A DNA stretch of 64,000 nt. Origin: a cyanobacterium endosymbiont of Epithemia clementina EcSB. GTDB lineage: Bacteria > Cyanobacteriota > Cyanobacteriia > Cyanobacteriales > Microcystaceae. Shown piece after piece: positions 1-64,000 of this stretch. The position numbers and the translations under genes are program-made. The stretch is taken from positions 365,110 to 429,109 of the forward strand of contig NZ_CP123991.1 of the NCBI RefSeq assembly GCF_029919255.1, written 5' to 3'. Below the pieces are notes generated by a model. It was not told the DNA's origin. It made no database searches and was given only the letters and a program-made list of their open reading frames with translations. The stretch's first letter is position 1. Each line of letters starts with the position of its first letter.

Positions 1-1
1 A

Positions 2-112
2 ACGGATATTTTTAAAAATCCTGGTCGAGTTGGCCAAAAAGATCGTATTGATAATTATGTTCGCTACATTAATGCCGGTTTTGTTGCTCAAACACAAAAA
101 TTAGGGCGTTGA
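2..112 (+). CDS. C-terminal end of an unrecognised protein (5' truncated by window)
   Basis: An open frame enters from the left edge and ends at TGA 110-112, giving 36 residues that finish in NAGFVAQTQKLGR. The composition is soluble, with alternating charged and hydrophobic residues and no membrane segment. I cannot assign a family from this short tail. Its codon use and moderate G+C match the intact genes of the window rather than the A+T-rich spacer that follows, so it is probably the end of a live gene. Confidence 0.55.
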   Translation, partial: TDIFKNPGRVGQKDRIDNYVRYINAGFVAQTQKLGR

Positions 113-129
113 CACTCTGCTGTTAATCT

Positions 130-280
130 CGTGTTGACAATACTTTTGGCTCAATGTGTTCGGAGAACTGATATCTATAGGTTTTTCCACTGAGCTTTTT
201 CTTATAAGTATGAGAACTACAACTAGGACACTCTTATCTGGAATTGCCTTCTATTTGTCGAGTCATTATATTAGGAAATA
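130..280 (-). pseudogene. Zinc-ribbon-like remnant, possibly a transposase N-terminus
   Basis: Read on the minus strand, one frame gives CPSCSSHTYKKKLSGKTYRY followed by more residues and a stop. A CPxC motif followed by K..GK..YRY is typical of the zinc-ribbon N-terminus of IS1-type and related transposases (family knowledge). The frame carries a stop just upstream of the CPSC motif and no full-length transposase follows. The identification rests on one short motif, so it is tentative. Confidence 0.35.
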
Positions 281-312
281 TGCAGCATTCCCTAACCTGC
301 TTTTTAGCTTTT

Positions 313-775
313 TTTATTGAAGGTATGAATCAATTCTCGCACTTACTTTTTTTTCCCATCTATAATTTTTTTATAGACTTAGATAAATATTAGTTATCAA
401 TAAATGATCAAATTATTTTTTGAGAGATTTTAAATGTATTTAACATCTTTTTTCGCTCAGGTTATCTGTCTTAAGTTTTTAAGATAATTCCGCTATCTTT
501 GTCCTACTTGAATAATCTATCTAGAAATTTTTTAAAATTGTATTTTCTGATGGCTTCACCTAACCTAGGATCTCTTTAAGTTGCTATACTCTTGTATTTT
601 ACAGATAATGTTTATACTTTTTTCCGTTATGGAGTTAATTCTTAGTCGAGAGTCAACTTTGATCACACTTGTCCTTATAATTACGTCAGCCGAATTTTTC
701 ATTAGGCCACCATCTAATAATCGACTTCTTCAAACTACTTTTTTATTCAATAGCGATTTTGGTTTTGGTAGTTTT
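313..775. repeat. Decayed repeat element, copy 1 (partner near 59262-59640)
   Basis: This stretch and 59262-59640 share blocks in the same order: a start resembling ATGxxTCAATTCTCGxACT (about 325), a middle block around 390-450, and a block around 645-720 containing GAGTCAACTTT followed by similar A+T-rich sequence. Both copies are riddled with stops in the frames tested. A 65-codon open frame (581-778) covers the right part here but has no recognisable domain. It may be a dead insertion sequence or a remnant of a duplicated gene; I do not recognise the family. Confidence 0.45.
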
Positions 776-1074
776 TAATAAAAGTAATGAGCAAATTAGC
801 ATAATATATCGTTATTAACGACTAAATAAATAACTTTATCAATAGCTAGACTGATATATCTATAATTTCAATATTTTTGATTTTACAAAGATTATTTAAA
901 TTTTAAAATAACAGTTTTTTTGATCGTGCCTAAATCAAATTTAATTTTGATATATTCGATATTTATAAGTCAATAGAATATCCAAAATAATATAGAATTT
1001 TAACTTTATTTATAAAATAAAACTTTTATCCTATTGTCAATAATTTTTCTTTATTTGTATTTTTTCTAAAAGTA

Positions 1075-1660
1075 AAAGAGACAAAAAAACGATGTAGCAA
1101 GCGTTCCAATTAAAGTAATATTTATTTCTTGATTATTGGGATATTTTCCATAATCTCGTTTCCTTTTAGTTGCCCTGGAATACTGATAAGTCATAGCTAG
1201 CTCAACTCTGGTTTCATCAACTAGAATTAAGGATGAAAGTTTGAGTTGTCTAAATATCGTTAAATACTCCCGTCTCAGAGTTTAAACCATATCCTTGTAA
1301 GCTGCCAAGGTATAAAGTGTTTGTTTTTGAATTAGGTTTAAGTTTCTGGACAAAATTACACATACTAATAATACTAACTTTAACATTTATTTTGCCGTTC
1401 GAGTGAGTACTTAGTTCTTGTAGAGTAGTATAGTAATTTTATTATAGCAATTGTTTTACAATGTTTAAGTTATTCTGCTTCCATTAAAGGTAAAAAGAAT
1501 TTGTCCCATTCATGAAGAAATAGTTCTATACTTTTTGTCATTTCATAATATCCAAGGAGATAATCGATAAAACTATAACTGACTTAAAAATACTCTGCTA
1601 GTTATAAAATTAATTCATTAGTATTAATATTAGTTTCTATGACCTTAGTGGGAATATCTG
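1075..1660 (-). pseudogene. Decayed IS630-family transposase, copy A
   Basis: The minus strand reads LILVDETRVELAMTYQYSRA and continues through TKRKRDYGKYPNNQEINITL to a block resembling IGTLA. This is the catalytic-core pattern of IS630-type DDE transposases (FIDESG..., then a YGxRPxxRGKNVTLIGAIA-like block). Further upstream on the same strand (about 1500-1600) a frame with LAEYF, then VSYSFIDYLLGYYE matches the helix-turn-helix start of the same family. Frameshifts and stops separate the pieces and the C-terminal third is not seen. Related remnants lie at 6560-7330 and 45340-45740, all on the minus strand. Confidence 0.75.
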
Positions 1661-2244
1661 TGGAGTATAACTTATTTGAATTAACCTTTTTGAAAGAAAG
1701 TATTTGATTGGAAATTTATCCGACTAATTTTTAAAGAAATCAAGCAATAACTACCATTTTTTTGAAAATATAGGTAATTTAACCTAAGAGTCTGCTGGAT
1801 ATCATCTAGATTATTTTGTTTTTACTTATTCCAATTAAGACAATCTAATTCTACTTACTCCTAAATATCTTTTAAACATCAGTATAAACACAAAAAAACT
1901 CTTAATTGATTAAATAAATATTTTTATATTAAATTCTATTTGCAATAAAAGTTTTTTAAAAAAAATAGCAAAAAAATATTAATATAAGGATTATATTTAA
2001 AATGAATAAATATAAAATTAAAAAGTGATTATTTAATTTTATATTTGGTTAAAAAAATAGCGATAGTTCCATATTTTTTTTGAGAAAAGTATAAATTAGA
2101 ATTTCATAAAAAGTAATTGTTCAGGGAAATATTGACTAACAGAATAAGGTCTATCGAGTAACATTTTACAGCTTATAAAAATCAAAAAATATTTTACGAA
2201 AGTACCATCATTTCACCGTCAAATTCTTCAAGTATTAAAGAGAT

Positions 2245-2282
2245 ATAGAGGATTATTAGCTAAAGCTCTAATAATCCTCTAT
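2245..2282. repeat. 15-bp-stem inverted repeat upstream of the ClC gene
   Basis: Bases 2245-2259 and 2268-2282 are perfect reverse complements around an 8-base loop. It sits 32 bases before the ATG of the chloride-channel gene. It may be the terminator of a transcription unit that has since eroded, or an operator-like or attenuator structure in the leader. There is no T-run directly after the stem on the plus strand. Confidence 0.5.
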
Positions 2283-2314
2283 GATAAATACACTTAGCCT
2301 CAATCTAGTGAAGC

Positions 2315-4957
2315 ATGCAGCCTCATTTGTATCCCAAACGCCTCTACCAGTGGCTCACTTCTAGTAACTTTGGGCTCAGTACTACAGATCCTCGCTATGC
2401 CTTATTACAAGCCTGTTTAATTGGATTTCTTTCAGCTTTAGCCGCTCTTATTCTTAAAGTAGGAGTTGGTTGGTTGGGAGGATGGCGAGTTAGTTTAGCC
2501 AATCAATTTGGGGCAATCTGGGTCCTCCCCCTTGGAGGTTTAATTTTAGGATTGGGATCGGGATGGTTGATCGAACAATTTTCTCTTACTGCTGCAGGAG
2601 GTGGTATTGCCCAAGTTAAAGCCTCGTTGGCACGCTATCCTGTCCCATTATCTCTACGGGTTGTTCTAGTCAAATTAATTGGTACAATCATGGTCTTAGG
2701 GGCTGGGTTAACCCTGGGTCGTCGTGCTCCTACAGTCCATATTGGAGCAGCTTTAGCGGCACAATTGAGCAGTTGGGTTCCCACCTCTCCTGAACATCGA
2801 CGACAAATGATTGCTGCCGGAGCTGCTGCCGGATTAGCTGCTGGATTTAGTACTCCGATTGCTGGAGTTCTGTTTGTGGTTGAAGAGTTGATGTGCGATG
2901 TTTCTAGTCTAACTCTACAAACTGCCATTGTTGCTTCATTTGTGGGGGCTGTTGTCTCTTTGATCCTTCAGTCAGCATCTCTATCATTTTCGTCTTCCCT
3001 TTTAAATCTACCTAATATTAGTTTTTCAGCTTCTGAAATTCCTTTTTACCTATTGTTGGGAATTTTAGCTGGGATATTAGGCTCACTTTTTAAACGGGGA
3101 CTACTGTTTAGTCTGACAGTGCAGAATCGTCTTAATTTACCTTTACCTTGGCGAATTGGATTAGTTGGAATGGTTTCTGGGGTTGTTGTTGCCATTTTAC
3201 CTCCTTTTTTTCAAGATAATGCAGGATTAAGAGCTTTTTTAGTTACGGGTGAATTGAGTGGCGACAAAATTCTTTTGGCCTTCGTTGCTCATTTTTTCTT
3301 AACTATACTAGCCTATAGTTCCAATGCTCCGGGGGGACTTTTTGCCCCCGCTTTAGTCTTGGGATCAGCCCTAGGCTATTTAGTGGGAGATTTTGAAGAG
3401 TTTCTGACAGGGACGGGGGCCGAATCTACCTATGCCCTGGCAGGAATGGGGGGCTTTTTTACTGCAGTAGTTCGGGTTCCGGTAACAGCTATTGTTATTG
3501 TCTTTGAATTAAATACAGATTTTAATATTGTTCTTCCTTTAATGGTGACTTGTGCAGTTTCTTACGTAGTAGCTGAGAGTGTATCACGAGGATCTTTATA
3601 CGAAGATATGCTTAAGACTAAGGGAATTTACCTTAATGAAGCAGAAACGGCGCAAGATTTTTTGTCTCAATTTACTGCAGCCGATGTTATGCAGTCCAAG
3701 GTGGAAAGTTTACCTAGTCATTTAACCCTTGAAGAAGTTTTTCAAGCGATGTCTATATCTAGTCATCGCGGCTTTCCAGTGATGGAGAAGGGCAAATTAG
3801 TAGGAATTGTTACTCAAACTGATTTAGCCAACTCGGCTCAATATTCACCAGACACATGTCTTAAAGATTTTATGACCCCACGCCCGATTACAGTTCCAGC
3901 TAATGCCTTCCTAAGTGATGTTCTCTATATACTCAACCGACATCGATTATCTCGTATTCCGGTAACAGAAGGGACAAAATTAGTAGGAATCATTACTCGT
4001 ACTGATATTATTCGTGTAGAGGCTAATAAACTTGAAGGTCATGATGCTCAAGGAAATGAGTCCTTGCGAGAACCTTCCTATGTTGTCTATCAAACCCGTG
4101 CTCCAGCTATTGGAGAGGGACGTATTTTATTACCTTTGGCTAACCTGGATAGTGCAACGGCTTTGTTTCAAATTGGAGCGGCAATCGCAACTCAGAAACA
4201 ATCAGAATTAGAATGTTTACAGATAATTAAAGTTCCAAAACACAGTAATCCCGCCCAAACTTCCCTGACAAGCCAACCCTATCGCCAATTACTCCAACAC
4301 CTGGAAAGATTAGGGCGGCATCAGCATCTTCCCGTTCACACCCAAATTCGGGTTGCCCATGATATCGCCCAAGCTATTTTAGAAACAATCCGTGATCGTC
4401 ATATTAATTTGATGATCTTGGAATGGACCGAAGACACTCGGACTCCTGGAGCAGTTTTTGGCCATGTAGTAGATTTTTTGATTCGTAAAGCCCCTTGTCA
4501 GTTAGTTTTAGTCAAATTGGGTAATCACCATGATGTTTATCCTTATAATTTAGATAAGGATGCTACTTGGTTAATTCCTATCGCTGGAGGACCTAATGCT
4601 CGACGGGCTATGGAGTTGCTCCCTGGACTGACTGGGTTATATAATCGTTCACGATCGCCAATTATTTGGTTATGTAAGGTATTCTCCCCCGATGGTAGTT
4701 TTCCTGACTACCAAGCTTTAGAGCAAACTGCTCAAGAATTAAAACGAACTCTTGATCGCCTTGTCATTCCCTTACCTATTCGTTCCCAGTCGGTGGCTGA
4801 TGCGGTGGTTCATTTGGCAACAGCCGAAACCTGTGATGTAGTAATGTTAGGGGTCAGTCGTGAGGGTCTGTTAGAACAGGTGATACATGGTAATCTTCCC
4901 AAAACAATCGCTCGGCAAGTCCACAGCACCGTTATTTTAGTTCGAGATGCATTATAA
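2315..4957 (+). CDS. ClC-type chloride channel/transporter with CBS pair and two Usp domains
   Basis: An 880-residue inner-membrane anion channel or antiporter of the ClC family. Residues 1 to about 440 form the membrane core: GGGIAQVK at 95-102 stands for the GSGIP chloride-filter motif, GRRAPTVHIG at 135-144 for GREGPxV, and GGLFAPALVLG for GxFxP. A CBS-domain pair follows (VMQSKVESLP and FMTPRPITVPA blocks, about 460-580), and then two UspA-like universal-stress domains (about 610-880). This long architecture is usual in cyanobacteria. The gating-glutamate position (residue 137) is arginine and the next glycycine position is alanine, so proton coupling is unlikely and channel-like behaviour is inferred. 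A short decayed copy of part of the C-terminal Usp region lies just downstream (5035-5091). Confidence 0.93.
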   Translation: MQPHLYPKRLYQWLTSSNFGLSTTDPRYALLQACLIGFLSALAALILKVGVGWLGGWRVSLANQFGAIWVLPLGGLILGLGSGWLIEQFSLTAAGGGIAQVKASLARYPVPLSLRVVLVKLIGTIMVLGAGLTLGRRAPTVHIGAALAAQLSSWVPTSPEHRRQMIAAGAAAGLAAGFSTPIAGVLFVVEELMCDVSSLTLQTAIVASFVGAVVSLILQSASLSFSSSLLNLPNISFSASEIPFYLLLGILAGILGSLFKRGLLFSLTVQNRLNLPLPWRIGLVGMVSGVVVAILPPFFQDNAGLRAFLVTGELSGDKILLAFVAHFFLTILAYSSNAPGGLFAPALVLGSALGYLVGDFEEFLTGTGAESTYALAGMGGFFTAVVRVPVTAIVIVFELNTDFNIVLPLMVTCAVSYVVAESVSRGSLYEDMLKTKGIYLNEAETAQDFLSQFTAADVMQSKVESLPSHLTLEEVFQAMSISSHRGFPVMEKGKLVGIVTQTDLANSAQYSPDTCLKDFMTPRPITVPANAFLSDVLYILNRHRLSRIPVTEGTKLVGIITRTDIIRVEANKLEGHDAQGNESLREPSYVVYQTRAPAIGEGRILLPLANLDSATALFQIGAAIATQKQSELECLQIIKVPKHSNPAQTSLTSQPYRQLLQHLERLGRHQHLPVHTQIRVAHDIAQAILETIRDRHINLMILEWTEDTRTPGAVFGHVVDFLIRKAPCQLVLVKLGNHHDVYPYNLDKDATWLIPIAGGPNARRAMELLPGLTGLYNRSRSPIIWLCKVFSPDGSFPDYQALEQTAQELKRTLDRLVIPLPIRSQSVADAVVHLATAETCDVVMLGVSREGLLEQVIHGNLPKTIARQVHSTVILVRDAL

Positions 4958-5361
4958 GACTGGTCCACTGTGAGAAAAAAACAAAAATCTAGGGAGAATC
5001 TGCCTTAAATTCATGCAAGTTAGATTCTTCCATCTGGTTAATTCTTATTGCTGGAGGACCTAACGCTCGATGGGCTATAAAGTTCCTCCCTTACTAGGAT
5101 TACTTAGCTTGAGTCTATCTAAAATTGTCATTAATCAAAAGAAAATAGACTCTCGGGTCTCTCTAAAAAAAATGGAGAGTTTAATTTTTAAAAACTCTGG
5201 ATCAAACCACCTTAGTAGATTATTAGTCAATAAAACATTAATTAGGGTATATTGGGCTAATTTCTTAGATAACAATCTTTAACTAAGGTTAAATCATGGC
5301 ATAACGTACTAAAATGAGTGAGTTTTAGGTCCGTTATGCTGCGCCAACCCCAGTTTACTCT
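4958..5361. other. Spacer between converging ClC and NAD kinase genes
   Basis: Besides the Usp-like remnant at 5035-5091 the 400-base gap contains a 70-codon open frame (5070-5282) without any recognisable pattern and with spacer-like composition. I do not regard it as a gene. Confidence 0.5.
5035..5091 (+). pseudogene. Decayed duplicate of the ClC C-terminal Usp segment
   Basis: These 57 bases align without gaps to 4568-4624 of the ClC gene, with about seven differences that are mostly C-to-T and G-to-A. The encoded peptide WLILIAGGPNARWAIKFLP mirrors WLIPIAGGPNARRAMELLP of the intact gene and then runs into a stop. It is therefore the remnant of a tandem duplication or of a neighbouring paralogue with the same Usp domain. 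Confidence 0.75.
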
Positions 5362-6282
5362 TCACCCTCGATGGTTGTTGTCATAGTGGATTCTCGTTCC
5401 AGCCCATTGTAGTTTTTCTCGCAAGGTTTGATAAAAAGAATAATTCTTTTGAAGAATAATAAATTTAGCCACGCATTCAGCCATATGAACCCTTACCCAT
5501 TGTCCTGGCCAAATGGACGTAGCTAGAGCTCCATCAGTCCACAACTTAGTATTTAATTCAAAGTCTCCTAGAGACCAAATATCTACTACAGACCGAGGGG
5601 GAATAATAATGGGACGACTGGCCAAACTTAGGGGACAAATGGGAGTAACAGCGATCGCATCCATGCCTGGATGAACAATGGGGCCATTAGCTGAAGCAGT
5701 ATAACAAGTTGACCCCGTAGGAGTTGCGACCAATAACCCATCCCCTTGATATTGATCAACCACTTCTCCATCGAGTTCCATTTCTAAAACTGCTGTAGGC
5801 ATCCTATCAATACTCGCGGGTTTGACACACATTTCATTGAGACAATAAAAGTGTTCACTACTGGGGATTGGGTTGGTTTTATCTCCTTCAAATAAACAAG
5901 CTTCTAACATCATGCGTTGTTGTACCGCATAGCAATCCCCTAACAAACGAGCCCAAACGTTTTCTATATCCTGAAATAATTCAAAGGGTTCGGTGAGAAA
6001 CCCTAAATGTCCTCCCACATTTACTGCCAAGATAGGGATGTTTTCTGGCGCCAATTGTCGCGCTGCGGCCAATATGGTTCCATCTCCTCCTAAAATGATG
6101 GCTAGATCAATTTTTTCGGTAACAGAAGATAAAAACACAGGGTAGGGATTGTCTTTAATACCACTAGGTCCCATCAAGACTTTACAGTTACGAGCTTCGA
6201 GTTGTCGAGCGCAGGTTTGAGCCCATGATTTACTTTGGGCGTCTGCAGCTTTATGGGCAATAATTACTTGTTTAAGTTCCAC
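5362..6282 (-). CDS. nadK: NAD(+) kinase
   Basis: A 306-residue cytosolic enzyme that phosphorylates NAD to NADP using ATP. Diagnostic features are GGDGT at residues 65-69, the following NVGGHLGFL loop, an NEMCV substrate-binding NE pair near residue 150 and the GDGLLVATPTGSTCYTASA segment near 180-200. Length and motifs fit the longer of the two NAD kinase paralogues commonly found in cyanobacteria. It is transcribed toward the ClC gene. The upstream side opens into a spacer with a dead IS630 element, so its promoter must lie within about 250 bases of the ATG. No abnormality is seen in the reading frame. Confidence 0.95.
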   Translation of the reverse strand: MELKQVIIAHKAADAQSKSWAQTCARQLEARNCKVLMGPSGIKDNPYPVFLSSVTEKIDLAIILGGDGTILAAARQLAPENIPILAVNVGGHLGFLTEPFELFQDIENVWARLLGDCYAVQQRMMLEACLFEGDKTNPIPSSEHFYCLNEMCVKPASIDRMPTAVLEMELDGEVVDQYQGDGLLVATPTGSTCYTASANGPIVHPGMDAIAVTPICPLSLASRPIIIPPRSVVDIWSLGDFELNTKLWTDGALATSIWPGQWVRVHMAECVAKFIILQKNYSFYQTLREKLQWAGTRIHYDNNHRG

Positions 6283-7518
6283 GTTAGTTGAGTTTAATTG
6301 CTACTTTTTCCCTCAACTTACCGAGGGATCGAGGGATTCCTAAACCTTACTTTCCCTATTATTGTATCTAATCAAGTTATCTATGAGATCACTCAGTGCA
6401 TTGGACTCAACTAATAAGCAATTTTAATTAGGTAGTTCATACTAAAAATAGTAGTTAGAGTCGCTAATTATGTTTTAATCAGTTTTTAACAAATTAATAT
6501 CTAGATTTATCTCTCTATAATTCACAATATCTTCAGTTTTCAAAGTTTTTCTTTTTTTACTAATAGTTTTCAATGAAATTGAAATCAGGAGAGTAAGGAG
6601 ATAAAAATACGACCTTTACTCCTATAAATTCCATCAGTTCTCTAATCTTTTATTGTCCTATAAGCCAGTAAATTATCCATGGGCACATAGCTTATGTCCA
6701 AAGTGTGTCAGTCCCCCTATTTCATAATTCAGAAAAGCTTTTTTATTTTTTTTATCTTTCAAAAGTAAAAGGGGCTCAAAAGACTGATTCAGCGAGCGCT
6801 CTAACAAACATAATATGTGCCCCTGGACTATGTGGATATTTTCTATAAGCTCATTCACGTTCAGTTATTCCCACAAAGTTATCAGTAATAGACAGTCTAT
6901 ACTTCGGTTTTGTCAATAAAAACTAAGTCTGAAAGTTTTAGTTATTTAAGTGTCGTCGAATATTTTTACTCCAAAGTTCAAACTCTATCTCTATGAAGTT
7001 CTAAGGTATGAAGTGTTTTTTGGGGTTAAGTTTAAGTTCTTGAACGAAAAAAAACATGGTAGGAATACCAACCCTCATCCCTATCGTCTCATTTAAGTAA
7101 GTACTGATCTCTTGCAGAGTAACATAGTTGTTTTACATGTTAGCAATTGTTATTCGTCAATCAAAAAAAATTTTTTTCGGCAACAAGGGAATAATTTTAT
7201 ACTTTTTCTCGCTCTATAATGTTTAAACAGACGATTCATAAAACTTTAATTGACTTAAAAAAGCTCTGTTAGTTTTAGCGTTGATTGATTAGTCTTATTG
7301 TTAGTGTCCATAATTTTAGCGAGAAAATCTATGATATATAGCTTTATTTTTTGGCGCAACTAACATTTTCGTGTTTTTTCACTTTCATCTGGAATAGATG
7401 AAAACAACCATAACGCTAAAGTGTTCTTTGAGAACAACTTTTGATAAGAGGAGCAACTTCATTGTCGATCTCTAATACTATAGAATCAATAAGCTAACAC
7501 TACCTCTTAATATTTTCA
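6283..7518. other. 1.2 kb spacer dominated by a dead IS630 element
   Basis: Apart from the transposase remnant (about 6560-7330) no coding signal is seen. The first 250 bases probably carry the nadK promoter and the last 150 bases the wecB promoter, but I cannot point to a convincing -10/-35 pair. Confidence 0.5.
6560..7330 (-). pseudogene. Decayed IS630-family transposase, copy B (most complete)
   Basis: On the minus strand, fragments can be followed in transposase order. They are an N-terminal block near 7200-7290, LKLSDLVFIDKTEV near 6920-6960 (first catalytic Asp region), YRKYPHSPGAHIMFVRALAE near 6800-6860 with APFTFE after a stop, and IRELMEFIGVKVVFLSPYSP followed by DFNFIEN at 6560-6640, which is the final catalytic Glu region. 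Several stops and frame changes separate the blocks. This near-complete series makes the family call secure. A 61-codon open frame (6673-6858) is only a piece of it. Confidence 0.85.
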
Positions 7519-8637
7519 GTGCCTTACCCCATTTGTATTACCCTAGGAACTCGTCCTGAAGCAATTAAACTTGCTCCCGTGATCAAAAAATTCCGTCAAT
7601 CGCCGGCGTTTAAGACCCATGTTATTCTCACTGGACAACATCGGGAAATGGTAGAACAGGTGATGAAATTGTTTGAATTTGAATTAGAAGGCGATTATAA
7701 TCTCAAAATTATGCAGCCCCGTCAAACCCTCACTGATATTACCTACCGCAGTTTACAAGGGTTAGAAACTATCTTTAAAAAAATCCAACCACAATTAGTC
7801 ATAGTTCAAGGAGACACCACCACTGCTTTTGCAGCTACATTAGCGGCGTTTTATCAGCAAATCCCTATTGGCCATGTTGAAGCGGGATTACGTACTGATA
7901 ATATTTATAATCCTTTTCCTGAAGAAGCTAACCGCCGTCTAGTTTCCCAACTTGCTCAATTACATTTTGCTCCCACTCAATTAGCTGTAGAAAATCTTAA
8001 GCGTTCAGGAGTCACAGGCGAAATTCATCTTACAGGTAATACAGTAATTGATGCTTTATTAACAGTTGCCAAGAAACAGCAAACCTTAAACATTGAAGGG
8101 TTAGATACTAATAAATATCGATTGTTACTCACAACAGTTCACCGACGAGAAAACTGGGGTCAACCTTTACAAGATATTCTCACTAGTCTTCGTCTTATTT
8201 TAGATAAATATCCTGATACAATTTTATTGTTGCCAATGCACCGTAACCCAGTGGTTAGAGAACCAATTCAAAAAGTATTAAAGGATCATCCAAGGGTTTT
8301 CTTAACTGAACCTTTAGGTTATGGAGAATTAGTCGTGGCAATTCAGAATTGTTATCTATTATTGACAGATTCAGGTGGATTACAAGAAGAAGCCCCCAGT
8401 TTAGGTAAACCAGTTTTAGTATTAAGAGAAACCACTGAACGTCCCGAAGCTGTTGAAGCAGGAACTGCTAAGTTAGTGGGGACTAATTCTCAGAATATTT
8501 TAACAGAAGCGAGTAAATTATTAAGTAATAAAAATGCTTATAGAAAAATGGCTAATGCGATTAACCCCTTTGGCGATGGAAAAGCAAGTGATCGTATCTT
8601 AGAGATTGTACAACGTTATTTAGGAGAAAAGTATTAA
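7519..8637 (+). CDS. wecB: UDP-N-acetylglucosamine 2-epimerase (non-hydrolysing)
   Basis: A 372-residue cytosolic enzyme that interconverts UDP-GlcNAc and UDP-ManNAc for surface polysaccharide synthesis. The sequence begins CITLGTRPEAIKLAPVI (substrate-binding GTRPE at 10-14) and carries HVEAGLRT, the VHRRENWG block, PMHRNPVV and DSGGLQEEAPSLGKPVL with the catalytic and UDP-binding residues of the family. The chosen start is a GTG at 7519 preceded by an in-frame stop. It lies directly after IS debris, so a few N-terminal residues or the native promoter may have been replaced. The length is normal for the family. Confidence 0.95.
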   Translation: MPYPICITLGTRPEAIKLAPVIKKFRQSPAFKTHVILTGQHREMVEQVMKLFEFELEGDYNLKIMQPRQTLTDITYRSLQGLETIFKKIQPQLVIVQGDTTTAFAATLAAFYQQIPIGHVEAGLRTDNIYNPFPEEANRRLVSQLAQLHFAPTQLAVENLKRSGVTGEIHLTGNTVIDALLTVAKKQQTLNIEGLDTNKYRLLLTTVHRRENWGQPLQDILTSLRLILDKYPDTILLLPMHRNPVVREPIQKVLKDHPRVFLTEPLGYGELVVAIQNCYLLLTDSGGLQEEAPSLGKPVLVLRETTERPEAVEAGTAKLVGTNSQNILTEASKLLSNKNAYRKMANAINPFGDGKASDRILEIVQRYLGEKY

Positions 8638-8956
8638 CTATTTTTACTAAGTATTTGCTAACTAATCATCATTGATATTAATAGTTGATATTCCATTTTT
8701 ATTTATCAATAAATATGTTAGTAACAGAAACTTTTAGTTTTTATAGAAAAAGTAATCATGTTAAAACATAGTCAGTAAATATAAAATACTTAACTATCAA
8801 TATTGAAATATTCTCATTCTAACTGATAAAAAATAGCCAAATAATATTATCAATTTGAAATCAAATTTTGAAATTGCTATTGTGCCATTGTATTTGGCAT
8901 AATATATGTCGAATAAAACAGAATTTTTATGACCAGAAATAACTTTTTTTCTTTAC

Positions 8957-8986
8957 TATAGAATTACACTATAGTGTAATTCTATA
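8957..8986. repeat. Perfect 30-base palindrome
   Basis: The 15 bases 8957-8971 are exactly reverse-complemented by 8972-8986 with no loop. It lies 320 bases after wecB in otherwise featureless A+T-rich DNA. It could be a relic terminator or a site of palindrome formation; no T-run follows immediately. Confidence 0.6.
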
Positions 8987-9409
8987 CTTTTAAATTGAGT
9001 AAGTGCTATCATCCATAGCTAACATTTTATAGTTATGATTTACACCAATGATTGATTGAATCAGCACCAAAAGTATAAAAAAGTCAGGGAATTTCATATA
9101 GTTAAAATTGATCATAAAACATGGTAACTTCAGTAAAGTTGAGGACGCACAAAAGTTCATATTCTTTATTAAAAGAATAAATTAACTATGAAGAGACTAA
9201 CCTTTATAAACAAAATAATAAGTTATAGATGCCAAGAACTATGAATTACTAGAAAAAAACTTACGAAGATTAAGAAAGAAATAAACTAAAAAAAATTAAA
9301 GAGAGAAAATTATCCATATGAATATTTTCATAAATAAGAAATATACTATCCAAATAATTTGTAGGTAAAAAAACAAAGACTATTTATTATGAGTGCTTTA
9401 CAAGAGCAA

Positions 9410-9453
9410 TAAATCTCTATTCTTACCTATTTCTAGTTAAGAATAGAGATTTA
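9410..9453. terminator. Hairpin with 16-bp stem, terminator-like
   Basis: Bases 9410-9425 pair perfectly with 9438-9453 around a 12-base loop and T-rich sequence follows on the plus strand. No intact gene ends here, so it would be the terminator of an eroded transcription unit. Confidence 0.45.
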
Positions 9454-9530
9454 TTTCAATCTTAGTTATCCAAAAAGTTGATTACTTTATCCGAACTAGG
9501 GGAGAGCGTTGAATAATACTATTTATCCTT

Positions 9531-9722
9531 AAGAAAGAAACCATTAGAGAGATAGTAAAAGAAACTAGAGGTGAACTATGGCAGCTCCTATCTGACTCTC
9601 CAAATTTTAACAAAATTTAGAATCGGTGGTCTGTTGTAAAAACTTTGAGCAAACAAATGTTACTTAAATTTAAAATAGCTAGAGAAGAAGTAGAAAAGAA
9701 AAAGAATATAGAAGGTGAATAA
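9531..9722 (+). pseudogene. C-terminal end of an IS630-type transposase (plus strand)
   Basis: One continuous frame reads GELWQLLSDSPNFNKI, a TAG stop, then NRWSVVKTLSKQ and a lysine-rich tail ending in TAA at 9720-9722. It matches the IS630 pattern LPPYSPDFNPIE-W--LK. The TAG (9618-9620) falls exactly where the catalytic glutamate codon (GAG) is expected, so a single G-to-T change would have removed the active site. The rest of the element upstream is not readable. Confidence 0.65.
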
Positions 9723-10483
9723 CATTAGATAAAAGCGTATTAAATTTCGTAAATATGTTTTAAGATAAATATGATTTAGATAAAGCAGTTAGATAAAGTT
9801 TCGATCAAAGGCATTTTTATAAAAAAAATAAACGAAATAAACTTAATTATAGTTACTGATATCAAGATAAATAAATATTTTTTGCTGTTTATTTATGACT
9901 ACTAAGTTTAGATTATTCTAAAAAGAATATAGTTAAGTATAGTTATATATTATTGATACTTTTCTTCTTGAAAAATAAAAAAATAAAAATTAATTAGTTA
10001 ACGACCTAAAATTTATATATAAAATTTGTATTTTTATTGAAAATAAATATCTAAGATATAAACTATATTATACCCCTATTTAATAGGTCAAATTAGTTAG
10101 TAAAAAGCCATCATAATTTTATGTCAACTATCTTGATTAATAAAGTGATGGTTAGAAAGTATGTAACTTGATTAAAGGTGATAATAATTCAATGGCGTCC
10201 ATCAGAAAGTTCTTTATTTCGAATATATATAAAACTATTTTATCCTATTTTAAAGCTGACTATAAGAACTAGTAGGTTCTTTTAAACATAAATAATTATT
10301 TATTTAACTAAGTTGATTATCGGATGCTAAAAGTATAAAAATAGCTTAATTGTTTAGTTAGATAAAAATTAATTTTTATTATTTTAATGTAGTATTAACC
10401 ATATTTCTTGTAAAGAAATTACATAACATATTTATTAAAGCTGTATTTATTTAATTTAAAAACTTTCTATGGACAATAGAGAC

Positions 10484-10522
10484 AATAACAAATTAAATTT
10501 TTATAAAATTTAATTTGTTATT
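10484..10522. repeat. Hairpin with 18-bp perfect stem
   Basis: Bases 10484-10501 pair with 10505-10522 around a 3-base loop. The stem is almost entirely A/T. It stands alone in the spacer upstream of the lpt operon and is too far from any intact gene end to be a working terminator of one. Confidence 0.55.
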
Positions 10523-10896
10523 TAATGGTTCTATATTTTTTATCTTCTTGTTAAGAAATATAAGAATCTTTACTTTTTTAAAGATAAAAGCCAGATTTTT
10601 AATATGAATAAAGATTAAAATTCATGCATTCAATTAATAACAATCTCACTTACTTGAACATTCCTTTTTAACTTAAAACAGTGACTGCTATTTTGAAACC
10701 TAGTATTAACATACAGCAATTATATATTTTCCTTCTAAAGAGGGCTGCCCAAAGAAAATATTTTTAAATAAAAGAGGACACGACGGGATACCCAATGACT
10801 AAAGTCCACGTGATGTTTTTGCAACTTCCGAACCAACTCGTTATTTTTATCCCTATAATCGAATCAATAATCTTGAACCACTAGACTAGAAAAGCA

Positions 10897-11406
10897 ATGT
10901 TGTCCGTTCCGGTACTAATGCCCAGATATTCCTTAAAAGTTCTAGAGAGTGTTATCGCCCTAATAATAGGAATTTTGACCATTCAATGGACACCCCTAAA
11001 CGCGATTGCCCAAACCCCATCCTCAAACAGTCCCCTAACCGTTCGAGCTGATATTCAAGAGGCCAACTCGGAAACGGGTGTTGTCACCGCTAGAGGTAAT
11101 GTGCAAATTTTTTATCCCGCCCACCAAATTCAAGGAACTGCTGCCCAAGCACAATATTTTAGTCGAGAACGTCGTCTAGTTTTAACAGGTAATGTTTACG
11201 TCTTACAAGAAGGGAATAGTATGCGAGCAGAAATCATGACCTATCTCATTGATGAAGGACGATTTATTGCCACGCCAGAATCTAGCGAGCAAGTTGAATC
11301 TATCTATCTCGTCACTGAAAACGAAGAAAGTCCCCCTGCCCCTGCATCGGTAGCTCCTGCTCCTCCTTTGAACTCAGCTCCTTTGCCCCCACTCTTAAAT
11401 CCTTAA
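10897..11406 (+). CDS. lptA: LptA-like periplasmic lipopolysaccharide transport protein
   Basis: A 169-residue OstA/LptA-domain protein expected to form the periplasmic bridge that carries lipopolysaccharide to the outer membrane. An N-terminal hydrophobic stretch (about residues 12-35, ending in NAIAQT) is a signal peptide. The OstA fold follows with the ADIQEANSETGVVTARGNVQ and LTGNVYVLQEG repeats. The tail is proline- and alanine-rich. A second ATG at 10918 is an equally plausible start and would give a tighter signal peptide. The gene leads an operon with lptB 78 bases after its stop and an lptF/G-type permease next, which supports the assignment. Confidence 0.85.
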   Translation: MLSVPVLMPRYSLKVLESVIALIIGILTIQWTPLNAIAQTPSSNSPLTVRADIQEANSETGVVTARGNVQIFYPAHQIQGTAAQAQYFSRERRLVLTGNVYVLQEGNSMRAEIMTYLIDEGRFIATPESSEQVESIYLVTENEESPPAPASVAPAPPLNSAPLPPLLNP

Positions 11407-11484
11407 TCGGCAATTAAATAGTTGCGATTTTCGATAAGGTGTCTTTTTAAAATTTCTAAATTAGCGACTTCTGAATTCAATATA

Positions 11485-12213
11485 ATGACACTCGTTTTAG
11501 ATAACATTCATAAATCTTACGGAAAACGCTTCGTCGTTAATCGGGTTAACTTACAAGTAGCTCCTGGGGAAATTGTTGGACTTCTTGGTCCTAATGGAGC
11601 GGGCAAAACTACTACCTTTTATATTGCGACAGGGTTAATTAAACCCAATGCGGGTAGAGTGTGGCTTCATCAACAAGACGTTACTACTTTGTCCCTGAGT
11701 AAAAGAGCGCGGTTAGGAATCGGTTACATGACTCAACAGGCGAGTATTTTTCGCCATTTGAGTGTTCGAGAAAACATTCACTTAGCTCTAGAACAAACTG
11801 AAGTTCCCTTTCGCCAACGGGCGAACCGTCTACATCAACTTATGGAAGAATTTCGTCTAGAAAAAATTGCCAATACTCAAGGCTCTCAAGTCTCTGGAGG
11901 AGAACGACGGCGCACAGAACTCGCTAGGGCCTTAGCCGTAGGACTCAATGGACCCGAATTTCTGTTATTAGATGAGCCTTTTGCTGGGGTTGATCCGATC
12001 GCGGTTTCGGAAATTCAAACTTTGATCGCCCAATTACGTGATCGCAACATAGGTATCCTAATTACCGACCATAATGTCCGAGAAACCCTTGCTATTACTA
12101 ATCGTGCCTATATCATGCGTGACGGTCAGATTCTAGCTTCTGGTAGTGCTGAAGAACTTTATACCAATGATTTAGTGAGACAGTATTATCTAGGGGAAAA
12201 CTTCCAGTTATAA
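11485..12213 (+). CDS. lptB: LPS export ABC transporter ATP-binding protein LptB
   Basis: A 242-residue ATPase that powers lipopolysaccharide extraction from the inner membrane. From the ATG at 11485, Walker A GPNGAGKTT is at 35-43, the Q-loop follows near YMTQQASIFRHLSVREN, the signature is VSGGERRRTELARAL and Walker B is FLLLDEPFAGVDP, typical of LptB. The frame is open to a TTG at 11422, but the extra 21 residues are unlike the family and the internal ATG gives the canonical MTLVLDNIHKSYG start. It lies between lptA and the permease gene (21 bases to the next ATG), so the three are probably co-transcribed. Confidence 0.95.
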   Translation: MTLVLDNIHKSYGKRFVVNRVNLQVAPGEIVGLLGPNGAGKTTTFYIATGLIKPNAGRVWLHQQDVTTLSLSKRARLGIGYMTQQASIFRHLSVRENIHLALEQTEVPFRQRANRLHQLMEEFRLEKIANTQGSQVSGGERRRTELARALAVGLNGPEFLLLDEPFAGVDPIAVSEIQTLIAQLRDRNIGILITDHNVRETLAITNRAYIMRDGQILASGSAEELYTNDLVRQYYLGENFQL

Positions 12214-12234
12214 CAAAAATAACTTAAAATTACC

Positions 12235-13413
12235 ATGAATATGGGGCAATTAAAATTTAGAAAGGTTAATTTAGAACTTCCTGGCTTATCCATTATGGAT
12301 CGCTATCTTTTTATTGAGATTTTATTACCTTTTCTCTTTGGAATGGGGATTTTTACCTCATTAGGTATTGCAATCGGAACTTTATTTGATCTGGTGCGCC
12401 GTGTCACAGAATCTGGTTTATTGCTTACCATAGCCTTAAAAATTCTGGCATTGAAAATGCCTGGATTCGTTGTTTTGGCTTTTCCAATGGCCATGTTATT
12501 GGCGGCTTTAATGGCTTATAGTCGTCTATCGAGCGATAGTGAATTAATTGCTATGAGGAGTTTAGGGGTTAGTATTTACCGCTTAGTAATTCCTTCAGTG
12601 TTGTTTAGCTTAATCGTGACAGGATGTGCCTTTGTAGTGAATGATTGGATCGCCCCAGCAGCCACCCACGAAGCGGCCGTTACCCTAGAAAAGGCTGTTA
12701 ACCAAGAACGTCCTAATTTTACAGAACGAAATATTGTTTATCCCGAATACCGTACCATTCAACAGGAAGATGGAAAGGAAGCAACTATTTTAAGCCGTCT
12801 ATTCTATGCAGAGGAATTTAATGGGAAACAAATGCGGGGACTGACGATCCTTGATCGCACTCAAGAAGGGGTGAACCAAATTGTTACATCTCAGTCGGCA
12901 ACATGGAATATTTTGACTAATACCTGGGATTTTTTCAACGGAACGATTTATTTAATTGCCCCTGATGGTTCCTATCGCAATATTGTCCGGTTTCAACATC
13001 AGCAATTAGCTTTACCCCGCGCCCCTTTAGATGTAGCAAATCGTCGTCAAAACTTTACGGAAATGAGTATTCGTGAGACCAAAGAATATTTAAAAGTCAT
13101 GAAACTCAGCGGTAATGAAAAACGGGCTCGCAAGATACAAGTTCGTATCCAAGAAAAGTATGCTCTTCCCTTTGTCTGTGTAGTATTTGGGTTGGTGGGA
13201 GCAGCGATCGGAGTTAGACCGCAAAATACCAATCGAGCCACCAGTTTTGGAATTTGTGTTGGGTTAATTTTCGGTTATTATCTTCTTGCTTTCGTCACTA
13301 GTTCTTTAGGAATTTGGGGTATTTTCACTCCGTTTCTAGCAGCTTGGACTCCTAATATTTTAGGACTGAGTGCCGGAGTATTATTACTAGTGCAATCAGC
13401 CCATCTAAGATAG
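12235..13413 (+). CDS. LptF/LptG-family (YjgP/YjgQ) lipopolysaccharide export permease
   Basis: A 392-residue inner-membrane protein forming the permease half of the LPS exporter with LptB. It has the family topology: hydrophobic helices near residues 25-130 (MDRYLFIEILLPFLFGMGIF start, KMPGFVVLAFPMAMLLAALM), a periplasmic beta-jellyroll of about 150 residues, and three C-terminal helices. The sequence PFVCVVFGLVGAAIGVRP is a hallmark of YjgP/YjgQ proteins. Cyanobacteria generally carry one such gene and it serves for both F and G, so I give no letter. It is the last gene of the lptA-lptB operon. Confidence 0.9.
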   Translation: MNMGQLKFRKVNLELPGLSIMDRYLFIEILLPFLFGMGIFTSLGIAIGTLFDLVRRVTESGLLLTIALKILALKMPGFVVLAFPMAMLLAALMAYSRLSSDSELIAMRSLGVSIYRLVIPSVLFSLIVTGCAFVVNDWIAPAATHEAAVTLEKAVNQERPNFTERNIVYPEYRTIQQEDGKEATILSRLFYAEEFNGKQMRGLTILDRTQEGVNQIVTSQSATWNILTNTWDFFNGTIYLIAPDGSYRNIVRFQHQQLALPRAPLDVANRRQNFTEMSIRETKEYLKVMKLSGNEKRARKIQVRIQEKYALPFVCVVFGLVGAAIGVRPQNTNRATSFGICVGLIFGYYLLAFVTSSLGIWGIFTPFLAAWTPNILGLSAGVLLLVQSAHLR

Positions 13414-13639
13414 TTAAAATAGGAAAAAACATGATATTTAAAATTATTTTTAAATGAAAAGTAAGCAAGATATCCAGATTTTTTCATAGATTCCTAGCAA
13501 ACATTTGTAAAATCACTCTCTATAATTAGAACCAGCGCAAAAATTAAGTAATTGTAAGATTTAACTTTTTAACTTAATTAGAGCTATTTACTTAGGTAGG
13601 TTTAAATCAATAGCTAAAAGGTAAAAAATTTATTTGCGA

Positions 13640-14617
13640 TTAAATACTGCTAGTTTGAAATAGATGACCAATGACTTCCTCTATGGGAGGGTCAGTTACA
13701 TTAAGATCAATGACCTCCAATTGATCTAAAATATGGGTAATCATAGTGATTAAATTTTCCCGTTTAACTAAAAACCGAACTGCCTGTCCATCAACGGTTT
13801 CAACTTTCCCATAACTAGCTAATTGATCAGTTGAAATAGAATTAGCTAATTCTACATTTACCTGTCGATAAGGAGCAAATTTTGCTAAAATTTTTTCTAA
13901 ATCTCCATCGTAAATTAATTGTCCTTGATGAATCAATAAAACCCGTTTGCATAAAGCCGTAATATCAGCCATATAATGACTGGTTAACAAAATTGTTGCT
14001 TGATACTGTTGATTATAATCCCGTAAAAATTCCCTGATCGCAGCTTGAGCATTAACATCTAATCCTAAAGTCGGTTCATCTAAAAATAATACTTGGGGAT
14101 GATGTAAAAGAGCGGCTAACAATTCAGCTTTCATCCGTTCCCCTAAAGACAGTTTACGGACAGGTTGGGTTAGTTTATCTTCAATTGATAGCATTTTAGA
14201 CAATTCTTGTAGTCGTTGTTTGAAGATTTTGTCGGGAATTTTATAGACTGCCCCGTTAATCCTTAACGAATCTAGTGTAGGTAAATCCCATAATAATTGC
14301 TGTTTTTGTCCCATCACTAAACTAGTTTTTTGCAGAAACTGGGATTGGCGACGAAAGGGAATATACCCTGCAATTTTTACTTTTCCTTCTGAGGGATGAA
14401 TCAGTCCAGAAAGCATCTTTAGAGTCGTAGTTTTACCTGCACCATTAGCTCCAAGAAACCCAACTATTTCTCCCGGTTCAATGGTAAATGAGATATCTTT
14501 AACAGCTTCTACTTGTCGGTAAGTTCGATTAAAAAAATGGGATAATGTTCCTTTAATTCCAGGTTTTTTTATAGGAATGGAGTAGGTTTTACCTAGATTT
14601 TCGACAGTAATTGACAT
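13640..14617 (-). CDS. ABC-2-type transporter ATP-binding protein (COG4586-like)
   Basis: A 325-residue ATPase of an ABC-2 exporter. Walker A GANGAGKTT is at about 56-64, the signature is LSLGERMKAELLAALLHHP and Walker B VLFLDEPTLGLD, followed by the switch histidine in LLTSHYMADITAL. The extended N-terminus (FFNRTYRQVEAVKDISF) and the C-terminal 90 residues are typical of the subgroup that works with two DUF990-like six-helix permeases. Those permease genes are not in the window. The substrate cannot be deduced. It is followed on the same strand, 29 bases away, by hpnA upstream, so the two may be co-transcribed with hpnA first. Confidence 0.88.
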   Translation of the reverse strand: MSITVENLGKTYSIPIKKPGIKGTLSHFFNRTYRQVEAVKDISFTIEPGEIVGFLGANGAGKTTTLKMLSGLIHPSEGKVKIAGYIPFRRQSQFLQKTSLVMGQKQQLLWDLPTLDSLRINGAVYKIPDKIFKQRLQELSKMLSIEDKLTQPVRKLSLGERMKAELLAALLHHPQVLFLDEPTLGLDVNAQAAIREFLRDYNQQYQATILLTSHYMADITALCKRVLLIHQGQLIYDGDLEKILAKFAPYRQVNVELANSISTDQLASYGKVETVDGQAVRFLVKRENLITMITHILDQLEVIDLNVTDPPIEEVIGHLFQTSSI

Positions 14618-14646
14618 TATAGTTAAAATTGATAATTGTTGAACTT

Positions 14647-15633
14647 TTAGTAATATCCGTGATCAACAAACCAGGTAACAGCATCTTGTAAGGCTTGTTT
14701 AACCGATGATTGGGGCAATCCTAATTCCTGGACCGCTTTGGTTCCATCGTAGTACATCGGAAACTTGGACATTCGAACTCCATCTAGGGTTAGGGATGGA
14801 GATCTTCCCAGAGGAGCTAACAGAGATTCTTCAATCCAAGCGACAGTTAAAGGTAGCCAAAGAGGAACAGTTTGCTGGGGAGCATTTAACTGAGTAATAG
14901 TGGCTAATTCTTCTAATAGATCTTTAAGGCTTAAATTTTTGTTTCCCAGGAGGTAACGTTCCCCTGATCTCCCTTTTTCTAAAGCTAATAAATGACCCCA
15001 GGCTACATCCCGCACGTCAATCAAGTTCAACCCTGTGTCTACATAAGCGGGCATTTGACGGCGTAAAAATCTCAAGATAATCTTTCCCGTGGGGGTAGGT
15101 TTAATGTCCCATGGTCCGATAGGGGTACTGGGGTTGACAATTACTATATCTTGACCATTTTGGACAGCTTTGTGAGCTTCTTGTTCAGCCCAATATTTTG
15201 ATTTTTTGTAGTGACCAACTAACTTCTCTACTGGACTTTGATAAGTTTCATTAATGATTTGACCGGATTTTCCCACACCAATTGCGGCGACCGAACTTGT
15301 GTAAACCGTGCGTTCAATTCTAGCTTGACGGGCGGCTTCTAGAATTGAACGAGTTCCTAAAACATTACTTTGATAGAGTTGGTAGCGATCTTGTTGATAG
15401 AGAGAATAGTGAGCTGCAACGTGAAAAAGTATGTGAGTTCCTCGCATTTTTGCAGCCAAGTCTGGACTATTGAGATCGCCTTCCACCTGTTCAACATCTA
15501 GCCCTTTAAGGTTATCTAAACAACTTTGTGGACGCACTAATACTCGCACTTGATGACCTTGTTGTAATAACAACCGAACTAGGTTTGCGCCGACAAATCC
15601 CGTTCCTCCTGTAATAAATGCCTTAATTGTCAT
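14647..15633 (-). CDS. hpnA: Hopanoid-associated sugar epimerase HpnA
   Basis: A 328-residue NAD(P)-binding extended SDR protein. From the ATG at 15633 it begins MTIKAFITGGTGFVGANL with the GxxGxxG nucleotide motif. It has the VYTSSVAAIG segment and catalytic YKKSK (YxxxK), then NPSTPIGPWDIKPTPTG, which is characteristic of HpnA. The frame is open upstream to 15678, but the additional 15 residues are lysine-rich and lie before the family start. HpnA acts in side-chain modification of hopanoids; no other hopanoid gene is in the window. It lies 29 bases upstream of the ABC-2 ATPase gene on the same strand. Confidence 0.85.
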   Translation of the reverse strand: MTIKAFITGGTGFVGANLVRLLLQQGHQVRVLVRPQSCLDNLKGLDVEQVEGDLNSPDLAAKMRGTHILFHVAAHYSLYQQDRYQLYQSNVLGTRSILEAARQARIERTVYTSSVAAIGVGKSGQIINETYQSPVEKLVGHYKKSKYWAEQEAHKAVQNGQDIVIVNPSTPIGPWDIKPTPTGKIILRFLRRQMPAYVDTGLNLIDVRDVAWGHLLALEKGRSGERYLLGNKNLSLKDLLEELATITQLNAPQQTVPLWLPLTVAWIEESLLAPLGRSPSLTLDGVRMSKFPMYYDGTKAVQELGLPQSSVKQALQDAVTWFVDHGYY

Positions 15634-15678
15634 TTTCGAAGTATTTTTTTTGTAATCAAATGTACGTTGATTTCTCAT

Positions 15679-16716
15679 TGCTTAGATAGGCATAATCAGC
15701 AAGAGACTTTTTTTGTAAACAAAAAATTAAGGTAGAATGTGTTAGGCAAACTCTTTTTATTGAATACAAACTAAGGTTTTCATTATACTGTGACGCACCT
15801 TTCATGAACAAGCTTTTACATATTCCCCTAAACTAACATACCCTTCAATTACATTGAAATTAACTTCACAAATGTTTTTTACAAGTTTTCTATCAATAGC
15901 AGAAAATAATGCTGAATAATCCTTACCCATAATTTTTAAATATACTACTTATTAAATATTTTTACGAACTCCATTTATACTCTCAGTATTTAACCAATTT
16001 TTGGATGTCTGACTTGTAAATAAATTTACACTTTTTAAGTAACACTTAGACAGAAAGTTAGGATTGTCAAAGTTACGTTTTTTTATTTGTTCCATTTTGT
16101 TATCAAGGGTCGAAATATATAAAGTACTTTCTCGCAAAATCATCATAAATCTATTAGTGCTGACACCTTGATATTTAATTAAAACAAAACTCAACTAAAA
16201 ACTATGTGTAGACCGAAGATCAATTGATTTGACGCCTATTTTAGAGCCTATTTTGTGTTAGATTACTTAATCTAATGCGGGTCTGAACTTATAATATTGT
16301 AACATTCCTAATTATTGTTTAAATTGAATCTACTTACTAATAACGTTCCAGTTCTAACTTGGAAAATGCTGCCTGAAACTGAAACTTTTAGATAATCTGC
16401 CCCTAAGCGCAGTAATCTTTGTTGAGGGACTCTGTTTTCGTTTGAAGAAATTGTTCCCATTTCGATCACAGTACAAATTTGTAAAATAGAAACGGACTTT
16501 GAAGCTTAAAATTACTTTTCGAACATCTTTAGTATTTGTCAACATAAAAAAGAGAGTATATGTCATTTAAATTACTTATAAAGACTAATGTTACACAAAT
16601 GTTTTTAGAAGTAATTTAACAACTTCACTAGATATTTATTCATAAAATAATTACAAAAAAATTGCTTGTAAAAATATTTAAATGGTGTTTGTTAGTGATT
16701 AAAGTTTCTGGTCTAC
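15679..16716. other. 1 kb spacer with short minus-strand open frames
   Basis: Three minus-strand frames survive: 15802-15930 (42 residues), 15952-16194 (80 residues) and 16354-16566 (70 residues). The first two could be pieces of one eroded gene, since both are low-complexity-free and consecutive. None has a recognisable domain. The third contains CDRNGNNFFKRKQSPSTKI, which looks protein-like but is unassigned. I treat them as probable decayed coding sequence. Confidence 0.35.
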
Positions 16717-17478
16717 TTAAGCAACATTAGCCTCAATTAATATCTCAGCTATTTCAAGATTTGCGGTTACATTCTGCACATCGTCAAGAGTTTCTAATGT
16801 ATCAACTAATTTTAAAATTGATCTGTATTGACCCGGATCATTTACTGCTACAATGGAATTGGGAATCCATCGTAATTCCACTTCAAAAAAATTAATTTTT
16901 TTCTTTCTTAAGGTTTTAGTTAGAGTATCTAAATTGGTAACTTCACTAAAGATTTCAGCCCTCATTTCTTCTTCAAATAATTTATAGGTATCTGCCCCCC
17001 CTTCGACGGAAGCTTCAAGAAGAAAATCTTCATTTACTTCTCCTTCAAGGATGACGACTACTTTTTGGTCAAACATCCAACTTACACAACCAATTTCCCC
17101 TAAATTCTCCCCATTTTTACTAAAAGCTTCCCTCAGATCAGCAGCCGTACGGTTGCGATTGTCAGTTAGGGCTTCAATGAGTATAGCCACGCCTCCTAAT
17201 CCGTAACCTTCATAGCGAACTTCTTCATACATAGTCTCGTTATTTTCATAGGTTCCTGCCCCTTTAGCGATCGCTCGTTCGATATTTTCATGAGGAATCC
17301 CGGCAGCTTTGGCTTTTTCAATTGCAGTCCTAAGTTGGAAATTAGCCGCTGGATCAGGGAGTCCATGTTTTGCTGCCATAATAATGGCACGAGATAATTG
17401 GGTAAAAGTTTTGCCTTTCTTTTCATCAACTCTTTCTTTTTGGCGTTTGATATTTGCCCACTTACTATGACCTGCCAT
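16717..17478 (-). CDS. yebC: YebC/PmpR/TACO1-family protein
   Basis: A 253-residue member of the YebC family, beginning with the diagnostic MAGHSKWANIKRQKERVDEKK. It continues with AARHG-like, PDPAANFQLRTAIEKAKAAG, RYEGYGLGGVAILIEALTDN and NLGEIGCVSWMF blocks. Members have been described as DNA-binding regulators and, more recently, as ribosome-associated factors that help translation of difficult sequences; this sequence alone does not decide between them. Length and motifs are normal. It stands alone, with long spacers on both sides. Confidence 0.95.
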   Translation of the reverse strand: MAGHSKWANIKRQKERVDEKKGKTFTQLSRAIIMAAKHGLPDPAANFQLRTAIEKAKAAGIPHENIERAIAKGAGTYENNETMYEEVRYEGYGLGGVAILIEALTDNRNRTAADLREAFSKNGENLGEIGCVSWMFDQKVVVILEGEVNEDFLLEASVEGGADTYKLFEEEMRAEIFSEVTNLDTLTKTLRKKKINFFEVELRWIPNSIVAVNDPGQYRSILKLVDTLETLDDVQNVTANLEIAEILIEANVA

Positions 17479-17973
17479 AATTTTTTAACAAACTATATAT
17501 GCTGTTTTATTTTACTACATTCTTAACTAAATTATAAACAGTTAATCTTCTTATAGAAGAAGTACTTAACTTTAACAATTAAGTCAAGATCCATTCGTTT
17601 AAATTTTCAGTTTAATTAAACTAATAAAATATTAAAATTATTTGTATAATAGATTCAATCTAATCTCCTAGACTTCTTAATTTAATTTAAGTAGCCTGAT
17701 AATATTATCAAATAAAGTTCTTGATTTATTTTCTGAATATAGGTATAGAAATAATACTTGACATTGAACAATCTAATAAATATGGAGTACTTACTAATAT
17801 AACATTCAGTTAAATTAGAAAAATATTAATACCTTTATCGAAAGAACAAATACATACTAATTTTTGTAGCTTTTTTGTAGCTTTTTTATTTAAGTTATTG
17901 ACTAGGTTTTTCTTTTTCTTTCAAAAAAAATTGAGCAATCTGCATGTTTACTAGCTAGTTAAATTTAAAACCT

Positions 17974-18035
17974 AAATCTTGAAGAATAATTTCCTATTTT
18001 TATCTATAAAAATAGGAAATTATTCTTCAAGATTT
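17974..18035. repeat. Hairpin with 29-bp perfect stem and 4-base loop
   Basis: Bases 17974-18002 are perfectly complementary to 18007-18035. This is the longest perfect inverted repeat I found in the window. It has no intact neighbour within 480 bases (yebC starts at 17478 and runs the other way). T-rich sequence follows on the right. Possible explanations are a terminator left after gene loss or a small palindromic element. Confidence 0.7.
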
Positions 18036-18354
18036 TGATTATTTTACCACTCAATAAAATTAGACTAAAAATAGAAACTATTTATATAAGTTTACATGAA
18101 TAAAAAAGCCTGTGTATTTTTTTACTTCAAATATCAGCGTAATTACTCTCCGGATAAAAAATATATTTTTTATCTAATTTTTATTTAATTAGCTTGCAAT
18201 ACTTAGCTAATTTGTTAATTTAATTTTGTACGATGTAAAATTTTGAGCCCAATCAATTTTAATCTTAAAAGACATTATAGACATATTTTTTAAAAAAATT
18301 AAATTTAAATACCTGTCTCGTTAATATAACTTGTTATTATAAAACTAATTGTGG

Positions 18355-18400
18355 TTATCCAAATAACTTTATAATATTTGTTATGAAGTTATTTGGATAA
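18355..18400. repeat. Hairpin with 15-bp perfect stem
   Basis: Bases 18355-18369 pair with 18386-18400 around a 16-base loop. It lies about 400 bases beyond the 3' end of the dead holin-like gene (minus strand), so it may have been that gene's terminator or an unrelated relic. Confidence 0.5.
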
Positions 18401-18796
18401 ATAAGTTTGCTATTGATAAATCCTTTCAAAATATCGAATAGAATTAAAATTTATTTTTTAGATTACCTTACTTATTGGAAAACTAAATTCTAATAGTAAT
18501 AGATAACTAACAAAACTTTGACTATATTCTCTTATTTAAAACTAGAGTGAACGCTGAAACAGCAATAGTTTTTCCACTTATTGGAGTCATTTAAAGGGGA
18601 CCTCTATCCTTACTTCCAAACTAATTAATAAAAACTTTTCTTAAAATCAACAATTGCCGTTTATCTTGTTCAATTAGATTTATCAAGTAATGTTTGAATT
18701 AATAATCATTTTCTCTGTTATGAATCAGTAAATTTGATATATTATTAGATAATAGGCTGTTCACAACCCCAAAAAAAATGAATCAAAAAGTGCACT

Positions 18797-19069
18797 TTAA
18801 AATTCATACCTCAATCTAAATCCTTGAACTAAAGCTGCTGCCAGCTTAAAGATTATGGTATTGATGATAATCAAAAACAGCCCCAATGTCAAAATAGTTA
18901 TATGAACTGTTAAGACTTATAATATTGGTTTGACAATGGCGTTTACCATACCAAATACAATAGCAGTTACCAATGCCTTTAAAGAACGATCAACTTTTAC
19001 TCCAATCGGTAATTGATCAATAATCAATAAATTAATAGCAGTTAGTAACAACTATATCAAGAAGTCCAT
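18797..19069 (-). pseudogene. Dead phage-holin-family small membrane protein gene (PF04020-like)
   Basis: One minus-strand frame starts MDFLI, meets a stop, then reads LLLTAINLLIIDQLPIGVKV, continues DRSLKALVTAIVFGMVNAIV with KPIL and a second stop, and then VLTVHITILTLGLFLIIINT, ending with FKLAAALVQGFRLRYEF and TAA. The pattern of a four-helix protein with GLVNAIVKPIL and LPVTILTLGLFLFVINA blocks is that of the small holin-IV-like membrane family widespread in cyanobacteria. Two nonsense codons and an early C-terminal end mark it as inactive. Confidence 0.82.
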
Positions 19070-19201
19070 CACTTACTTTTTATTAGTTTACATCAGATTA
19101 TAAAAAATAATTGAACTATTTTTTGATTTAATTTAATTAACTAAAATAACTGTCGTATTTGCTTACTCTACGGACTCAAGATTTTTTTAATGAAAAGTCT
19201 C

Positions 19202-20506
19202 TTACACATCTAAATAGTTAAAAGACTTAGCATTATCTCCTGAATAAGTTGCTACAATGTGAGCGTCTCCAGTCACTTGATATTTATAGGTGACTAATCC
19301 TTCTAAGCCTACTGGACCTCTAGGAGGCATTTTTTGAGTACTAATACCAACTTCAGCCCCAAAACCGTAGCGAAACCCATCAGAAAAGCGAGTTGAACAA
19401 TTATGAAACACTCCGGCTGCATCTACTTGGTTTAAAAATTTTGTAGCGGAAATGTTATTTTCTGTAATGATTGCATCGGTATGTTTTGAACCATAAGTAT
19501 TGATGTGAGTAATCGCGTCTTCTAAAGAAGCCTCAATTTTAATTGAGAGGATAAGATCACTATATTCTGTTTTCCAATCTTCTTCTGTTGCAGGTATAAT
19601 ATTAATTAATTCTTGACAGATTTTATCTCCTCTTAATTCAACATTATTTTCTTTTAAAACTTGAGCTATCTTAGGCAAGAACTGAGGGGCAATGTCTTGG
19701 TGAACTAATAAGGTTTCAATAGCATTGCAAGCCGCAGGATATTGAGTTTTAGAATCTACTGTTATGGCAATTGCCTTATTTAAGTCTGCTTGTTTATCAA
19801 TATAAAGGTGACAAATTCCATCAGCATGACCTAAAACAGGAATATTAGTATTTTGTTGAACATAACTAACAAAACCATTAGATCCTCTAGGGATAATTAA
19901 ATCAATATCGTTTTTTAACGCTAATAATTCTTTAATTTCTTCACGGGTAGTTAGTAATTCAACACTATCTTGATCAACATGAGTTTTTAAGAGTGCCTCT
20001 CGGATAATTCTAAACAGAGTTTGACAAGAATTAATTGCTTCTTTTCCTCCTTTAAGAATTACTCCATTGCCAGATTTTATGGCCAAACTAGTAATTTGAA
20101 TTAATGCTTCAGGTCTGGCTTCAAAGATAACTCCTAATACCCCTAAGGGACAAGTTTCTCTTTTTAAGATTAATCCCTTATCTAACTCCCTATGTATTTG
20201 AATTATCCCCACAGGATCTGGCAATTTTCCAACATCTCTCACCCCCTTAATCGTAGCTTTTAATTTAGTCTCGCTAAGTTTTAAACGGTTATATAAAGGT
20301 TGGGAAATTCCTTCTTGTTTAGCAGTTTCACAGTCAGCTAGGTTCGACGTAATAATTTCAGGAATTGTGTTCTCTAATGCTTGCGCGATGGCTTCAATTG
20401 CATTATTACGCTCATCTGTAGATAGTAATCCCAACTGACGCGCAGCTTCACGGGTTTTATGAGCAATTTCTGCTAAAGATAAAGCTTTGATTGGAGTCGA
20501 ACCCAT
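19202..20506 (-). CDS. proA: Gamma-glutamyl phosphate reductase
   Basis: A 434-residue NADPH-dependent enzyme of proline synthesis that reduces glutamyl-5-phosphate to the semialdehyde. The aldehyde-dehydrogenase fold is recognisable: [52 protein letters not shown], and the catalytic cysteine in [14 protein letters not shown]. The C-terminal [15 protein letters not shown] block is diagnostic for ProA. The sequence is full length. It has no adjacent proB; upstream is a 2.2 kb spacer and downstream the dead holin-like gene. Confidence 0.97.
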
Positions 20507-20766
20507 AGATTTTATAGCAATAAAAAAATTATTGTTTATTTTATTAAGGACTATAATATCTGAAAATCTCGAAATATTCTATTTTTTAGATATATCTTTA
20601 ATATTTTTTTATATTTCTATAAAAAAATCATGAAGAGAATAAAGTAGATGAGAAAATTATTGAATAGTAAAGATGCAGATTAGAAACATTATTATGTTTA
20701 CATAAACGCGAAGTCTGGCGGCTAACTTAGAAATGAAGTTACCTAAACCTAATATTTTGATTTTCA

Positions 20767-20835
20767 GTCATAGCTAGGCTATTCTAGCCTAGCTATGACA
20801 AAATCACAATTCTAAAAAGTTTAAAATTGTGATTT
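20767..20835. repeat. Two adjacent hairpins (15-bp and 11-bp stems)
   Basis: Bases 20767-20781 pair with 20785-20799 around a 3-base loop, with several G:C pairs. Directly next to it, 20801-20811 pair with 20825-20835. The pair lies about 260 bases upstream of the proA start, on the divergent side, so neither can terminate proA. Confidence 0.5.
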
Positions 20836-21074
20836 ATAAAATTTACAAGATTCTAAAAACTATTTTTGGAGTTATAAGATAGGGCATTGTCATCAAATTT
20901 TAATTTCTAGTTTCATAGATTCTAATAATATTAGAATTAGTAATGACAGATAATTCCTGTATCTCTTATAAAGACAAACTCAGGCTTTTAATGATTCAAA
21001 ATAAGTAATAATTAAACAACCTAAAGCTAAGTATTGGTCTAACTTCTTAGATTATTTCGAAATAGAAGATTAGC

Positions 21075-21104
21075 AGATTGTCTAAATAATTATTTAGACA
21101 ATCT
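21075..21104. repeat. Perfect 30-base palindrome
   Basis: Bases 21075-21089 are the exact reverse complement of 21090-21104. No neighbouring gene explains it. Confidence 0.55.
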
Positions 21105-22328
21105 CAAAACTAAGTTTAATAGTATATTGTTAAGATTCCTAGTCTATAAAGTAGTGTTTTTATTTTTATAAACTAACAATTTATAGATCAGAAAAATACC
21201 TCTGCTAGATTAATTTTAATAAAAATAAATGATAAACGCAAGTCCTCATTACTTGTAGTATTTTAATACATAAAATACGTTTTTTAAAAAAGTAACTACA
21301 AAGTATTCAACATAAAAAATATTTTAAATAAAATTATTGATTCAATCAATATGCCATTCAATCCATTACTTTATTTCATAACTTTAACGATTAATCTTAA
21401 AAGGGAAAAAATAGCTAATTGTAATTCTTTAGTTAGTTGAAGTGAAGTATTAATATTTCTTTAGATAAAGAATAGTCTAATGAAATATGTTAAATACCAT
21501 AAAGTGTTCAACGAATAACTAGATGTTTATAACAAGGAGAACTTATACAAATACACTAATAGTAGCTTCAAAAGTCACTCAATAAGTCTGAGAAAATAAA
21601 AGCTAAAATGCTAGATTAAAATAATACTACTATAGATTAACAGCCTATCATAATAGTTTTCAAAAAAGAGATTATAAAATAATAGGAGATAAAAAAAACT
21701 TAATATATATTGTTCTTATTAAGGCAACAAGAAAAATATATATTAATCTTCTTGGATATAGCAATTTAAAGACTGATAGTTCTTTTGAAAAGAGTAATAA
21801 GGGAATACTCGCAAAGTATTTGTCTAGTTTAGCTTAAACCTTATTAAGTTAAATAGAGGAAGTTTATATATAGTTTTTACAATATAATTTTGTAAGTCAA
21901 TGAAAATTAACGGCTTAAAAACCTGATTTAAAATCATTGTAAATTTCTGATATCTACTTGTTATTGATATTAATATCAAATATAGCTACCTTATTCTAAG
22001 GTAGGTTTTACAATTATCTTAAGTACAATAAAACTGTATGGATTGGTAGATGCCTCCTAAAGATATCATCAAAAAAATACTTTTTTCATGTCATGAAATA
22101 GATTAATGAGGAGTTAGACCACCAGATAAAGTTTTAAAAGAGTAAAAAGACAATAATTCTAAGAACTAGAGCTTGATTTATAGATGAATTTAGAAAAAAA
22201 TAATAACAAAATTCAGAAAATATATTTTTTAATTTTTTTAAAAAATATAAAGAGTAGACAGAAGATATTTATAAAATTTAAATTGCGAGTAATGGAGTTT
22301 TTAATAAATTTTTAGAATTAACAAAAAC

Positions 22329-22366
22329 TAATTGTTATCTTCCAAAGAATTGGAAGATAACAATTA
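22329..22366. repeat. Hairpin with 17-bp perfect stem
   Basis: Bases 22329-22345 pair with 22350-22366 around a 4-base loop. It is the first of three hairpins within 400 bases upstream of speE. Confidence 0.55.
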
Positions 22367-22436
22367 AATAGATTGATAAAATCATAGCTGACTTCGACAA
22401 TCAACTCCTCCAAGAGATGGTAGAAGAGCTCAATTG

Positions 22437-22482
22437 AAAATTGAATTGATCATAAAGAGAGGTTTATGATCAATTCAATTTT
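22437..22482. repeat. Hairpin with 20-bp perfect stem
   Basis: Bases 22437-22456 pair with 22463-22482 around a 6-base purine loop. It lies 285 bases upstream of speE. It may be a relic terminator, or part of a structured region before speE. Confidence 0.55.
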
Positions 22483-22690
22483 GATGATTTCAGAAGTAGA
22501 TTCTTATTAAACTAATAATATTCCTAGTAACTTATTGCACTCAATACTAAGAGGTACAAAAAAAATTAAAAATAACTTAAAAATTAGCTTATGCCTTAAA
22601 TCTAGCCAGTAAAGAATTAAACACTTCCTATATAACTTATATTAAGAGAGATTCTTTTGGTTAAATTTTATAAGGAAACTATCCAAATAA

Positions 22691-22720
22691 ATAATTGTTC
22701 TATACTTATAGAACAATTAT
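22691..22720. repeat. Near-perfect palindrome upstream of speE
   Basis: Bases 22691-22704 are complementary to 22707-22720. It ends 46 bases before the speE ATG, close enough to act in the leader or as an operator, though nothing in the sequence shows which. Confidence 0.45.
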
Positions 22721-22766
22721 GTGCTTAGATTAATAGCTAGACCATTTTAAAAATGAAGGGAATATT

Positions 22767-23693
22767 ATGACTACTAGTAAAACTAAGGCAGATCTGTGGA
22801 TCAATGAAAATATTACCCCTTGGGATATTTATAGTCATGGGGTTAAAAAGATTTTAGTTTATAAAAAAACTCCATATCAAGAGATGTATATTGTTGAAAG
22901 TGAATCCTATGGTAAAGCATTAGTCTTGGACGGAAAATGGCAATCTTGTGTAAAGGATGAGTTTATTTATCATGAAAGTTTAGTACAACCAGCAATGATT
23001 GCTCATCAATCTGTAAAAAAAGCTCTCATTTTAGGCGGTGGAGAAGGAGCAACTATTCGGGAGATTTTACGATGGAAATCTATTGAAAAGGTGACGATGA
23101 TTGACATTGACGGAGAAGTAGTAGCTGCTTGTCAAAAATATCTCCCTGAAATGCACCAGAACTGTTTTGATGATCCACGGGTAGAATTAATTATCGATGA
23201 CGCTTTCAAAGTTCTAGATAAAATCTCCAAAAAATGGGATATTATTATCTCAGATTTATCTGATCCCATTGAAGAAGGTCCGTCATTCCCATTATTTACC
23301 AAAGAATATTTTGCCAAGCTGCAGAAGGTCTTATCTCCCCAGGGTTTAGTGATTATTCAAAGTGGTCAAGTTTCTCCTCCATTTATTAAATATCACGCCC
23401 GTTTAGTGAATACCCTAAAAGCTGTTTTTCCTCAGGTTAATTCTTATTGTGCTCCTACTCCTACCTATGGTTCTCCCTGGGGTTTTGCTATCTGTGGAAA
23501 TCAAGTTTTAAATACTTTCCCTGACCCAGTATTTGTTGATAATTTATTAGCAAAGGAAACGACAGGAGGATTACGTTTAATTGATGGACAAACTTTATTA
23601 GGAATGTTACAAACTCCTCTTTATATTCGAGACGCAATTGCAAAATGTACGGATGTTTACACTTTTAATAAACCACCTAAATTTTTTAGTTAG
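22767..23693 (+). CDS. speE: Spermidine synthase (polyamine aminopropyltransferase)
   Basis: A 308-residue enzyme that transfers an aminopropyl group from decarboxylated S-adenosylmethionine to putrescine. It shows the family core ALVLDGKWQSCVKDEFIYHE, the nucleotide-binding LILGGGEGATIREILRW, the acidic MIDIDGEVV motif and the catalytic region WDIIISDLSDPIEEGPSFPL. The length is normal. A GAAGGGA ribosome-binding site lies about 10 bases before the ATG. The partner enzyme speD, which makes the aminopropyl donor, is present at 41067-41465, so the pathway is retained. Confidence 0.95.
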   Translation: MTTSKTKADLWINENITPWDIYSHGVKKILVYKKTPYQEMYIVESESYGKALVLDGKWQSCVKDEFIYHESLVQPAMIAHQSVKKALILGGGEGATIREILRWKSIEKVTMIDIDGEVVAACQKYLPEMHQNCFDDPRVELIIDDAFKVLDKISKKWDIIISDLSDPIEEGPSFPLFTKEYFAKLQKVLSPQGLVIIQSGQVSPPFIKYHARLVNTLKAVFPQVNSYCAPTPTYGSPWGFAICGNQVLNTFPDPVFVDNLLAKETTGGLRLIDGQTLLGMLQTPLYIRDAIAKCTDVYTFNKPPKFFS

Positions 23694-23751
23694 TGACCTA
23701 AAAATTAGCCTTTAATACTCGTATATTTTTGAGATAAATTCTATAATTATT

Positions 23752-23774
23752 TGAATCTAATAAAATTAGATTCA
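23752..23774 (+). terminator. Small hairpin after speE
   Basis: An 8-bp stem (GAATCTAA with its complement) around a short A-rich loop lies about 60 bases after the speE stop. It is weak and lacks a T-run, but its position between speE and the converging cbiG-cobJ gene suits a terminator. Confidence 0.35.
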
Positions 23775-23869
23775 GGGCAAAATTAGATTATTATCTTCCT
23801 CAATTTAGTTTTGAAAAAATTGTATTTTACGTTTACTTATTCGTCATATATTGATGTTCGTTATTTATT

Positions 23870-25717
23870 TTAATCATATCCCCTGGGTGTAATCATCCAG
23901 CCTTTATGGTTATAAGTACTAGAATTGCCGATAATAACTGTGGTTAACATATCAATAGTAAAGTTAAGCATTTCTTCAAGAGAAGTTAAGGTTATTTTCT
24001 CATCTGGACGATAAGCAGAACGGACTAAAGCTACCGGAGTTTTAGGGTTACGGTATTTTAAAAAAACTTCTTGTACATAAATAATTTGTTGAGTTCTTGT
24101 TCGTGATTGTGGGTTATAAATAGCCGTTACAAAGTCCTCTTTTGCTGCTGCAACTAACCGTTTTTTAATTACTTTCCAAGGAGTTAACAAGTCACTTAGG
24201 CTAATAGCACAAAAATCGTGCATCAAAGGTGCACCTACCCTTGAAGCTGATGCTTGTAAGGAAGTAATTCCTGGAAATATTTCTACTTGAGGTGTGTTCC
24301 CATCCCAATTCCTTTTTTGTAGTTCTTCTAACACTAATCCTGCCATTCCATAAATACCACAATCTCCTGAAGATACTACTGCTACTGTTAACCCCCATTG
24401 TGCTAATTCTATTGCCCTAGTAGCTCGTCGTTTTTCTTGAGTAATTGGGAATGCTTCGATAACTTGTCCAGGGCGTTGTAAAGGTTTAATTAAGTCTAAA
24501 TACAAAGAGTAACCAATAATTACATCCGCTTGAGTAATAGCCGTTTTTGCCGCCGGAGTAATTTGTGCTAAACTTCCTGGGCCAGTTCCAATTAAATATA
24601 GTTTTCCGGTTCTTCCAGTATATTCTAGACTAGACTTAGCAATTGCTATAGTTACTGCACCTTCATTCTCTGACTGAATAATTTGTTTAGAGACTAAAAG
24701 AGAATCAGCAGAAGAATTAGCTGCAGCAATAGCAGATGCTTCAGCAACACTGGGAGTTCCTACCTCTTGTTGAACAATAGTTGAAGGATTAGGAACTTGT
24801 ATTTTTATCAAAATGTCAGCAGGAAAAGTTTTTAAAGGTAATTGTTTGTTTTGACAGTATTTTAATAATCCATCTTCATTATTTTTTATGTCAATTGTTG
24901 CTATTCCTGCTATAGCATCGGTCGCTAAATTATACTTTTGAAATACTTCATTAATTGTCTTCTCAATTAAGCTTTCAGAAGTTCCTCTAATACAACCAAT
25001 TCCGGCCCATAAGATACGAGGATGCCATTGTACTTTATAAAAATTTAATTCAGACAAAAATTTTCTTTTAGTTGCACTGATCCAAATCTGTCCCAAAAAT
25101 TTTACATCTTTATTAAATTCAGAAAATCCAAAATAAAAAGGATGATTAGAAGGTAAATGATCTTGCCACAAAGTTGAGCCAACTTCTTGAATGACTTGTA
25201 CTTTTTCTCCACGAGAAATAAGGCTACTAACCGCTGTCCAATTTCCTTCTCCTTTGCGCCAGCCAAAAGGTAATCCTAAAATATCAATTCCTGGTAAATT
25301 TAAATTATTAGTTGCTCCTGTAATAATGGGAATTGTATTGAGTTGATGAGCAATTAATTGAGTTAAGTGATCTGCTCCTCCTTGATGTCCACTGCATAAG
25401 CTAATTACAAACTTACCCGTTGGATCAATGACAAGAACAGCTGGATCGCTAGATTTATTTTGTAGTAAAGGAGAAATTAACCGAACTACTGCTCCTATTG
25501 CCAATCCAAAAATAAAAACTCTATTCTGGCTCCAAATAGAAGTTAAATAGTCTTTAAGAGAACCTTGATAAACTTGAGTGTTATCTAGGCTAGTTTGGTG
25601 ACTTGGAACATGAAGGGTTGCCCCAATTTGTTGACATAATGAGTGTAAAGTCTTGATAGCTTGAGGAGTCGTTGCAATGACGGCAATGGGACAAAAAGGT
25701 TTAAACGGAGATATCAT
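23870..25717 (-). CDS. CbiG-CobJ fusion: cobalt-precorrin-5A hydrolase / precorrin-3B C17-methyltransferase
   Basis: A 615-residue bifunctional enzyme of the corrin ring pathway. The N-terminal half (about 1-335) is CbiG: LVIDPTGKFVISLCSGHQGG, ITGATNNLNLPGIDILGLPF and ILWAGIGCIRGTS motifs. The C-terminal half (about 370-615) is the SAM-dependent methyltransferase CobJ: YLIGTGPGSLAQITPAAKTA, IIGYSLYLDLI, VAVVSSGDCGIYGMAGLVLE and FCAISLSDLLTPW. This fusion is common in cyanobacteria. CbiG opens the lactone after ring contraction, the step set up by CobJ. Both domains appear intact, which suggests that corrinoid synthesis is still selected. Confidence 0.93.
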   Translation of the reverse strand: MISPFKPFCPIAVIATTPQAIKTLHSLCQQIGATLHVPSHQTSLDNTQVYQGSLKDYLTSIWSQNRVFIFGLAIGAVVRLISPLLQNKSSDPAVLVIDPTGKFVISLCSGHQGGADHLTQLIAHQLNTIPIITGATNNLNLPGIDILGLPFGWRKGEGNWTAVSSLISRGEKVQVIQEVGSTLWQDHLPSNHPFYFGFSEFNKDVKFLGQIWISATKRKFLSELNFYKVQWHPRILWAGIGCIRGTSESLIEKTINEVFQKYNLATDAIAGIATIDIKNNEDGLLKYCQNKQLPLKTFPADILIKIQVPNPSTIVQQEVGTPSVAEASAIAAANSSADSLLVSKQIIQSENEGAVTIAIAKSSLEYTGRTGKLYLIGTGPGSLAQITPAAKTAITQADVIIGYSLYLDLIKPLQRPGQVIEAFPITQEKRRATRAIELAQWGLTVAVVSSGDCGIYGMAGLVLEELQKRNWDGNTPQVEIFPGITSLQASASRVGAPLMHDFCAISLSDLLTPWKVIKKRLVAAAKEDFVTAIYNPQSRTRTQQIIYVQEVFLKYRNPKTPVALVRSAYRPDEKITLTSLEEMLNFTIDMLTTVIIGNSSTYNHKGWMITPRGYD

Positions 25718-25842
25718 ATATGAGTTAATAATTAATTAATAATTAATGCCTATTAAGCAATGACCTTTTCAGTTTAATTGGAATTTTATATATACTGTAT
25801 ACTGACTTAAATTATATATATAATCCGGATGGAATCGCCGTT

Positions 25843-26211
25843 GTGACCTATAAGGAATTGTGTCTATTGTTATTTTCAGTGCTAACGAGTACCATGGGGC
25901 AATTATTGCTAAAGCTAGGGGCAACTAAGCTAGGTAAAGTCAATGCAGATAATGTGGTTAGTCATATTCTAAATATCGTCATGACCCCAGAATTATTGGC
26001 TGGATTATCCTGTTATGGGCTAGGAGCGATCGCTTATATTCTTTTATTAACCCGTGTTCAACTAAGTATCGCTGGGCCTTCTGCAGCGTTAATTTATATT
26101 TTTTCGGTTTTAATTGGCTATTTCTTCTTTCAAGAGTCAATCCCTGTCTATCGTGCCTGTGGGTTAGGATTTATTATTTGTGGAGTTATTTTAGTCGTTT
26201 GGAAAGCTTAA
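25843..26211 (+). CDS. Small four-helix DMT-superfamily (EamA/SMR-like) membrane protein
   Basis: A 122-residue inner-membrane protein with four hydrophobic segments (about 5-25, 45-70, 75-95 and 100-120), the size and topology of a single EamA half or a small multidrug resistance-like transporter. The motif STMGQLLLKLGATKLG near the N-terminus and GPSAALIYIFSVLIGYFFFQE near the third helix are typical. The start is GTG at 25843. Such proteins probably function as dimers. The substrate is unknown. A HIP1 octamer lies inside the gene at 26025-26032. Confidence 0.8.
   Translation: MTYKELCLLLFSVLTSTMGQLLLKLGATKLGKVNADNVVSHILNIVMTPELLAGLSCYGLGAIAYILLLTRVQLSIAGPSAALIYIFSVLIGYFFFQESIPVYRACGLGFIICGVILVVWKA
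26025..26032. repeat. HIP1 octamer GCGATCGC
   Basis: One of five HIP1 sites noticed, the others being at 5651-5658, 17267-17274, 54381-54388 and 56420-56427. All lie inside intact genes. HIP1 is a hallmark of many cyanobacterial genomes. Confidence 0.9.
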
Positions 26212-26361
26212 GACTAAATCTTTATGTTACTTTGGACTCTGAAATTAGGTATTTATGGAGCTCAACTGCTTTTGTTTCCCTGGGACTCGCGACTTTTAAC
26301 ATTGTCACCTTGTGCAATTGATAAAAGTTGTGCTAGGATAGTTAACTGTTGAGAAAGACAT

Positions 26362-26435
26362 GGGACTGTAGCTTAGTGGATTAGAGCGCGTGGCTACGAA
26401 CCACGAGGTCGGGGGTTCGAGTCCCTCCAGTCCCG
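26362..26435 (+). tRNA. tRNA-Arg(ACG)
   Basis: A 74-base cloverleaf. The acceptor arm GGGACTG pairs with CAGTCCC, the discriminator base is G, and the CCA end is not encoded. The anticodon stem CGTGG/CCACG encloses the loop CTACGAA, giving anticodon ACG, read as ICG after deamination and specific for CGN arginine codons. The T arm GGGGG-TTCGAGT-CCCTC is normal. Confidence 0.95.
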
Positions 26436-26569
26436 TACTCGTTGAAACTTAGTAAGGTTAAGATTGATTATTCTTCTGGACTAATCGGTTTTTTGACCAC
26501 TGACTTGTCTTATTATCTTTGGTATAGAAGAGCTGAAGTAACAAATCTAGTCAACTCTCCTGACCAAGT

Positions 26570-26627
26570 TGATAGTGTAAGTGAAGTCCGACCATTTATG
26601 GGATTAGTCGAAATTTATCGCAGATAG
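26570..26627 (+). pseudogene. Possible relic of a duplicated threonine synthase N-terminus
   Basis: The end of a 61-codon open frame reads RPFMGLVEIYRR and then stops. It resembles [12 protein letters not shown] near residue 30 of the intact ThrC just downstream, and the underlying DNA matches at roughly two thirds of 34 positions. A tandem duplicate or second thrC copy that decayed would explain it. The match is short and could be chance. Confidence 0.35.
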
Positions 26628-26859
26628 GGCTGTTAACAATAAAACAAACCTCTCTGGATTATGGCTAGGGTAACCAACTTATATTTGTGGACTCCTCAAA
26701 CTTGTTGTTAGTCAAAACTAAATACCTAGAAACTTGTTTATCTGTTATTGAATGGGGTAAAAAGAGTGATATCCTGATTTACCTGACCGAGCTAAAATCA
26801 TGAGGAATAATCCTCCTAGAAACTAGTAAAGGCAACCAACCCTCAAAGTTAACTTATCC

Positions 26860-27993
26860 ATGAAAGTTGATTATCTAACGCCACAAACCGCTCAAACTCA
26901 ATTTTCGGAAGTTCCAACTCTTCCCCCTACAAACTGCCAACCCTGGCCGGGGTTAATTGAAACCTATCGCCCCTATCTCCCTGTAAGCGAAGCAACCCCA
27001 ATTATAACCCTTCTAGAAGGAAATACTCCTCTGATTCCAGTTCCCCATATTTCCCGACAAATTGGGCGCGGAGTCAAAGTATTGGTTAAATATGATGGGT
27101 TGAACCCTACAGGAAGTTTCAAAGATCGGGGCATGACCATGGCGATTTCCAAAGCTGCTGAAAATGGAGCCAAAGCGGTAGTTTGTGCTAGTACGGGGAA
27201 CACTTCAGCAGCAGCGGCTGCCTATGCTAGACGGGGTAATATGCAAGCATTTGTCATCATTCCTGATGGCTATGTTGCCCTAGGAAAGTTAGCGCAGGCC
27301 TTGCTTTATGGGGCAGAGGCGATTGCTATTGAAGGGAATTTTGACGATGCTTTAACCATCGTCCAAGAAATAGCCGAAAATTATCCCATTACTCTGGTTA
27401 ATTCTATTAACCCCTATCGTTTAGAAGGGCAAAAAACCGCAGCTTTCGAAGTGGTAGATTGTTTAGGAAATGCCCCTGACTGGTTATGTATTCCTGTGGG
27501 CAATGCAGGGAATATTAGTGCTTATTGGATGGGCTTTTGTCAATATCATAGTTTGGGAAAATGCGATCACCTACCAAAAATGATGGGGTTTCAAGCTGCA
27601 GGGTCTGCACCATTCATTAATGGTCAACCAATTAGATCACCTGAAACTCTTGCAACAGCTATTCGTATTGGAAACCCGGCTAACTGGGATAAAGCTTGGG
27701 CAGTTAAAGAAGCTAGTCTTGGAGAGTTCAACGCTGTCACCGACCAGGAAATTCTAGAAGCTTATCGCTTATTAGCTTCTAAAGAAGGGATTTTCTGTGA
27801 ACCGGCCAGTGCCGCTTCTGTGGCAGGATTATTAAAAGTCAAAGATAAAGTTCCTAGTGAAGCAACGGTGGTTTGTGTGTTAACAGGCAACGGACTTAAA
27901 GATCCTGACTGTGCGATTAACTATAGCAACAATCAGGTAAAATCAGGAGTTAAGCCCCAATTACCTCTTGTCGCTGAGGCGATGGGGTTTTAA
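26860..27993 (+). CDS. thrC: Threonine synthase
   Basis: A 377-residue pyridoxal-phosphate enzyme converting O-phosphohomoserine to threonine. The PLP-binding lysine lies in [11 protein letters not shown], followed by [17 protein letters not shown] (phosphate cup), and the [17 protein letters not shown] and [15 protein letters not shown] motifs. [13 protein letters not shown] is near the C-terminus. This is the shorter class of bacterial and cyanobacterial enzymes. The first 40 residues are proline-rich and may be an extension. A strong hairpin (28085-28128) lies about 90 bases after the stop. Confidence 0.96.
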
Positions 27994-28084
27994 TTCTCAG
28001 TATCAGACTCAATTCTCTATGCTTTTTGATAAAAGGTCAAGAGATAGCTGAGACATTTGATACAAACTTTCTAAGTTTTAGCTA

Positions 28085-28128
28085 CAAATTTCATAGGGGT
28101 CAATAGCTATTAACCCCTATGAAATTTG
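28085..28128 (+). terminator. thrC terminator hairpin
   Basis: Bases 28085-28100 pair perfectly with 28113-28128, with a run of G:C pairs at the top of the stem, and a TTTTT run follows about 10 bases later. The position after thrC fits an intrinsic terminator. Confidence 0.7.
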
Positions 28129-28149
28129 AGTTCGATAGTTTTTATCTTA

Positions 28150-28290
28150 AATAAAAACAATGGTTTTCGCGTAAGTAGGTATAAGCAACTGGTCGAGCGA
28201 AAAAGTTAAAAAAGCAGTTACAAATACTTAAATTTTCCGAATGTTCAATCTAGGAGATGTTTTTAAGTTTATCGTTTCTCTTAGGTTTAC
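28150..28290 (+). repeat. Decayed repeat, copy 1 (partner at about 39925-40060)
   Basis: A block of about 110 bases, with the core GTAAGTAGGTATAAG...AAATACTTAAATTTT...AATGTTCAATCTAGGAGAT, aligns to 39943-40025 nearly without gaps. Both copies can be read in one frame with similar peptides (SRYKQLVERKS, SSYKYLNFPNVQS; NRYEKLVEQEG, NSSKYFNF, NVRSE) interrupted by stops. It is eroded coding sequence present twice, either a dead insertion sequence or a dead gene family. I do not recognise the protein. Confidence 0.5.
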
Positions 28291-28726
28291 CAGCTAAGTC
28301 TTCCAGAGATGTCCCCAGTTATTTTTTGGAAAATTTGTCACTTTAGCTAGGGACCTAGAAGATTTATATCATGGAACTCCTCAAAATCTAGAATAGAATT
28401 ATGATGGAAAAAAATCATGGTTATTACAGTTGTGATGGACTCTTTTATACTCAGGATAAAGTTAATCTAGACAAAATTGACTATTAGAAGCTACTAATAT
28501 TTTTTTTATTAGAGTGATATTTATAGTTCTAAAAAAATAAAGAGATAAAAATTTTTTCTGTGTTGTATATAAAATTGTAACTACAATTTTAATATTATTT
28601 AAGTTCTCATATTTAAGAATAAAACAGCAATTCTATAGTATTGGTACTAGTTTTGTAAAAATTAAGTAATAAATTAAAATTCTGAGAAATCCGCAATTTT
28701 TTCCTATCATTAGAGTCAAAACACTT

Positions 28727-28960
28727 ATGGCTGTTTCCCATACTGATTCAAGATGAGATCCTTTACTCACCCGTGCTGATGGTATCATTTCAGAAGTAGA
28801 AAGAGCTTCGTATCATAGTGCAATTGTAGCAAGTGAATATGATATTCCTGCAGTTATAGACATTTCCTATGCTACTTAACTCTTAAAAGATGAACAACGG
28901 GTGACAATTGATGGGCAAGAAAAGTATTGCAGAAATTTTAGACGATTATTAGATAATTAG
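28727..28960 (+). pseudogene. Fragment of a PEP-utilising enzyme (swivelling phosphohistidine domain)
   Basis: A single frame reads MAVSHTDSR, stop, [40 protein letters not shown], stop, then LLKDEQRVTIDGQE and ends in TAG. This matches the PEP-synthase/PPDK mobile domain pattern [36 protein letters not shown]. The phosphocarrier histidine survives but the rest of the enzyme is missing. It differs from the dead ppsA at 43140-44240, so two separate members of this superfamily have been lost. Confidence 0.85.
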
Positions 28961-29033
28961 AGTTTCTCTAACGAAAACCACCTTGAAAAGGTTCTATGTC
29001 TAGCCTGTACTTATAATAATCTTTATCAGCATC

Positions 29034-30524
29034 ATGACAAATTCATCAAAAAAAACTCAATCTTTACTCAGACAATTCAAATTGTTCGATTGGATCGCTC
29101 TAGGATGTATTGTTATTCTCAGTTTGGCACTAGGAGTAGTGTTAGTGAGAGGAGAACAAATTCCCTTGCGGGTCAGTTATTTTAGTTGGAACGGGAAAAA
29201 AATTGGGCTACAAGATAAAGCTTTTAGAATAACTTTCAACCGTCCTGTCGATAAAGATAGTGTTAAAAAATATCTATCTATTGATCCTCCCCTTCCTGGG
29301 AAAATTAGCTGGCAAGGACGCCAATTAATTTATACTTTAGATGATCCCCCAATTTACGGGACAAATTATCAAATTAAATTGCAAAATGCTCACAGAACTT
29401 ATGATCAGAAACCGATTGAATCATTTGTTAGTTTATTTAGCACTCGTGATCGTACCTTTGCTTATATTGGCGTTACTAAAGAAGAACGAGGGCAGCTAAT
29501 TCTTTATAACATTACTGATGCTAATCAGCCGAAAAAAACAATTCTAACCCCTCTAGACTTAATTGTCACAAATTTTAGAATTTATCCCAATGGTAATAAA
29601 ATTCTGTTTAGCGCTTATGAACCTAGTCTCAGGGGTAAAACATTAGTCAACCAGCAGTTATACACGGTCACCACTGGTTTACAAGTCTCTCCTAATGGTG
29701 TTGAAATACCACGAGCTGGGAGACTCAAACGCATCCTTGATAGAAAAGACTATCAAAATTTGAGTTTCGATCTGTCGCGCAATGGTCAAAGTATTGTCAT
29801 TTGGCGAATTAATCATAAAAACCCAGCTGATTCAGGGTTATGGACGGTTTTTGACGGGCAAGACCCCAGACCATTAGGAGTTCCTGGAGGAGATTTTGTT
29901 ATTTCCCCTGATGGTAAGCGTGTGGTTATCTCTCAACGAGGTGGGGTGGGAATAGTTCCTTTGACTTCTGATGGGGGATCGTCAGAATTTTTAACAGGGT
30001 ATGAAAAAAGTCTAGGATTTTCTGCCGATGGGAAGCAGATACTTCTGGTTAGAGATAATCGAGATTATACGCAATCACTGATAATTATCAATCGAAATAA
30101 AAAAAAGCAAGAGTTATTCCGTACCCTTTATCCAATTATTGACTGTGAGTTTGAACCTAGAGAAGAAAAATTGCTTTATTGTCTTAAAACTGACTTAGTT
30201 GAGGATAAACAAGGTAAATACCGTGAAGAACCTTTTCTTTCAGTAATTGATGTGGAAAAAAAGGTAGATTTTCCTCTACTTGCTTTACCCAACTATCGGG
30301 ATGTCCAACTAAGTATGTCTCCTGATGGAGTCGCTTTATTATTCGATCAAGTGGCGACAAGGGTTCCCAAGTCAACTGATGATTTAATTACCTCAGAACA
30401 ACAGGCAATTGTTGATGGACAAGTGTGGTTACTTCCACTGCCTGAGTTAAAAGAATCAGACAAAACTCTTAAAATTAAACCAGAAGAACTAGAAATCGGG
30501 TTCAAACCACAATGGTTGCCTTAA
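29034..30524 (+). CDS. Membrane-anchored protein with Ig-like domain and TolB/WD40-like beta-propeller
   Basis: A 496-residue conserved cyanobacterial protein of unknown function. A single N-terminal membrane helix (about residues 18-40, WIALGCIVILSLALGVVLVR) anchors it, with the bulk probably periplasmic. Residues 45-125 look like a bacterial Ig-like domain of the SbsA/Big_5 kind (FRITFNRPVDKDSVKKYLSI, PIYGTNYQIKL). The remainder has repeated propeller-like strands such as GNKILFSAYEP, GQSIVIWRINH, VISPDGKRVVISQ and MSPDGVALLFDQ. The frame is intact and full length for the family. Its conservation in a decaying region suggests function, which I cannot name. Confidence 0.75.
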   Translation: MTNSSKKTQSLLRQFKLFDWIALGCIVILSLALGVVLVRGEQIPLRVSYFSWNGKKIGLQDKAFRITFNRPVDKDSVKKYLSIDPPLPGKISWQGRQLIYTLDDPPIYGTNYQIKLQNAHRTYDQKPIESFVSLFSTRDRTFAYIGVTKEERGQLILYNITDANQPKKTILTPLDLIVTNFRIYPNGNKILFSAYEPSLRGKTLVNQQLYTVTTGLQVSPNGVEIPRAGRLKRILDRKDYQNLSFDLSRNGQSIVIWRINHKNPADSGLWTVFDGQDPRPLGVPGGDFVISPDGKRVVISQRGGVGIVPLTSDGGSSEFLTGYEKSLGFSADGKQILLVRDNRDYTQSLIIINRNKKKQELFRTLYPIIDCEFEPREEKLLYCLKTDLVEDKQGKYREEPFLSVIDVEKKVDFPLLALPNYRDVQLSMSPDGVALLFDQVATRVPKSTDDLITSEQQAIVDGQVWLLPLPELKESDKTLKIKPEELEIGFKPQWLP

Positions 30525-30678
30525 GGTTTTATTTAGGGGTTATTCGTTGACTTTGTTAATGTTTGTAACAACATTTTGCAAGAAATGCCTTAAGTTTTTT
30601 AGTTTCTTCTCCAGAGATGGTAGGCTTAGTTCAGAACTGGATAGTAACACACCAAAATGTGTGGACAGTAGTTAACAA

Positions 30679-30684
30679 GGAGTT
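30679..30684 (+). promoter_or_regulatory. Ribosome-binding site of the psaM-like ORF
   Basis: AAGGAG lies 10 bases before the ATG at 30695. Its presence supports this 30-codon frame as a real, formerly or still translated gene. Confidence 0.6.
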
Positions 30685-30694
30685 TATTTCCCAT

Positions 30695-30787
30695 GCCCAT
30701 ATCGGAGCTCCAAGTTGTTGCTTTAATAATTGCTTTGGTTCCTAGACTTCTTACTTTTCACCTATCTATGGAACTTTGTAAGTAAAA
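30695..30787 (+). CDS. psaM: PsaM-like photosystem I subunit XII, possibly decaying
   Basis: A 30-residue hydrophobic peptide starting MPISELQVVALIIALVPRLL and ending TFHLSMELCK. PsaM of cyanobacteria is a 30-31-residue single-helix protein with the pattern SDTQxxxALxIALVPxFLAFRLxxxLYK (family knowledge). The match spans the entire length, including IALVP and LSxEL-K at the end. Deviations at usually conserved positions, such as arginine after the VP pair inside the membrane helix, histidine for the FRL arginine and a one-residue deletion near the N-terminus, suggest relaxed selection. The frame has no stop and keeps an AAGGAG site. Either it is a live, divergent PSI subunit or a photosystem relic. 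Confidence 0.72.
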
Positions 30788-30971
30788 TATTCGTTTTATA
30801 AAATAGTCAGCTGCTCATCGTTGATAGTTAAATTCAAGAATAATTTTTCTTTATTCTTATCGTTTGAAAAACCGTGTGAGCAGTCTACAAAACTAATTGT
30901 TAGCACATTTGTTGACTGATTACTGTCCAGAGTTTTTTATTGATGATTCTTCCTCACACAGTTTAATGCTT

Positions 30972-31346
30972 ATGGCTGCACCTCAAATTTTAGAAACTCA
31001 TCGGAGTCCCAATTTCTCTTCTGTCCGCCGACGTCGTTGCAAACCGACTCAGAAAGAAATTTATCTTCAGGGTCAATGGATGACTACCGAAATTAAAGTT
31101 AAACTGATCGTTAATGGAACTTTGTCAATTCTTGCAGCTTTTACTTTGCTAAGGCTGCTTCCTTATCAGTTTTTACAACAGGAAAAACTAAAGGAAGTTC
31201 GAACTCAAGTCCAAGAAACAGAAAGACGGGTGGGAGAGTTGAGAAAGGATTTCAGCCGGAGTTTCGATCCACATCAAGTCAGACAAATGATGCAAGAGAA
31301 TAGCTCTTTAATTGATCCCAATAAACTGCAGATTTATTGGAAATAA
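30972..31346 (+). CDS. Conserved cyanobacterial hypothetical protein, one membrane helix plus coiled coil
   Basis: About 124 residues starting MAAPQILETHRSP. The frame is open to a TTG at 30897, but the ATG at 30972 (or 30966) gives the more credible start. A basic segment (VRRRRCKPTQKE) precedes a hydrophobic helix (about LIVNGTLSILAAFTLLRLLPY). Then comes a charged, coiled-coil-like region (QEKLKEVRTQVQETERRVGE) and an SFDPHQVRQMMQENSSLIDP tail. This layout, with short basic N-terminus, single helix and coiled coil, recalls septum-type proteins such as FtsB, but I see no proof of that. The function is unknown. Confidence 0.65.
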   Translation: MAAPQILETHRSPNFSSVRRRRCKPTQKEIYLQGQWMTTEIKVKLIVNGTLSILAAFTLLRLLPYQFLQQEKLKEVRTQVQETERRVGELRKDFSRSFDPHQVRQMMQENSSLIDPNKLQIYWK

Positions 31347-32724
31347 TTTTTTATATCTTTAGACAATAATCAAGGTGTTACGCAGAAAAGGCCAGTCGAG
31401 TCTAGTTTGTTTTTAGGCGACTAGAGTGTGTTGGCAATTTTTTCTGTTGGTTATTTTGAATTGCTTGATATTTTTTCTGATAAATATTTGCTAAATGAGG
31501 ATTAAGACATTTATCCTCAACCTCTCTCAAACAATATTTAACTTCGATAATTCTTTTATTAGATAAAGTCAAGTTTAACTATCCTCGTATTGTATAAATT
31601 TTAGAATGTTGTTGTTCAGGAATACCCTAGATGCTAATTCTAGATACATCTATCCCAAAACTATTGAAGGAAACTCCATCAAAGGAGTGGATAAAGCGAT
31701 CATTTAAGATAAAAAAAAGAAAGGCAAAATTAACTTCTAGAAGAATCGGTAAGATTCTTCTAGAAAGGGCTGGAAATGGAAAGTAACAAAAATTGTTCAT
31801 GTACTAAAAAAAATAAGAAAGACTTTAGATAATAGAGACAGATGAAACTCAAAATAGCGTAAGGATAAAAGTACAGATAAGGTGATTATTCATTGATAAT
31901 GATCCAGTACATATAAATAGTTTAGTTAAAGTCGAATAGAAACAATGAGAAGAGAAAGGATTATATCTATTTTTTAGACTAACTCATTGTCCGAAAGTAA
32001 ATTCAACAAAAAGGAAAGAGGATCAAATAAAAGCTTATAAAATTGCCAAAAAAATATTTAAAGATAATTATTATTGAGCTAAGATAGTCAAATAAAGTTT
32101 TACTCAAAAGAATTACTCTAAGAGATATCAGTCGAAACAATATAAAGTTAACTTGAATTACTTAACGATAGCAACAAAGAATAATTTATATTTTTAACGT
32201 TACCTTTAGCTATTTATTTACCTATAATCCCGAAAGTCTTCAATATGTTGACTTAAATGATGTTTCTTTAATGAAAGATGATAACAATAGATTTTTAACT
32301 ATTACTAAGTCTAAATAACAGTAGAAAATATCTAAGTCTTTTTAGACATAAGTAAAAATTAATTACAATGACCAGACAATTATAACAATAATATCTTCTG
32401 GTAGAAGATTTTAAAGATAAAATACTTGTACAAATAATTATTGAAATTCATCTTAAAAGGATAAATTATTCCACAAATGTCATTGCATATACTAAGTAAC
32501 CCATACTTCACTCCTATAAAATGATCTCAGTAAATCTCTAGAAGATTTTATTAATAAATCTCGGGTTGTGAATTAATTTACATTAAAGTTATTATTTAGA
32601 CATCCTGACCGAGACAACTGTCTTGAACTCCGTCATTCAACCCAACTTACAAAATTATTAATACTCTAGACAACAACCCCGAGATAGTAAGAAGCTTCGA
32701 ACGCTATTTTTGCTACTCAATCAA
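31347..32724. other. 1.4 kb spacer with an unidentified dead gene
   Basis: On the minus strand a frame from about 31660 down to a TAG at 31402-31404 reads GIPEQQHSKIYTIRG, a stop, then LNLTLSNKRIIEVKYCLREV and VEDKCLNPHLANIYQKKY with a lysine/glutamine-rich tail. It looks like the C-terminus of a genuine soluble protein with two nonsense codons, but I cannot name it. A 13-bp hairpin lies at 31735-31765. The rest (31770-32720) shows nothing assignable. Confidence 0.45.
31735..31765. repeat. Hairpin with 13-bp perfect stem
   Basis: Bases 31735-31747 pair with 31753-31765 around a 5-base loop, next to the unidentified dead minus-strand gene. There is no adjacent intact gene. Confidence 0.5.
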
Positions 32725-32795
32725 AGCGGGTGAGGGGAATCGAACCCCTATCATTAGCTTGGAAGGCTAAGGTTTTACCACTAAACTACACCCGC
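32725..32795 (-). tRNA. tRNA-Gly(UCC)
   Basis: A 71-base cloverleaf on the minus strand. The acceptor GCGGGTG pairs with CACCCGC and CCA is not encoded. The anticodon stem TTAGC/GCTAA encloses CTTCCAA, giving anticodon TCC for GGA/GGG glycine codons. The T arm AGGGG-TTCGATT-CCCCT is normal. Confidence 0.95.
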
Positions 32796-32905
32796 AGGTT
32801 AGTTGCAATTTACCGCAACTTATCTAGGTAAGATTAACATAAATATTAAATACTTGTCAAGGTCTTGGTTAGAACTTTTCCAGACCTTGAAGAACAAGTC
32901 CTTGA

Positions 32906-33412
32906 CTAAATCGCTTTAATGGCATCTGACAAGGTTTTCCAACGAAAATAACGTTCTCCTCCCATTTCCACAATGACCTTAATCCGAGGTTCAATAGAGG
33001 GTAAATTAGCGAGATATTCCAATTCGGTTTTGGATAGAATATATCCCTCTAAAATCCATAATATTAATCCCTTAGACTTAGTTGGTAAGTTTTCTAGTTG
33101 ATACGCGGCAATGGGAGGAACAAAATAGATAGAGCCAACAGCCGCATCTTGTCCAATATTCTTTTTACCCAAATGGGGAGGGCGAACTCCATGAATGCCC
33201 ATCAAATAGGCACTAACATCGCCAAGTCCCTTGGCTGTTAAAGAAAGGCTATTATAGCCATTGGCTCGTAAACGTCGTTGATAACGCCCTTCAAAGCCAC
33301 CCTCTAGGGGGGCATATACTGCTAATGCGCCTGAGCTTTCTAGAGCGTGAGTTAATCCTTTTCCAGTCTCTAAAGCGCGTAGCAATCCTTTTCCGATGGT
33401 TAGCAGTGCCAT
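32906..33412 (-). CDS. ndhN: NAD(P)H-quinone oxidoreductase subunit N
   Basis: A 168-residue hydrophilic subunit of the cyanobacterial NDH-1 complex, used for respiration and cyclic electron flow at the membrane. Diagnostic sequence includes APLEGGFEGRYQRRLRANGY, LTAKGLGDVSAYLMGIHGVR, RPPHLGKKNIGQDAAVGSIY and KVIVEMGGERYFRW. The family length is about 158. The additional ten residues come from an in-frame tandem duplication near the N-terminus: GKGLLRALET is followed directly by GKGLTHALES. Presence of this oxygenic-type subunit shows that NDH-1 is retained. It is divergent from nothing and stands alone. Confidence 0.95.
   Translation of the reverse strand: MALLTIGKGLLRALETGKGLTHALESSGALAVYAPLEGGFEGRYQRRLRANGYNSLSLTAKGLGDVSAYLMGIHGVRPPHLGKKNIGQDAAVGSIYFVPPIAAYQLENLPTKSKGLILWILEGYILSKTELEYLANLPSIEPRIKVIVEMGGERYFRWKTLSDAIKAI
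33335..33394 (-). repeat. 30-bp in-frame tandem duplication inside ndhN
   Basis: Two consecutive copies of a ten-codon unit encode GKGLLRALET and GKGLTHALES, with the GGAAAAGGATT start shared. The copies have diverged at several bases, so the duplication is not brand new. Coordinates are approximate by a base or two. Confidence 0.7.
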
Positions 33413-34158
33413 TGCAGTCCTAAAAAAACTCCTTTATTGATTATAAGGGAATCCTTCCCGTTGAGAGAAAGATTTAAATCTTAACTTTAAAGTTCAGGCA
33501 GTTTTACTGAACAATACTCACAACATATACTCATAACCACTCGCCCAAATAGATCCTAATGTTTCAGGCAATTTGACCCCGCTTATTGTCACAATTACTC
33601 TCGTTGCTGGCGACTATAAAAGTGAATTCTTCCTGAGAAAAAGAAAATAAAACGAACAGGACGTACGTTATAATTTACCCTGTAAAAGGCTCTTGGGAAA
33701 ACAACACTCAACTCACTTCAGCAAATACTGCTTGAGAATTTAAATAGCAAAGAAAGCTAATGGTATTAAACACCACACCAGACTGATCGTCAGCATACTG
33801 AAGAAATTCTACATTTTCCTAAAAATAAATTAAATAAGGATAATCTTTCCTATTTTGGCGGACTTATTCTGACAATCAATAATATATGGGAGATAAGTTT
33901 AGACTAAATCCTTTCAGATCAGGAAATTGTTTTGTTAGACTACCCAAAAGTAGACCTTTCCCATCCTTCCAAAATTAAGAATTTTGGAAGGATGGGAAAG
34001 GTTTACATAAAAAATAACCGTTAAATAATCACCGTTAATGGATTGTCTGATAAAAAATTGTTGTCAGTAAGCAATCAAAACTGAGGACTTAAAAATTAAA
34101 AAAAGCTTTTTTTTAGTCAATGTGTTTGTCTTCATGGAGTTGTTAATGTTCTTAACAA
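33413..34158. other. Spacer with a strong hairpin between ndhN and the glyoxalase-like gene
   Basis: A minus-strand scrap near 33740-33800 reads MLTISLVWCLIPLAFFAI, a stop, then ILKQYLLK. It resembles a very small membrane protein with one nonsense codon; I cannot assign it. The hairpin at 33954-34002 is the only other notable element. Confidence 0.45.
33954..34002 (-). terminator. Terminator hairpin (23-bp stem) after the glyoxalase-like gene
   Basis: Bases 33954-33976 pair perfectly with 33980-34002 around a 3-base loop, including GGGAAAGG and CCTTTCCC segments, so it is unusually stable for this genome. It lies about 160 bases beyond the stop of the minus-strand gene 34159-34746 and probably terminates it. 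Confidence 0.6.
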
Positions 34159-34746
34159 CTAATTATTGACCTCAGTCATTTCAATCACTCTTTCTTCAAT
34201 ATCTTTAACTAAAAAGTTGAGAGGTTGATTACGACGGATTTTGTATTTTAAGCGTCTCGATTGGACTCGCATTAAAATGTCTTCTAAACATTCATGGTCA
34301 AAACAGACATGACGTTGACGGTTTTTGTGTCCATAACTAGCCCCAGCAATAATATGCAACTGAGCGTTTCTTTTTAATTGATACCAAAGTCCATCAGAAT
34401 TTCTGAAAGCTGTTGCTGTTGTTGGACTAGAGGTAGTAGACATATAAAAAGAATCAAGTGCCTCTGTCCCTAAAGTCCGTTCGTAATTGTAATAGTAATG
34501 CAAGGGAACTTCCGCGACAGGTAATTCTAGCAAGCCCTGATAAAATTGTTGAGCTATCTCTAAATCACAAACCATAATAGTATAAACTTTGGGTGCGCTG
34601 GTGAGAAACATCCACATTGCTAAACCATAGGATGCTAGTAGCATCACCATAATGCCTTGGGTTGAAAAAAGACTATCAATGGGCAAAAACGTCGCTAAAT
34701 AATAGTGGTGTAGAGAAAAGTTAGTCTCAATATCCATAGAACTCAA
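34159..34746 (-). CDS. Glyoxalase/VOC-fold protein with N-terminal membrane segment
   Basis: A 195-residue conserved cyanobacterial protein. Residues about 28-48 (IMVMLLASYGLAMWMFLTSA) form a hydrophobic segment. Afterwards a vicinal-oxygen-chelate-like domain starts with KVYTIMVCDLEIAQQFYQGL, which is the beta-alpha pattern of glyoxalase-family half-modules. HVCFDHECLEDILMRVQ corresponds to the second metal-side block. The putative substrate is unknown. A second ATG three codons in (MDIETNF) is an alternative start. Full length for cyanobacterial homologues as far as I can recall. Confidence 0.7.
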   Translation of the reverse strand: MSSMDIETNFSLHHYYLATFLPIDSLFSTQGIMVMLLASYGLAMWMFLTSAPKVYTIMVCDLEIAQQFYQGLLELPVAEVPLHYYYNYERTLGTEALDSFYMSTTSSPTTATAFRNSDGLWYQLKRNAQLHIIAGASYGHKNRQRHVCFDHECLEDILMRVQSRRLKYKIRRNQPLNFLVKDIEERVIEMTEVNN

Positions 34747-36225
34747 TATCCATAGAATATTATTGATATAGATATATCAGATTTTTGTCTTAATTAAGCA
34801 ACTGAAAAAAGAGCTAAATGTCAAGAATGACAAGTTAACGTTATCTATTCAACTATAACAATACTCTTCATTTGTTGAGTTAAGCTTTTTGCATTAGTGA
34901 TGGCTAGCAGATATGTTTCCTATCTTTTTCATAAAATTAAAAAAATCTCAGAAAGTAGGCAAGGACAAACTAAAAAGTATTATGTCGAGACAAGACGGTA
35001 TAACTAGGCCAAATTTCATCAACTTGTATTTTGATTAGGCGAAATAAATTATACTAAGTTGTCAGTTATCCATCACTATCTTTGCGGTTATGGGGGTTAA
35101 GTAGGTTTAAGCTCTTCTTTTTTGCTAATTGCGCAGAATAATTCTTCTACAGGCTAAGGACTCCGGAGTCTCTTTAAAACCGGTCGTCTCAGTTTAGAAG
35201 ATCGCTTAATGTTTTAAATTCCCCTCGATAGGGTTGTGCCCTCTAGAGAAACTTCTAATAGTTGGCAATTTATTATTTTCAAACGGGGAAATGTGTCTTT
35301 TTGGATTCCTCCAGGCGTTCTTGCTCAAGAAAATGTTGTATCAGAGACAAAGCTCAGTTCAGTGAATTTTTGCTCCCTGACTTCCCAAAACGGCAATTGC
35401 CATTGCACTGTGATAGCTTATTCTGATTCCATCACTTGAAAACAAGGCAAAGAGCTACCAATATTTTTCTAGGCGCTCCAAAATAAAGTCGCTCCCCCAA
35501 AAAAATTCCAACCAACTGATGAACGTTCCATTCAGATGGATATCTATCCTAGTCAGGAATTAATTTTTAAAAGTGAAACCAAAACAATTACGATTGTAGT
35601 CCATTTAGTGGACAAACGGGTCTATGCACTAGGAGTTCGTCATGTTAAATCTGATTCTGATTCTAGATTAAATAGAGCCTTTTTCAAGGTTCTTAAATTG
35701 ATTAATCAGTGATATTGTGCCAGTCTTAAGAACTTTAGATCTGCTTGAGAAAAACCGAACCCTTTAGGTGCTCGAGCTCGTGTTGAAAGATTCTAGTTAC
35801 AAAATCGGTCAATTACTGCTGCTGTAATTGTCCATGGCAATCATAATATTCGACCTTAATTGTTTTATAAAACGGAAACAAGGCCAGTATCCTCCTAACA
35901 CTGAGACAAACTTCTTAATCTCTACGATAAAATTTATCATAATGGCGTTAGGATAGCGAGGATTCGAATAGGAGGCAAGTCGCAAAGACTAAGATAATTC
36001 AGGTGCAGCAATTTCTATTGCATTGGATTTGATCATAGTTGTCATTAATGACTAAATTAAGTCTTGTAGACTGTGATCAGTAAAATTGACAAAAGTTTAG
36101 GCAGTTTATTGCAGAATGGGGCTACCGACTTAAGTTCTCCTTAGAGAAGGATAAGTTTTTATAATTGATAATGATTGCCTTTGGTTTAAAACCTCTTCGT
36201 TCACGCAAAAAGAAAAAACTTTTCC
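34747..36225. other. 1.5 kb spacer with a dead secreted-protein gene
   Basis: The pseudogene 35236-35712 occupies the middle. The following 400 bases (about 35715-36110) have elevated G+C and coding-like fragments in changing frames, for example GARARVERF and ITAAVIVHGNHNIRP. They probably belong to a second eroded gene that I cannot identify. The first 450 bases show nothing assignable. Confidence 0.5.
35236..35712 (+). pseudogene. Dead conserved cyanobacterial secreted-protein gene (PsbP/DUF1795-like)
   Basis: One unbroken phase runs 159 codons with only two nonsense codons (TGA 35437-35439, TAG 35470-35472). Readable blocks include SNSWQFIIFKRGNVSFWIPP, LTSQNGNCHCTVIAYSDSI, APPKKFQPTDERSIQMDIYP and LVDKRVYALGVRHVKSDSDS, ending in AFFKVLKLINQ. 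The pattern of a beta-rich domain with an IPPG loop, VAYAD-like strand and a final helix is that of small lipoprotein-type PsbP/DUF1795 relatives. I infer the family from fold-like pattern only. The N-terminal signal sequence has eroded. Confidence 0.7.
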
Positions 36226-37275
36226 TTATTGCAAATTGTCTAGTTTGATGCGAGGATCAACTGCTTTGAGCAATAAATCTGCTAACAAATTCCCCACAAT
36301 CAACATAGTTGCCCCCATCGTTAAACTTCCCATAACTAGGTAAAGATCTTGTGCTTGAACTGCTCCTAAAATTAAAGTTCCTAACCCTGGCCAGTTAAAG
36401 AAAAATTCTGCAATAAACGATCCCCCTAATAAACTGGCAAACTCGAACCCCAGTAAAGTAATCAAGGGGTTAATGGCATTGCGTAATCCATGAACATAAA
36501 TAACTTTATCTTCAGATAATCCTTTTGCTCGTGCAGTTTGAATATAATCTTGTCGCATCACATCCAACATTTGCCCACGCGTCAAGCGCATTAGCCCGGC
36601 AAAACTCGTAATACTTAAGGCAACAGTTGGTAAAATCATGTGCCATCCAATATCAAATATCTTCCCGATGGGAGATAATTCTGGATGATTCAAACTTATC
36701 ATATCCCCTACAGGTAAAATAGGAGAAACATTTTGAGCGAAAATTAATAATAGTAATGCCGTAATAAAACTGGGAAATCCTTGTCCTAAATAACTAACTA
36801 CCCGCAGAATTTTATCAATCAAACTATTTTTTTTGACTGCACTTAATATGCCAAGAGGTAAGGCTATCAGCCAAGTTAACATAATTGAAGCTATGCTCAA
36901 TAATAATGTTGCTATAATTCGTTCGTTTAAGAGAGAAATAACTGAGCGATTAAAGACAAAACTTTCTCCAAAATCAAGATAAGTAACAACTTGAAATAAC
37001 CATTTGCTATACTGCTCATACCAAGGTTTATCTAATCCAAAACGTTCGGTTAAACTAACCAGTGTTTCTGCAGAGATATTGGGATTTTGTTTGAGGGTAT
37101 CTAGATAATTTCCTGGAGCAATTTGAATGATAAGGAAACTAAGAAAAGAAGCTAAAAGTAAAGTTAAAAGTCCTTGTATAATTCGTTTTATAACATAGAG
37201 ATTAGTGTCACTTGTCAACCAATTCTTTAGTTTTATTAAAAATTTATTAGATTGAGAGGATGAGGAAGAATTCAT
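36226..37275 (-). CDS. Peptide/nickel-type ABC transporter permease (DppB/OppB family)
   Basis: A 349-residue inner-membrane permease. It has six hydrophobic segments and the family landmarks: FLIIQIAPGN in helix 1, ERFGLDKPWYEQYSKWL after it, the EAA-type loop with LRLTRGQMLDVMRQDYIQTA followed by RAKGLSEDKVIYVHGLRNA, and FFNWPGLGTLILGAVQAQD near the end. It would pair with a DppC-type permease and ATPases that are not nearby, so the substrate is not deducible. An N-terminal extension of about 30 residues rich in serine and lysine precedes helix 1. Confidence 0.92.
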   Translation of the reverse strand: MNSSSSSQSNKFLIKLKNWLTSDTNLYVIKRIIQGLLTLLLASFLSFLIIQIAPGNYLDTLKQNPNISAETLVSLTERFGLDKPWYEQYSKWLFQVVTYLDFGESFVFNRSVISLLNERIIATLLLSIASIMLTWLIALPLGILSAVKKNSLIDKILRVVSYLGQGFPSFITALLLLIFAQNVSPILPVGDMISLNHPELSPIGKIFDIGWHMILPTVALSITSFAGLMRLTRGQMLDVMRQDYIQTARAKGLSEDKVIYVHGLRNAINPLITLLGFEFASLLGGSFIAEFFFNWPGLGTLILGAVQAQDLYLVMGSLTMGATMLIVGNLLADLLLKAVDPRIKLDNLQ

Positions 37276-37428
37276 AGGTTAGTAAATTTATACACTGTTA
37301 ATTTTAAATTTTTGTCAATTATAAACATGTTAAACAAATAGTAAATAACCAAATTTTTAAAAGATTTCTGTAGAGAAAACATAAGATTAATCTCAATTAA
37401 AGAGGAAATATAGCTGAGAATTATTTTC

Positions 37429-37947
37429 TTAATAATCTACTAGGGTAATAATTGGCACATTAGGAAGTTTTTGGCGACCTTTTAGGGCTTTTAACTCCAT
37501 GATAAAAGCAAATCCCAACACCTCACAACCAATTTTCTCTAACAAATCTACTGTTGCTCTAGCGGTTCCTCCCGTGGCAATCAAATCATCAACAATAAGT
37601 ACTCTATGATCATCAGCTAAAGCATCTTGGTGTATTTCGAGTTTATTGGTTCCATACTCCAAATCGTACTCAACTTGATAGACTGCTGCCGGAAGCTTAC
37701 CAGGTTTACGAACAGGGACAAAACCAGCCTCAAGTTGGTAAGCTAAAGGAACTCCAAACAAAAAACCGCGAGATTCCATCCCCACCACATAATCAGGCAA
37801 TAAACCCTGATATTGACATCTCTGGCATAAGGTATCAATGGTATAGCGCAATCCTTTCTGATTGCTGAGCAGAGTGGTAATATCTCGAAACATAATCCCT
37901 GGTTTAGGAAAGTCGGGAACATCCCTAATCAACGCTTTAAGATCCAT
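37429..37947 (-). CDS. apt: Adenine phosphoribosyltransferase
   Basis: A 172-residue purine-salvage enzyme converting adenine and PRPP to AMP. Landmarks are [17 protein letters not shown] at the N-terminus, [30 protein letters not shown] and the PRPP-binding [20 protein letters not shown]. The sequence is full length. It lies 150 bases upstream of the peptide permease gene on the same strand. Confidence 0.97.
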
Positions 37948-38505
37948 AAGTTATATTTTAAAGTTGTTCGTAAGAAGTCAAAAATTACTTTAACAGACTG
38001 TCGGTAGAAGTTCTCACTTAAGATTTATGCTTTTATTACTGATTAATTTTAACAAAAATAGAGAATTTTTAGTTCTTCAGAACTAAGTGAAACAACATCC
38101 ATTTGATAAAAATTGATCTCGCCGCAATAAGCAACAGTTATTTCTGGTTAACTATCTGATGATCTTTTTTCGTTGTTCTTCATAATTCGTGTAGGTCATT
38201 GATGGTATTCAACGTCATCCAGCATTTTTGCGCCTCAAAATCTATCATCTCAATGAATAACAAATCTAGATTGTCTCGAAATCTAACTCACCTAATTTCT
38301 GAAAGATGGTTGTATTTCTTTGTCCAAATATAGATTGTTGAACCTGTGATGGATGATTTTGCTTGGAATCAAGCATTATTCTTCGTTCCTTTGATATTGG
38401 TGCAATTCTAACCATTAGGTAAATAGTCAACTAATTGTCTCTCTTGCCAGATATAGTTAAAGCAGACAACGGACCAATTATCAAAACACTAAGCTATTCT
38501 GTAAG
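37948..38505. other. Spacer without assignable content
   Basis: A 560-base gap between divergently transcribed apt and the DUF3038 gene. Its G+C is higher than in other spacers and a minus-strand frame gives ISKERRIMLDSKQNHPSQVQ, which looks protein-like, but stops follow and I cannot identify it. Confidence 0.4.
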
Positions 38506-39135
38506 ATGAATTCCACTGTTAGTATAATGTCTGATTCGAGTTCTCCTACTCAGTTTAAACCTGTGATTTTAAATGTCCTGCCGGATTTTCCTATCTCTGG
38601 CCAGCGATGTGCTGTGCGACTTCAACAACGGATTGACTTATTATTATTGGCGATAGAAGCCCTAGAAAGGGGAGCATCAGAACAGATGCTCAAAACCATT
38701 CAACAACTACAATTTCAGGAGATTATTAGAAATCGAATTATTTTGTGGCGGTTGCGATGTACCAATCCTTTGCGGCGTTCCTATACTCGTGAAACCCTAA
38801 CTCTTATTCAAGCTAAAGCATTAGTCATTATTGCCAGCCATCAAGCAAAACCCCTAACTGTTCAGATTCGACAACTTTTGTTAGCTGAACAACAGATGAG
38901 ACAAAAAGGACTACCACTAAATTGTCATTTTCTGTTAGCGGAATATCTAGACCAATTTCGCGCTCATTTTCAGAGTCGGATGAATCCTCGTCGCGCTAAA
39001 GTTTCAGTCTATATAACTTCCAATGATGAATTAAATAAATTGGCTTTGTTTTTATTAAAACAACTTTTATTTTGTACGGGAACTACTGGAATACAAAGAT
39101 TTTGGATTAGTTTATTTGATGGAGAGGTTGCATGA
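38506..39135 (+). CDS. DUF3038-family cyanobacterial protein
   Basis: A 209-residue soluble, helix-rich protein found only in cyanobacteria and of unknown function. The conserved core starts with RLQQRIDLLLLAIEALERGA and includes FQEIIRNRIILWRLRCTNPL and LALFLLKQLLFCTGTTGIQR near the end. An internal ATG seven codons in (MSDSSSP) is an alternative start. The stop overlaps the next start (ATGA at 39132-39135), so the two genes are translationally coupled. Confidence 0.8.
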   Translation: MNSTVSIMSDSSSPTQFKPVILNVLPDFPISGQRCAVRLQQRIDLLLLAIEALERGASEQMLKTIQQLQFQEIIRNRIILWRLRCTNPLRRSYTRETLTLIQAKALVIIASHQAKPLTVQIRQLLLAEQQMRQKGLPLNCHFLLAEYLDQFRAHFQSRMNPRRAKVSVYITSNDELNKLALFLLKQLLFCTGTTGIQRFWISLFDGEVA

Positions 39136-39770
39136 ATATCAAACGACAATATAGCTTACCTAATTGTACCTTAATATTAGAAGGGTTGAGTGATAATCTT
39201 ACTAGAAGTGATTCTCAAGATAATCGCCCTCTTTTATCAATTTTAGTCAATGTTGAATGTCGTTTTGTGGGAACTTCCCAAACACTTCAGGGGGGACGAA
39301 CGTTTCTGGAAAATTTAGCCAAAACAGTCAGTGCCTACGCCCAAGAATATCTGAGTAGTATCCCTCACCCCCAAGATACTCAAGGAAACGAAGATCTTAT
39401 TCGCCTTGAAAAAATTGAAGGCACTGATCTTCATCTCTTAAAATGGCAACCTAGTACACAGATGAGTCAATCTTGTGTGGAGTTGGAATTGAACACTGTT
39501 CAATTATTCGATTTGGTTGAAAGTCTTGATCAGTTTTTTGCTGATAGTCGAACACTTCCTGATTTTAGTTTGCAGTTACACCCAATATCTCGACGATATC
39601 GTCCCCCCGATGAACCGTTAGGACAACGGGCAGTCCCGGCTACATTGGGAATAGGGAGTCTTGCCTTGATGGCCTTAATTTTATTTTTCTTTCCCATTCC
39701 CGAAATACGTGAACCAGAACTAACACCACCTGAAACATCCACTAAAACTATCCCTAAGAACAACTTTTGA
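39132..39770 (+). CDS. DUF4335-family cyanobacterial protein
   Basis: A 212-residue protein, the usual partner of DUF3038. It begins MNIKRQYSLPNCTLILEGLS, has the LSILVNVECRFVGTSQTLQG and HLLKWQPS blocks and ends in a C-terminal membrane helix (about 176-194, LGIGSLALMALILFFFPIPE) with a short proline- and threonine-rich tail, suggesting tail anchoring. The function is unknown. It overlaps the upstream gene by four bases. Confidence 0.8.
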   Translation: MNIKRQYSLPNCTLILEGLSDNLTRSDSQDNRPLLSILVNVECRFVGTSQTLQGGRTFLENLAKTVSAYAQEYLSSIPHPQDTQGNEDLIRLEKIEGTDLHLLKWQPSTQMSQSCVELELNTVQLFDLVESLDQFFADSRTLPDFSLQLHPISRRYRPPDEPLGQRAVPATLGIGSLALMALILFFFPIPEIREPELTPPETSTKTIPKNNF

Positions 39771-41066
39771 CCTTATTCTAAGGCAAGTTCTACGAGATTT
39801 AAAAAGATTATTATTATTCCCAACATATAAGTCAAAATACGACAATGTTGACGATTTTTTTAAAAAAAATAACTGCAAACGACAGGAGACAAAGCTAACT
39901 AACCTTTTAACCCTAAATACAAGATACAGTTTTTCCAGTAAATAGGTATGAGAAATTAGTAGAACAAGAAGGTTCACAAAACAGTTCAAAATACTTCAAT
40001 TTTTAAAATGTTCGATCTGAGAGATACTTTAAAATTGGTTATTTTCAATCAAGGAACGCTGACGAAAAACAATTCTATCAATTAGTTTCACTAACTTTTA
40101 CTTCATCTACCGTCGATGAGAAGAAATTACTTAAATTCCTTACCCATAAAACTTTTTAAATAATTATTTAGCAATATATCCTCTTAAATTCCTGATGTCA
40201 TCTAACAGAATTTTATTTAATTCAACTAAATTTTTAAAAACTCGGTGTGCTCTGCTACGAGACTGATTACAGAACACTATCGGAGTAGAACAGTACAGTA
40301 AAATCATTACCCCGGGCATAAATTTCACAAAACAATTCTAGTTAACTAGATATTAGGACATATTTTTTTGCAATAAGTAGGAATTTGTAATGTATAAATT
40401 TTTTAAAAGGTTCAATATCCCGAGGAAACACAAGCGATTACAATAATAACAATATTCACTTGTTCTTCTTTGGAAACAGCATTTTTTCCAAAAATTTAAA
40501 AAACAGAATGACAATATCGTTTCTGGCGTAGAGCTACTGTTTTTTTTCTTTTCCTGAACTTTTGTCAAACTCACATTCTCTACAATATCCAAAAATCATT
40601 TTTATAAAAGTAAGAATTAACAAATATTAACTAAACTATTACTTGATGATTAGTAATGTAAAAGGAGACTAAATATAAAATAAGCTCAAGAAATAGCTAT
40701 TATCCTTTAATACAATTTTTTTATTAAAAATAAAATTGTAAAATTATCTAGATTACTAATATTACCTTTCAAAAACTTTTTTATAGAAGTAAATAGTTGT
40801 TCTGATGGCTTTATTTTCTCGCCTAGCTAAACTTAAACTAACTAAAATTTTCTCTGTCATGATGTCAATTTGCTTAAGTTCTATATTAAAACCTTCTTAA
40901 AATATTTGTTGTAGCCTAGACTAGTTTTAACTTCTATTAGATTAGATATTAATCTTAATTGTCAGCAAACTTATGAAAATATTTCCATAAATGGTTGAGC
41001 TTATCAGCTAAATTGTGCTATATCTAGATATCTTGAAAGGGTAAATCATTAGGGATAAATTCAAGA
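39771..41066. other. 1.3 kb spacer with a decayed repeat copy
   Basis: The repeat at about 39925-40060 is the only assignable part. A 79-codon minus-strand frame (40353-40592) and a 31-codon plus-strand frame (40805-40900) are present. The latter looks like the start of a secreted protein (MALFSRLAKLKLTKIFSVMM) cut short by a stop, and may be a truncated gene. Neither is recognised. Confidence 0.4.
39925..40060 (+). repeat. Decayed repeat, copy 2 (partner at about 28150-28290)
   Basis: Aligned to the first copy over more than 100 bases. Here the readable frame continues further after the shared part: NRYEKLVEQEG, NSSKYFNF, stop, NVRSERYFKIGYFQSRNADE and EKQFYQLVSLTF. It suggests that the original gene encoded a soluble protein with this order of blocks. 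I do not recognise the family. Confidence 0.5.
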
Positions 41067-41465
41067 ATGACAAAATTGGGAACTCATTTGATTGTCGACG
41101 CTTGGCAAGCACCATCAGATCTCCTCAACGACCCCGAACGAATTCGCCATGCACTCTTAGAAGGAGTTACTGCAGGGGAGGCAACCTTGATTGATTTATG
41201 TGTTCATCATTTTAGTCCTCACGGTGTTACTGCCACAGCAACTTTAGCTGAGTCCCATATTGCTGTTCATACTTGGCCTGAATACGGTTATTTTGCAGCC
41301 GATTTGTTTTTCTGTGGCCAAGGTGATCCAGAACAAGCTTTAGCTATATTGAAAACTGCTTTGCAAGCTCAACAAGTTCAAGTGAAAATTATCGAACGAG
41401 GGTTTCCTAATCTACTTGATCACGATCCCTCTCTTACTACTACTATCTGTCAAAATGTTGCTTAA
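41067..41465 (+). CDS. speD: S-adenosylmethionine decarboxylase proenzyme
   Basis: A 132-residue prokaryotic-type proenzyme. It cleaves itself before Ser63 in AESHIAVHTWPE to generate the pyruvoyl cofactor, and the catalytic residues lie in LIDLCVHHFSPHGVTATATL with the active-site cysteine region following at FFCGQGDP. The product, decarboxylated SAM, feeds spermidine synthase (speE, 22767-23693). The length is normal. An inverted repeat (41525-41554) about 60 bases after the stop may terminate it. Confidence 0.95.
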   Translation: MTKLGTHLIVDAWQAPSDLLNDPERIRHALLEGVTAGEATLIDLCVHHFSPHGVTATATLAESHIAVHTWPEYGYFAADLFFCGQGDPEQALAILKTALQAQQVQVKIIERGFPNLLDHDPSLTTTICQNVA

Positions 41466-43139
41466 AGGTTATTAGGTAAACCTTAAAAGTCTTCTGACTT
41501 TTGATATACGGCTAATTCTCCTATTAATGACTATGCTATATAATTTAGTCATTACCTAAATAACCTTGCGCAACGGTTAAATGTTTTGTTTATAAATGGA
41601 CTCTTACATCATGAGTTTTTTCTAGAGACTTTTGTAGGTAGGAGCTCTGTTTTTTGTTTTAGGTTAAATTGTTTACTAATTTATTAAGTTTATTTTTTAA
41701 CCATAAAACATTTTTTAAAATTAGTTTCTATTCCTACAAAAAAAATCACTTGATGAAGAAATTTATTGAGAAGTTGTTTTAGTTATTGCCAGTTACTAGA
41801 TTTTTGATATTAAATTTGATAATTTTGACAAAGTTGAGAAAAATCTAGACTTTTGGGAGTCGCAAAAAACTCTTTAAATAAAAGTTGAAAAAAGTTAATA
41901 TAGTAGCGGGTTTTAAAAATTAATTTAGATGGTGTTAAACGTCTTTAAAATTCATGTTTAATAAACAATTTGTTGGTGTTACCTTAATCAAAGTTAAATT
42001 TATGATTAATAGAACACTTTTTTAACTAAAAGCCATTATTAAAGCAGTTAATGAAATATAATCAATACTATCAATTCCTCAATTACTATAAGGAATAGTT
42101 TGATTAAAACTTGGCTGCAAAAATAATTTATTTTTTTAGGTAAAATTTTAGAAAGTAACCAAACAATTTAACTTATTTTTAGGAAGTTAAATTACATAAA
42201 AATTCTATTAATCTATTGCTCAATATTTTTTAAGTCTATTAGTATGCTTTTGCCAAAACAAATAATTAAACTGCTTAGATTTAGTTTTAGTCGCATATAA
42301 CTTAAGCTATTCATATTTTGTCTATAAATCATAAATTTACTTGTGTTAATGTTCAATGTTTTTAGCAATTAAATCAATAATTTAATTGCTAATCAAAATG
42401 ATATTTAGCTAAATTAAAATCTTTTTATTGGGGGAGAATACCTTCGTTTTAGATTACTAAATTTAGAACTAAATTATGGACTATTTTATGGTTACGTAAT
42501 ATCAAATTATAGGTAGTAATTAAATGAGAATTTACAAAGGTAAAATCTATGATAGAGTATAAAGCTTCTGCCAAGATAGTATAGTCAAGGAATTAGCTTA
42601 AACTTGTTATCACTTGGCAATATTTTTGAACATGTTTCGGATAAGCATCCCTGCAATAATTATTCCCTGTTATTTAGATAACTATTAAGGTAGTAAAGAT
42701 AAGAGAAAAAAAATTAACCTGCCCTAGCGTTATAAGCTAACTGTTAAATTTTGTTTAAATAATTAAGAATAAATATTTATAAAATAGTCTATTTTAATGG
42801 ACAAATTCTATTTTAGAAACCTGTGCTATTTTTAGACTAAAAATAATAGTTTATTTTGAAAAAAATAGTATCTTAATTTATGCTAAAAAATAAGTAATTC
42901 TCTTCGCTAGTTATGACAAATACCATAAAGTTTCAGTTAATTAATAGCTTATTCAGCGCAAAAATATCGTAGTTATGGAGAACGATTAGCCATAAAATTT
43001 CAGAGGAGGCTACAAGTTTCTGTTGCTTTAATTTCTATCCTATACTTCAAAGAAGTAAGTAGTTAAACGTGTGATATCAGTGAGACATAAAACTCACCCT
43101 TTGTCAAATAATTCAATAGTTACAACTAAAAGTCGTTAA
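41466..43139. other. 1.7 kb spacer with unassigned eroded coding sequence
   Basis: Minus-strand frames around 41930-42130 read FNQTIPYSN, GIDSIDYISLTALIMAF and LTLIKVTPTNCLLNMNF. This alternating pattern resembles an outer-membrane or beta-rich protein, but I cannot name it. Inverted repeats lie at 41525-41554 and 42362-42392. Nothing else is assignable. Confidence 0.4.
42362..42392. repeat. Hairpin with 13-bp perfect stem
   Basis: Bases 42362-42374 pair with 42380-42392 around a 5-base loop in the middle of a long gene-free stretch. Confidence 0.45.
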
Positions 43140-44240
43140 AGTTACTATAGGGTTGACTACTCTTTTCTATACTTACTTTAATTTGATCAAATCAGTAGAA
43201 TTAAAAGTGAAATAGCAAGACATTTTTGCAGATCTTGATGTTGATAATGTGACCACTATACAAGATGCGATTACCAATGCTTATAAACAAATGTGTGAAC
43301 GCCATATAAAATTGAATATGAGGAGATCATAGATGTAGCCGTGTAATCGAGTGTAACTGCCAAGAACTTACCCAAAGCTATGCGGATCAACGGAAAAACT
43401 TTCTTAACCTTCACGAGTTCAAAAAGGTGTTAGGTATCTGTCATTGCTGTTTAGCTTCCCTATTTGATTAACTGCGCAATTTTCTACAGTCATCGCAAGA
43501 GGTTTAATCATTTTCAAGTTGCCCTGTCTATTAGAGTCGAAAAGATAGTCAGTTCAGATTTAGCCACTACAGGGGCAATATTCTCTGCTGACAAGAACAC
43601 ACGACAAGGTTTGAAAAAACTGCTTTGATCGCGGCGGTCTAAGGTTAGGGAAAAATGTTGTATAACTGGCTGTTAACCTTGATAAATATTAGATTTTTAA
43701 ATCCATCATCAAGGAGATCTATTGTTCAAAAATTGAAAAACATTCAGGTACCAAAACTGTTAAGATAGTTTATGGCAAGAGTGGCACAGAATTAACTAAA
43801 AATATAGAAGTTCTACTTTCAGAACAGCAAAAATCATAAGGAAAGTCAGCTAATCATTACCAATCAAGGGAAAAGAACTTATCATGAAGCGATTATCTCC
43901 CATGTAATAGAAATTACAGCTAACAATAGCTGTAAAAATGTTGCCAATGAAATTAAAATTTATCATAAGACGACTATTTGTTGTGGCAAAGAAGATGAAA
44001 ATAGGGTTAATCAAGAGTTATTGTTCTTTAAAGTTTAAAAAACTTATTTAGATAAAATATCCTAAACTCGTACTAAAATTTAGACGAATGTGAGCAGCCC
44101 TAAAAAGTATTGTCTTTAGCAGAAATTCTCACGAGAGGTATGAGTTTAGCTAGTTTAAATTTATCATGGTAAACCATATTACAACTCATTTTTTGTTTTA
44201 TTAAAGTTTAATCAATTTTGAAATAGATATAGTCTTTTTT
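43140..44240 (+). pseudogene. ppsA: Dead phosphoenolpyruvate synthase gene
   Basis: Pieces of PEP synthase (pyruvate, water dikinase) occur in order. IFADLDVDNVTTIQDA (43210-43280) is the N-terminal lead. ADQRKNFLNLHEFKKVLGIC and CCLASLFD match the QQETFLNVRGLEALLEACHHCFASLF block. FNHFQVALS with VEKIVSSDLATTGAIFSADK matches the ATP-grasp core MVRSDLASSGVMFSIDTE, and KHSGTKTVKIVYGKSGT follows. After an internal deletion, NQGKRTYHEAIISH matches the phosphohistidine domain NRGGRTCHAAIIAR, then TICCGKEDENRVNQELLFFK, then LDKIS, TRTKI and TNVSSPKKYC match the barrel start. It is broken by many stops and frameshifts and is about half the expected 2.4 kb. Confidence 0.88.
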
Positions 44241-44398
44241 TGTATTATTTCAGTATTTTAGGAAATTATCCATGCGTATATAGACTTATTAAAAAGTATC
44301 ATAACAAGTAGTTAACTTAGAATTTAGTTTAATCAAAGCCGCAACAGCAGTTATTTTTGTTCCCCGATTAGATAAAATAGACTTAATTTAAAATAAAG

Positions 44399-44815
44399 AT
44401 GACTAATATGGAACATGGTCTTTTGTGGCTACCCTTACTAATTATTTTCTTCTGGTTAGCTTGGAGTGGTAAAAATGAATATCAAAAACTTGAAGCGTAT
44501 CGTCAATGGGCAGAAAATTTTGATCAATCAAAATATGATATTTACGCCATCATTGGGGTTAAACAAAAACAAATAACTTGGGGAAAACCAACCCAATCAC
44601 TTCCAAAAAACTTACCTTCATTTTCTCTAGAAGATGTCACCGGCATTCGTCTATTAGTAAATGATTTTCCAGTAGACATCAATACCTTACCCACAAAAGG
44701 AAATCCCACTATAGAATTTAGTTTTACAGGTGATAAACTCCCCATAAAAATTCCTTTTACCGAAATTGACTTGGCAGTAAAATGGCTAAATTTTCTAGAA
44801 AATTTGAGACAATAA
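44399..44815 (+). CDS. Conserved hypothetical protein with N-terminal membrane helix
   Basis: A 138-residue protein. Residues 7-25 (LLWLPLLIIFFWLAWSGKNE) are a membrane anchor, followed by a soluble domain of about 110 residues with strands such as YDIYAIIGVKQKQITWGKP, VTGIRLLVNDFPVDINTLP and TIEFSFTGDKLPIKIPFTEI. It resembles small cyanobacterial proteins of unknown function. It lies directly after the dead ppsA gene, with its own start (an ATG at 44399 and another three codons later). The frame is intact. Confidence 0.65.
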   Translation: MTNMEHGLLWLPLLIIFFWLAWSGKNEYQKLEAYRQWAENFDQSKYDIYAIIGVKQKQITWGKPTQSLPKNLPSFSLEDVTGIRLLVNDFPVDINTLPTKGNPTIEFSFTGDKLPIKIPFTEIDLAVKWLNFLENLRQ

Positions 44816-46023
44816 CTAACATTATTTACTAAGTTATTTCAGTAATTTTTTCATAAATGAGATGATGTAAAACGATAAAAATGAGATCTATGTAAATAGA
44901 GATTGTTTATCGTAAATTAATACGTTGAATGTTTCCATTAACAAATAAGTAAAAATTATTTTATAATAGACTTTCCAAAGTAGGGGAAACATTACAGTCA
45001 AAACTGGCGATACAATCTAATTAGTATGCAATGTAGTTCATTACTTCATTTTATTACTCAGATGATTAACCTCAACTCTGTAAAGATAAATAATTCTTAT
45101 CTAGCCGGTTAAGATAAACTCGGTTATACTTAATAGTTAATTATTAACTAACGAGATGCCAAGTAAAGAAATTTTAGATTTAAAAACTAACAAATTTTCT
45201 AAATATATGAGTTTTTTTTAAAAAAAATTAACCTCAATATATTGTTAATATATTTTGCTTTCTTGTAAATTGAAATTTATAGAATATGAGGATTCTTGAG
45301 ATTGTAATAAATATTTTATTTTTTTGACTGACAGTTTTAAATAGGATTAAAATTAGGAGAAGAAAGAGATAAAGATACAACTTATATTCTTGATAAATTC
45401 CATAATTTTTCTAACTTTTGTTACTTTATGAGTCGGTACACGATCTAGGCTTACGTAAGCGTATAGCTAGATTTGTAGTTGTAGCTACAAATAGTAACTT
45501 TAAATATTGATTTTTTTTAGAAAAAGTACTTAAACTTTATGAGAAAATGTTTTAAAAAAAAGAAATATTCAATAATATTGAGCTATTTAGTCTTGCCTAA
45601 AAGTATTAATATTAGGCTGTAGAGGAATATCTATACACTTTTTATTTTTTAAAAAATCTAAATAAACAATTGAAAAACTATAGCTAATTTAAAAAAGCTT
45701 TGCTAGTTATATAAACAAGAATATCTGAATAGCTAATAAAATAGCTAGAAGCCTAAATGAAAAGATTGTAGTCAAAATTGAAGAGGTTAGTATAGATCTT
45801 AAAAAGAATCTATACTGATGAGTTAAGTGCGGATAAAAGCTATTATATTAACATTGAAGATTGAAATTCATCCCATACTTAACCCACCCTACAAAACAAG
45901 TTTTTATTATTACTATCCACTATTCCTTAACCAAGGAACCTTTGTACCGCTAAAAGGGCTAAGACTTGCTAGACTAAGGTAAACTAGCCTCTTGACAACT
46001 ATCAGGCTGATGCTCTGCGTTCC
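44816..46023. other. 1.2 kb spacer with dead IS630 copy C
   Basis: The transposase remnant (about 45340-45740) is the only assignable part; a small hairpin lies at 45789-45816. The last 150 bases before smc have higher G+C and probably include its promoter. Confidence 0.5.
45340..45740 (-). pseudogene. Decayed IS630-family transposase, copy C
   Basis: The right part (about 45640-45720) aligns with 7220-7300 and 1560-1640 in copies B and A (conserved core AAAAAGCTxTGxTAGTT), and the left part (about 45350-45430) aligns with the end of copy B, reading VRKIMEFIKNI and then a frameshifted version of the SPYSPDFN block. The middle has lost the catalytic core, so this copy is internally deleted and shorter than the others. 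Confidence 0.65.
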
Positions 46024-49000
46024 ATGGTTCATATCAAGCACATCGAACTCTCTCATTTTAAATCTTTTGGTGGGACTACTTCTATTCCTTTCATGACAGG
46101 GTTTACCGTAGTTTCTGGTCCTAATGGATCTGGTAAGTCAAACATCCTCGATGCGTTACTATTTTGTTTAGGACTAGCCACTTCGAAAGGAATGCGGGCT
46201 GAACGTCTGCCTGACTTAGTTAACCATGATCATATTAATAACGGCAAGACTCAAGAAACAAGTGTTTCCGTCATCTTTGATGTCTCTAATTTCTCAGATT
46301 TACAAGAATTTAGTCGAAACAGTTCTTTTATTAGTCAAGTTGCAGTAGCTAATAATAATGGAAATGGGGACGAAAATACTCTCTTAAATGAGTGCGAACA
46401 GATTAACAGTAAACGCCTGCTAAGTAGTAGTGAATGGACAGTAACTCGACGGCTGCGGGTGAAAAAAGGCGGGAACTATTCTTCAAATTACTATATTAAC
46501 GGAGAACCCTGTAATGTTAGTGAACTTCACGAACAATTGAACCGTTTGCGGATCTATCCTGAAGGGTACAATGTTGTGTTACAAGGAGATGTTACTCGAA
46601 TCATATCCATGAATTCTAAGGAACGACGACAAATTATTGATGAGTTAGCAGGGGTAGCCGAATTTGATCGCAAAATAGAAAAAACAAAAGAAACTCTTGA
46701 AGAAGTTAGGGAAAGAGAAGAACGCTGTCGCATTATTGAAACGGAATTGAGGCGATCACTAGAAAAATTAGCAGCAGATCGCATTAAAGCTGAAAAATAT
46801 CAGAAATTGAAAACTAAAGTTCACGAAAAAGAACAATGGATGATTGTTTTATTTTGGTATTCTTTACAACAAAAAGTGATTTGTCTTACTTCTCAAATTA
46901 GCAAAGGCGAACAAGAAGTTAGTCAACTCAAAGAAACTCTAATTAACCTTACTCAACAAATTAAAAAAACTAGTAATGAACTCGACCAGCTGAACTGTCA
47001 GGTTAAAGCGTTGGGGGAAGATGAACAATTAAATGTTGCTTCCAAATTAGCTACTAAAAAAGCTCAGAAAATTCAACTTCAACAACGACAAAAGGAACTA
47101 ATGACCCAGGTTCAAGAGAAACAAAAATCTCTTGAACAAACTCAAATTATGCTGACCCAATTTGAAGAAACATTCATTCAATTGACTCAAGATAGTTTAG
47201 AACTCGAAACCAACACTATCCCCTTTCTTAAACAGAAACGAGATCGCATTTATCAGACCTTAGAAATGGGACGAGAACAAGCTAACGCAATCGCAGAAAC
47301 TTCTGATGCTTGGATTCAAGAACAAATGTCTATCAGCCGCAAAATTTCTGTTCTTCAAAACACCCTTAACCCTCAAAAAAGTCAACAGGCACGACTAACA
47401 GAACGCCGTCATCAATTAGAAAATCTAATTGTAGATGAAAGTCAACAATTACAAATAACTGAAGAAGAACTTAATAATCAACAACAAGAACTAAAAACTT
47501 TATCTAACCAAATTACAACATCAATAGAACAAATACAAACTATTGCTCAACAGTTAGCAGCGACAGAAACTGCTCAAAGCATTTTACAAGAAACTCAAGA
47601 TCGTCTCATCAAAGAACATAGAGAAAAACAACGCCAACTTGATCGTCTTGAAGCATCTCAACAGGCACAACAGGAAGTTCAAGGAACCTATGCTGCTCAA
47701 TTAGTATTAACCTCCGATCTTCCTGGAGTTTATGGGTTAGTTGCTCAACTTGGACAAGTAAACCCTCGCTATCAACTAGCCCTAGAAATTTCTGCTGGAG
47801 CAAGATTAGGATATGTGGTGGTGGAAGATGATACCATTGCGGCAGCAGGAATTAATTTATTAAAACAAGCTAAAGCAGGACGAGCAACCTTTTTACCTAT
47901 GAGTAAAATTCGTTCTTCAAAAGTGCAAAATAATCCCTTATTACGTCAGTCTTCAGGGTTTATTGATTTTGCGGTTAATTTAGTAATTTGTAAACTCGAG
48001 TATTCTAAGATTTTTTCATATGTTTTTGGCAATACAATTGTCTTTGAAACTCTCAAGGATGCTCGTTCTCATATAGGAAAACAACGTATTGTTACTCTAG
48101 AAGGAGAGCTTATCGAAACCAGTGGAGCAATGACAGGGGGAAGTAAACCAAAACAATCAAATATTTGCTTTGGAACTCTTTTAAAAAAAGGATCGGAAGA
48201 AATAAAATTTATTACAAATAGAATAAATAATTTAGATAATTTATTATCTATAAATAAAAGTAAAATAACAGATAAAGTAACTAAAGTAAAAGAATTGTCT
48301 TTAACTTTAACAGAAGCTAAACATAATGAAAGAGAACAACAATTAAAATGCCAACAACTTGATAAAGAAATTAAAAAATTAACCGATCAAAAAAGAAAGT
48401 TAAACTTACAATTGGGTACCCACAAAGAAGAATTAAAAGTCATTGTTAGTAAACTAGTGATTTTAGAAGCAGAAATTACTATTTTTGAAAGTAAATTAAA
48501 CGCCAAACAACAACAGTTATCTGAGCTAGAAAAGTCTCAAATAAATAGCGAATGGCAAAAAATTCAATTGTTAATTAAAACTCAAGAAAATCAGTTAAAT
48601 GAACGAGAAAAAGACCTCAGAAAAGGAGAAGAAAAAATTAAAGACAGTCAAGGTAAAGCCCAACAAATATGGGAGAAAATTAATGAAAAAAAGAAGCTAA
48701 TAGAATGGGATAAAAGTAAAAAAATAGCTATTGCTAATGAGCAGGAAACACTCACTAAGCAATTAAATGAGATTACGGATCAAATTCAAAAATTAGAAAG
48801 TTCATTAAAACAACTTAATTTTAAATTAGGAGAAATTAAAAAAGAACGCGATCTTTACGAAAGTACTTTGTATTCTTTGCAAAATAATCAGCAACAAAAA
48901 ACGTGGAAATTAGAAAAACTAGAAATGATCCAACAAGATCGAAAGGAAGCTTTAATAAGGTTAAAAGAACAGTTAAAATCCCAAAAAGCTCAACTTCCTG

Positions 49001-49704
49001 AGCCCTTACCTGAAGTTCCTTTGCTCAACAAGATTAAACTAGATAGCACAGATTTTATACCTCATATTGAACAAATACAAAACGAAATTAGTAGTGAAAA
49101 AAAACGTCTTGAAGGAATGGAACCAGTCAATATGTTGGCCTTGGAAGAATATGAAAAAACTCATAGCAGATTAACTGAATTAACCGAAAAATTATCGATT
49201 ATAGAGATAGAAAGAACAGAATTATTATTGAGAATAGAGAATTTTACTACTTTAAGATATCGTTCCTTTAAAGAAGCATTTGATGCAATTAATGAAAACT
49301 TTAAAACTATTTTTGCCACTCTTTCTGATGGGGATGGCTATTTACAATTAGACAATGAAGATAAACCCTTTGAAGGCGGGTTAAACCTAGTTGCCCATCC
49401 TAAGGGAAAACCAGTCCAGAGGTTAAGTTCCATGTCAGGAGGAGAAAAATCTTTAACAGCTTTAAGTTTTATTTTTTCTTTGCAAAAATACCGTCCTTCT
49501 CCTTTCTATGCTTTCGATGAAGTAGATATGTTTTTAGATGGGGCAAATGTGGAAAGATTATCAAAAATGATTAAAAAACAGGCGCAACAAGCCCAATTCA
49601 TCGTAGTTAGTTTACGTCGTCCTATGATTGAAGCGTCGGAAAGGACTATCGGGGTAACTCAAGCAAGGGGTGCTTATACTCAAGTATTAGGGATTAAATT
49701 ATAA
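46024..49704 (+). CDS. smc: Chromosome segregation ATPase SMC
   Basis: A 1226-residue condensin protein that organises and separates the chromosome as a homodimer. Walker A GPNGSGKS is at 32-39 in the N-terminal head. Long coiled coils run from about 190 to 530 and 700 to 1040, flanking the hinge (VYGLVAQLGQVNPRYQLALE to GGSKPK, about 560-710). The C-terminal head has the ABC signature LSSMSGGEKSLTALS and Walker B FYAFDEVDMFLDGAN, followed by the D-loop and VVSLRRPMIEASE. All elements are present and the length is normal for cyanobacteria. The coiled-coil halves are unusually lysine-, asparagine- and glutamine-rich, consistent with A+T pressure. Confidence 0.97.
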   Translation: MVHIKHIELSHFKSFGGTTSIPFMTGFTVVSGPNGSGKSNILDALLFCLGLATSKGMRAERLPDLVNHDHINNGKTQETSVSVIFDVSNFSDLQEFSRNSSFISQVAVANNNGNGDENTLLNECEQINSKRLLSSSEWTVTRRLRVKKGGNYSSNYYINGEPCNVSELHEQLNRLRIYPEGYNVVLQGDVTRIISMNSKERRQIIDELAGVAEFDRKIEKTKETLEEVREREERCRIIETELRRSLEKLAADRIKAEKYQKLKTKVHEKEQWMIVLFWYSLQQKVICLTSQISKGEQEVSQLKETLINLTQQIKKTSNELDQLNCQVKALGEDEQLNVASKLATKKAQKIQLQQRQKELMTQVQEKQKSLEQTQIMLTQFEETFIQLTQDSLELETNTIPFLKQKRDRIYQTLEMGREQANAIAETSDAWIQEQMSISRKISVLQNTLNPQKSQQARLTERRHQLENLIVDESQQLQITEEELNNQQQELKTLSNQITTSIEQIQTIAQQLAATETAQSILQETQDRLIKEHREKQRQLDRLEASQQAQQEVQGTYAAQLVLTSDLPGVYGLVAQLGQVNPRYQLALEISAGARLGYVVVEDDTIAAAGINLLKQAKAGRATFLPMSKIRSSKVQNNPLLRQSSGFIDFAVNLVICKLEYSKIFSYVFGNTIVFETLKDARSHIGKQRIVTLEGELIETSGAMTGGSKPKQSNICFGTLLKKGSEEIKFITNRINNLDNLLSINKSKITDKVTKVKELSLTLTEAKHNEREQQLKCQQLDKEIKKLTDQKRKLNLQLGTHKEELKVIVSKLVILEAEITIFESKLNAKQQQLSELEKSQINSEWQKIQLLIKTQENQLNEREKDLRKGEEKIKDSQGKAQQIWEKINEKKKLIEWDKSKKIAIANEQETLTKQLNEITDQIQKLESSLKQLNFKLGEIKKERDLYESTLYSLQNNQQQKTWKLEKLEMIQQDRKEALIRLKEQLKSQKAQLPEPLPEVPLLNKIKLDSTDFIPHIEQIQNEISSEKKRLEGMEPVNMLALEEYEKTHSRLTELTEKLSIIEIERTELLLRIENFTTLRYRSFKEAFDAINENFKTIFATLSDGDGYLQLDNEDKPFEGGLNLVAHPKGKPVQRLSSMSGGEKSLTALSFIFSLQKYRPSPFYAFDEVDMFLDGANVERLSKMIKKQAQQAQFIVVSLRRPMIEASERTIGVTQARGAYTQVLGIKL

Positions 49705-50109
49705 ATAATAATTTAGTAATTTCTTCTACGACACTCTCTTAACCTATATGATATCTGTATATTATCTTTACTTGGTCTAATCTTGAGAAAAAATTTTGCT
49801 TACTAAAATAATGTAGACGTTTTGCTAGGATTTAAACTGGGGAAAATGCCTGAGTTAGTGATTTTCTACTATAAAAGATAGACTATCAAGTCTAACCAAT
49901 AGACAAATTGATTTAAGAAATCCGGCTAATTCAAGCAAGCTGTTTTTTATGGAAAAAATAATGCAGAAAGTTCTTTTAATTTAAGAGCAAAATTTTAGAG
50001 GTAACTACTCAAGATTTGCCCTTCCTTTCATTAAGCTCAAAAAAGTAGATTTAAAAGTTAGAAACCTAGCTATTTTTTACAAAATTCTAAAAGCTACTAT
50101 AATCTACAG

Positions 50110-50720
50110 AATGACCTTAGATAAGCTAGTATTCCCCGTATGCAAAAGCATTGTCATCATCCGCTATATAAATGGTACTGACTTCCACTTCAATCAACCG
50201 CTGTAGCATTTTCCCAGAAATACTGTTTCCAACTTCTTTGGCAATGACCGGAATAGTAGGTTTACTACTTTATTGATTTTATTAAGATAGACCCTTAAAA
50301 TTAGTATTTCCTTAGCTTTGAATAGATTCTTGGGGGAGATTAATCTAAAAAACTAGAACATCAGTCTGTAAAAGTTTAAAAACTTGAGAAGATTGTTTTA
50401 TCCTATAAGTTTAATTGAACTGTACAGATGCTGAATTAGCAAATAAAAGAATATATAGGATAATTATCCTGATATTGAAAGTCTCAGCTAACTCTGTTTT
50501 TTCAATCGCCACGCGTTGCAACCCTAACTCTATAGCTAAATTATGGGTTTGAACAATTTTTCCTGAACAAAAATTGATGTTTTTCATCTAGGGTTTTCCC
50601 CGTCATCATGAAGGCAATGATAACGGGTGTATAGAGGGACTTCCCTAAAAATATTGGAGAAAGGTCAACTTTATTGAGCTCCAACTCTAGCAAACAGCTG
50701 TAAATGAACTGATAATGGTC
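50110..50720 (-). pseudogene. fni: Dead type 2 isopentenyl-diphosphate delta-isomerase
   Basis: On the minus strand, blocks follow the order of this FMN enzyme: a broken N-terminal lead, then PVIIAFMMTGKT (ISSMTGG motif). Next is NLAIELGLQRVAIEKTELAE, which equals the LGVGSQRAALE region. After it come ILLFANSASVQLN and LQTDVLVF, stop, INLPQESIQS (HLNPLQE motif), then PTIPVIAKEVGNSISGKMLQ with RLIEVEVSTIYIADDDN (VPVIVKEVGxGIS and IDVAGAGG). At least two frameshifts and five stops are present and the C-terminal third is missing. The MEP pathway supplies both isoprene units through IspH, so loss of this isomerase is tolerable (pathway knowledge). Confidence 0.87.
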
Positions 50721-51563
50721 TAACCAATTGCTAAGAGCGCAAAATTGTAAATCTTATTCCAGACAAATTTGCAATTAGTAATTTCCGCGTATCTAGTCTG
50801 GGTGTTACTTATTACAGTTATTTATGATTTAGTCACTCGCTATCAACATATAATAAATGTTTTAAATTAAAGAAGGATAGTTAACCATTGCTATCAAAAT
50901 AGAGTAAATAAGTAAGCTTAAATAAATCTAAAATAGACAAGTAATTATAAATTAACAATAATTGGGATATTAGTTTGCCTAAAAACCAAGAATTATCAGA
51001 GCTAACTTACAACATGAAAATTGCATATAAATTGAGGACAAAAGCATTTTTTTACTTTTAAATACAAAACAATAGAAGTTTTTTAAAAGAAATTATATTG
51101 GGTATAATTACAAGAGAATATAATGTTAAAAACAGTTTATAGGTATTTCTTTTAAGAAAGATAAGAATTATGAATTTTCATAAAAGGTGAAAAAAAACAA
51201 CATAGTAATTCTACAGACCCAAAGAAAAATGAACACAACTAAACATCATAGAAATGTTAGGAATTAAATCATTATTTAATTTATGTGTTTTAAACAAGTA
51301 AATTAAAACAGAACAATCTTGTAGAATTAGTAGATAAATATGTAAATAAAGCCAGAAAATTACTGCAATAATAAAGTTGCAAATACTATATTTTATTCGA
51401 AAGTTTTTTGCTAAAATTAGATAAAATTAACTCATAAAAATTGAAATAAAGAAATTTTTGATTGATTTCAATTTGCGATTAAAACCTTCTAGTATTTCTT
51501 AAATAATTACCTAATCAAAATGGGTAATAGTTTCTAACCTAGATTTTTTTTTACGCTTATTGG

Positions 51564-51830
51564 TTAATTAAAATAATTTAAATAACCAAACTTAGTTTTT
51601 ATAAAAAAATTGTAAATTATTTTTACTGTTAATAATACTCTTGAGAGAGTTTGCAAAGTTTTACACGTATGCTTAAATTTAAATCTTTTTTTTCGATTAA
51701 ATATATTTCTTGAAATATTAGCTTTTGCTCTTATTGAGCTATGATAAAATTTATCTGCTCCTACTACTTCAACTTGTGACATTAGCTGATTAACAATATT
51801 TTTGTAAAGTTTCTTACTCTTTATACGCAC
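51564..51830 (-). pseudogene. Open fragment resembling a transposase C-terminus
   Basis: An 88-residue minus-strand frame that is intact from ATG to stop: VEVVGADKFYHSSIRAKANI, then RNIFNRKKRFKFKHTCKTLQ and LSRVLLTVKIIYNFFIKTKF. The basic composition and an F/L-TV-IIYNF end recall the C-termini of small IS transposases (IS1-like), where a final aromatic NF motif is common. The codons are as A+T-rich as the spacer. It could equally be chance; I give it low confidence. Confidence 0.3.
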
Positions 51831-52770
51831 CTTTTAAATTTTGATCAAAATCTTTTTACTCGAAGTCTTTAGCTCTTTTCCTATTTCTCCAATTTTTCTT
51901 GTTTATATATTTTTTAAAGTTATTTTTTGATTTAAAAAATAATAATTTTAGATGATATTTTTATTAAAAAAACTTAAATTTACTATCTATAATTTTAGCT
52001 TAAATTTTTAATTTTTTCTTCATTTTTTATCTATTAAATTTATCTATTTATAGATATTTTTATGTAATTTTTTATGGAAAATATTTTTATATTTCTATAT
52101 TTAAAATATTTTATTTGATTTAATTTAATCCTTGTAAAACAAGATTAAATACAAGCTAACATTCAGTTTTTTTGTTTATTACACTTACAATAAGTAATAC
52201 TTGATTTTTATAGGGTCAAGATTTTACCTATTAAATATAATCTAAGATTTTATGCTGTCAGTTTAAAATAAAATAAAGCATTAAAATTACTGTTTTTTTA
52301 TAAAAAAAAGATTTTAATAGGTTAATTTTTAACAATCATAGATTATTGGCATTAAATAAAAGCTTATGAAACTACCGTAAGAATAAAATATAAATATGAT
52401 TTATCGTAAATAGCTAAATAAATATTGTATTTAAAACACATTTTATGAAAAACTGTAGGAATAATATCAATTAAACTTTCAGTAGTTAATATTTTTTCAA
52501 GAAAAAGTCTAAAAAATATTAGGATATATTGAATATTTCAATTATTATTTTTGCCTATACTTTAGACACTTATATCATTGCCACTTAAAAAACTTCCACT
52601 TAATTTGACTTCCCCAGTGAAAAAGGAATGAGCTAATCCCTAAATACACCGATATTCAATCAAAACAAACATTTACTACCAGCAATAATAACTATAACTG
52701 TATTATGTATTATTTTGGCTGTTCTCTCGTCATAGGACGTTTTTTTTTGTTTTGGACTTCAGAAGTAGCC

Positions 52771-52804
52771 AAAATAGGACAGTTACAAAACTGTCCTATT
52801 TTTC
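52771..52804 (+). terminator. Orphan intrinsic terminator
   Basis: Bases 52771-52784 pair with 52789-52802 around loop ACAA; the stem has AGGACAG/CTGTCCT and is followed by TTTTC. This is a textbook intrinsic terminator on the plus strand (and A-rich on the left, so it could act both ways), yet no intact gene ends within 3 kb upstream. It may terminate a small RNA or be a leftover of a lost gene. Confidence 0.65.
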
Positions 52805-52885
52805 TTGCCTATTGAAAATAACAACAGTATAATATACCTAGATTCGGTACCAATTTCGATGAATCGTGGTGTGAGAAGAATAAGC

Positions 52886-52934
52886 AGAAAAGCATTTGGG
52901 GTCGAAACATGGCGAGACTCCCAAGTGCTTTTCT
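52886..52934. repeat. Long imperfect hairpin between the orphan terminator and glpK
   Basis: Bases 52886-52900 pair with 52920-52934 (15 pairs including one G-T), and a 19-base loop with GTC/GAC potential lies between. The stem has G:C content above that of the surroundings. It is 295 bases before the glpK start. It could be a terminator, a leader structure or part of a small RNA. Confidence 0.45.
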
Positions 52935-53228
52935 CATCAGAGTAGGAAGTACTAGTTTTAAAGTCTCAGTAGTACTGAACCTCCATATAAGTGATTAACT
53001 TAAATTCGGTTTTCGGCCTTAAAACAAATTTAAGGGGTTAAGTTACTTGTCAAACAGTCTCATGGTGAGGGTTTTGGCTGATTTGATTATAGATAAAAGG
53101 TCTTAATCATATATAAGACAGTCTATGGATATTGTCTTAAGCCTTGGCAGCTCAAAATTATTCACGATGACGATCCAAAGAATTTTCAATAAGAAATGCT
53201 TTGGACAACCTATTACTAATGATAGCCA

Positions 53229-54731
53229 ATGACAATAAAACACGACAAATATATCCTGGCGATAGACTTAGGAACTACGGGGAACCGTGCAATTATTTTT
53301 AATAAAGAAGGCACGATTGCTGCTCAGGCATATAAAGAATTAACCCAACATTATCCTCATCCGGGTTGGTTAGAACACGATGCAACAGAAATTTGGCAAG
53401 ATACCCTTAGCGTTATTGATCAAGTTCTGGAAAAAAAACAAATAGAGATTACTGCAATCGCAGCCATTGGTTTAACCGTACAACGAGAAACCTGTCTCTT
53501 ATGGAATAAGACCACGGGAAAACCCCTACATAAAGCCATTGTCTGGCAAGACCGTCGTACTTCCGATCTATGTTGTGAACTACGCAAACAGGGAATATCA
53601 TCTAAAATTACTCAAAAAACTGGTCTAATCCTCGATCCCTACTTCTCCGCTACTAAACTTGCCTGGTTGATCAATTGGGTTAAAGAAAACAAGCCCCTAG
53701 TCAACTTCGAGAACGTTATCGCTGGAACTATTGACACTTGGATGCTATGGAACCTAACAGGGGGTAAAGTTCACGCTACCGATCATAGTAATGCCTGTCG
53801 TACTATGTTAATGAACATCGATAGCCTAACTTGGGACCCAGATTTATTAGAATTGTTTAGCATTCCACCAACTCTCATGCCAAAAATTCAAGAAAGTATG
53901 AGCTTTTTTGGTAAAACTGATGCTAACATATTAGGGGCGGAAATTCCTATCACCGCCATTTTTGGTGATCAACAGGCCTCCCTATTTGCCCACGGTTGTG
54001 ACCGTAAAGGATTACTTAAATGCACTTATGGAACCGGCTCTTTCCTAATTTTGCAGGCTGGGAAAGAAGTCATGCGCTCCAGAAATCAACTCCTTTCTAC
54101 TGTTGCTTGGACAACAAATAACTCTGCTAACTATGCCCTAGAAGGAGCCATCTTTACCTCTGGAGCAGCAGTTCAATGGTTACGTGATGGCATAAAATTA
54201 ATTGGTAGCGCGGCCGAAACTGAAGCTGTGGCCCGTCAGGTTTCTGATACTAATGGAGTTTACTTTGTCCCTGCGTTGAGTGGATTAGGAGCGCCTCATT
54301 GGGATATGTCAGCCAGGGGAGCATTTTTAGGTATAACTGGAGGAGCCCAGCGAGAACACATGGTAAGAGCAGTATTAGAAGCGATCGCTTACCAAGTGAA
54401 AGAAGTAGTCGAAGCTGTCAATAAAGGGTCAGACATGGGAGTAGCTCGTCTCAAGGTTGATGGAGGTGCTTCCCAAAACAATTTTTTAATGCAGTTTCAA
54501 GCTGATGCTTTAGGAATTCCGGTGGAACGTCCTGCAATACTAGATGCCACCGCCCAAGGTGCCGCTTTTGGGGCTGGATTGACCGTTGGTTTTTGGGACA
54601 GTTATGATAACCTAATTGCTACCCGTAAAATTGATCGAGTTTTTAACCCTGGAGACAATGCCTCTAAGGTTCAAGCTAACTTTATTCCTTGGCAACGAGC
54701 AGTAGAACGGGCTAAAAACTGGGTTCAATAG
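53229..54731 (+). CDS. glpK: Glycerol kinase
   Basis: A 500-residue FGGY-family kinase that phosphorylates glycerol to glycerol-3-phosphate. Landmarks are the phosphate-binding AIDLGTTGNRAIIF at the N-terminus, KAIVWQDRRT, the FGDQQASLFAHGCDRKG block, TYGTGSFLILQAG, GAIFTSGAAVQWLRDGIK and PALSGLGAPHWD, and the C-terminal DGGASQNNFLMQFQADALG signature. The length is normal and the frame intact. A HIP1 octamer lies at 54381-54388. A strong terminator (54750-54797) lies 19 bases after the stop. Retention could reflect use of host glycerol, but that is speculation. Confidence 0.97.
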   Translation: MTIKHDKYILAIDLGTTGNRAIIFNKEGTIAAQAYKELTQHYPHPGWLEHDATEIWQDTLSVIDQVLEKKQIEITAIAAIGLTVQRETCLLWNKTTGKPLHKAIVWQDRRTSDLCCELRKQGISSKITQKTGLILDPYFSATKLAWLINWVKENKPLVNFENVIAGTIDTWMLWNLTGGKVHATDHSNACRTMLMNIDSLTWDPDLLELFSIPPTLMPKIQESMSFFGKTDANILGAEIPITAIFGDQQASLFAHGCDRKGLLKCTYGTGSFLILQAGKEVMRSRNQLLSTVAWTTNNSANYALEGAIFTSGAAVQWLRDGIKLIGSAAETEAVARQVSDTNGVYFVPALSGLGAPHWDMSARGAFLGITGGAQREHMVRAVLEAIAYQVKEVVEAVNKGSDMGVARLKVDGGASQNNFLMQFQADALGIPVERPAILDATAQGAAFGAGLTVGFWDSYDNLIATRKIDRVFNPGDNASKVQANFIPWQRAVERAKNWVQ

Positions 54732-54749
54732 TCTATCCTCAAAACGGGA

Positions 54750-54797
54750 CTGATCCCCCGATGTATCACTCTTTTGACTGATACACCGGGGGATCAG
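54750..54797 (+). terminator. glpK terminator
   Basis: CTGATCCCCCG (54750-54760) pairs with CGGGGGATCAG (54787-54797), with an inner GTATCA/TGATAC extension and a 10-base loop. It is one of the most G:C-rich hairpins in the window and starts 19 bases after the glpK stop. There is no T-run. Confidence 0.75.
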
Positions 54798-55602
54798 AAA
54801 GTGAACTGTTCCTTACTCTTTGTTTTACAGTATGCTCTATATTCATTCATCGCAATTAGTAAATATCAACCAAAGTCCTCATCTATAAAGTTATTTAAGT
54901 TTACTTTATTTAAATTAATATCTTTTATCTTTGTGTGACACTGCAGCTTGGCTGTTTCTTATGTCTCATCAGAGCGATACAATCGACAAGAGGGATTAAA
55001 CAAATCTAGGTCGGAAATTGAAAATAGTACAATTCAAGTGAGGTTGTCTATCCCATATTCAATATAGAACCACTTTAAAATTGTTAATCTCATGACGACT
55101 GCTATAGATCAACTTGAACCTGCCCCGAAGGGAGTGTGGTCAGTTATGAACTTTGCTATCTCAAAGATGGATATGAAATGCTCCGCCATCAGCTTTCTTT
55201 ATATACTCAAGGTGATCTAGAAAGAAAATGTCGTATTGAGGGAAGTGACAGAATTCCTTTTGTGGCAACGTAGTTGTTTTTAAGTTTCTCTCTTCATTAG
55301 CCTGTTGTTAGATCCAATTTAATCGGTAATAAGGACTTTATCTATGAAATAATCATTCTTGACTCAGAATTTATTAACTTTCTCATTGACCCGATTAAGA
55401 CTTCTACAGAAGTTCGGTTTGCCGATTTTTATCGAGTATTCTATGGCAGATTACTGCACCTAGAAAAATCTTCTTCATCATCCCTTTACAGCAACTTTCA
55501 AATGTGAAAACTATATCAGAGCGTTAAGTGGAGGAGAAAAAGGTTAAATGCAATGTTTGATAGATGCTACATCTATACCATTTCCTAAAAAACTGCCGTT
55601 GA
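54798..55602. other. Spacer with a dead cyanobacterial gene
   Basis: Apart from the pseudogene at 55092-55520, nothing assignable is seen between the glpK terminator and the next gene. Confidence 0.45.
55092..55520 (+). pseudogene. Dead conserved cyanobacterial hypothetical gene
   Basis: It starts MTTAIDQLEPAPKGV, shifts frame, then reads ELCYLKDGYEMLRHQLSLYT with QGDLERKCRIEGSDRIPFVA, a stop and another shift, then IGNKDFIYEIIILDSEFINF, LIDPIKTSTEVRFADFYRVF and YGRLLHLEKSSSSSLYSNFQ. The pieces read as a helix-rich soluble protein like a conserved cyanobacterial family of unknown function. At least two frameshifts and a stop inactivate it. Confidence 0.7.
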
Positions 55603-55613
55603 ATGACATATTT

Positions 55614-55619
55614 AAGGAG
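55614..55619 (+). promoter_or_regulatory. Ribosome-binding site that sets the BioD-like gene start
   Basis: AAGGAG lies 7 bases before the GTG at 55627. It falls inside the longer open frame that begins with ATG at 55603, so it argues for the GTG as the true start. Confidence 0.75.
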
Positions 55620-55626
55620 TAACCTC

Positions 55627-56700
55627 GTGGCACTGTCAACAAAATATTTACTAGTTGGATCAATCGAAGCATGCAGTGGCAAGTCCGGAACAATTATCGG
55701 ACTTGCTCATCATTTAAAGCAAAAGGGATTTTCTGTGGCCTATGGTAAACCCGTCGGAACCTATTTGGAAGATGGCTCGACTCTAGATAAGGAAGCTGAT
55801 GTGCAGTTTATCACTGATGTCTTGGGCTTAAAGTCAACTCAAATGCGATCACCTTTGTTATTCCTGGAAACAAAAACTGTTGAGAAACGCCTCAAAGGGA
55901 CAGATACTAAAGACTATGCCCAATTGTTAAGCCAGTCCTATGGTGACATAGAAGCTGATGTGGTAATTCTCGAAGGAGCAGGAACACTATGGGAAGGAAG
56001 TTTATTTGACTTATCAGTAATGGATGTTGCTCATACGCTCGACGCGTCGATCATGTTAGTTGCCCGTTATCATTCACCTTTAGTGGTTGATAGCCTTATC
56101 AAAGCTAAGCAGCAATTAGGCGATCATCTGACAGGAGTGATTATTAATCATATTCCTGCCGACGAATTGGAATCCACTCAAATCCTAATTAAACCCTATC
56201 TCGAAAGCCAAGGAATTAAGATTTTAGGAATGTTGCCGTCGAGTAGTTTACTCCACAGCGTTAGTGTTCGCGAAATTGCGCACCAGTTAGAAGCAGATGT
56301 GTTATGTCGTGGTGATCGCTTAGATTTAATGGTGGAAAGTCTCACTATCGGGGCGATGAATGTTAACTCGGCGTTGGAATATTTTCGCCAAGGACGACAT
56401 AAAGCTGTGGTTACAGGGGGCGATCGCACAGACTTACAACTAGCTGCTTTGGAAACCTCCACCAGTTGTCTAATTTTAACTGGACACATTACCCCTCAAC
56501 CTTTAATCATCAACCGGGCTGAGGATTTAGAAGTCCCCATTCTTTCAGTTAATCTTGATACCTTACAAACAGTAGAAATTGTTGATAGCACCTTTGGAAC
56601 TGTTAGACTTCAAGAACAAATTAAAATAGATTGCATTGAACAATTAATGACTGAGTATTTTGATTTTGATAGATTGCTCAAAACCTTAGGACTTAGTTAA
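55627..56700 (+). CDS. BioD-like/DRTGG-domain protein (N-terminal phosphotransacetylase-type)
   Basis: A 357-residue protein whose first 210 residues are a P-loop domain of the dethiobiotin synthetase type ([20 protein letters not shown] with Gxxxx[32 protein letters not shown]), followed by a DRTGG domain ([38 protein letters not shown]). The same two domains precede the catalytic part in long phosphotransacetylases, but the catalytic domain is absent here, as in many cyanobacterial homologues. A regulatory or nucleotide-binding role is inferred. The GTG start at 55627 has an AAGGAG site. A HIP1 octamer lies at 56420-56427. Confidence 0.85.
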
Positions 56701-56784
56701 ATTGATGCTGGTGTATAAGTTAACTGGTGTTCAACTCTACATTCTACAATCAAGAATTTTGGATTTAAAAATTTTTTGGCTAAT

Positions 56785-58206
56785 ATGATAGAAACCCCAG
56801 ATAATCCCTTTTTCAATCTCAATTATGAACCCATTCTCGAAAATCTGGGTAGTGATTATTATGACAAAGTTGCTGCTGCTGAATTTCCCCAACAGATTCT
56901 TCGTTTCCGCAACAATGAGTTATTACCCTTGTTCGGATTATCTTCTGAAACTGTATCCGATAATCATTTCATTGAAGCGTTTGGTAAATTCCAGGGAGTT
57001 CGTCCTTTTTTAGCCTTACGTTATCATGGTTATCAATTTGGGCAGTATAATCCTCTTTTAGGAGATGGAAGGGGTTTTCTTTACGGACAAATACAGGGGA
57101 CAGACAATCAATTATATGATTTTGGAACTAAAGGATCCGGTCAAACTCCTTACTCTCGTGGTGGCGATGGTAGATTAACCTTGAAAGGGGGAATTAGAGA
57201 AGTATTAGCTGCCGAAGCGTTACATTTTTTGGGAGTAAAAACATCACGTTGTTTAAGTTTAATTGAAACTGGAGAGAAGCTATGGCGTGGAGATGAACCC
57301 TCCCCTGCTCGTTCATCAGTGATGATTCGTGTTAATCGCTCCCATATCCGTTTTGGTACTTTTGAACGGTTGTATTATCTGAAACGTCCCGATTTAATTC
57401 AGAAACTATTAGACCATGTTATTGATGTTTACTATCCCGAAATTGGTCAATCTTCAGACCGTTACCCCCTCTTTTATAGAGAATTAGTTAAACGAGTTGC
57501 TAAATTAGCAGCACAGTGGATGGCGGCAGGATTTTGTCATGGAGTATTAAACACAGATAATATGTCAATTACAGGAGAAAGTTTTGACTACGGTCCCTAT
57601 GCTTTTATTCCTACCTATAATCTAAAGTTTGTTGCTGCTTGTTTTGACGATGGCGGACGCTACAGTTATGGGAATCAATCGTTTATTTGTCGTTCAAATT
57701 TAGAGATGTTGCATCTCCCTTTGATGACGGTCATTCCTCTATCTATCTTGGAAGAAACTCTAGCAAAATTTGATGATTATTACCATCAGTTTTATCAAAA
57801 ATTAATCCTAAGAAGATTAGGATTTGATAATTTAATGATTGCTGAGGGACGAGATTTAGTGGAAAAAACATTAGAAGTTTTACAAGAAACCCAAATAAGC
57901 TATTTTGGATTTTTTAAAACTTTATCTCAACAGTTCAATTATCGATGGCGTGAAGACAGTTTAACTATTTTAGAAAACAAAACACTGCCCCGTGCTGATT
58001 GGCAAAGTTGGCGTAGAATTTATCATCGCATTCTAAATCAGTTACCTATAGAAATGATGGAAACAGTAGAAAACTGTTTGCAAGTTCATAATCCAAAAAT
58101 TAGTTTAGTAAAAGAAACTATTGAAACAGTTTGGGAAGCGATTACCTATAAAGATGATTGGCAACCTTTTTATAACTTAATTAAAAAACTACAATTAAAA
58201 GGGTGA
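56785..58206 (+). CDS. selO: SelO/YdiU-family protein adenylyltransferase
   Basis: A 473-residue pseudokinase-fold enzyme that, in characterised members, transfers AMP from ATP to protein side chains and helps redox homeostasis. Landmarks are [35 protein letters not shown], the [20 protein letters not shown] block (ATP-binding, diagnostic for SelO), [15 protein letters not shown] and [16 protein letters not shown] with the metal-binding NTDN and DYGPYAF motifs. The ATG at 56785 is preferred over TTG at 56776. A stretch of 75 bases separates it from the BioD-like gene, so co-transcription is possible. The full domain is present. Confidence 0.93.
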
Positions 58207-58288
58207 CTGATATCCTATAAAGTCGTCTTTAATAAAATTTTTCATATTCCCCACAGTTTTTAAGAGGGAAAAGCCTAATAATTCAATT

Positions 58289-58332
58289 AGCCACATTGGT
58301 TGATAACCCTAAGGTTATCAACCAATGTGGCT
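58289..58332. terminator. Bidirectional terminator between selO and ssrA
   Basis: A perfect 20-bp stem (58289-58308 with 58313-58332) around loop CTAA lies between the convergent ends of selO (58206) and ssrA (58400). It is the only strong structure in the gap and can serve both transcripts. Confidence 0.75.
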
Positions 58333-58399
58333 TTGTCCAGCAAAAATACCCAGCTATGACCATAAGTTAGCTGAGCTTTTTTAAAATTAATGTTATTTA

Positions 58400-58784
58400 T
58401 GGAGCCGAGCAGAGTCGAACTGCTGTCCAGACTGGGTATTGACTGTCCGCTCATTCACAGGTTTAGTTCTTTTAATCCGCAGAACGGGAACCATTCTTTA
58501 TCCCGAATGGTGGGATACTCCAGTAAAGTCTTTACCCAATAGCTAACTAGAGATGGCTATAAAGTGCATCCGTTGGGGTTAGGCTTCTAGAACTTAACGG
58601 AGTCACCCTAGAAGCGAGCGGAACTTTTGAGAGTTCAGTTATGCAGCTACTGCTGCTCGCTCAAACTTGACGATTTTATTCGCAGTTACTTTTTTGTTTG
58701 AGCCTTGGATTTACGAGAGGAGACTCACTCTCGACCTGAATCACGGAGGAGCTTTCGCCAACCTGTCGAAACCGTTGCGGCCCC
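58400..58784 (-). ncRNA. ssrA: Transfer-messenger RNA (tmRNA)
   Basis: A one-piece tmRNA of about 385 bases on the minus strand that rescues stalled ribosomes. The 5' end GGGGCCGCAACGGTTTCGAC pairs through GGGGCCG with the 3' CGGCTCC, with A as discriminator and no encoded CCA. The T arm near the 3' end (GCAGTTCGACTCTGC) is normal. The tag reading frame (58639-58683) encodes ANKIVKFERAAVAA followed by TAA, ending in the AA that directs proteolysis. It lacks the split-gene form of some cyanobacteria. The intervening region is consistent with several pseudoknots. Confidence 0.96.
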
Positions 58785-61138
58785 CCGCTAGTCTTATCTA
58801 TAATTATAAGTCCTGGTCTAGTATATTGACAACTTAACAAAGGATGATTATCCAATTTATTTAACCACTTCTCGTCTAGGACCCATGGCATAAAAACCTG
58901 TATGGAGTTGTCACTAAATCTCCAGTTATTGTGATTGCATTCTTACTTATGGAAACATTGCATATAAGCAGCTTTAAATAAACGCTTAAAAAAACAGATT
59001 ATTTCTTATCCTTATATTTAAGCAATTAGAGTTTAATGTATATTGCCCTGACTAATACTTTTTAAAAGTAACTTTTTTGATAAAGACTGTATTTTACAAC
59101 CTTAGCCAAACTGTATTTATCTTTGAATACCCTTACGACAATTTCATGAGTTTGATTTGATGCTATTCCCATCCTATTACATTTAGTCTGGCACTATAAA
59201 GCTGAAAAATTCTGCTTTATCTGATTCTTTATCTAAAATTTTTAGTTTTTTTACTTCTTTGTTTTTAGGACATGGGTCAATTCTCGTACTCACTTTTGTT
59301 CATTTTTATTGCGAGCTCTTCTTTTAAAGCTTATTTATTCTTCCTGGAGTTTATTTTATCTTTCTCTTTTTTTTTAAAAAACTAAATAATTATTGACTAT
59401 TAGTTATTAATTTCATCTCTTTTTAAGAGTTGTTTAATACATTTTCTGTTTTATTCAATTCAAGTTATTTTTTCTATTTTTTAAAAAATTAAACAGTCTT
59501 TCTCTTGTTATCGTCCTGGACAAAATTCTGTGGTCACGAGTCAACTTTAATAGTTATTACTTTTCTGATTCTATCAGTCTAATTTTTAGTTGAGCTGAGA
59601 TCTAAGATAATCGCTATTTTTTAAATGCTTTTTAATTTTACATTTAGAGAGCTCATCGACTGAGATAGTCTGCTTATCTGGAAGAATAATTCAACGTTTT
59701 AAAAATCTTTCCCTCTTCCATTAAGCCAAACCACTGTTTTATAGAAACTTACTTCCACATAGATTCACCAATTACCAGAGTAATTCAAACATTTTCTAAA
59801 TTCTACAATTCGTTATCTTTTAGTCCCCCATACATCATCTTCATTAGTAGAGATGCCAGCTGCCAAGAAAATTAAATTTCTGCCATTATAATTTTTTTTG
59901 GCAGTTACCTTTCAAGAAAATAGAGTAATTTTGCTAACAACTATTGCTGTCATTCTCACAACTATTAAAAGCTATTTTTTTCTCTAGTTTACTCCTAACA
60001 CACCAGCAAATTTTATAGGTCTAAGTATTCAAATATAAATGAGCAACACTATATATAAAAATATTAATAATATAATTAAGTTGTTAATTTTAGGTTGGTT
60101 TAAATCAGGTACTCACACTAATTATAGTGAATAAACTAGCTAATTGCATCTTCATAGTTTACTAAATTAGTTTCGCTTATACATTAATCAATAACTCAGT
60201 AATAACTAATTTTTTAGGCTATCAATTATTATTTAATTGTTGTTCAACAGGTTTTAATAAAAAAATATAAAGAGCAGAAAATATAAATATAAATTATCAT
60301 TATATTCAATTTTAATGATTAAGTAGATAATGAAGGTACACTAAAAATATATCAACTATCTTTTACATTATTTTTCTCATAAATAGTAAAAATATTTCGT
60401 AATGCAACTAACATGAATAGTGTCCTAATTTTTACTGGTAAATATTTTTTAATAGATTTTTTCTCTTTTTTACCTTGTCAGCTTGTTAGTTTATTAACTT
60501 AAATATATTTTTTAAAAAGCTAGTCTGTATTCAAACTATTTTTCTGGTTTTAGACGGTTACATATATTCATATTAAATTTTTTATTTCTTTTTCGGATTT
60601 ATTGAATTATTTTATCTACTTTTTTTCCACTAGTTATAATTAACGGCTTACCAGAGATTTAGATCTGATTAATTTAAAAAAATTAAACAAATTTATTCCA
60701 CAGTTTTGCTGAGTATTTCTCAGTCGCGTTAACCCAAGTTTGTTACCCCGATGAATTGCTATGAGAACTTTCGAGAAACCAGTTTTAAACAAATGGTAAT
60801 TATCTCTATCTTCAACACTATTGTTGACAATTTAATCGAACTAACTCTATCTTTTTTTAAAAAATTTTTTAGTTTTACTGAACTTAAATCAAGGCCATCC
60901 CCACTCCGATATTGAGAACGTTCTTAAACGAGGAGATAAAATTACTTAACCAAAGTCCTTATAGCTAACCCTGTTAACACACTTTTCGTGATGATCGCTT
61001 TTAAATCTAAAACATGTATTAATATAGTGCTGTTTAATTTATGTCCAACCACCTAATCCCAGTAAAAAACAACAGTAAATTTCATAACTTGATATAGTAA
61101 AACTACTAATGTAAACGGATATTACGGTTTGAGAACTG
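58785..61138. other. 2.35 kb A+T-rich spacer with repeat copy 2
   Basis: The first 100 bases probably contain the ssrA promoter. The decayed repeat (about 59262-59640) is the only assignable element. The remainder, in particular 59900-60700, is very A+T-rich with no recognisable gene. Short non-repeating frames near 60720-60850 are unassigned. Confidence 0.5.
59262..59640. repeat. Decayed repeat element, copy 2 (partner near 313-775)
   Basis: It shares with copy 1 the start block (TGxxTCAATTCTCGxACTCACTT), a middle block and the GAGTCAACTTT block near 59537-59550. A plus-strand frame gives MGQFSYSLLFIFIASSSFKA from the same start as MNQFSHLLFFP in copy 1, which suggests the plus strand was coding. 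The family is unknown. Confidence 0.45.
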
Positions 61139-62113
61139 ATGGACTTATATTACCCTCTGGGATTTCTACTAGTCTCACTAGCAATGGGGATTACACTCTA
61201 TCTAATAACCCCTCGTCGTTATCAGTCTTCCGACACGGTAGCTAAATCCTACGATGAATGGACTCAAGACGGTATTCTAGAATTTTACTGGGGGAAACAT
61301 ATCCACTTAGGTCATTATGGTTCGCCACCCCGAAAAAAAGATTTCTTGACGGCTAAGTCTGACTTTGTGGATGAAATGGCCAAATGGGGAGGGTTAGACC
61401 AATTGCCTCATGGTACTACCGTTTTAGATGTAGGCTGTGGCATTGGTGGAAGCAGTTGTATTCTAGCAAAAGATTATGGGTTTGATGTAACAGGAATTAC
61501 CATTAGTTCCCAACAAGTTAAACGTGCCCAGGAGTTAACCCCTAAGGGGGTTGATGCTAAATTTAAGGTAGACGATGCCCTAGCTCTTTCTTTCCCAGAT
61601 AATAGTTTTGATGTGGTGTGGTCCATTGAAGCAGGTCCCCACATGGTAGATAAAGCCAAATATGCTCAAGAAATGATGCGAGTATTGAAACCTGGCGGTT
61701 TGTTGGTCGTAGCTGATTGGAATCAAAGAGATGATCGTAAAAAGCCTCTTAATTTCTGGGAAAAACTTGTAATGCGCCAACTTCTAGATCAATGGTCTCA
61801 TCCGGCATTTTCTAGTATTGAAGAGTTTTCTGAACTATTAGCAGAAACGGGATTAGTAGAAGGACAAGTGACAACAGCCGACTGGACACGAGAAACACTT
61901 CCTTCTTGGTTTGATTCTATTTGGCAAGGAGTTGTTCGACCTGAAGGATTATTACGTTTTGGTCTATCGGGATTTATTAAATCTTTGCGAGAAGTTCCCA
62001 CTTTGTTATTGATGCGTCTTGCTTTTGGTAGTGGTATTTGTAGATTTGGGATGTTCTGCGCAGTTAAAGTTAATTCTTGTCCCGAATTAACTTTAACTGC
62101 GCAGAGGAAATAG
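61139..62113 (+). CDS. MPBQ/MSBQ-type methyltransferase (VTE3 functional analogue, sll0418-like)
   Basis: A 324-residue SAM-dependent methyltransferase. The N-terminal helix (about 5-22) anchors it to membranes. The domain has VLDVGCGIGGSSCILAKDYG (95-114), PDNSFDVVWSIEAGPHM and VLKPGGLLVVADWNQRDDR, and the C-terminal PSWFDSIWQGVVRPEGLLRF block. Overall it closely follows the cyanobacterial enzyme that methylates 2-methyl-6-phytyl/solanesyl benzoquinol in tocopherol and related quinone synthesis (family knowledge). The last 16 codons form one arm of a 22-bp inverted repeat (62055-62105), so the C-terminus AVKVNSCPELTLTAQRK is probably hairpin-encoded and not conserved. Confidence 0.9.
   Translation: MDLYYPLGFLLVSLAMGITLYLITPRRYQSSDTVAKSYDEWTQDGILEFYWGKHIHLGHYGSPPRKKDFLTAKSDFVDEMAKWGGLDQLPHGTTVLDVGCGIGGSSCILAKDYGFDVTGITISSQQVKRAQELTPKGVDAKFKVDDALALSFPDNSFDVVWSIEAGPHMVDKAKYAQEMMRVLKPGGLLVVADWNQRDDRKKPLNFWEKLVMRQLLDQWSHPAFSSIEEFSELLAETGLVEGQVTTADWTRETLPSWFDSIWQGVVRPEGLLRFGLSGFIKSLREVPTLLLMRLAFGSGICRFGMFCAVKVNSCPELTLTAQRK
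62055..62105 (+). terminator. Hairpin with 22-bp stem overlapping the 3' end of the methyltransferase gene
   Basis: Bases 62055-62076 pair perfectly with 62084-62105 around loop TTGTCCC. The gene's stop is at 62111-62113, so the entire hairpin lies within the coding region. It probably functions as terminator. Both strands encode similar peptides across it, which explains an illusory minus-strand frame (61798-62286). Confidence 0.75.
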
Positions 62114-63481
62114 TTCAAACTGAAGGAACTAATTGTCATCAATAAAAAGTAAAAGTTAATTGTAAGTAGGTAGGCTAAAGTACTGCTAGGTTTATGGTTA
62201 AATAGAAGTACGCATTGATAATTTACGTTAAATACGGTCTGCCTGGAATAGATAAAGTAATCATAATAATAATCGGATAAACTCAAAATTGCTCAATTAT
62301 CTCTAGGCTTTCAACCAACTGAATTCCCCCTTTTTTGATTGAAACTCGTAAATTTTTAGCTATTCCTATAATTAAATCTAACTCTTGGTCATGAGGTAAA
62401 TTTATAAACATCTTGGACGAACAATTGTCTCTTAAATATTAAACTTCAATAATCGAATATCAAGTATAAAAGTCTGAATGACACTTAGCTATCAGCCTCT
62501 TCCTGAAAATTTAGAAAACCATTTCCCAATTTTAGAGCAACCCCACCATACCACTTTTATGCTCTTTATTTTTAGCGATTATTTTATGTGTTAAGAAACA
62601 CCATATTTAAGTCTATTTGTAAATAATTAACTTCTACTTAAAACAAATTCCCTATGGTCTCTCTAGGTTTAAGCAGTTTATATCAATCTGCTCAAACTCG
62701 ATAGTGTTTGAAACTACAGTGAGCAAAATATTGCCGCTCTAGCATGGGACTTTGGAGTAACTGAGGTGCAGTACTGTTCCATTGATTACGTCGAAAGATA
62801 CAAAGGTCAACCTTACCTCCAACCTAGACATTCATGTATTGTTTTATAGTTGCCTTAACTTTCAAAGACAGAAAATTTTACAAACTCTCAAATACTTAAA
62901 ACTGGGAGTAAAAAAATTGCTTGGTGTTTATGATCAAAACTGCGTTCCTTGAATTAAGCGATTAAAGCTTGTCATTAACATTCACTATTATGAAGCTAAG
63001 GTAATGGAGATTGTCCGCTGATCGTACCTATCAACTGATCAAGTTTGTGTAGCACAAAAGCTGGAATGGATCCCTCCCTCGAAATACTCTTATAGAAGAG
63101 AATTGCCTTCGTTGACTACGAAAATCTAGTATAAACCTATGTTTACTTGATTCAGGTACATGCTTCTAGATCAATAAATTTAATCCAATGTGGCTATGAA
63201 CTGTTTTATAGCTGGAACCAAGCAGTGACACTAAAAAGAATCTTCAAGGGAAGAGTTATCAGACTGTGCGCAAATTAAAAGAGCATTAGGGTAGAGTTTA
63301 CTAAGAAACCCCCTCAAAAATCATAAATTTTTGAGAAAAACAATAAGTTTTACTAAATTAAGATCGCTATACTCATAATCTTGTACTTAGTTACAAATTA
63401 ACTAATGAACATAGGAAACAGGGAACATTTCGATACACTCAATGTTATACTCAGTCTTTTAAAGAGTAACCCTAAAAACAG
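62114..63481. other. 1.4 kb spacer with a small minus-strand frame and eroded coding pieces
   Basis: The stretch around 62680-63120 has higher G+C and plus-strand fragments EQNIAALAWDFGVTEVQYCS, LNFQRQKILQTLKYLKLGVK and KLLGVYDQNCVP in changing frames. These are clearly former coding sequence, but I cannot name the gene. A 9-bp hairpin at 63313-63335 lies downstream of the PBP2 gene (minus strand). Otherwise nothing is assignable. Confidence 0.45.
62283..62411 (-). CDS. Possible 42-residue protein, unidentified
   Basis: A complete short minus-strand frame, MFINLPHDQELDLIIGIAKN continuing LRVSIKKGGIQLVESLEIIE and ending QF. Composition is soluble and coding-like, with amphipathic character as in ribbon-helix-helix antitoxins or similar small regulators, but the match is not specific. 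It may be a truncated antitoxin or the stub of a longer dead gene. Confidence 0.35.
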   Translation of the reverse strand: MFINLPHDQELDLIIGIAKNLRVSIKKGGIQLVESLEIIEQF

Positions 63482-64000
63482 TTATTTTTTATTTTTAAAA
63501 TGAGCTTCCATGACCTGACGCACCATGGGGGCAGCTACCGACCCTCCACCCCCGCCGGAATGTTCAGCAAAAGCCACCACTACAATTTCTGGTTTATTAT
63601 AGGGAGCATATCCCCCAAACCAGGCATGTACCTTCCCTGGAGGAGCTTCTGCAGTACCAGTTTTTCCTGCCACAGGTGGTAAGTTTGGCGTATTCAAGGC
63701 TTTTCCGGTTCCACTTGACACAACTTCCCGTAGTCCTTGTTTCAAGGTCGTAATAGTACTAGGTTTAAGATTCATAGACGTTCGCCATTTACTCACATCC
63801 CCGTCTCCTTTCAAAAAATGGGGTTTGACTCGATAACCACCATTAGCAGGGACGGCAAACATGATGGCTACTTGTAGGGGAGTTGCCTGAGTAAACCCTT
63901 GGCCAATAGACATATTTACCGTGTCTCCATCAGTCCATCCCCAACTGTAATTTTTTCGTTTCCAGGTATCATCGGCAATTAACCCTCGTGCCTCTTCTTC
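63482..64000 (-). CDS. mrdA: Penicillin-binding protein 2 (class B transpeptidase), C-terminal part
   Basis: The frame runs in from the right edge: 172 codons plus stop are visible, beginning EEEARGLIADDTWKRKNYSW. It shows NMSIGQGFTQATPLQVAIMF and the KTG box AGKTGTAEAPPGKVHAWFGG of class B transpeptidases, with GYAPYNKPEIVVVAFAEHSG and the AAPMVRQVMEAHF end. This matches the C-terminus of PBP2, which crosslinks peptidoglycan during elongation with RodA. The catalytic SxxK and SxN boxes lie outside the window. The internal ATG at 63911-63913 is not the start. Confidence 0.92.
   Translation of the reverse strand, partial: EEEARGLIADDTWKRKNYSWGWTDGDTVNMSIGQGFTQATPLQVAIMFAVPANGGYRVKPHFLKGDGDVSKWRTSMNLKPSTITTLKQGLREVVSSGTGKALNTPNLPPVAGKTGTAEAPPGKVHAWFGGYAPYNKPEIVVVAFAEHSGGGGGSVAAPMVRQVMEAHFKNKK

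Follow-up and report, generated by a model that had tools for sequence, protein, structure and literature searches.

The window analyzed here is a 64,000-nucleotide stretch of contig NZ_CP123991.1, from the cyanobacterial endosymbiont of Epithemia clementina EcSB, and it includes a short psaM-like reading frame between a PD40/beta-propeller-like gene and a gene of the slr1601 family. A tree of these two neighboring genes from seven genomes placed this genome among four symbionts and beside the spheroid body of R. gibberula (NZ_AP018341.1; support, 0.87), with strain SU2 (NEED01000023.1) next, and on this phylogenetic evidence we assign it to the rhopalodiacean spheroid bodies (diazoplasts). 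The remaining two symbionts were the E. turgida spheroid body (NZ_AP012549.1) and Cyanobacterium sp. uoEpiScrs1 (NZ_OX373462.1), the latter of which we take to be an Epithemia symbiont from its name. Our alignment of the locus also covered seven genomes, namely the four symbionts together with SU2, Rippkaea orientalis PCC 8801, and genome G004. The features of the locus, in window coordinates, are as follows:

29034..30524, + strand: PD40/beta-propeller-like gene, upstream of and adjoining psaM; used as a selection control
30677..30682, + strand: AAGGAG ribosome-binding-like site, intact here
30693..30785, + strand: very probable relic of psaM, with a frame of 30 codons and a stop that is intact here
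30744..30746, + strand: AGA (Arg) at PsaM column 19, a Gly/Ala column; AGA also in the R. gibberula and E. turgida symbionts, AAA in uoEpiScrs1
30759..30761, + strand: CAC (His) at PsaM column 24, an Arg column; CAT in the R. gibberula symbiont and uoEpiScrs1, TAC in the E. turgida symbiont
30786..30890, + strand: conserved element 3' of psaM, with TTCGTTTTATAAAATAG at 30790-30806 and then a hairpin
30972..31346, + strand: slr1601-family gene (NCBIfam: putative cell division protein), syntenic neighbor of psaM, under purifying selection

The initial annotation, made from the sequence alone, described an intact frame with an AAGGAG site and a full-length match to PsaM, and all three points were borne out. 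The frame is open on the forward strand from the ATG at 30693 to the TAA that ends at 30785 (translation, MPISELQVVALIIALVPRLLTFHLSMELCK); it starts 2 bases to the left of the position first assigned to it, and reading from 30695 runs into stops. The AAGGAG at 30677-30682 ends 10 bases ahead of the ATG, and the aligned site reads AGGAAG in the R. gibberula symbiont, AAGAAG in the E. turgida symbiont, and AAAGGG in uoEpiScrs1. Profile matches to the frame were weak and fell below the curated cutoffs, narrowly for Pfam PF07465 (E = 2.8e-4, 21.0 bits; cutoff, 21.1) and more widely for NCBIfam TIGR03053 (E = 0.0052, 16.3 bits; cutoff, 22.85); in the whole-genome profile search the frame scored 18.8 bits, again below the cutoff. 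With phmmer, we obtained 21 matches at E ≤ 1 among the sequences of solved structures; every one is named PsaM or photosystem I subunit XII, and the best match (E = 5.6e-5) extended over the full length. In SU2, PCC 8801, and G004, psaM is intact and stands before the same slr1601-family gene, and this synteny removes the doubt over identity, the weak profile scores notwithstanding. Based on its sequence and its neighbor gene, we conclude that 30693-30785 is a psaM ortholog. The PD40 gene lies beside psaM in this genome and is located elsewhere in SU2, PCC 8801, and G004.

The frame contains no frameshift, no stop, and no start loss, and it departs from PsaM only by replaced residues and a codon deletion. 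We aligned it with PsaM from 32 of the 35 genomes besides the four spheroid bodies (all but G019, G031, and G038, and including two UCYN-A genomes). An arginine within the membrane helix, a histidine in place of a conserved arginine, and the loss of one residue were all as previously described, the last being a three-base deletion at PsaM column 9 that is the sole change in length. Column 19 holds Gly in 27 relatives and Ala in 5, column 24 holds Arg in 32 of 32, and none has Arg at the former or His at the latter; the substitutions are not normal for these relatives, and the reading of the gene as decaying was not refuted by the comparison. Three further departures that had gone unremarked, Thr6>Leu, Ala22>Thr, and Tyr30>Cys, also occur in none of the 32. 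At the near-invariant columns 19, 22, 24, and 30, where the usual residues are present in 32, 32, 32, and 31 of the 32 relatives, this copy has Arg, Thr, His, and Cys. Compared with PsaM as represented by PF07465 and TIGR03053, it shares the orthologous locus, the full-length alignment, the C-terminal region, and the neighbor gene but scores under both cutoffs, has five residues unseen in the relatives and one deleted, and is encoded where no photosystem I core was found for the subunit to join.

The same codons are altered in the other symbionts. Codon 6 is CTC (Leu) instead of Thr in all four, the Gly codon 19 has become AGA in three and AAA in the fourth, and the Arg codon 24 encodes His in three and Tyr in the fourth. 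Most simply, these changes would be older than the split of the symbionts; because the same codons are changed in four of four spheroid bodies, constraint appears to have been lost before their divergence. Decay private to this genome is ruled out by the alterations in the other three. The proposal of the initial annotation that psaM is decaying holds, but the onset is to be placed in the common ancestor rather than in this genome. The start codon is lost in all three of the other copies, with codon 1 reading GTA in the R. gibberula symbiont, ATA in the E. turgida symbiont, and AGC in uoEpiScrs1; the last also carries an in-frame TAG and TGA, and the E. turgida copy has a 12-base deletion. Only in this copy, among the four, are both the ATG-to-stop opening and the ribosome-binding site intact. 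The R. gibberula and E. turgida symbionts resemble this one in clade, locus, neighbors, Arg codon, and photosystem I genes that are broken or were not found in the searches made, whereas their psaM copies have no start codon and this one reads through.

We searched the single 3,072,807-base contig for psaA/psaB, psaC, psaD, psaE, psaF, psaJ, psaL, and the psbA/psbD family. A search for psaA and psaB, which had been suggested as a check, returned only broken remnants: the family gave four overlapping matches at one place, the best of which spans positions 1-370 of 711 and contains 19 stops. Two overlapping matches were found for psaL (the longer with 7 stops), psaC was found in two frames with one stop each, and psaF was represented by a C-terminal piece with 4 stops. 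A piece of psaE (18-47 of 60) has no stop, psaJ matched in two separate frames, with one piece in each (the second at E = 0.018 only), and all three pieces of the psbA/psbD family have stops. There was no match to psaD in the contig, nor was any intact psaA/psaB, psaC, psaD, psaF, or psaL found there, and a plasmid search gave no match. The psaF and psaJ remnants still adjoin at G000:C1:1566987-1567353, in the SU2 order. With the same searches, the photosystem I genes of SU2 and of the UCYN-A genome G013 were free of stops. We conclude that, as far as the contig goes, photosystem I is lost. That these symbionts have lost photosynthesis is already known: a published analysis of the R. gibberula symbiont detected no functional genes for photosystem I or photosystem II (PMC5638926), and for 11 photosystem I proteins of a free-living relative, an ortholog is lacking from all six such symbionts compared (PMC12903740).

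A codon model fitted to psaM from nine genomes gave an omega of 0.627 in the spheroid-body clade versus 0.062 elsewhere, and a single omega was rejected (P = 6.5e-6); omega = 1 in the symbiont clade was not rejected (P = 0.53), in a clade-wide test that is weak for this branch alone. Three codons were preset as missing (the two stops in uoEpiScrs1 and one hybrid codon in the E. turgida symbiont), a step that can reduce the symbiont omega or not affect it but cannot raise it. As is to be expected from 31 codons, several branches were fitted with zero or very great length. For the neighboring genes, each analyzed in seven genomes, omega = 1 in the symbionts was rejected: the slr1601-family gene had a symbiont omega of 0.286 (P = 2e-10), slightly higher than the background of 0.161 (P = 0.057), and the PD40 gene one of 0.107 (P = 8e-82). 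The changes private to this copy of psaM are nonsynonymous in 4 cases and synonymous in 1, and 1 more affects the stop codon. Across the four symbionts, variation over psaM codons 1-26 is no lower than in the upstream spacer (36 of 69 versus 41 of 100 columns), and the slr1601-family gene varies at 92 of 375 columns.

We also simulated neutral evolution of the frame without indels, scoring it as surviving if the ATG was kept and no stop was gained. For the terminal branch, with its fitted length of 0.133 per base, the probability of survival was 0.49; from the common ancestor of the symbionts (0.18 per base) it lay between 0.35 and 0.49, at roughly 0.35 to 0.4, and it was 0.10 to 0.16 when the stem to the ancestor shared with SU2 was also neutral (∼0.45 per base), which is still not rare. 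One survivor among four lineages is unremarkable, and the intact frame therefore needs no selection. Because the other three copies are without a start, omega in the clade does not differ significantly from 1, and survival on this branch is 0.49, the openness of the frame does not show that the gene is used. Given 31 codons, weak constraint on this single branch could escape the test, the clade estimate being 0.63 and not 1.

Based on these results, we are highly confident that psaM (photosystem I subunit XII) is present at 30693-30785 as a unitary pseudogene, on the chromosome of the nonphotosynthetic spheroid body of a rhopalodiacean diatom. The gene was released from constraint before the four spheroid bodies split, as expected after photosystem I loss, which was probably the cause. 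Each symbiont lineage drifted afterwards, with the start codon disappearing in three, while in this copy the start has so far escaped mutation and no stop has arisen, the length having been changed by the three-base deletion only. Survival of an open frame is likely because the target is short, and the frame seen here was most likely left by luck; its peptide, if made at all, would be functionless. The initial annotation had offered two readings, a relic that still reads through after photosynthesis was lost or a divergent subunit of a photosystem I that was kept, and the former is supported by the broken photosystem I core and the neutral-like evolution; the latter is not supported.

Among the alternatives, it is improbable that the PsaM peptide has been retained for another role in this lineage only, for example as a small thylakoid membrane peptide. 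Such a role would fit the start, frame, and ribosome-binding site being intact here alone of the four symbionts, as well as the thylakoids that the E. clementina diazoplast keeps, according to a published description (PMC11070190). Against it stand the 4:1 ratio of nonsynonymous to synonymous private changes, including those at near-invariant positions (Ala22>Thr and Tyr30>Cys), the Arg inside the helix, and the neutral survival of 0.49 on this branch. A functional, divergent PsaM in a photosystem I kept as in UCYN-A is very improbable, even with an open frame, a ribosome-binding site, and a full-length match, and as a photosystem I subunit it is rejected for this contig, in which the core genes are broken. 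UCYN-A (the nitroplast) is likewise an endosymbiotic cyanobacterium of the same family, but it retains its photosystem I genes (without stops in G013), and its PsaM has the usual residues and none of the five unusual ones. A chance open frame unrelated to psaM, to which the profile scores under the curated cutoffs (one just under) might point, has a negligible probability and is refuted by synteny, since the frame has the same place, neighbor, and alignable DNA as psaM in SU2, PCC 8801, and G004, and 21 of 21 structure-database matches are PsaM.

Directly after psaM come TTCGTTTWATAAAAYAG and the hairpin, the arms of which (30809-30819 and 30875-30885) can form up to 11 pairs, 9 of them here, around a loop that is 55 bases long here. 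The hairpin is kept in three of the four symbionts despite the dead psaM and is deleted in the E. turgida symbiont. Across nine genomes, 86.9% of cells pair, compared with 27 to 48% in slid controls; four pairs are changed on both sides, a count reached by 13 of 500 shuffles, and the covariation score was reached by none of 500. Counting against covariation, 11 further pair types were reached or exceeded by 460 of 500 shuffles, and the signal from these nine related sequences is suggestive only. A covariance model recognized the element in 20 of 50 family genomes at E ≤ 0.001, 16 of them at E ≤ 6e-15 (a set that includes all nine training genomes), and in the other 30 the element is missing or unrecognized. 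No Rfam family matched the element at its gathering score; window positions 30400-31500 gave two subthreshold matches (E = 0.18 and 0.86), neither of them within the hairpin, and the single match from six relatives was to a rimP leader that overlaps the element in G008 but lies on the other strand (E = 0.62). The only promoter-like site found, at 30776-30804, is at chance level (mean of 1.4 in shuffles).

From codon 27 onward (30771-30806), 5 of 36 columns vary among the four symbionts versus 81 of 185 before (Fisher P = 6e-4), a slowness that becomes marginal when the test corrects for how the stretch was chosen (224 of 5,000 shuffles); for 30771-30869 in three symbionts, 20 of 88 columns vary versus 68 of 194 (P = 0.052). 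We claim no constraint on either stretch from these counts. It is conceivable, though doubtful, that 30771-30890 (the last codons, TTCGTTTWATAAAAYAG, and the hairpin) is an RNA element with its own job, such as a small RNA or a leader of the slr1601-family gene, in which case the element would outlive psaM after photosystem I loss and psaM decay would uncover it. The element may be no more than the 3' terminus of the former psaM mRNA.

Elsewhere in the window, part of the spacer at 28139-28276 has five further copies in this genome, several in the R. gibberula and E. turgida symbionts, and one in PCC 8801; these copies, with ∼68 to 80% identity over 55 to 140 bases, constitute a dispersed repeat. 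A 37-codon stretch ending in TAA (28766-28876) matches PF00391, the mobile domain of PEP-utilizing enzymes (E = 3.1e-7; positions 21-56 of 72), and is probably the remnant of another gene. Positions 52865-52936 match the Cyano-1 small RNA family (48.8 bits; gathering score, 41).

Among the papers listed by our literature searches, we found none reporting psaM in spheroid bodies. The gene is an ordinary pseudogene at an instructive stage, and a single alignment gives the order of events: constraint was lost before the symbionts split, starts then disappeared separately, and one frame has stayed open, probably by chance. In an eroding genome such as this one, a short open frame with a ribosome-binding site is no evidence of a gene.
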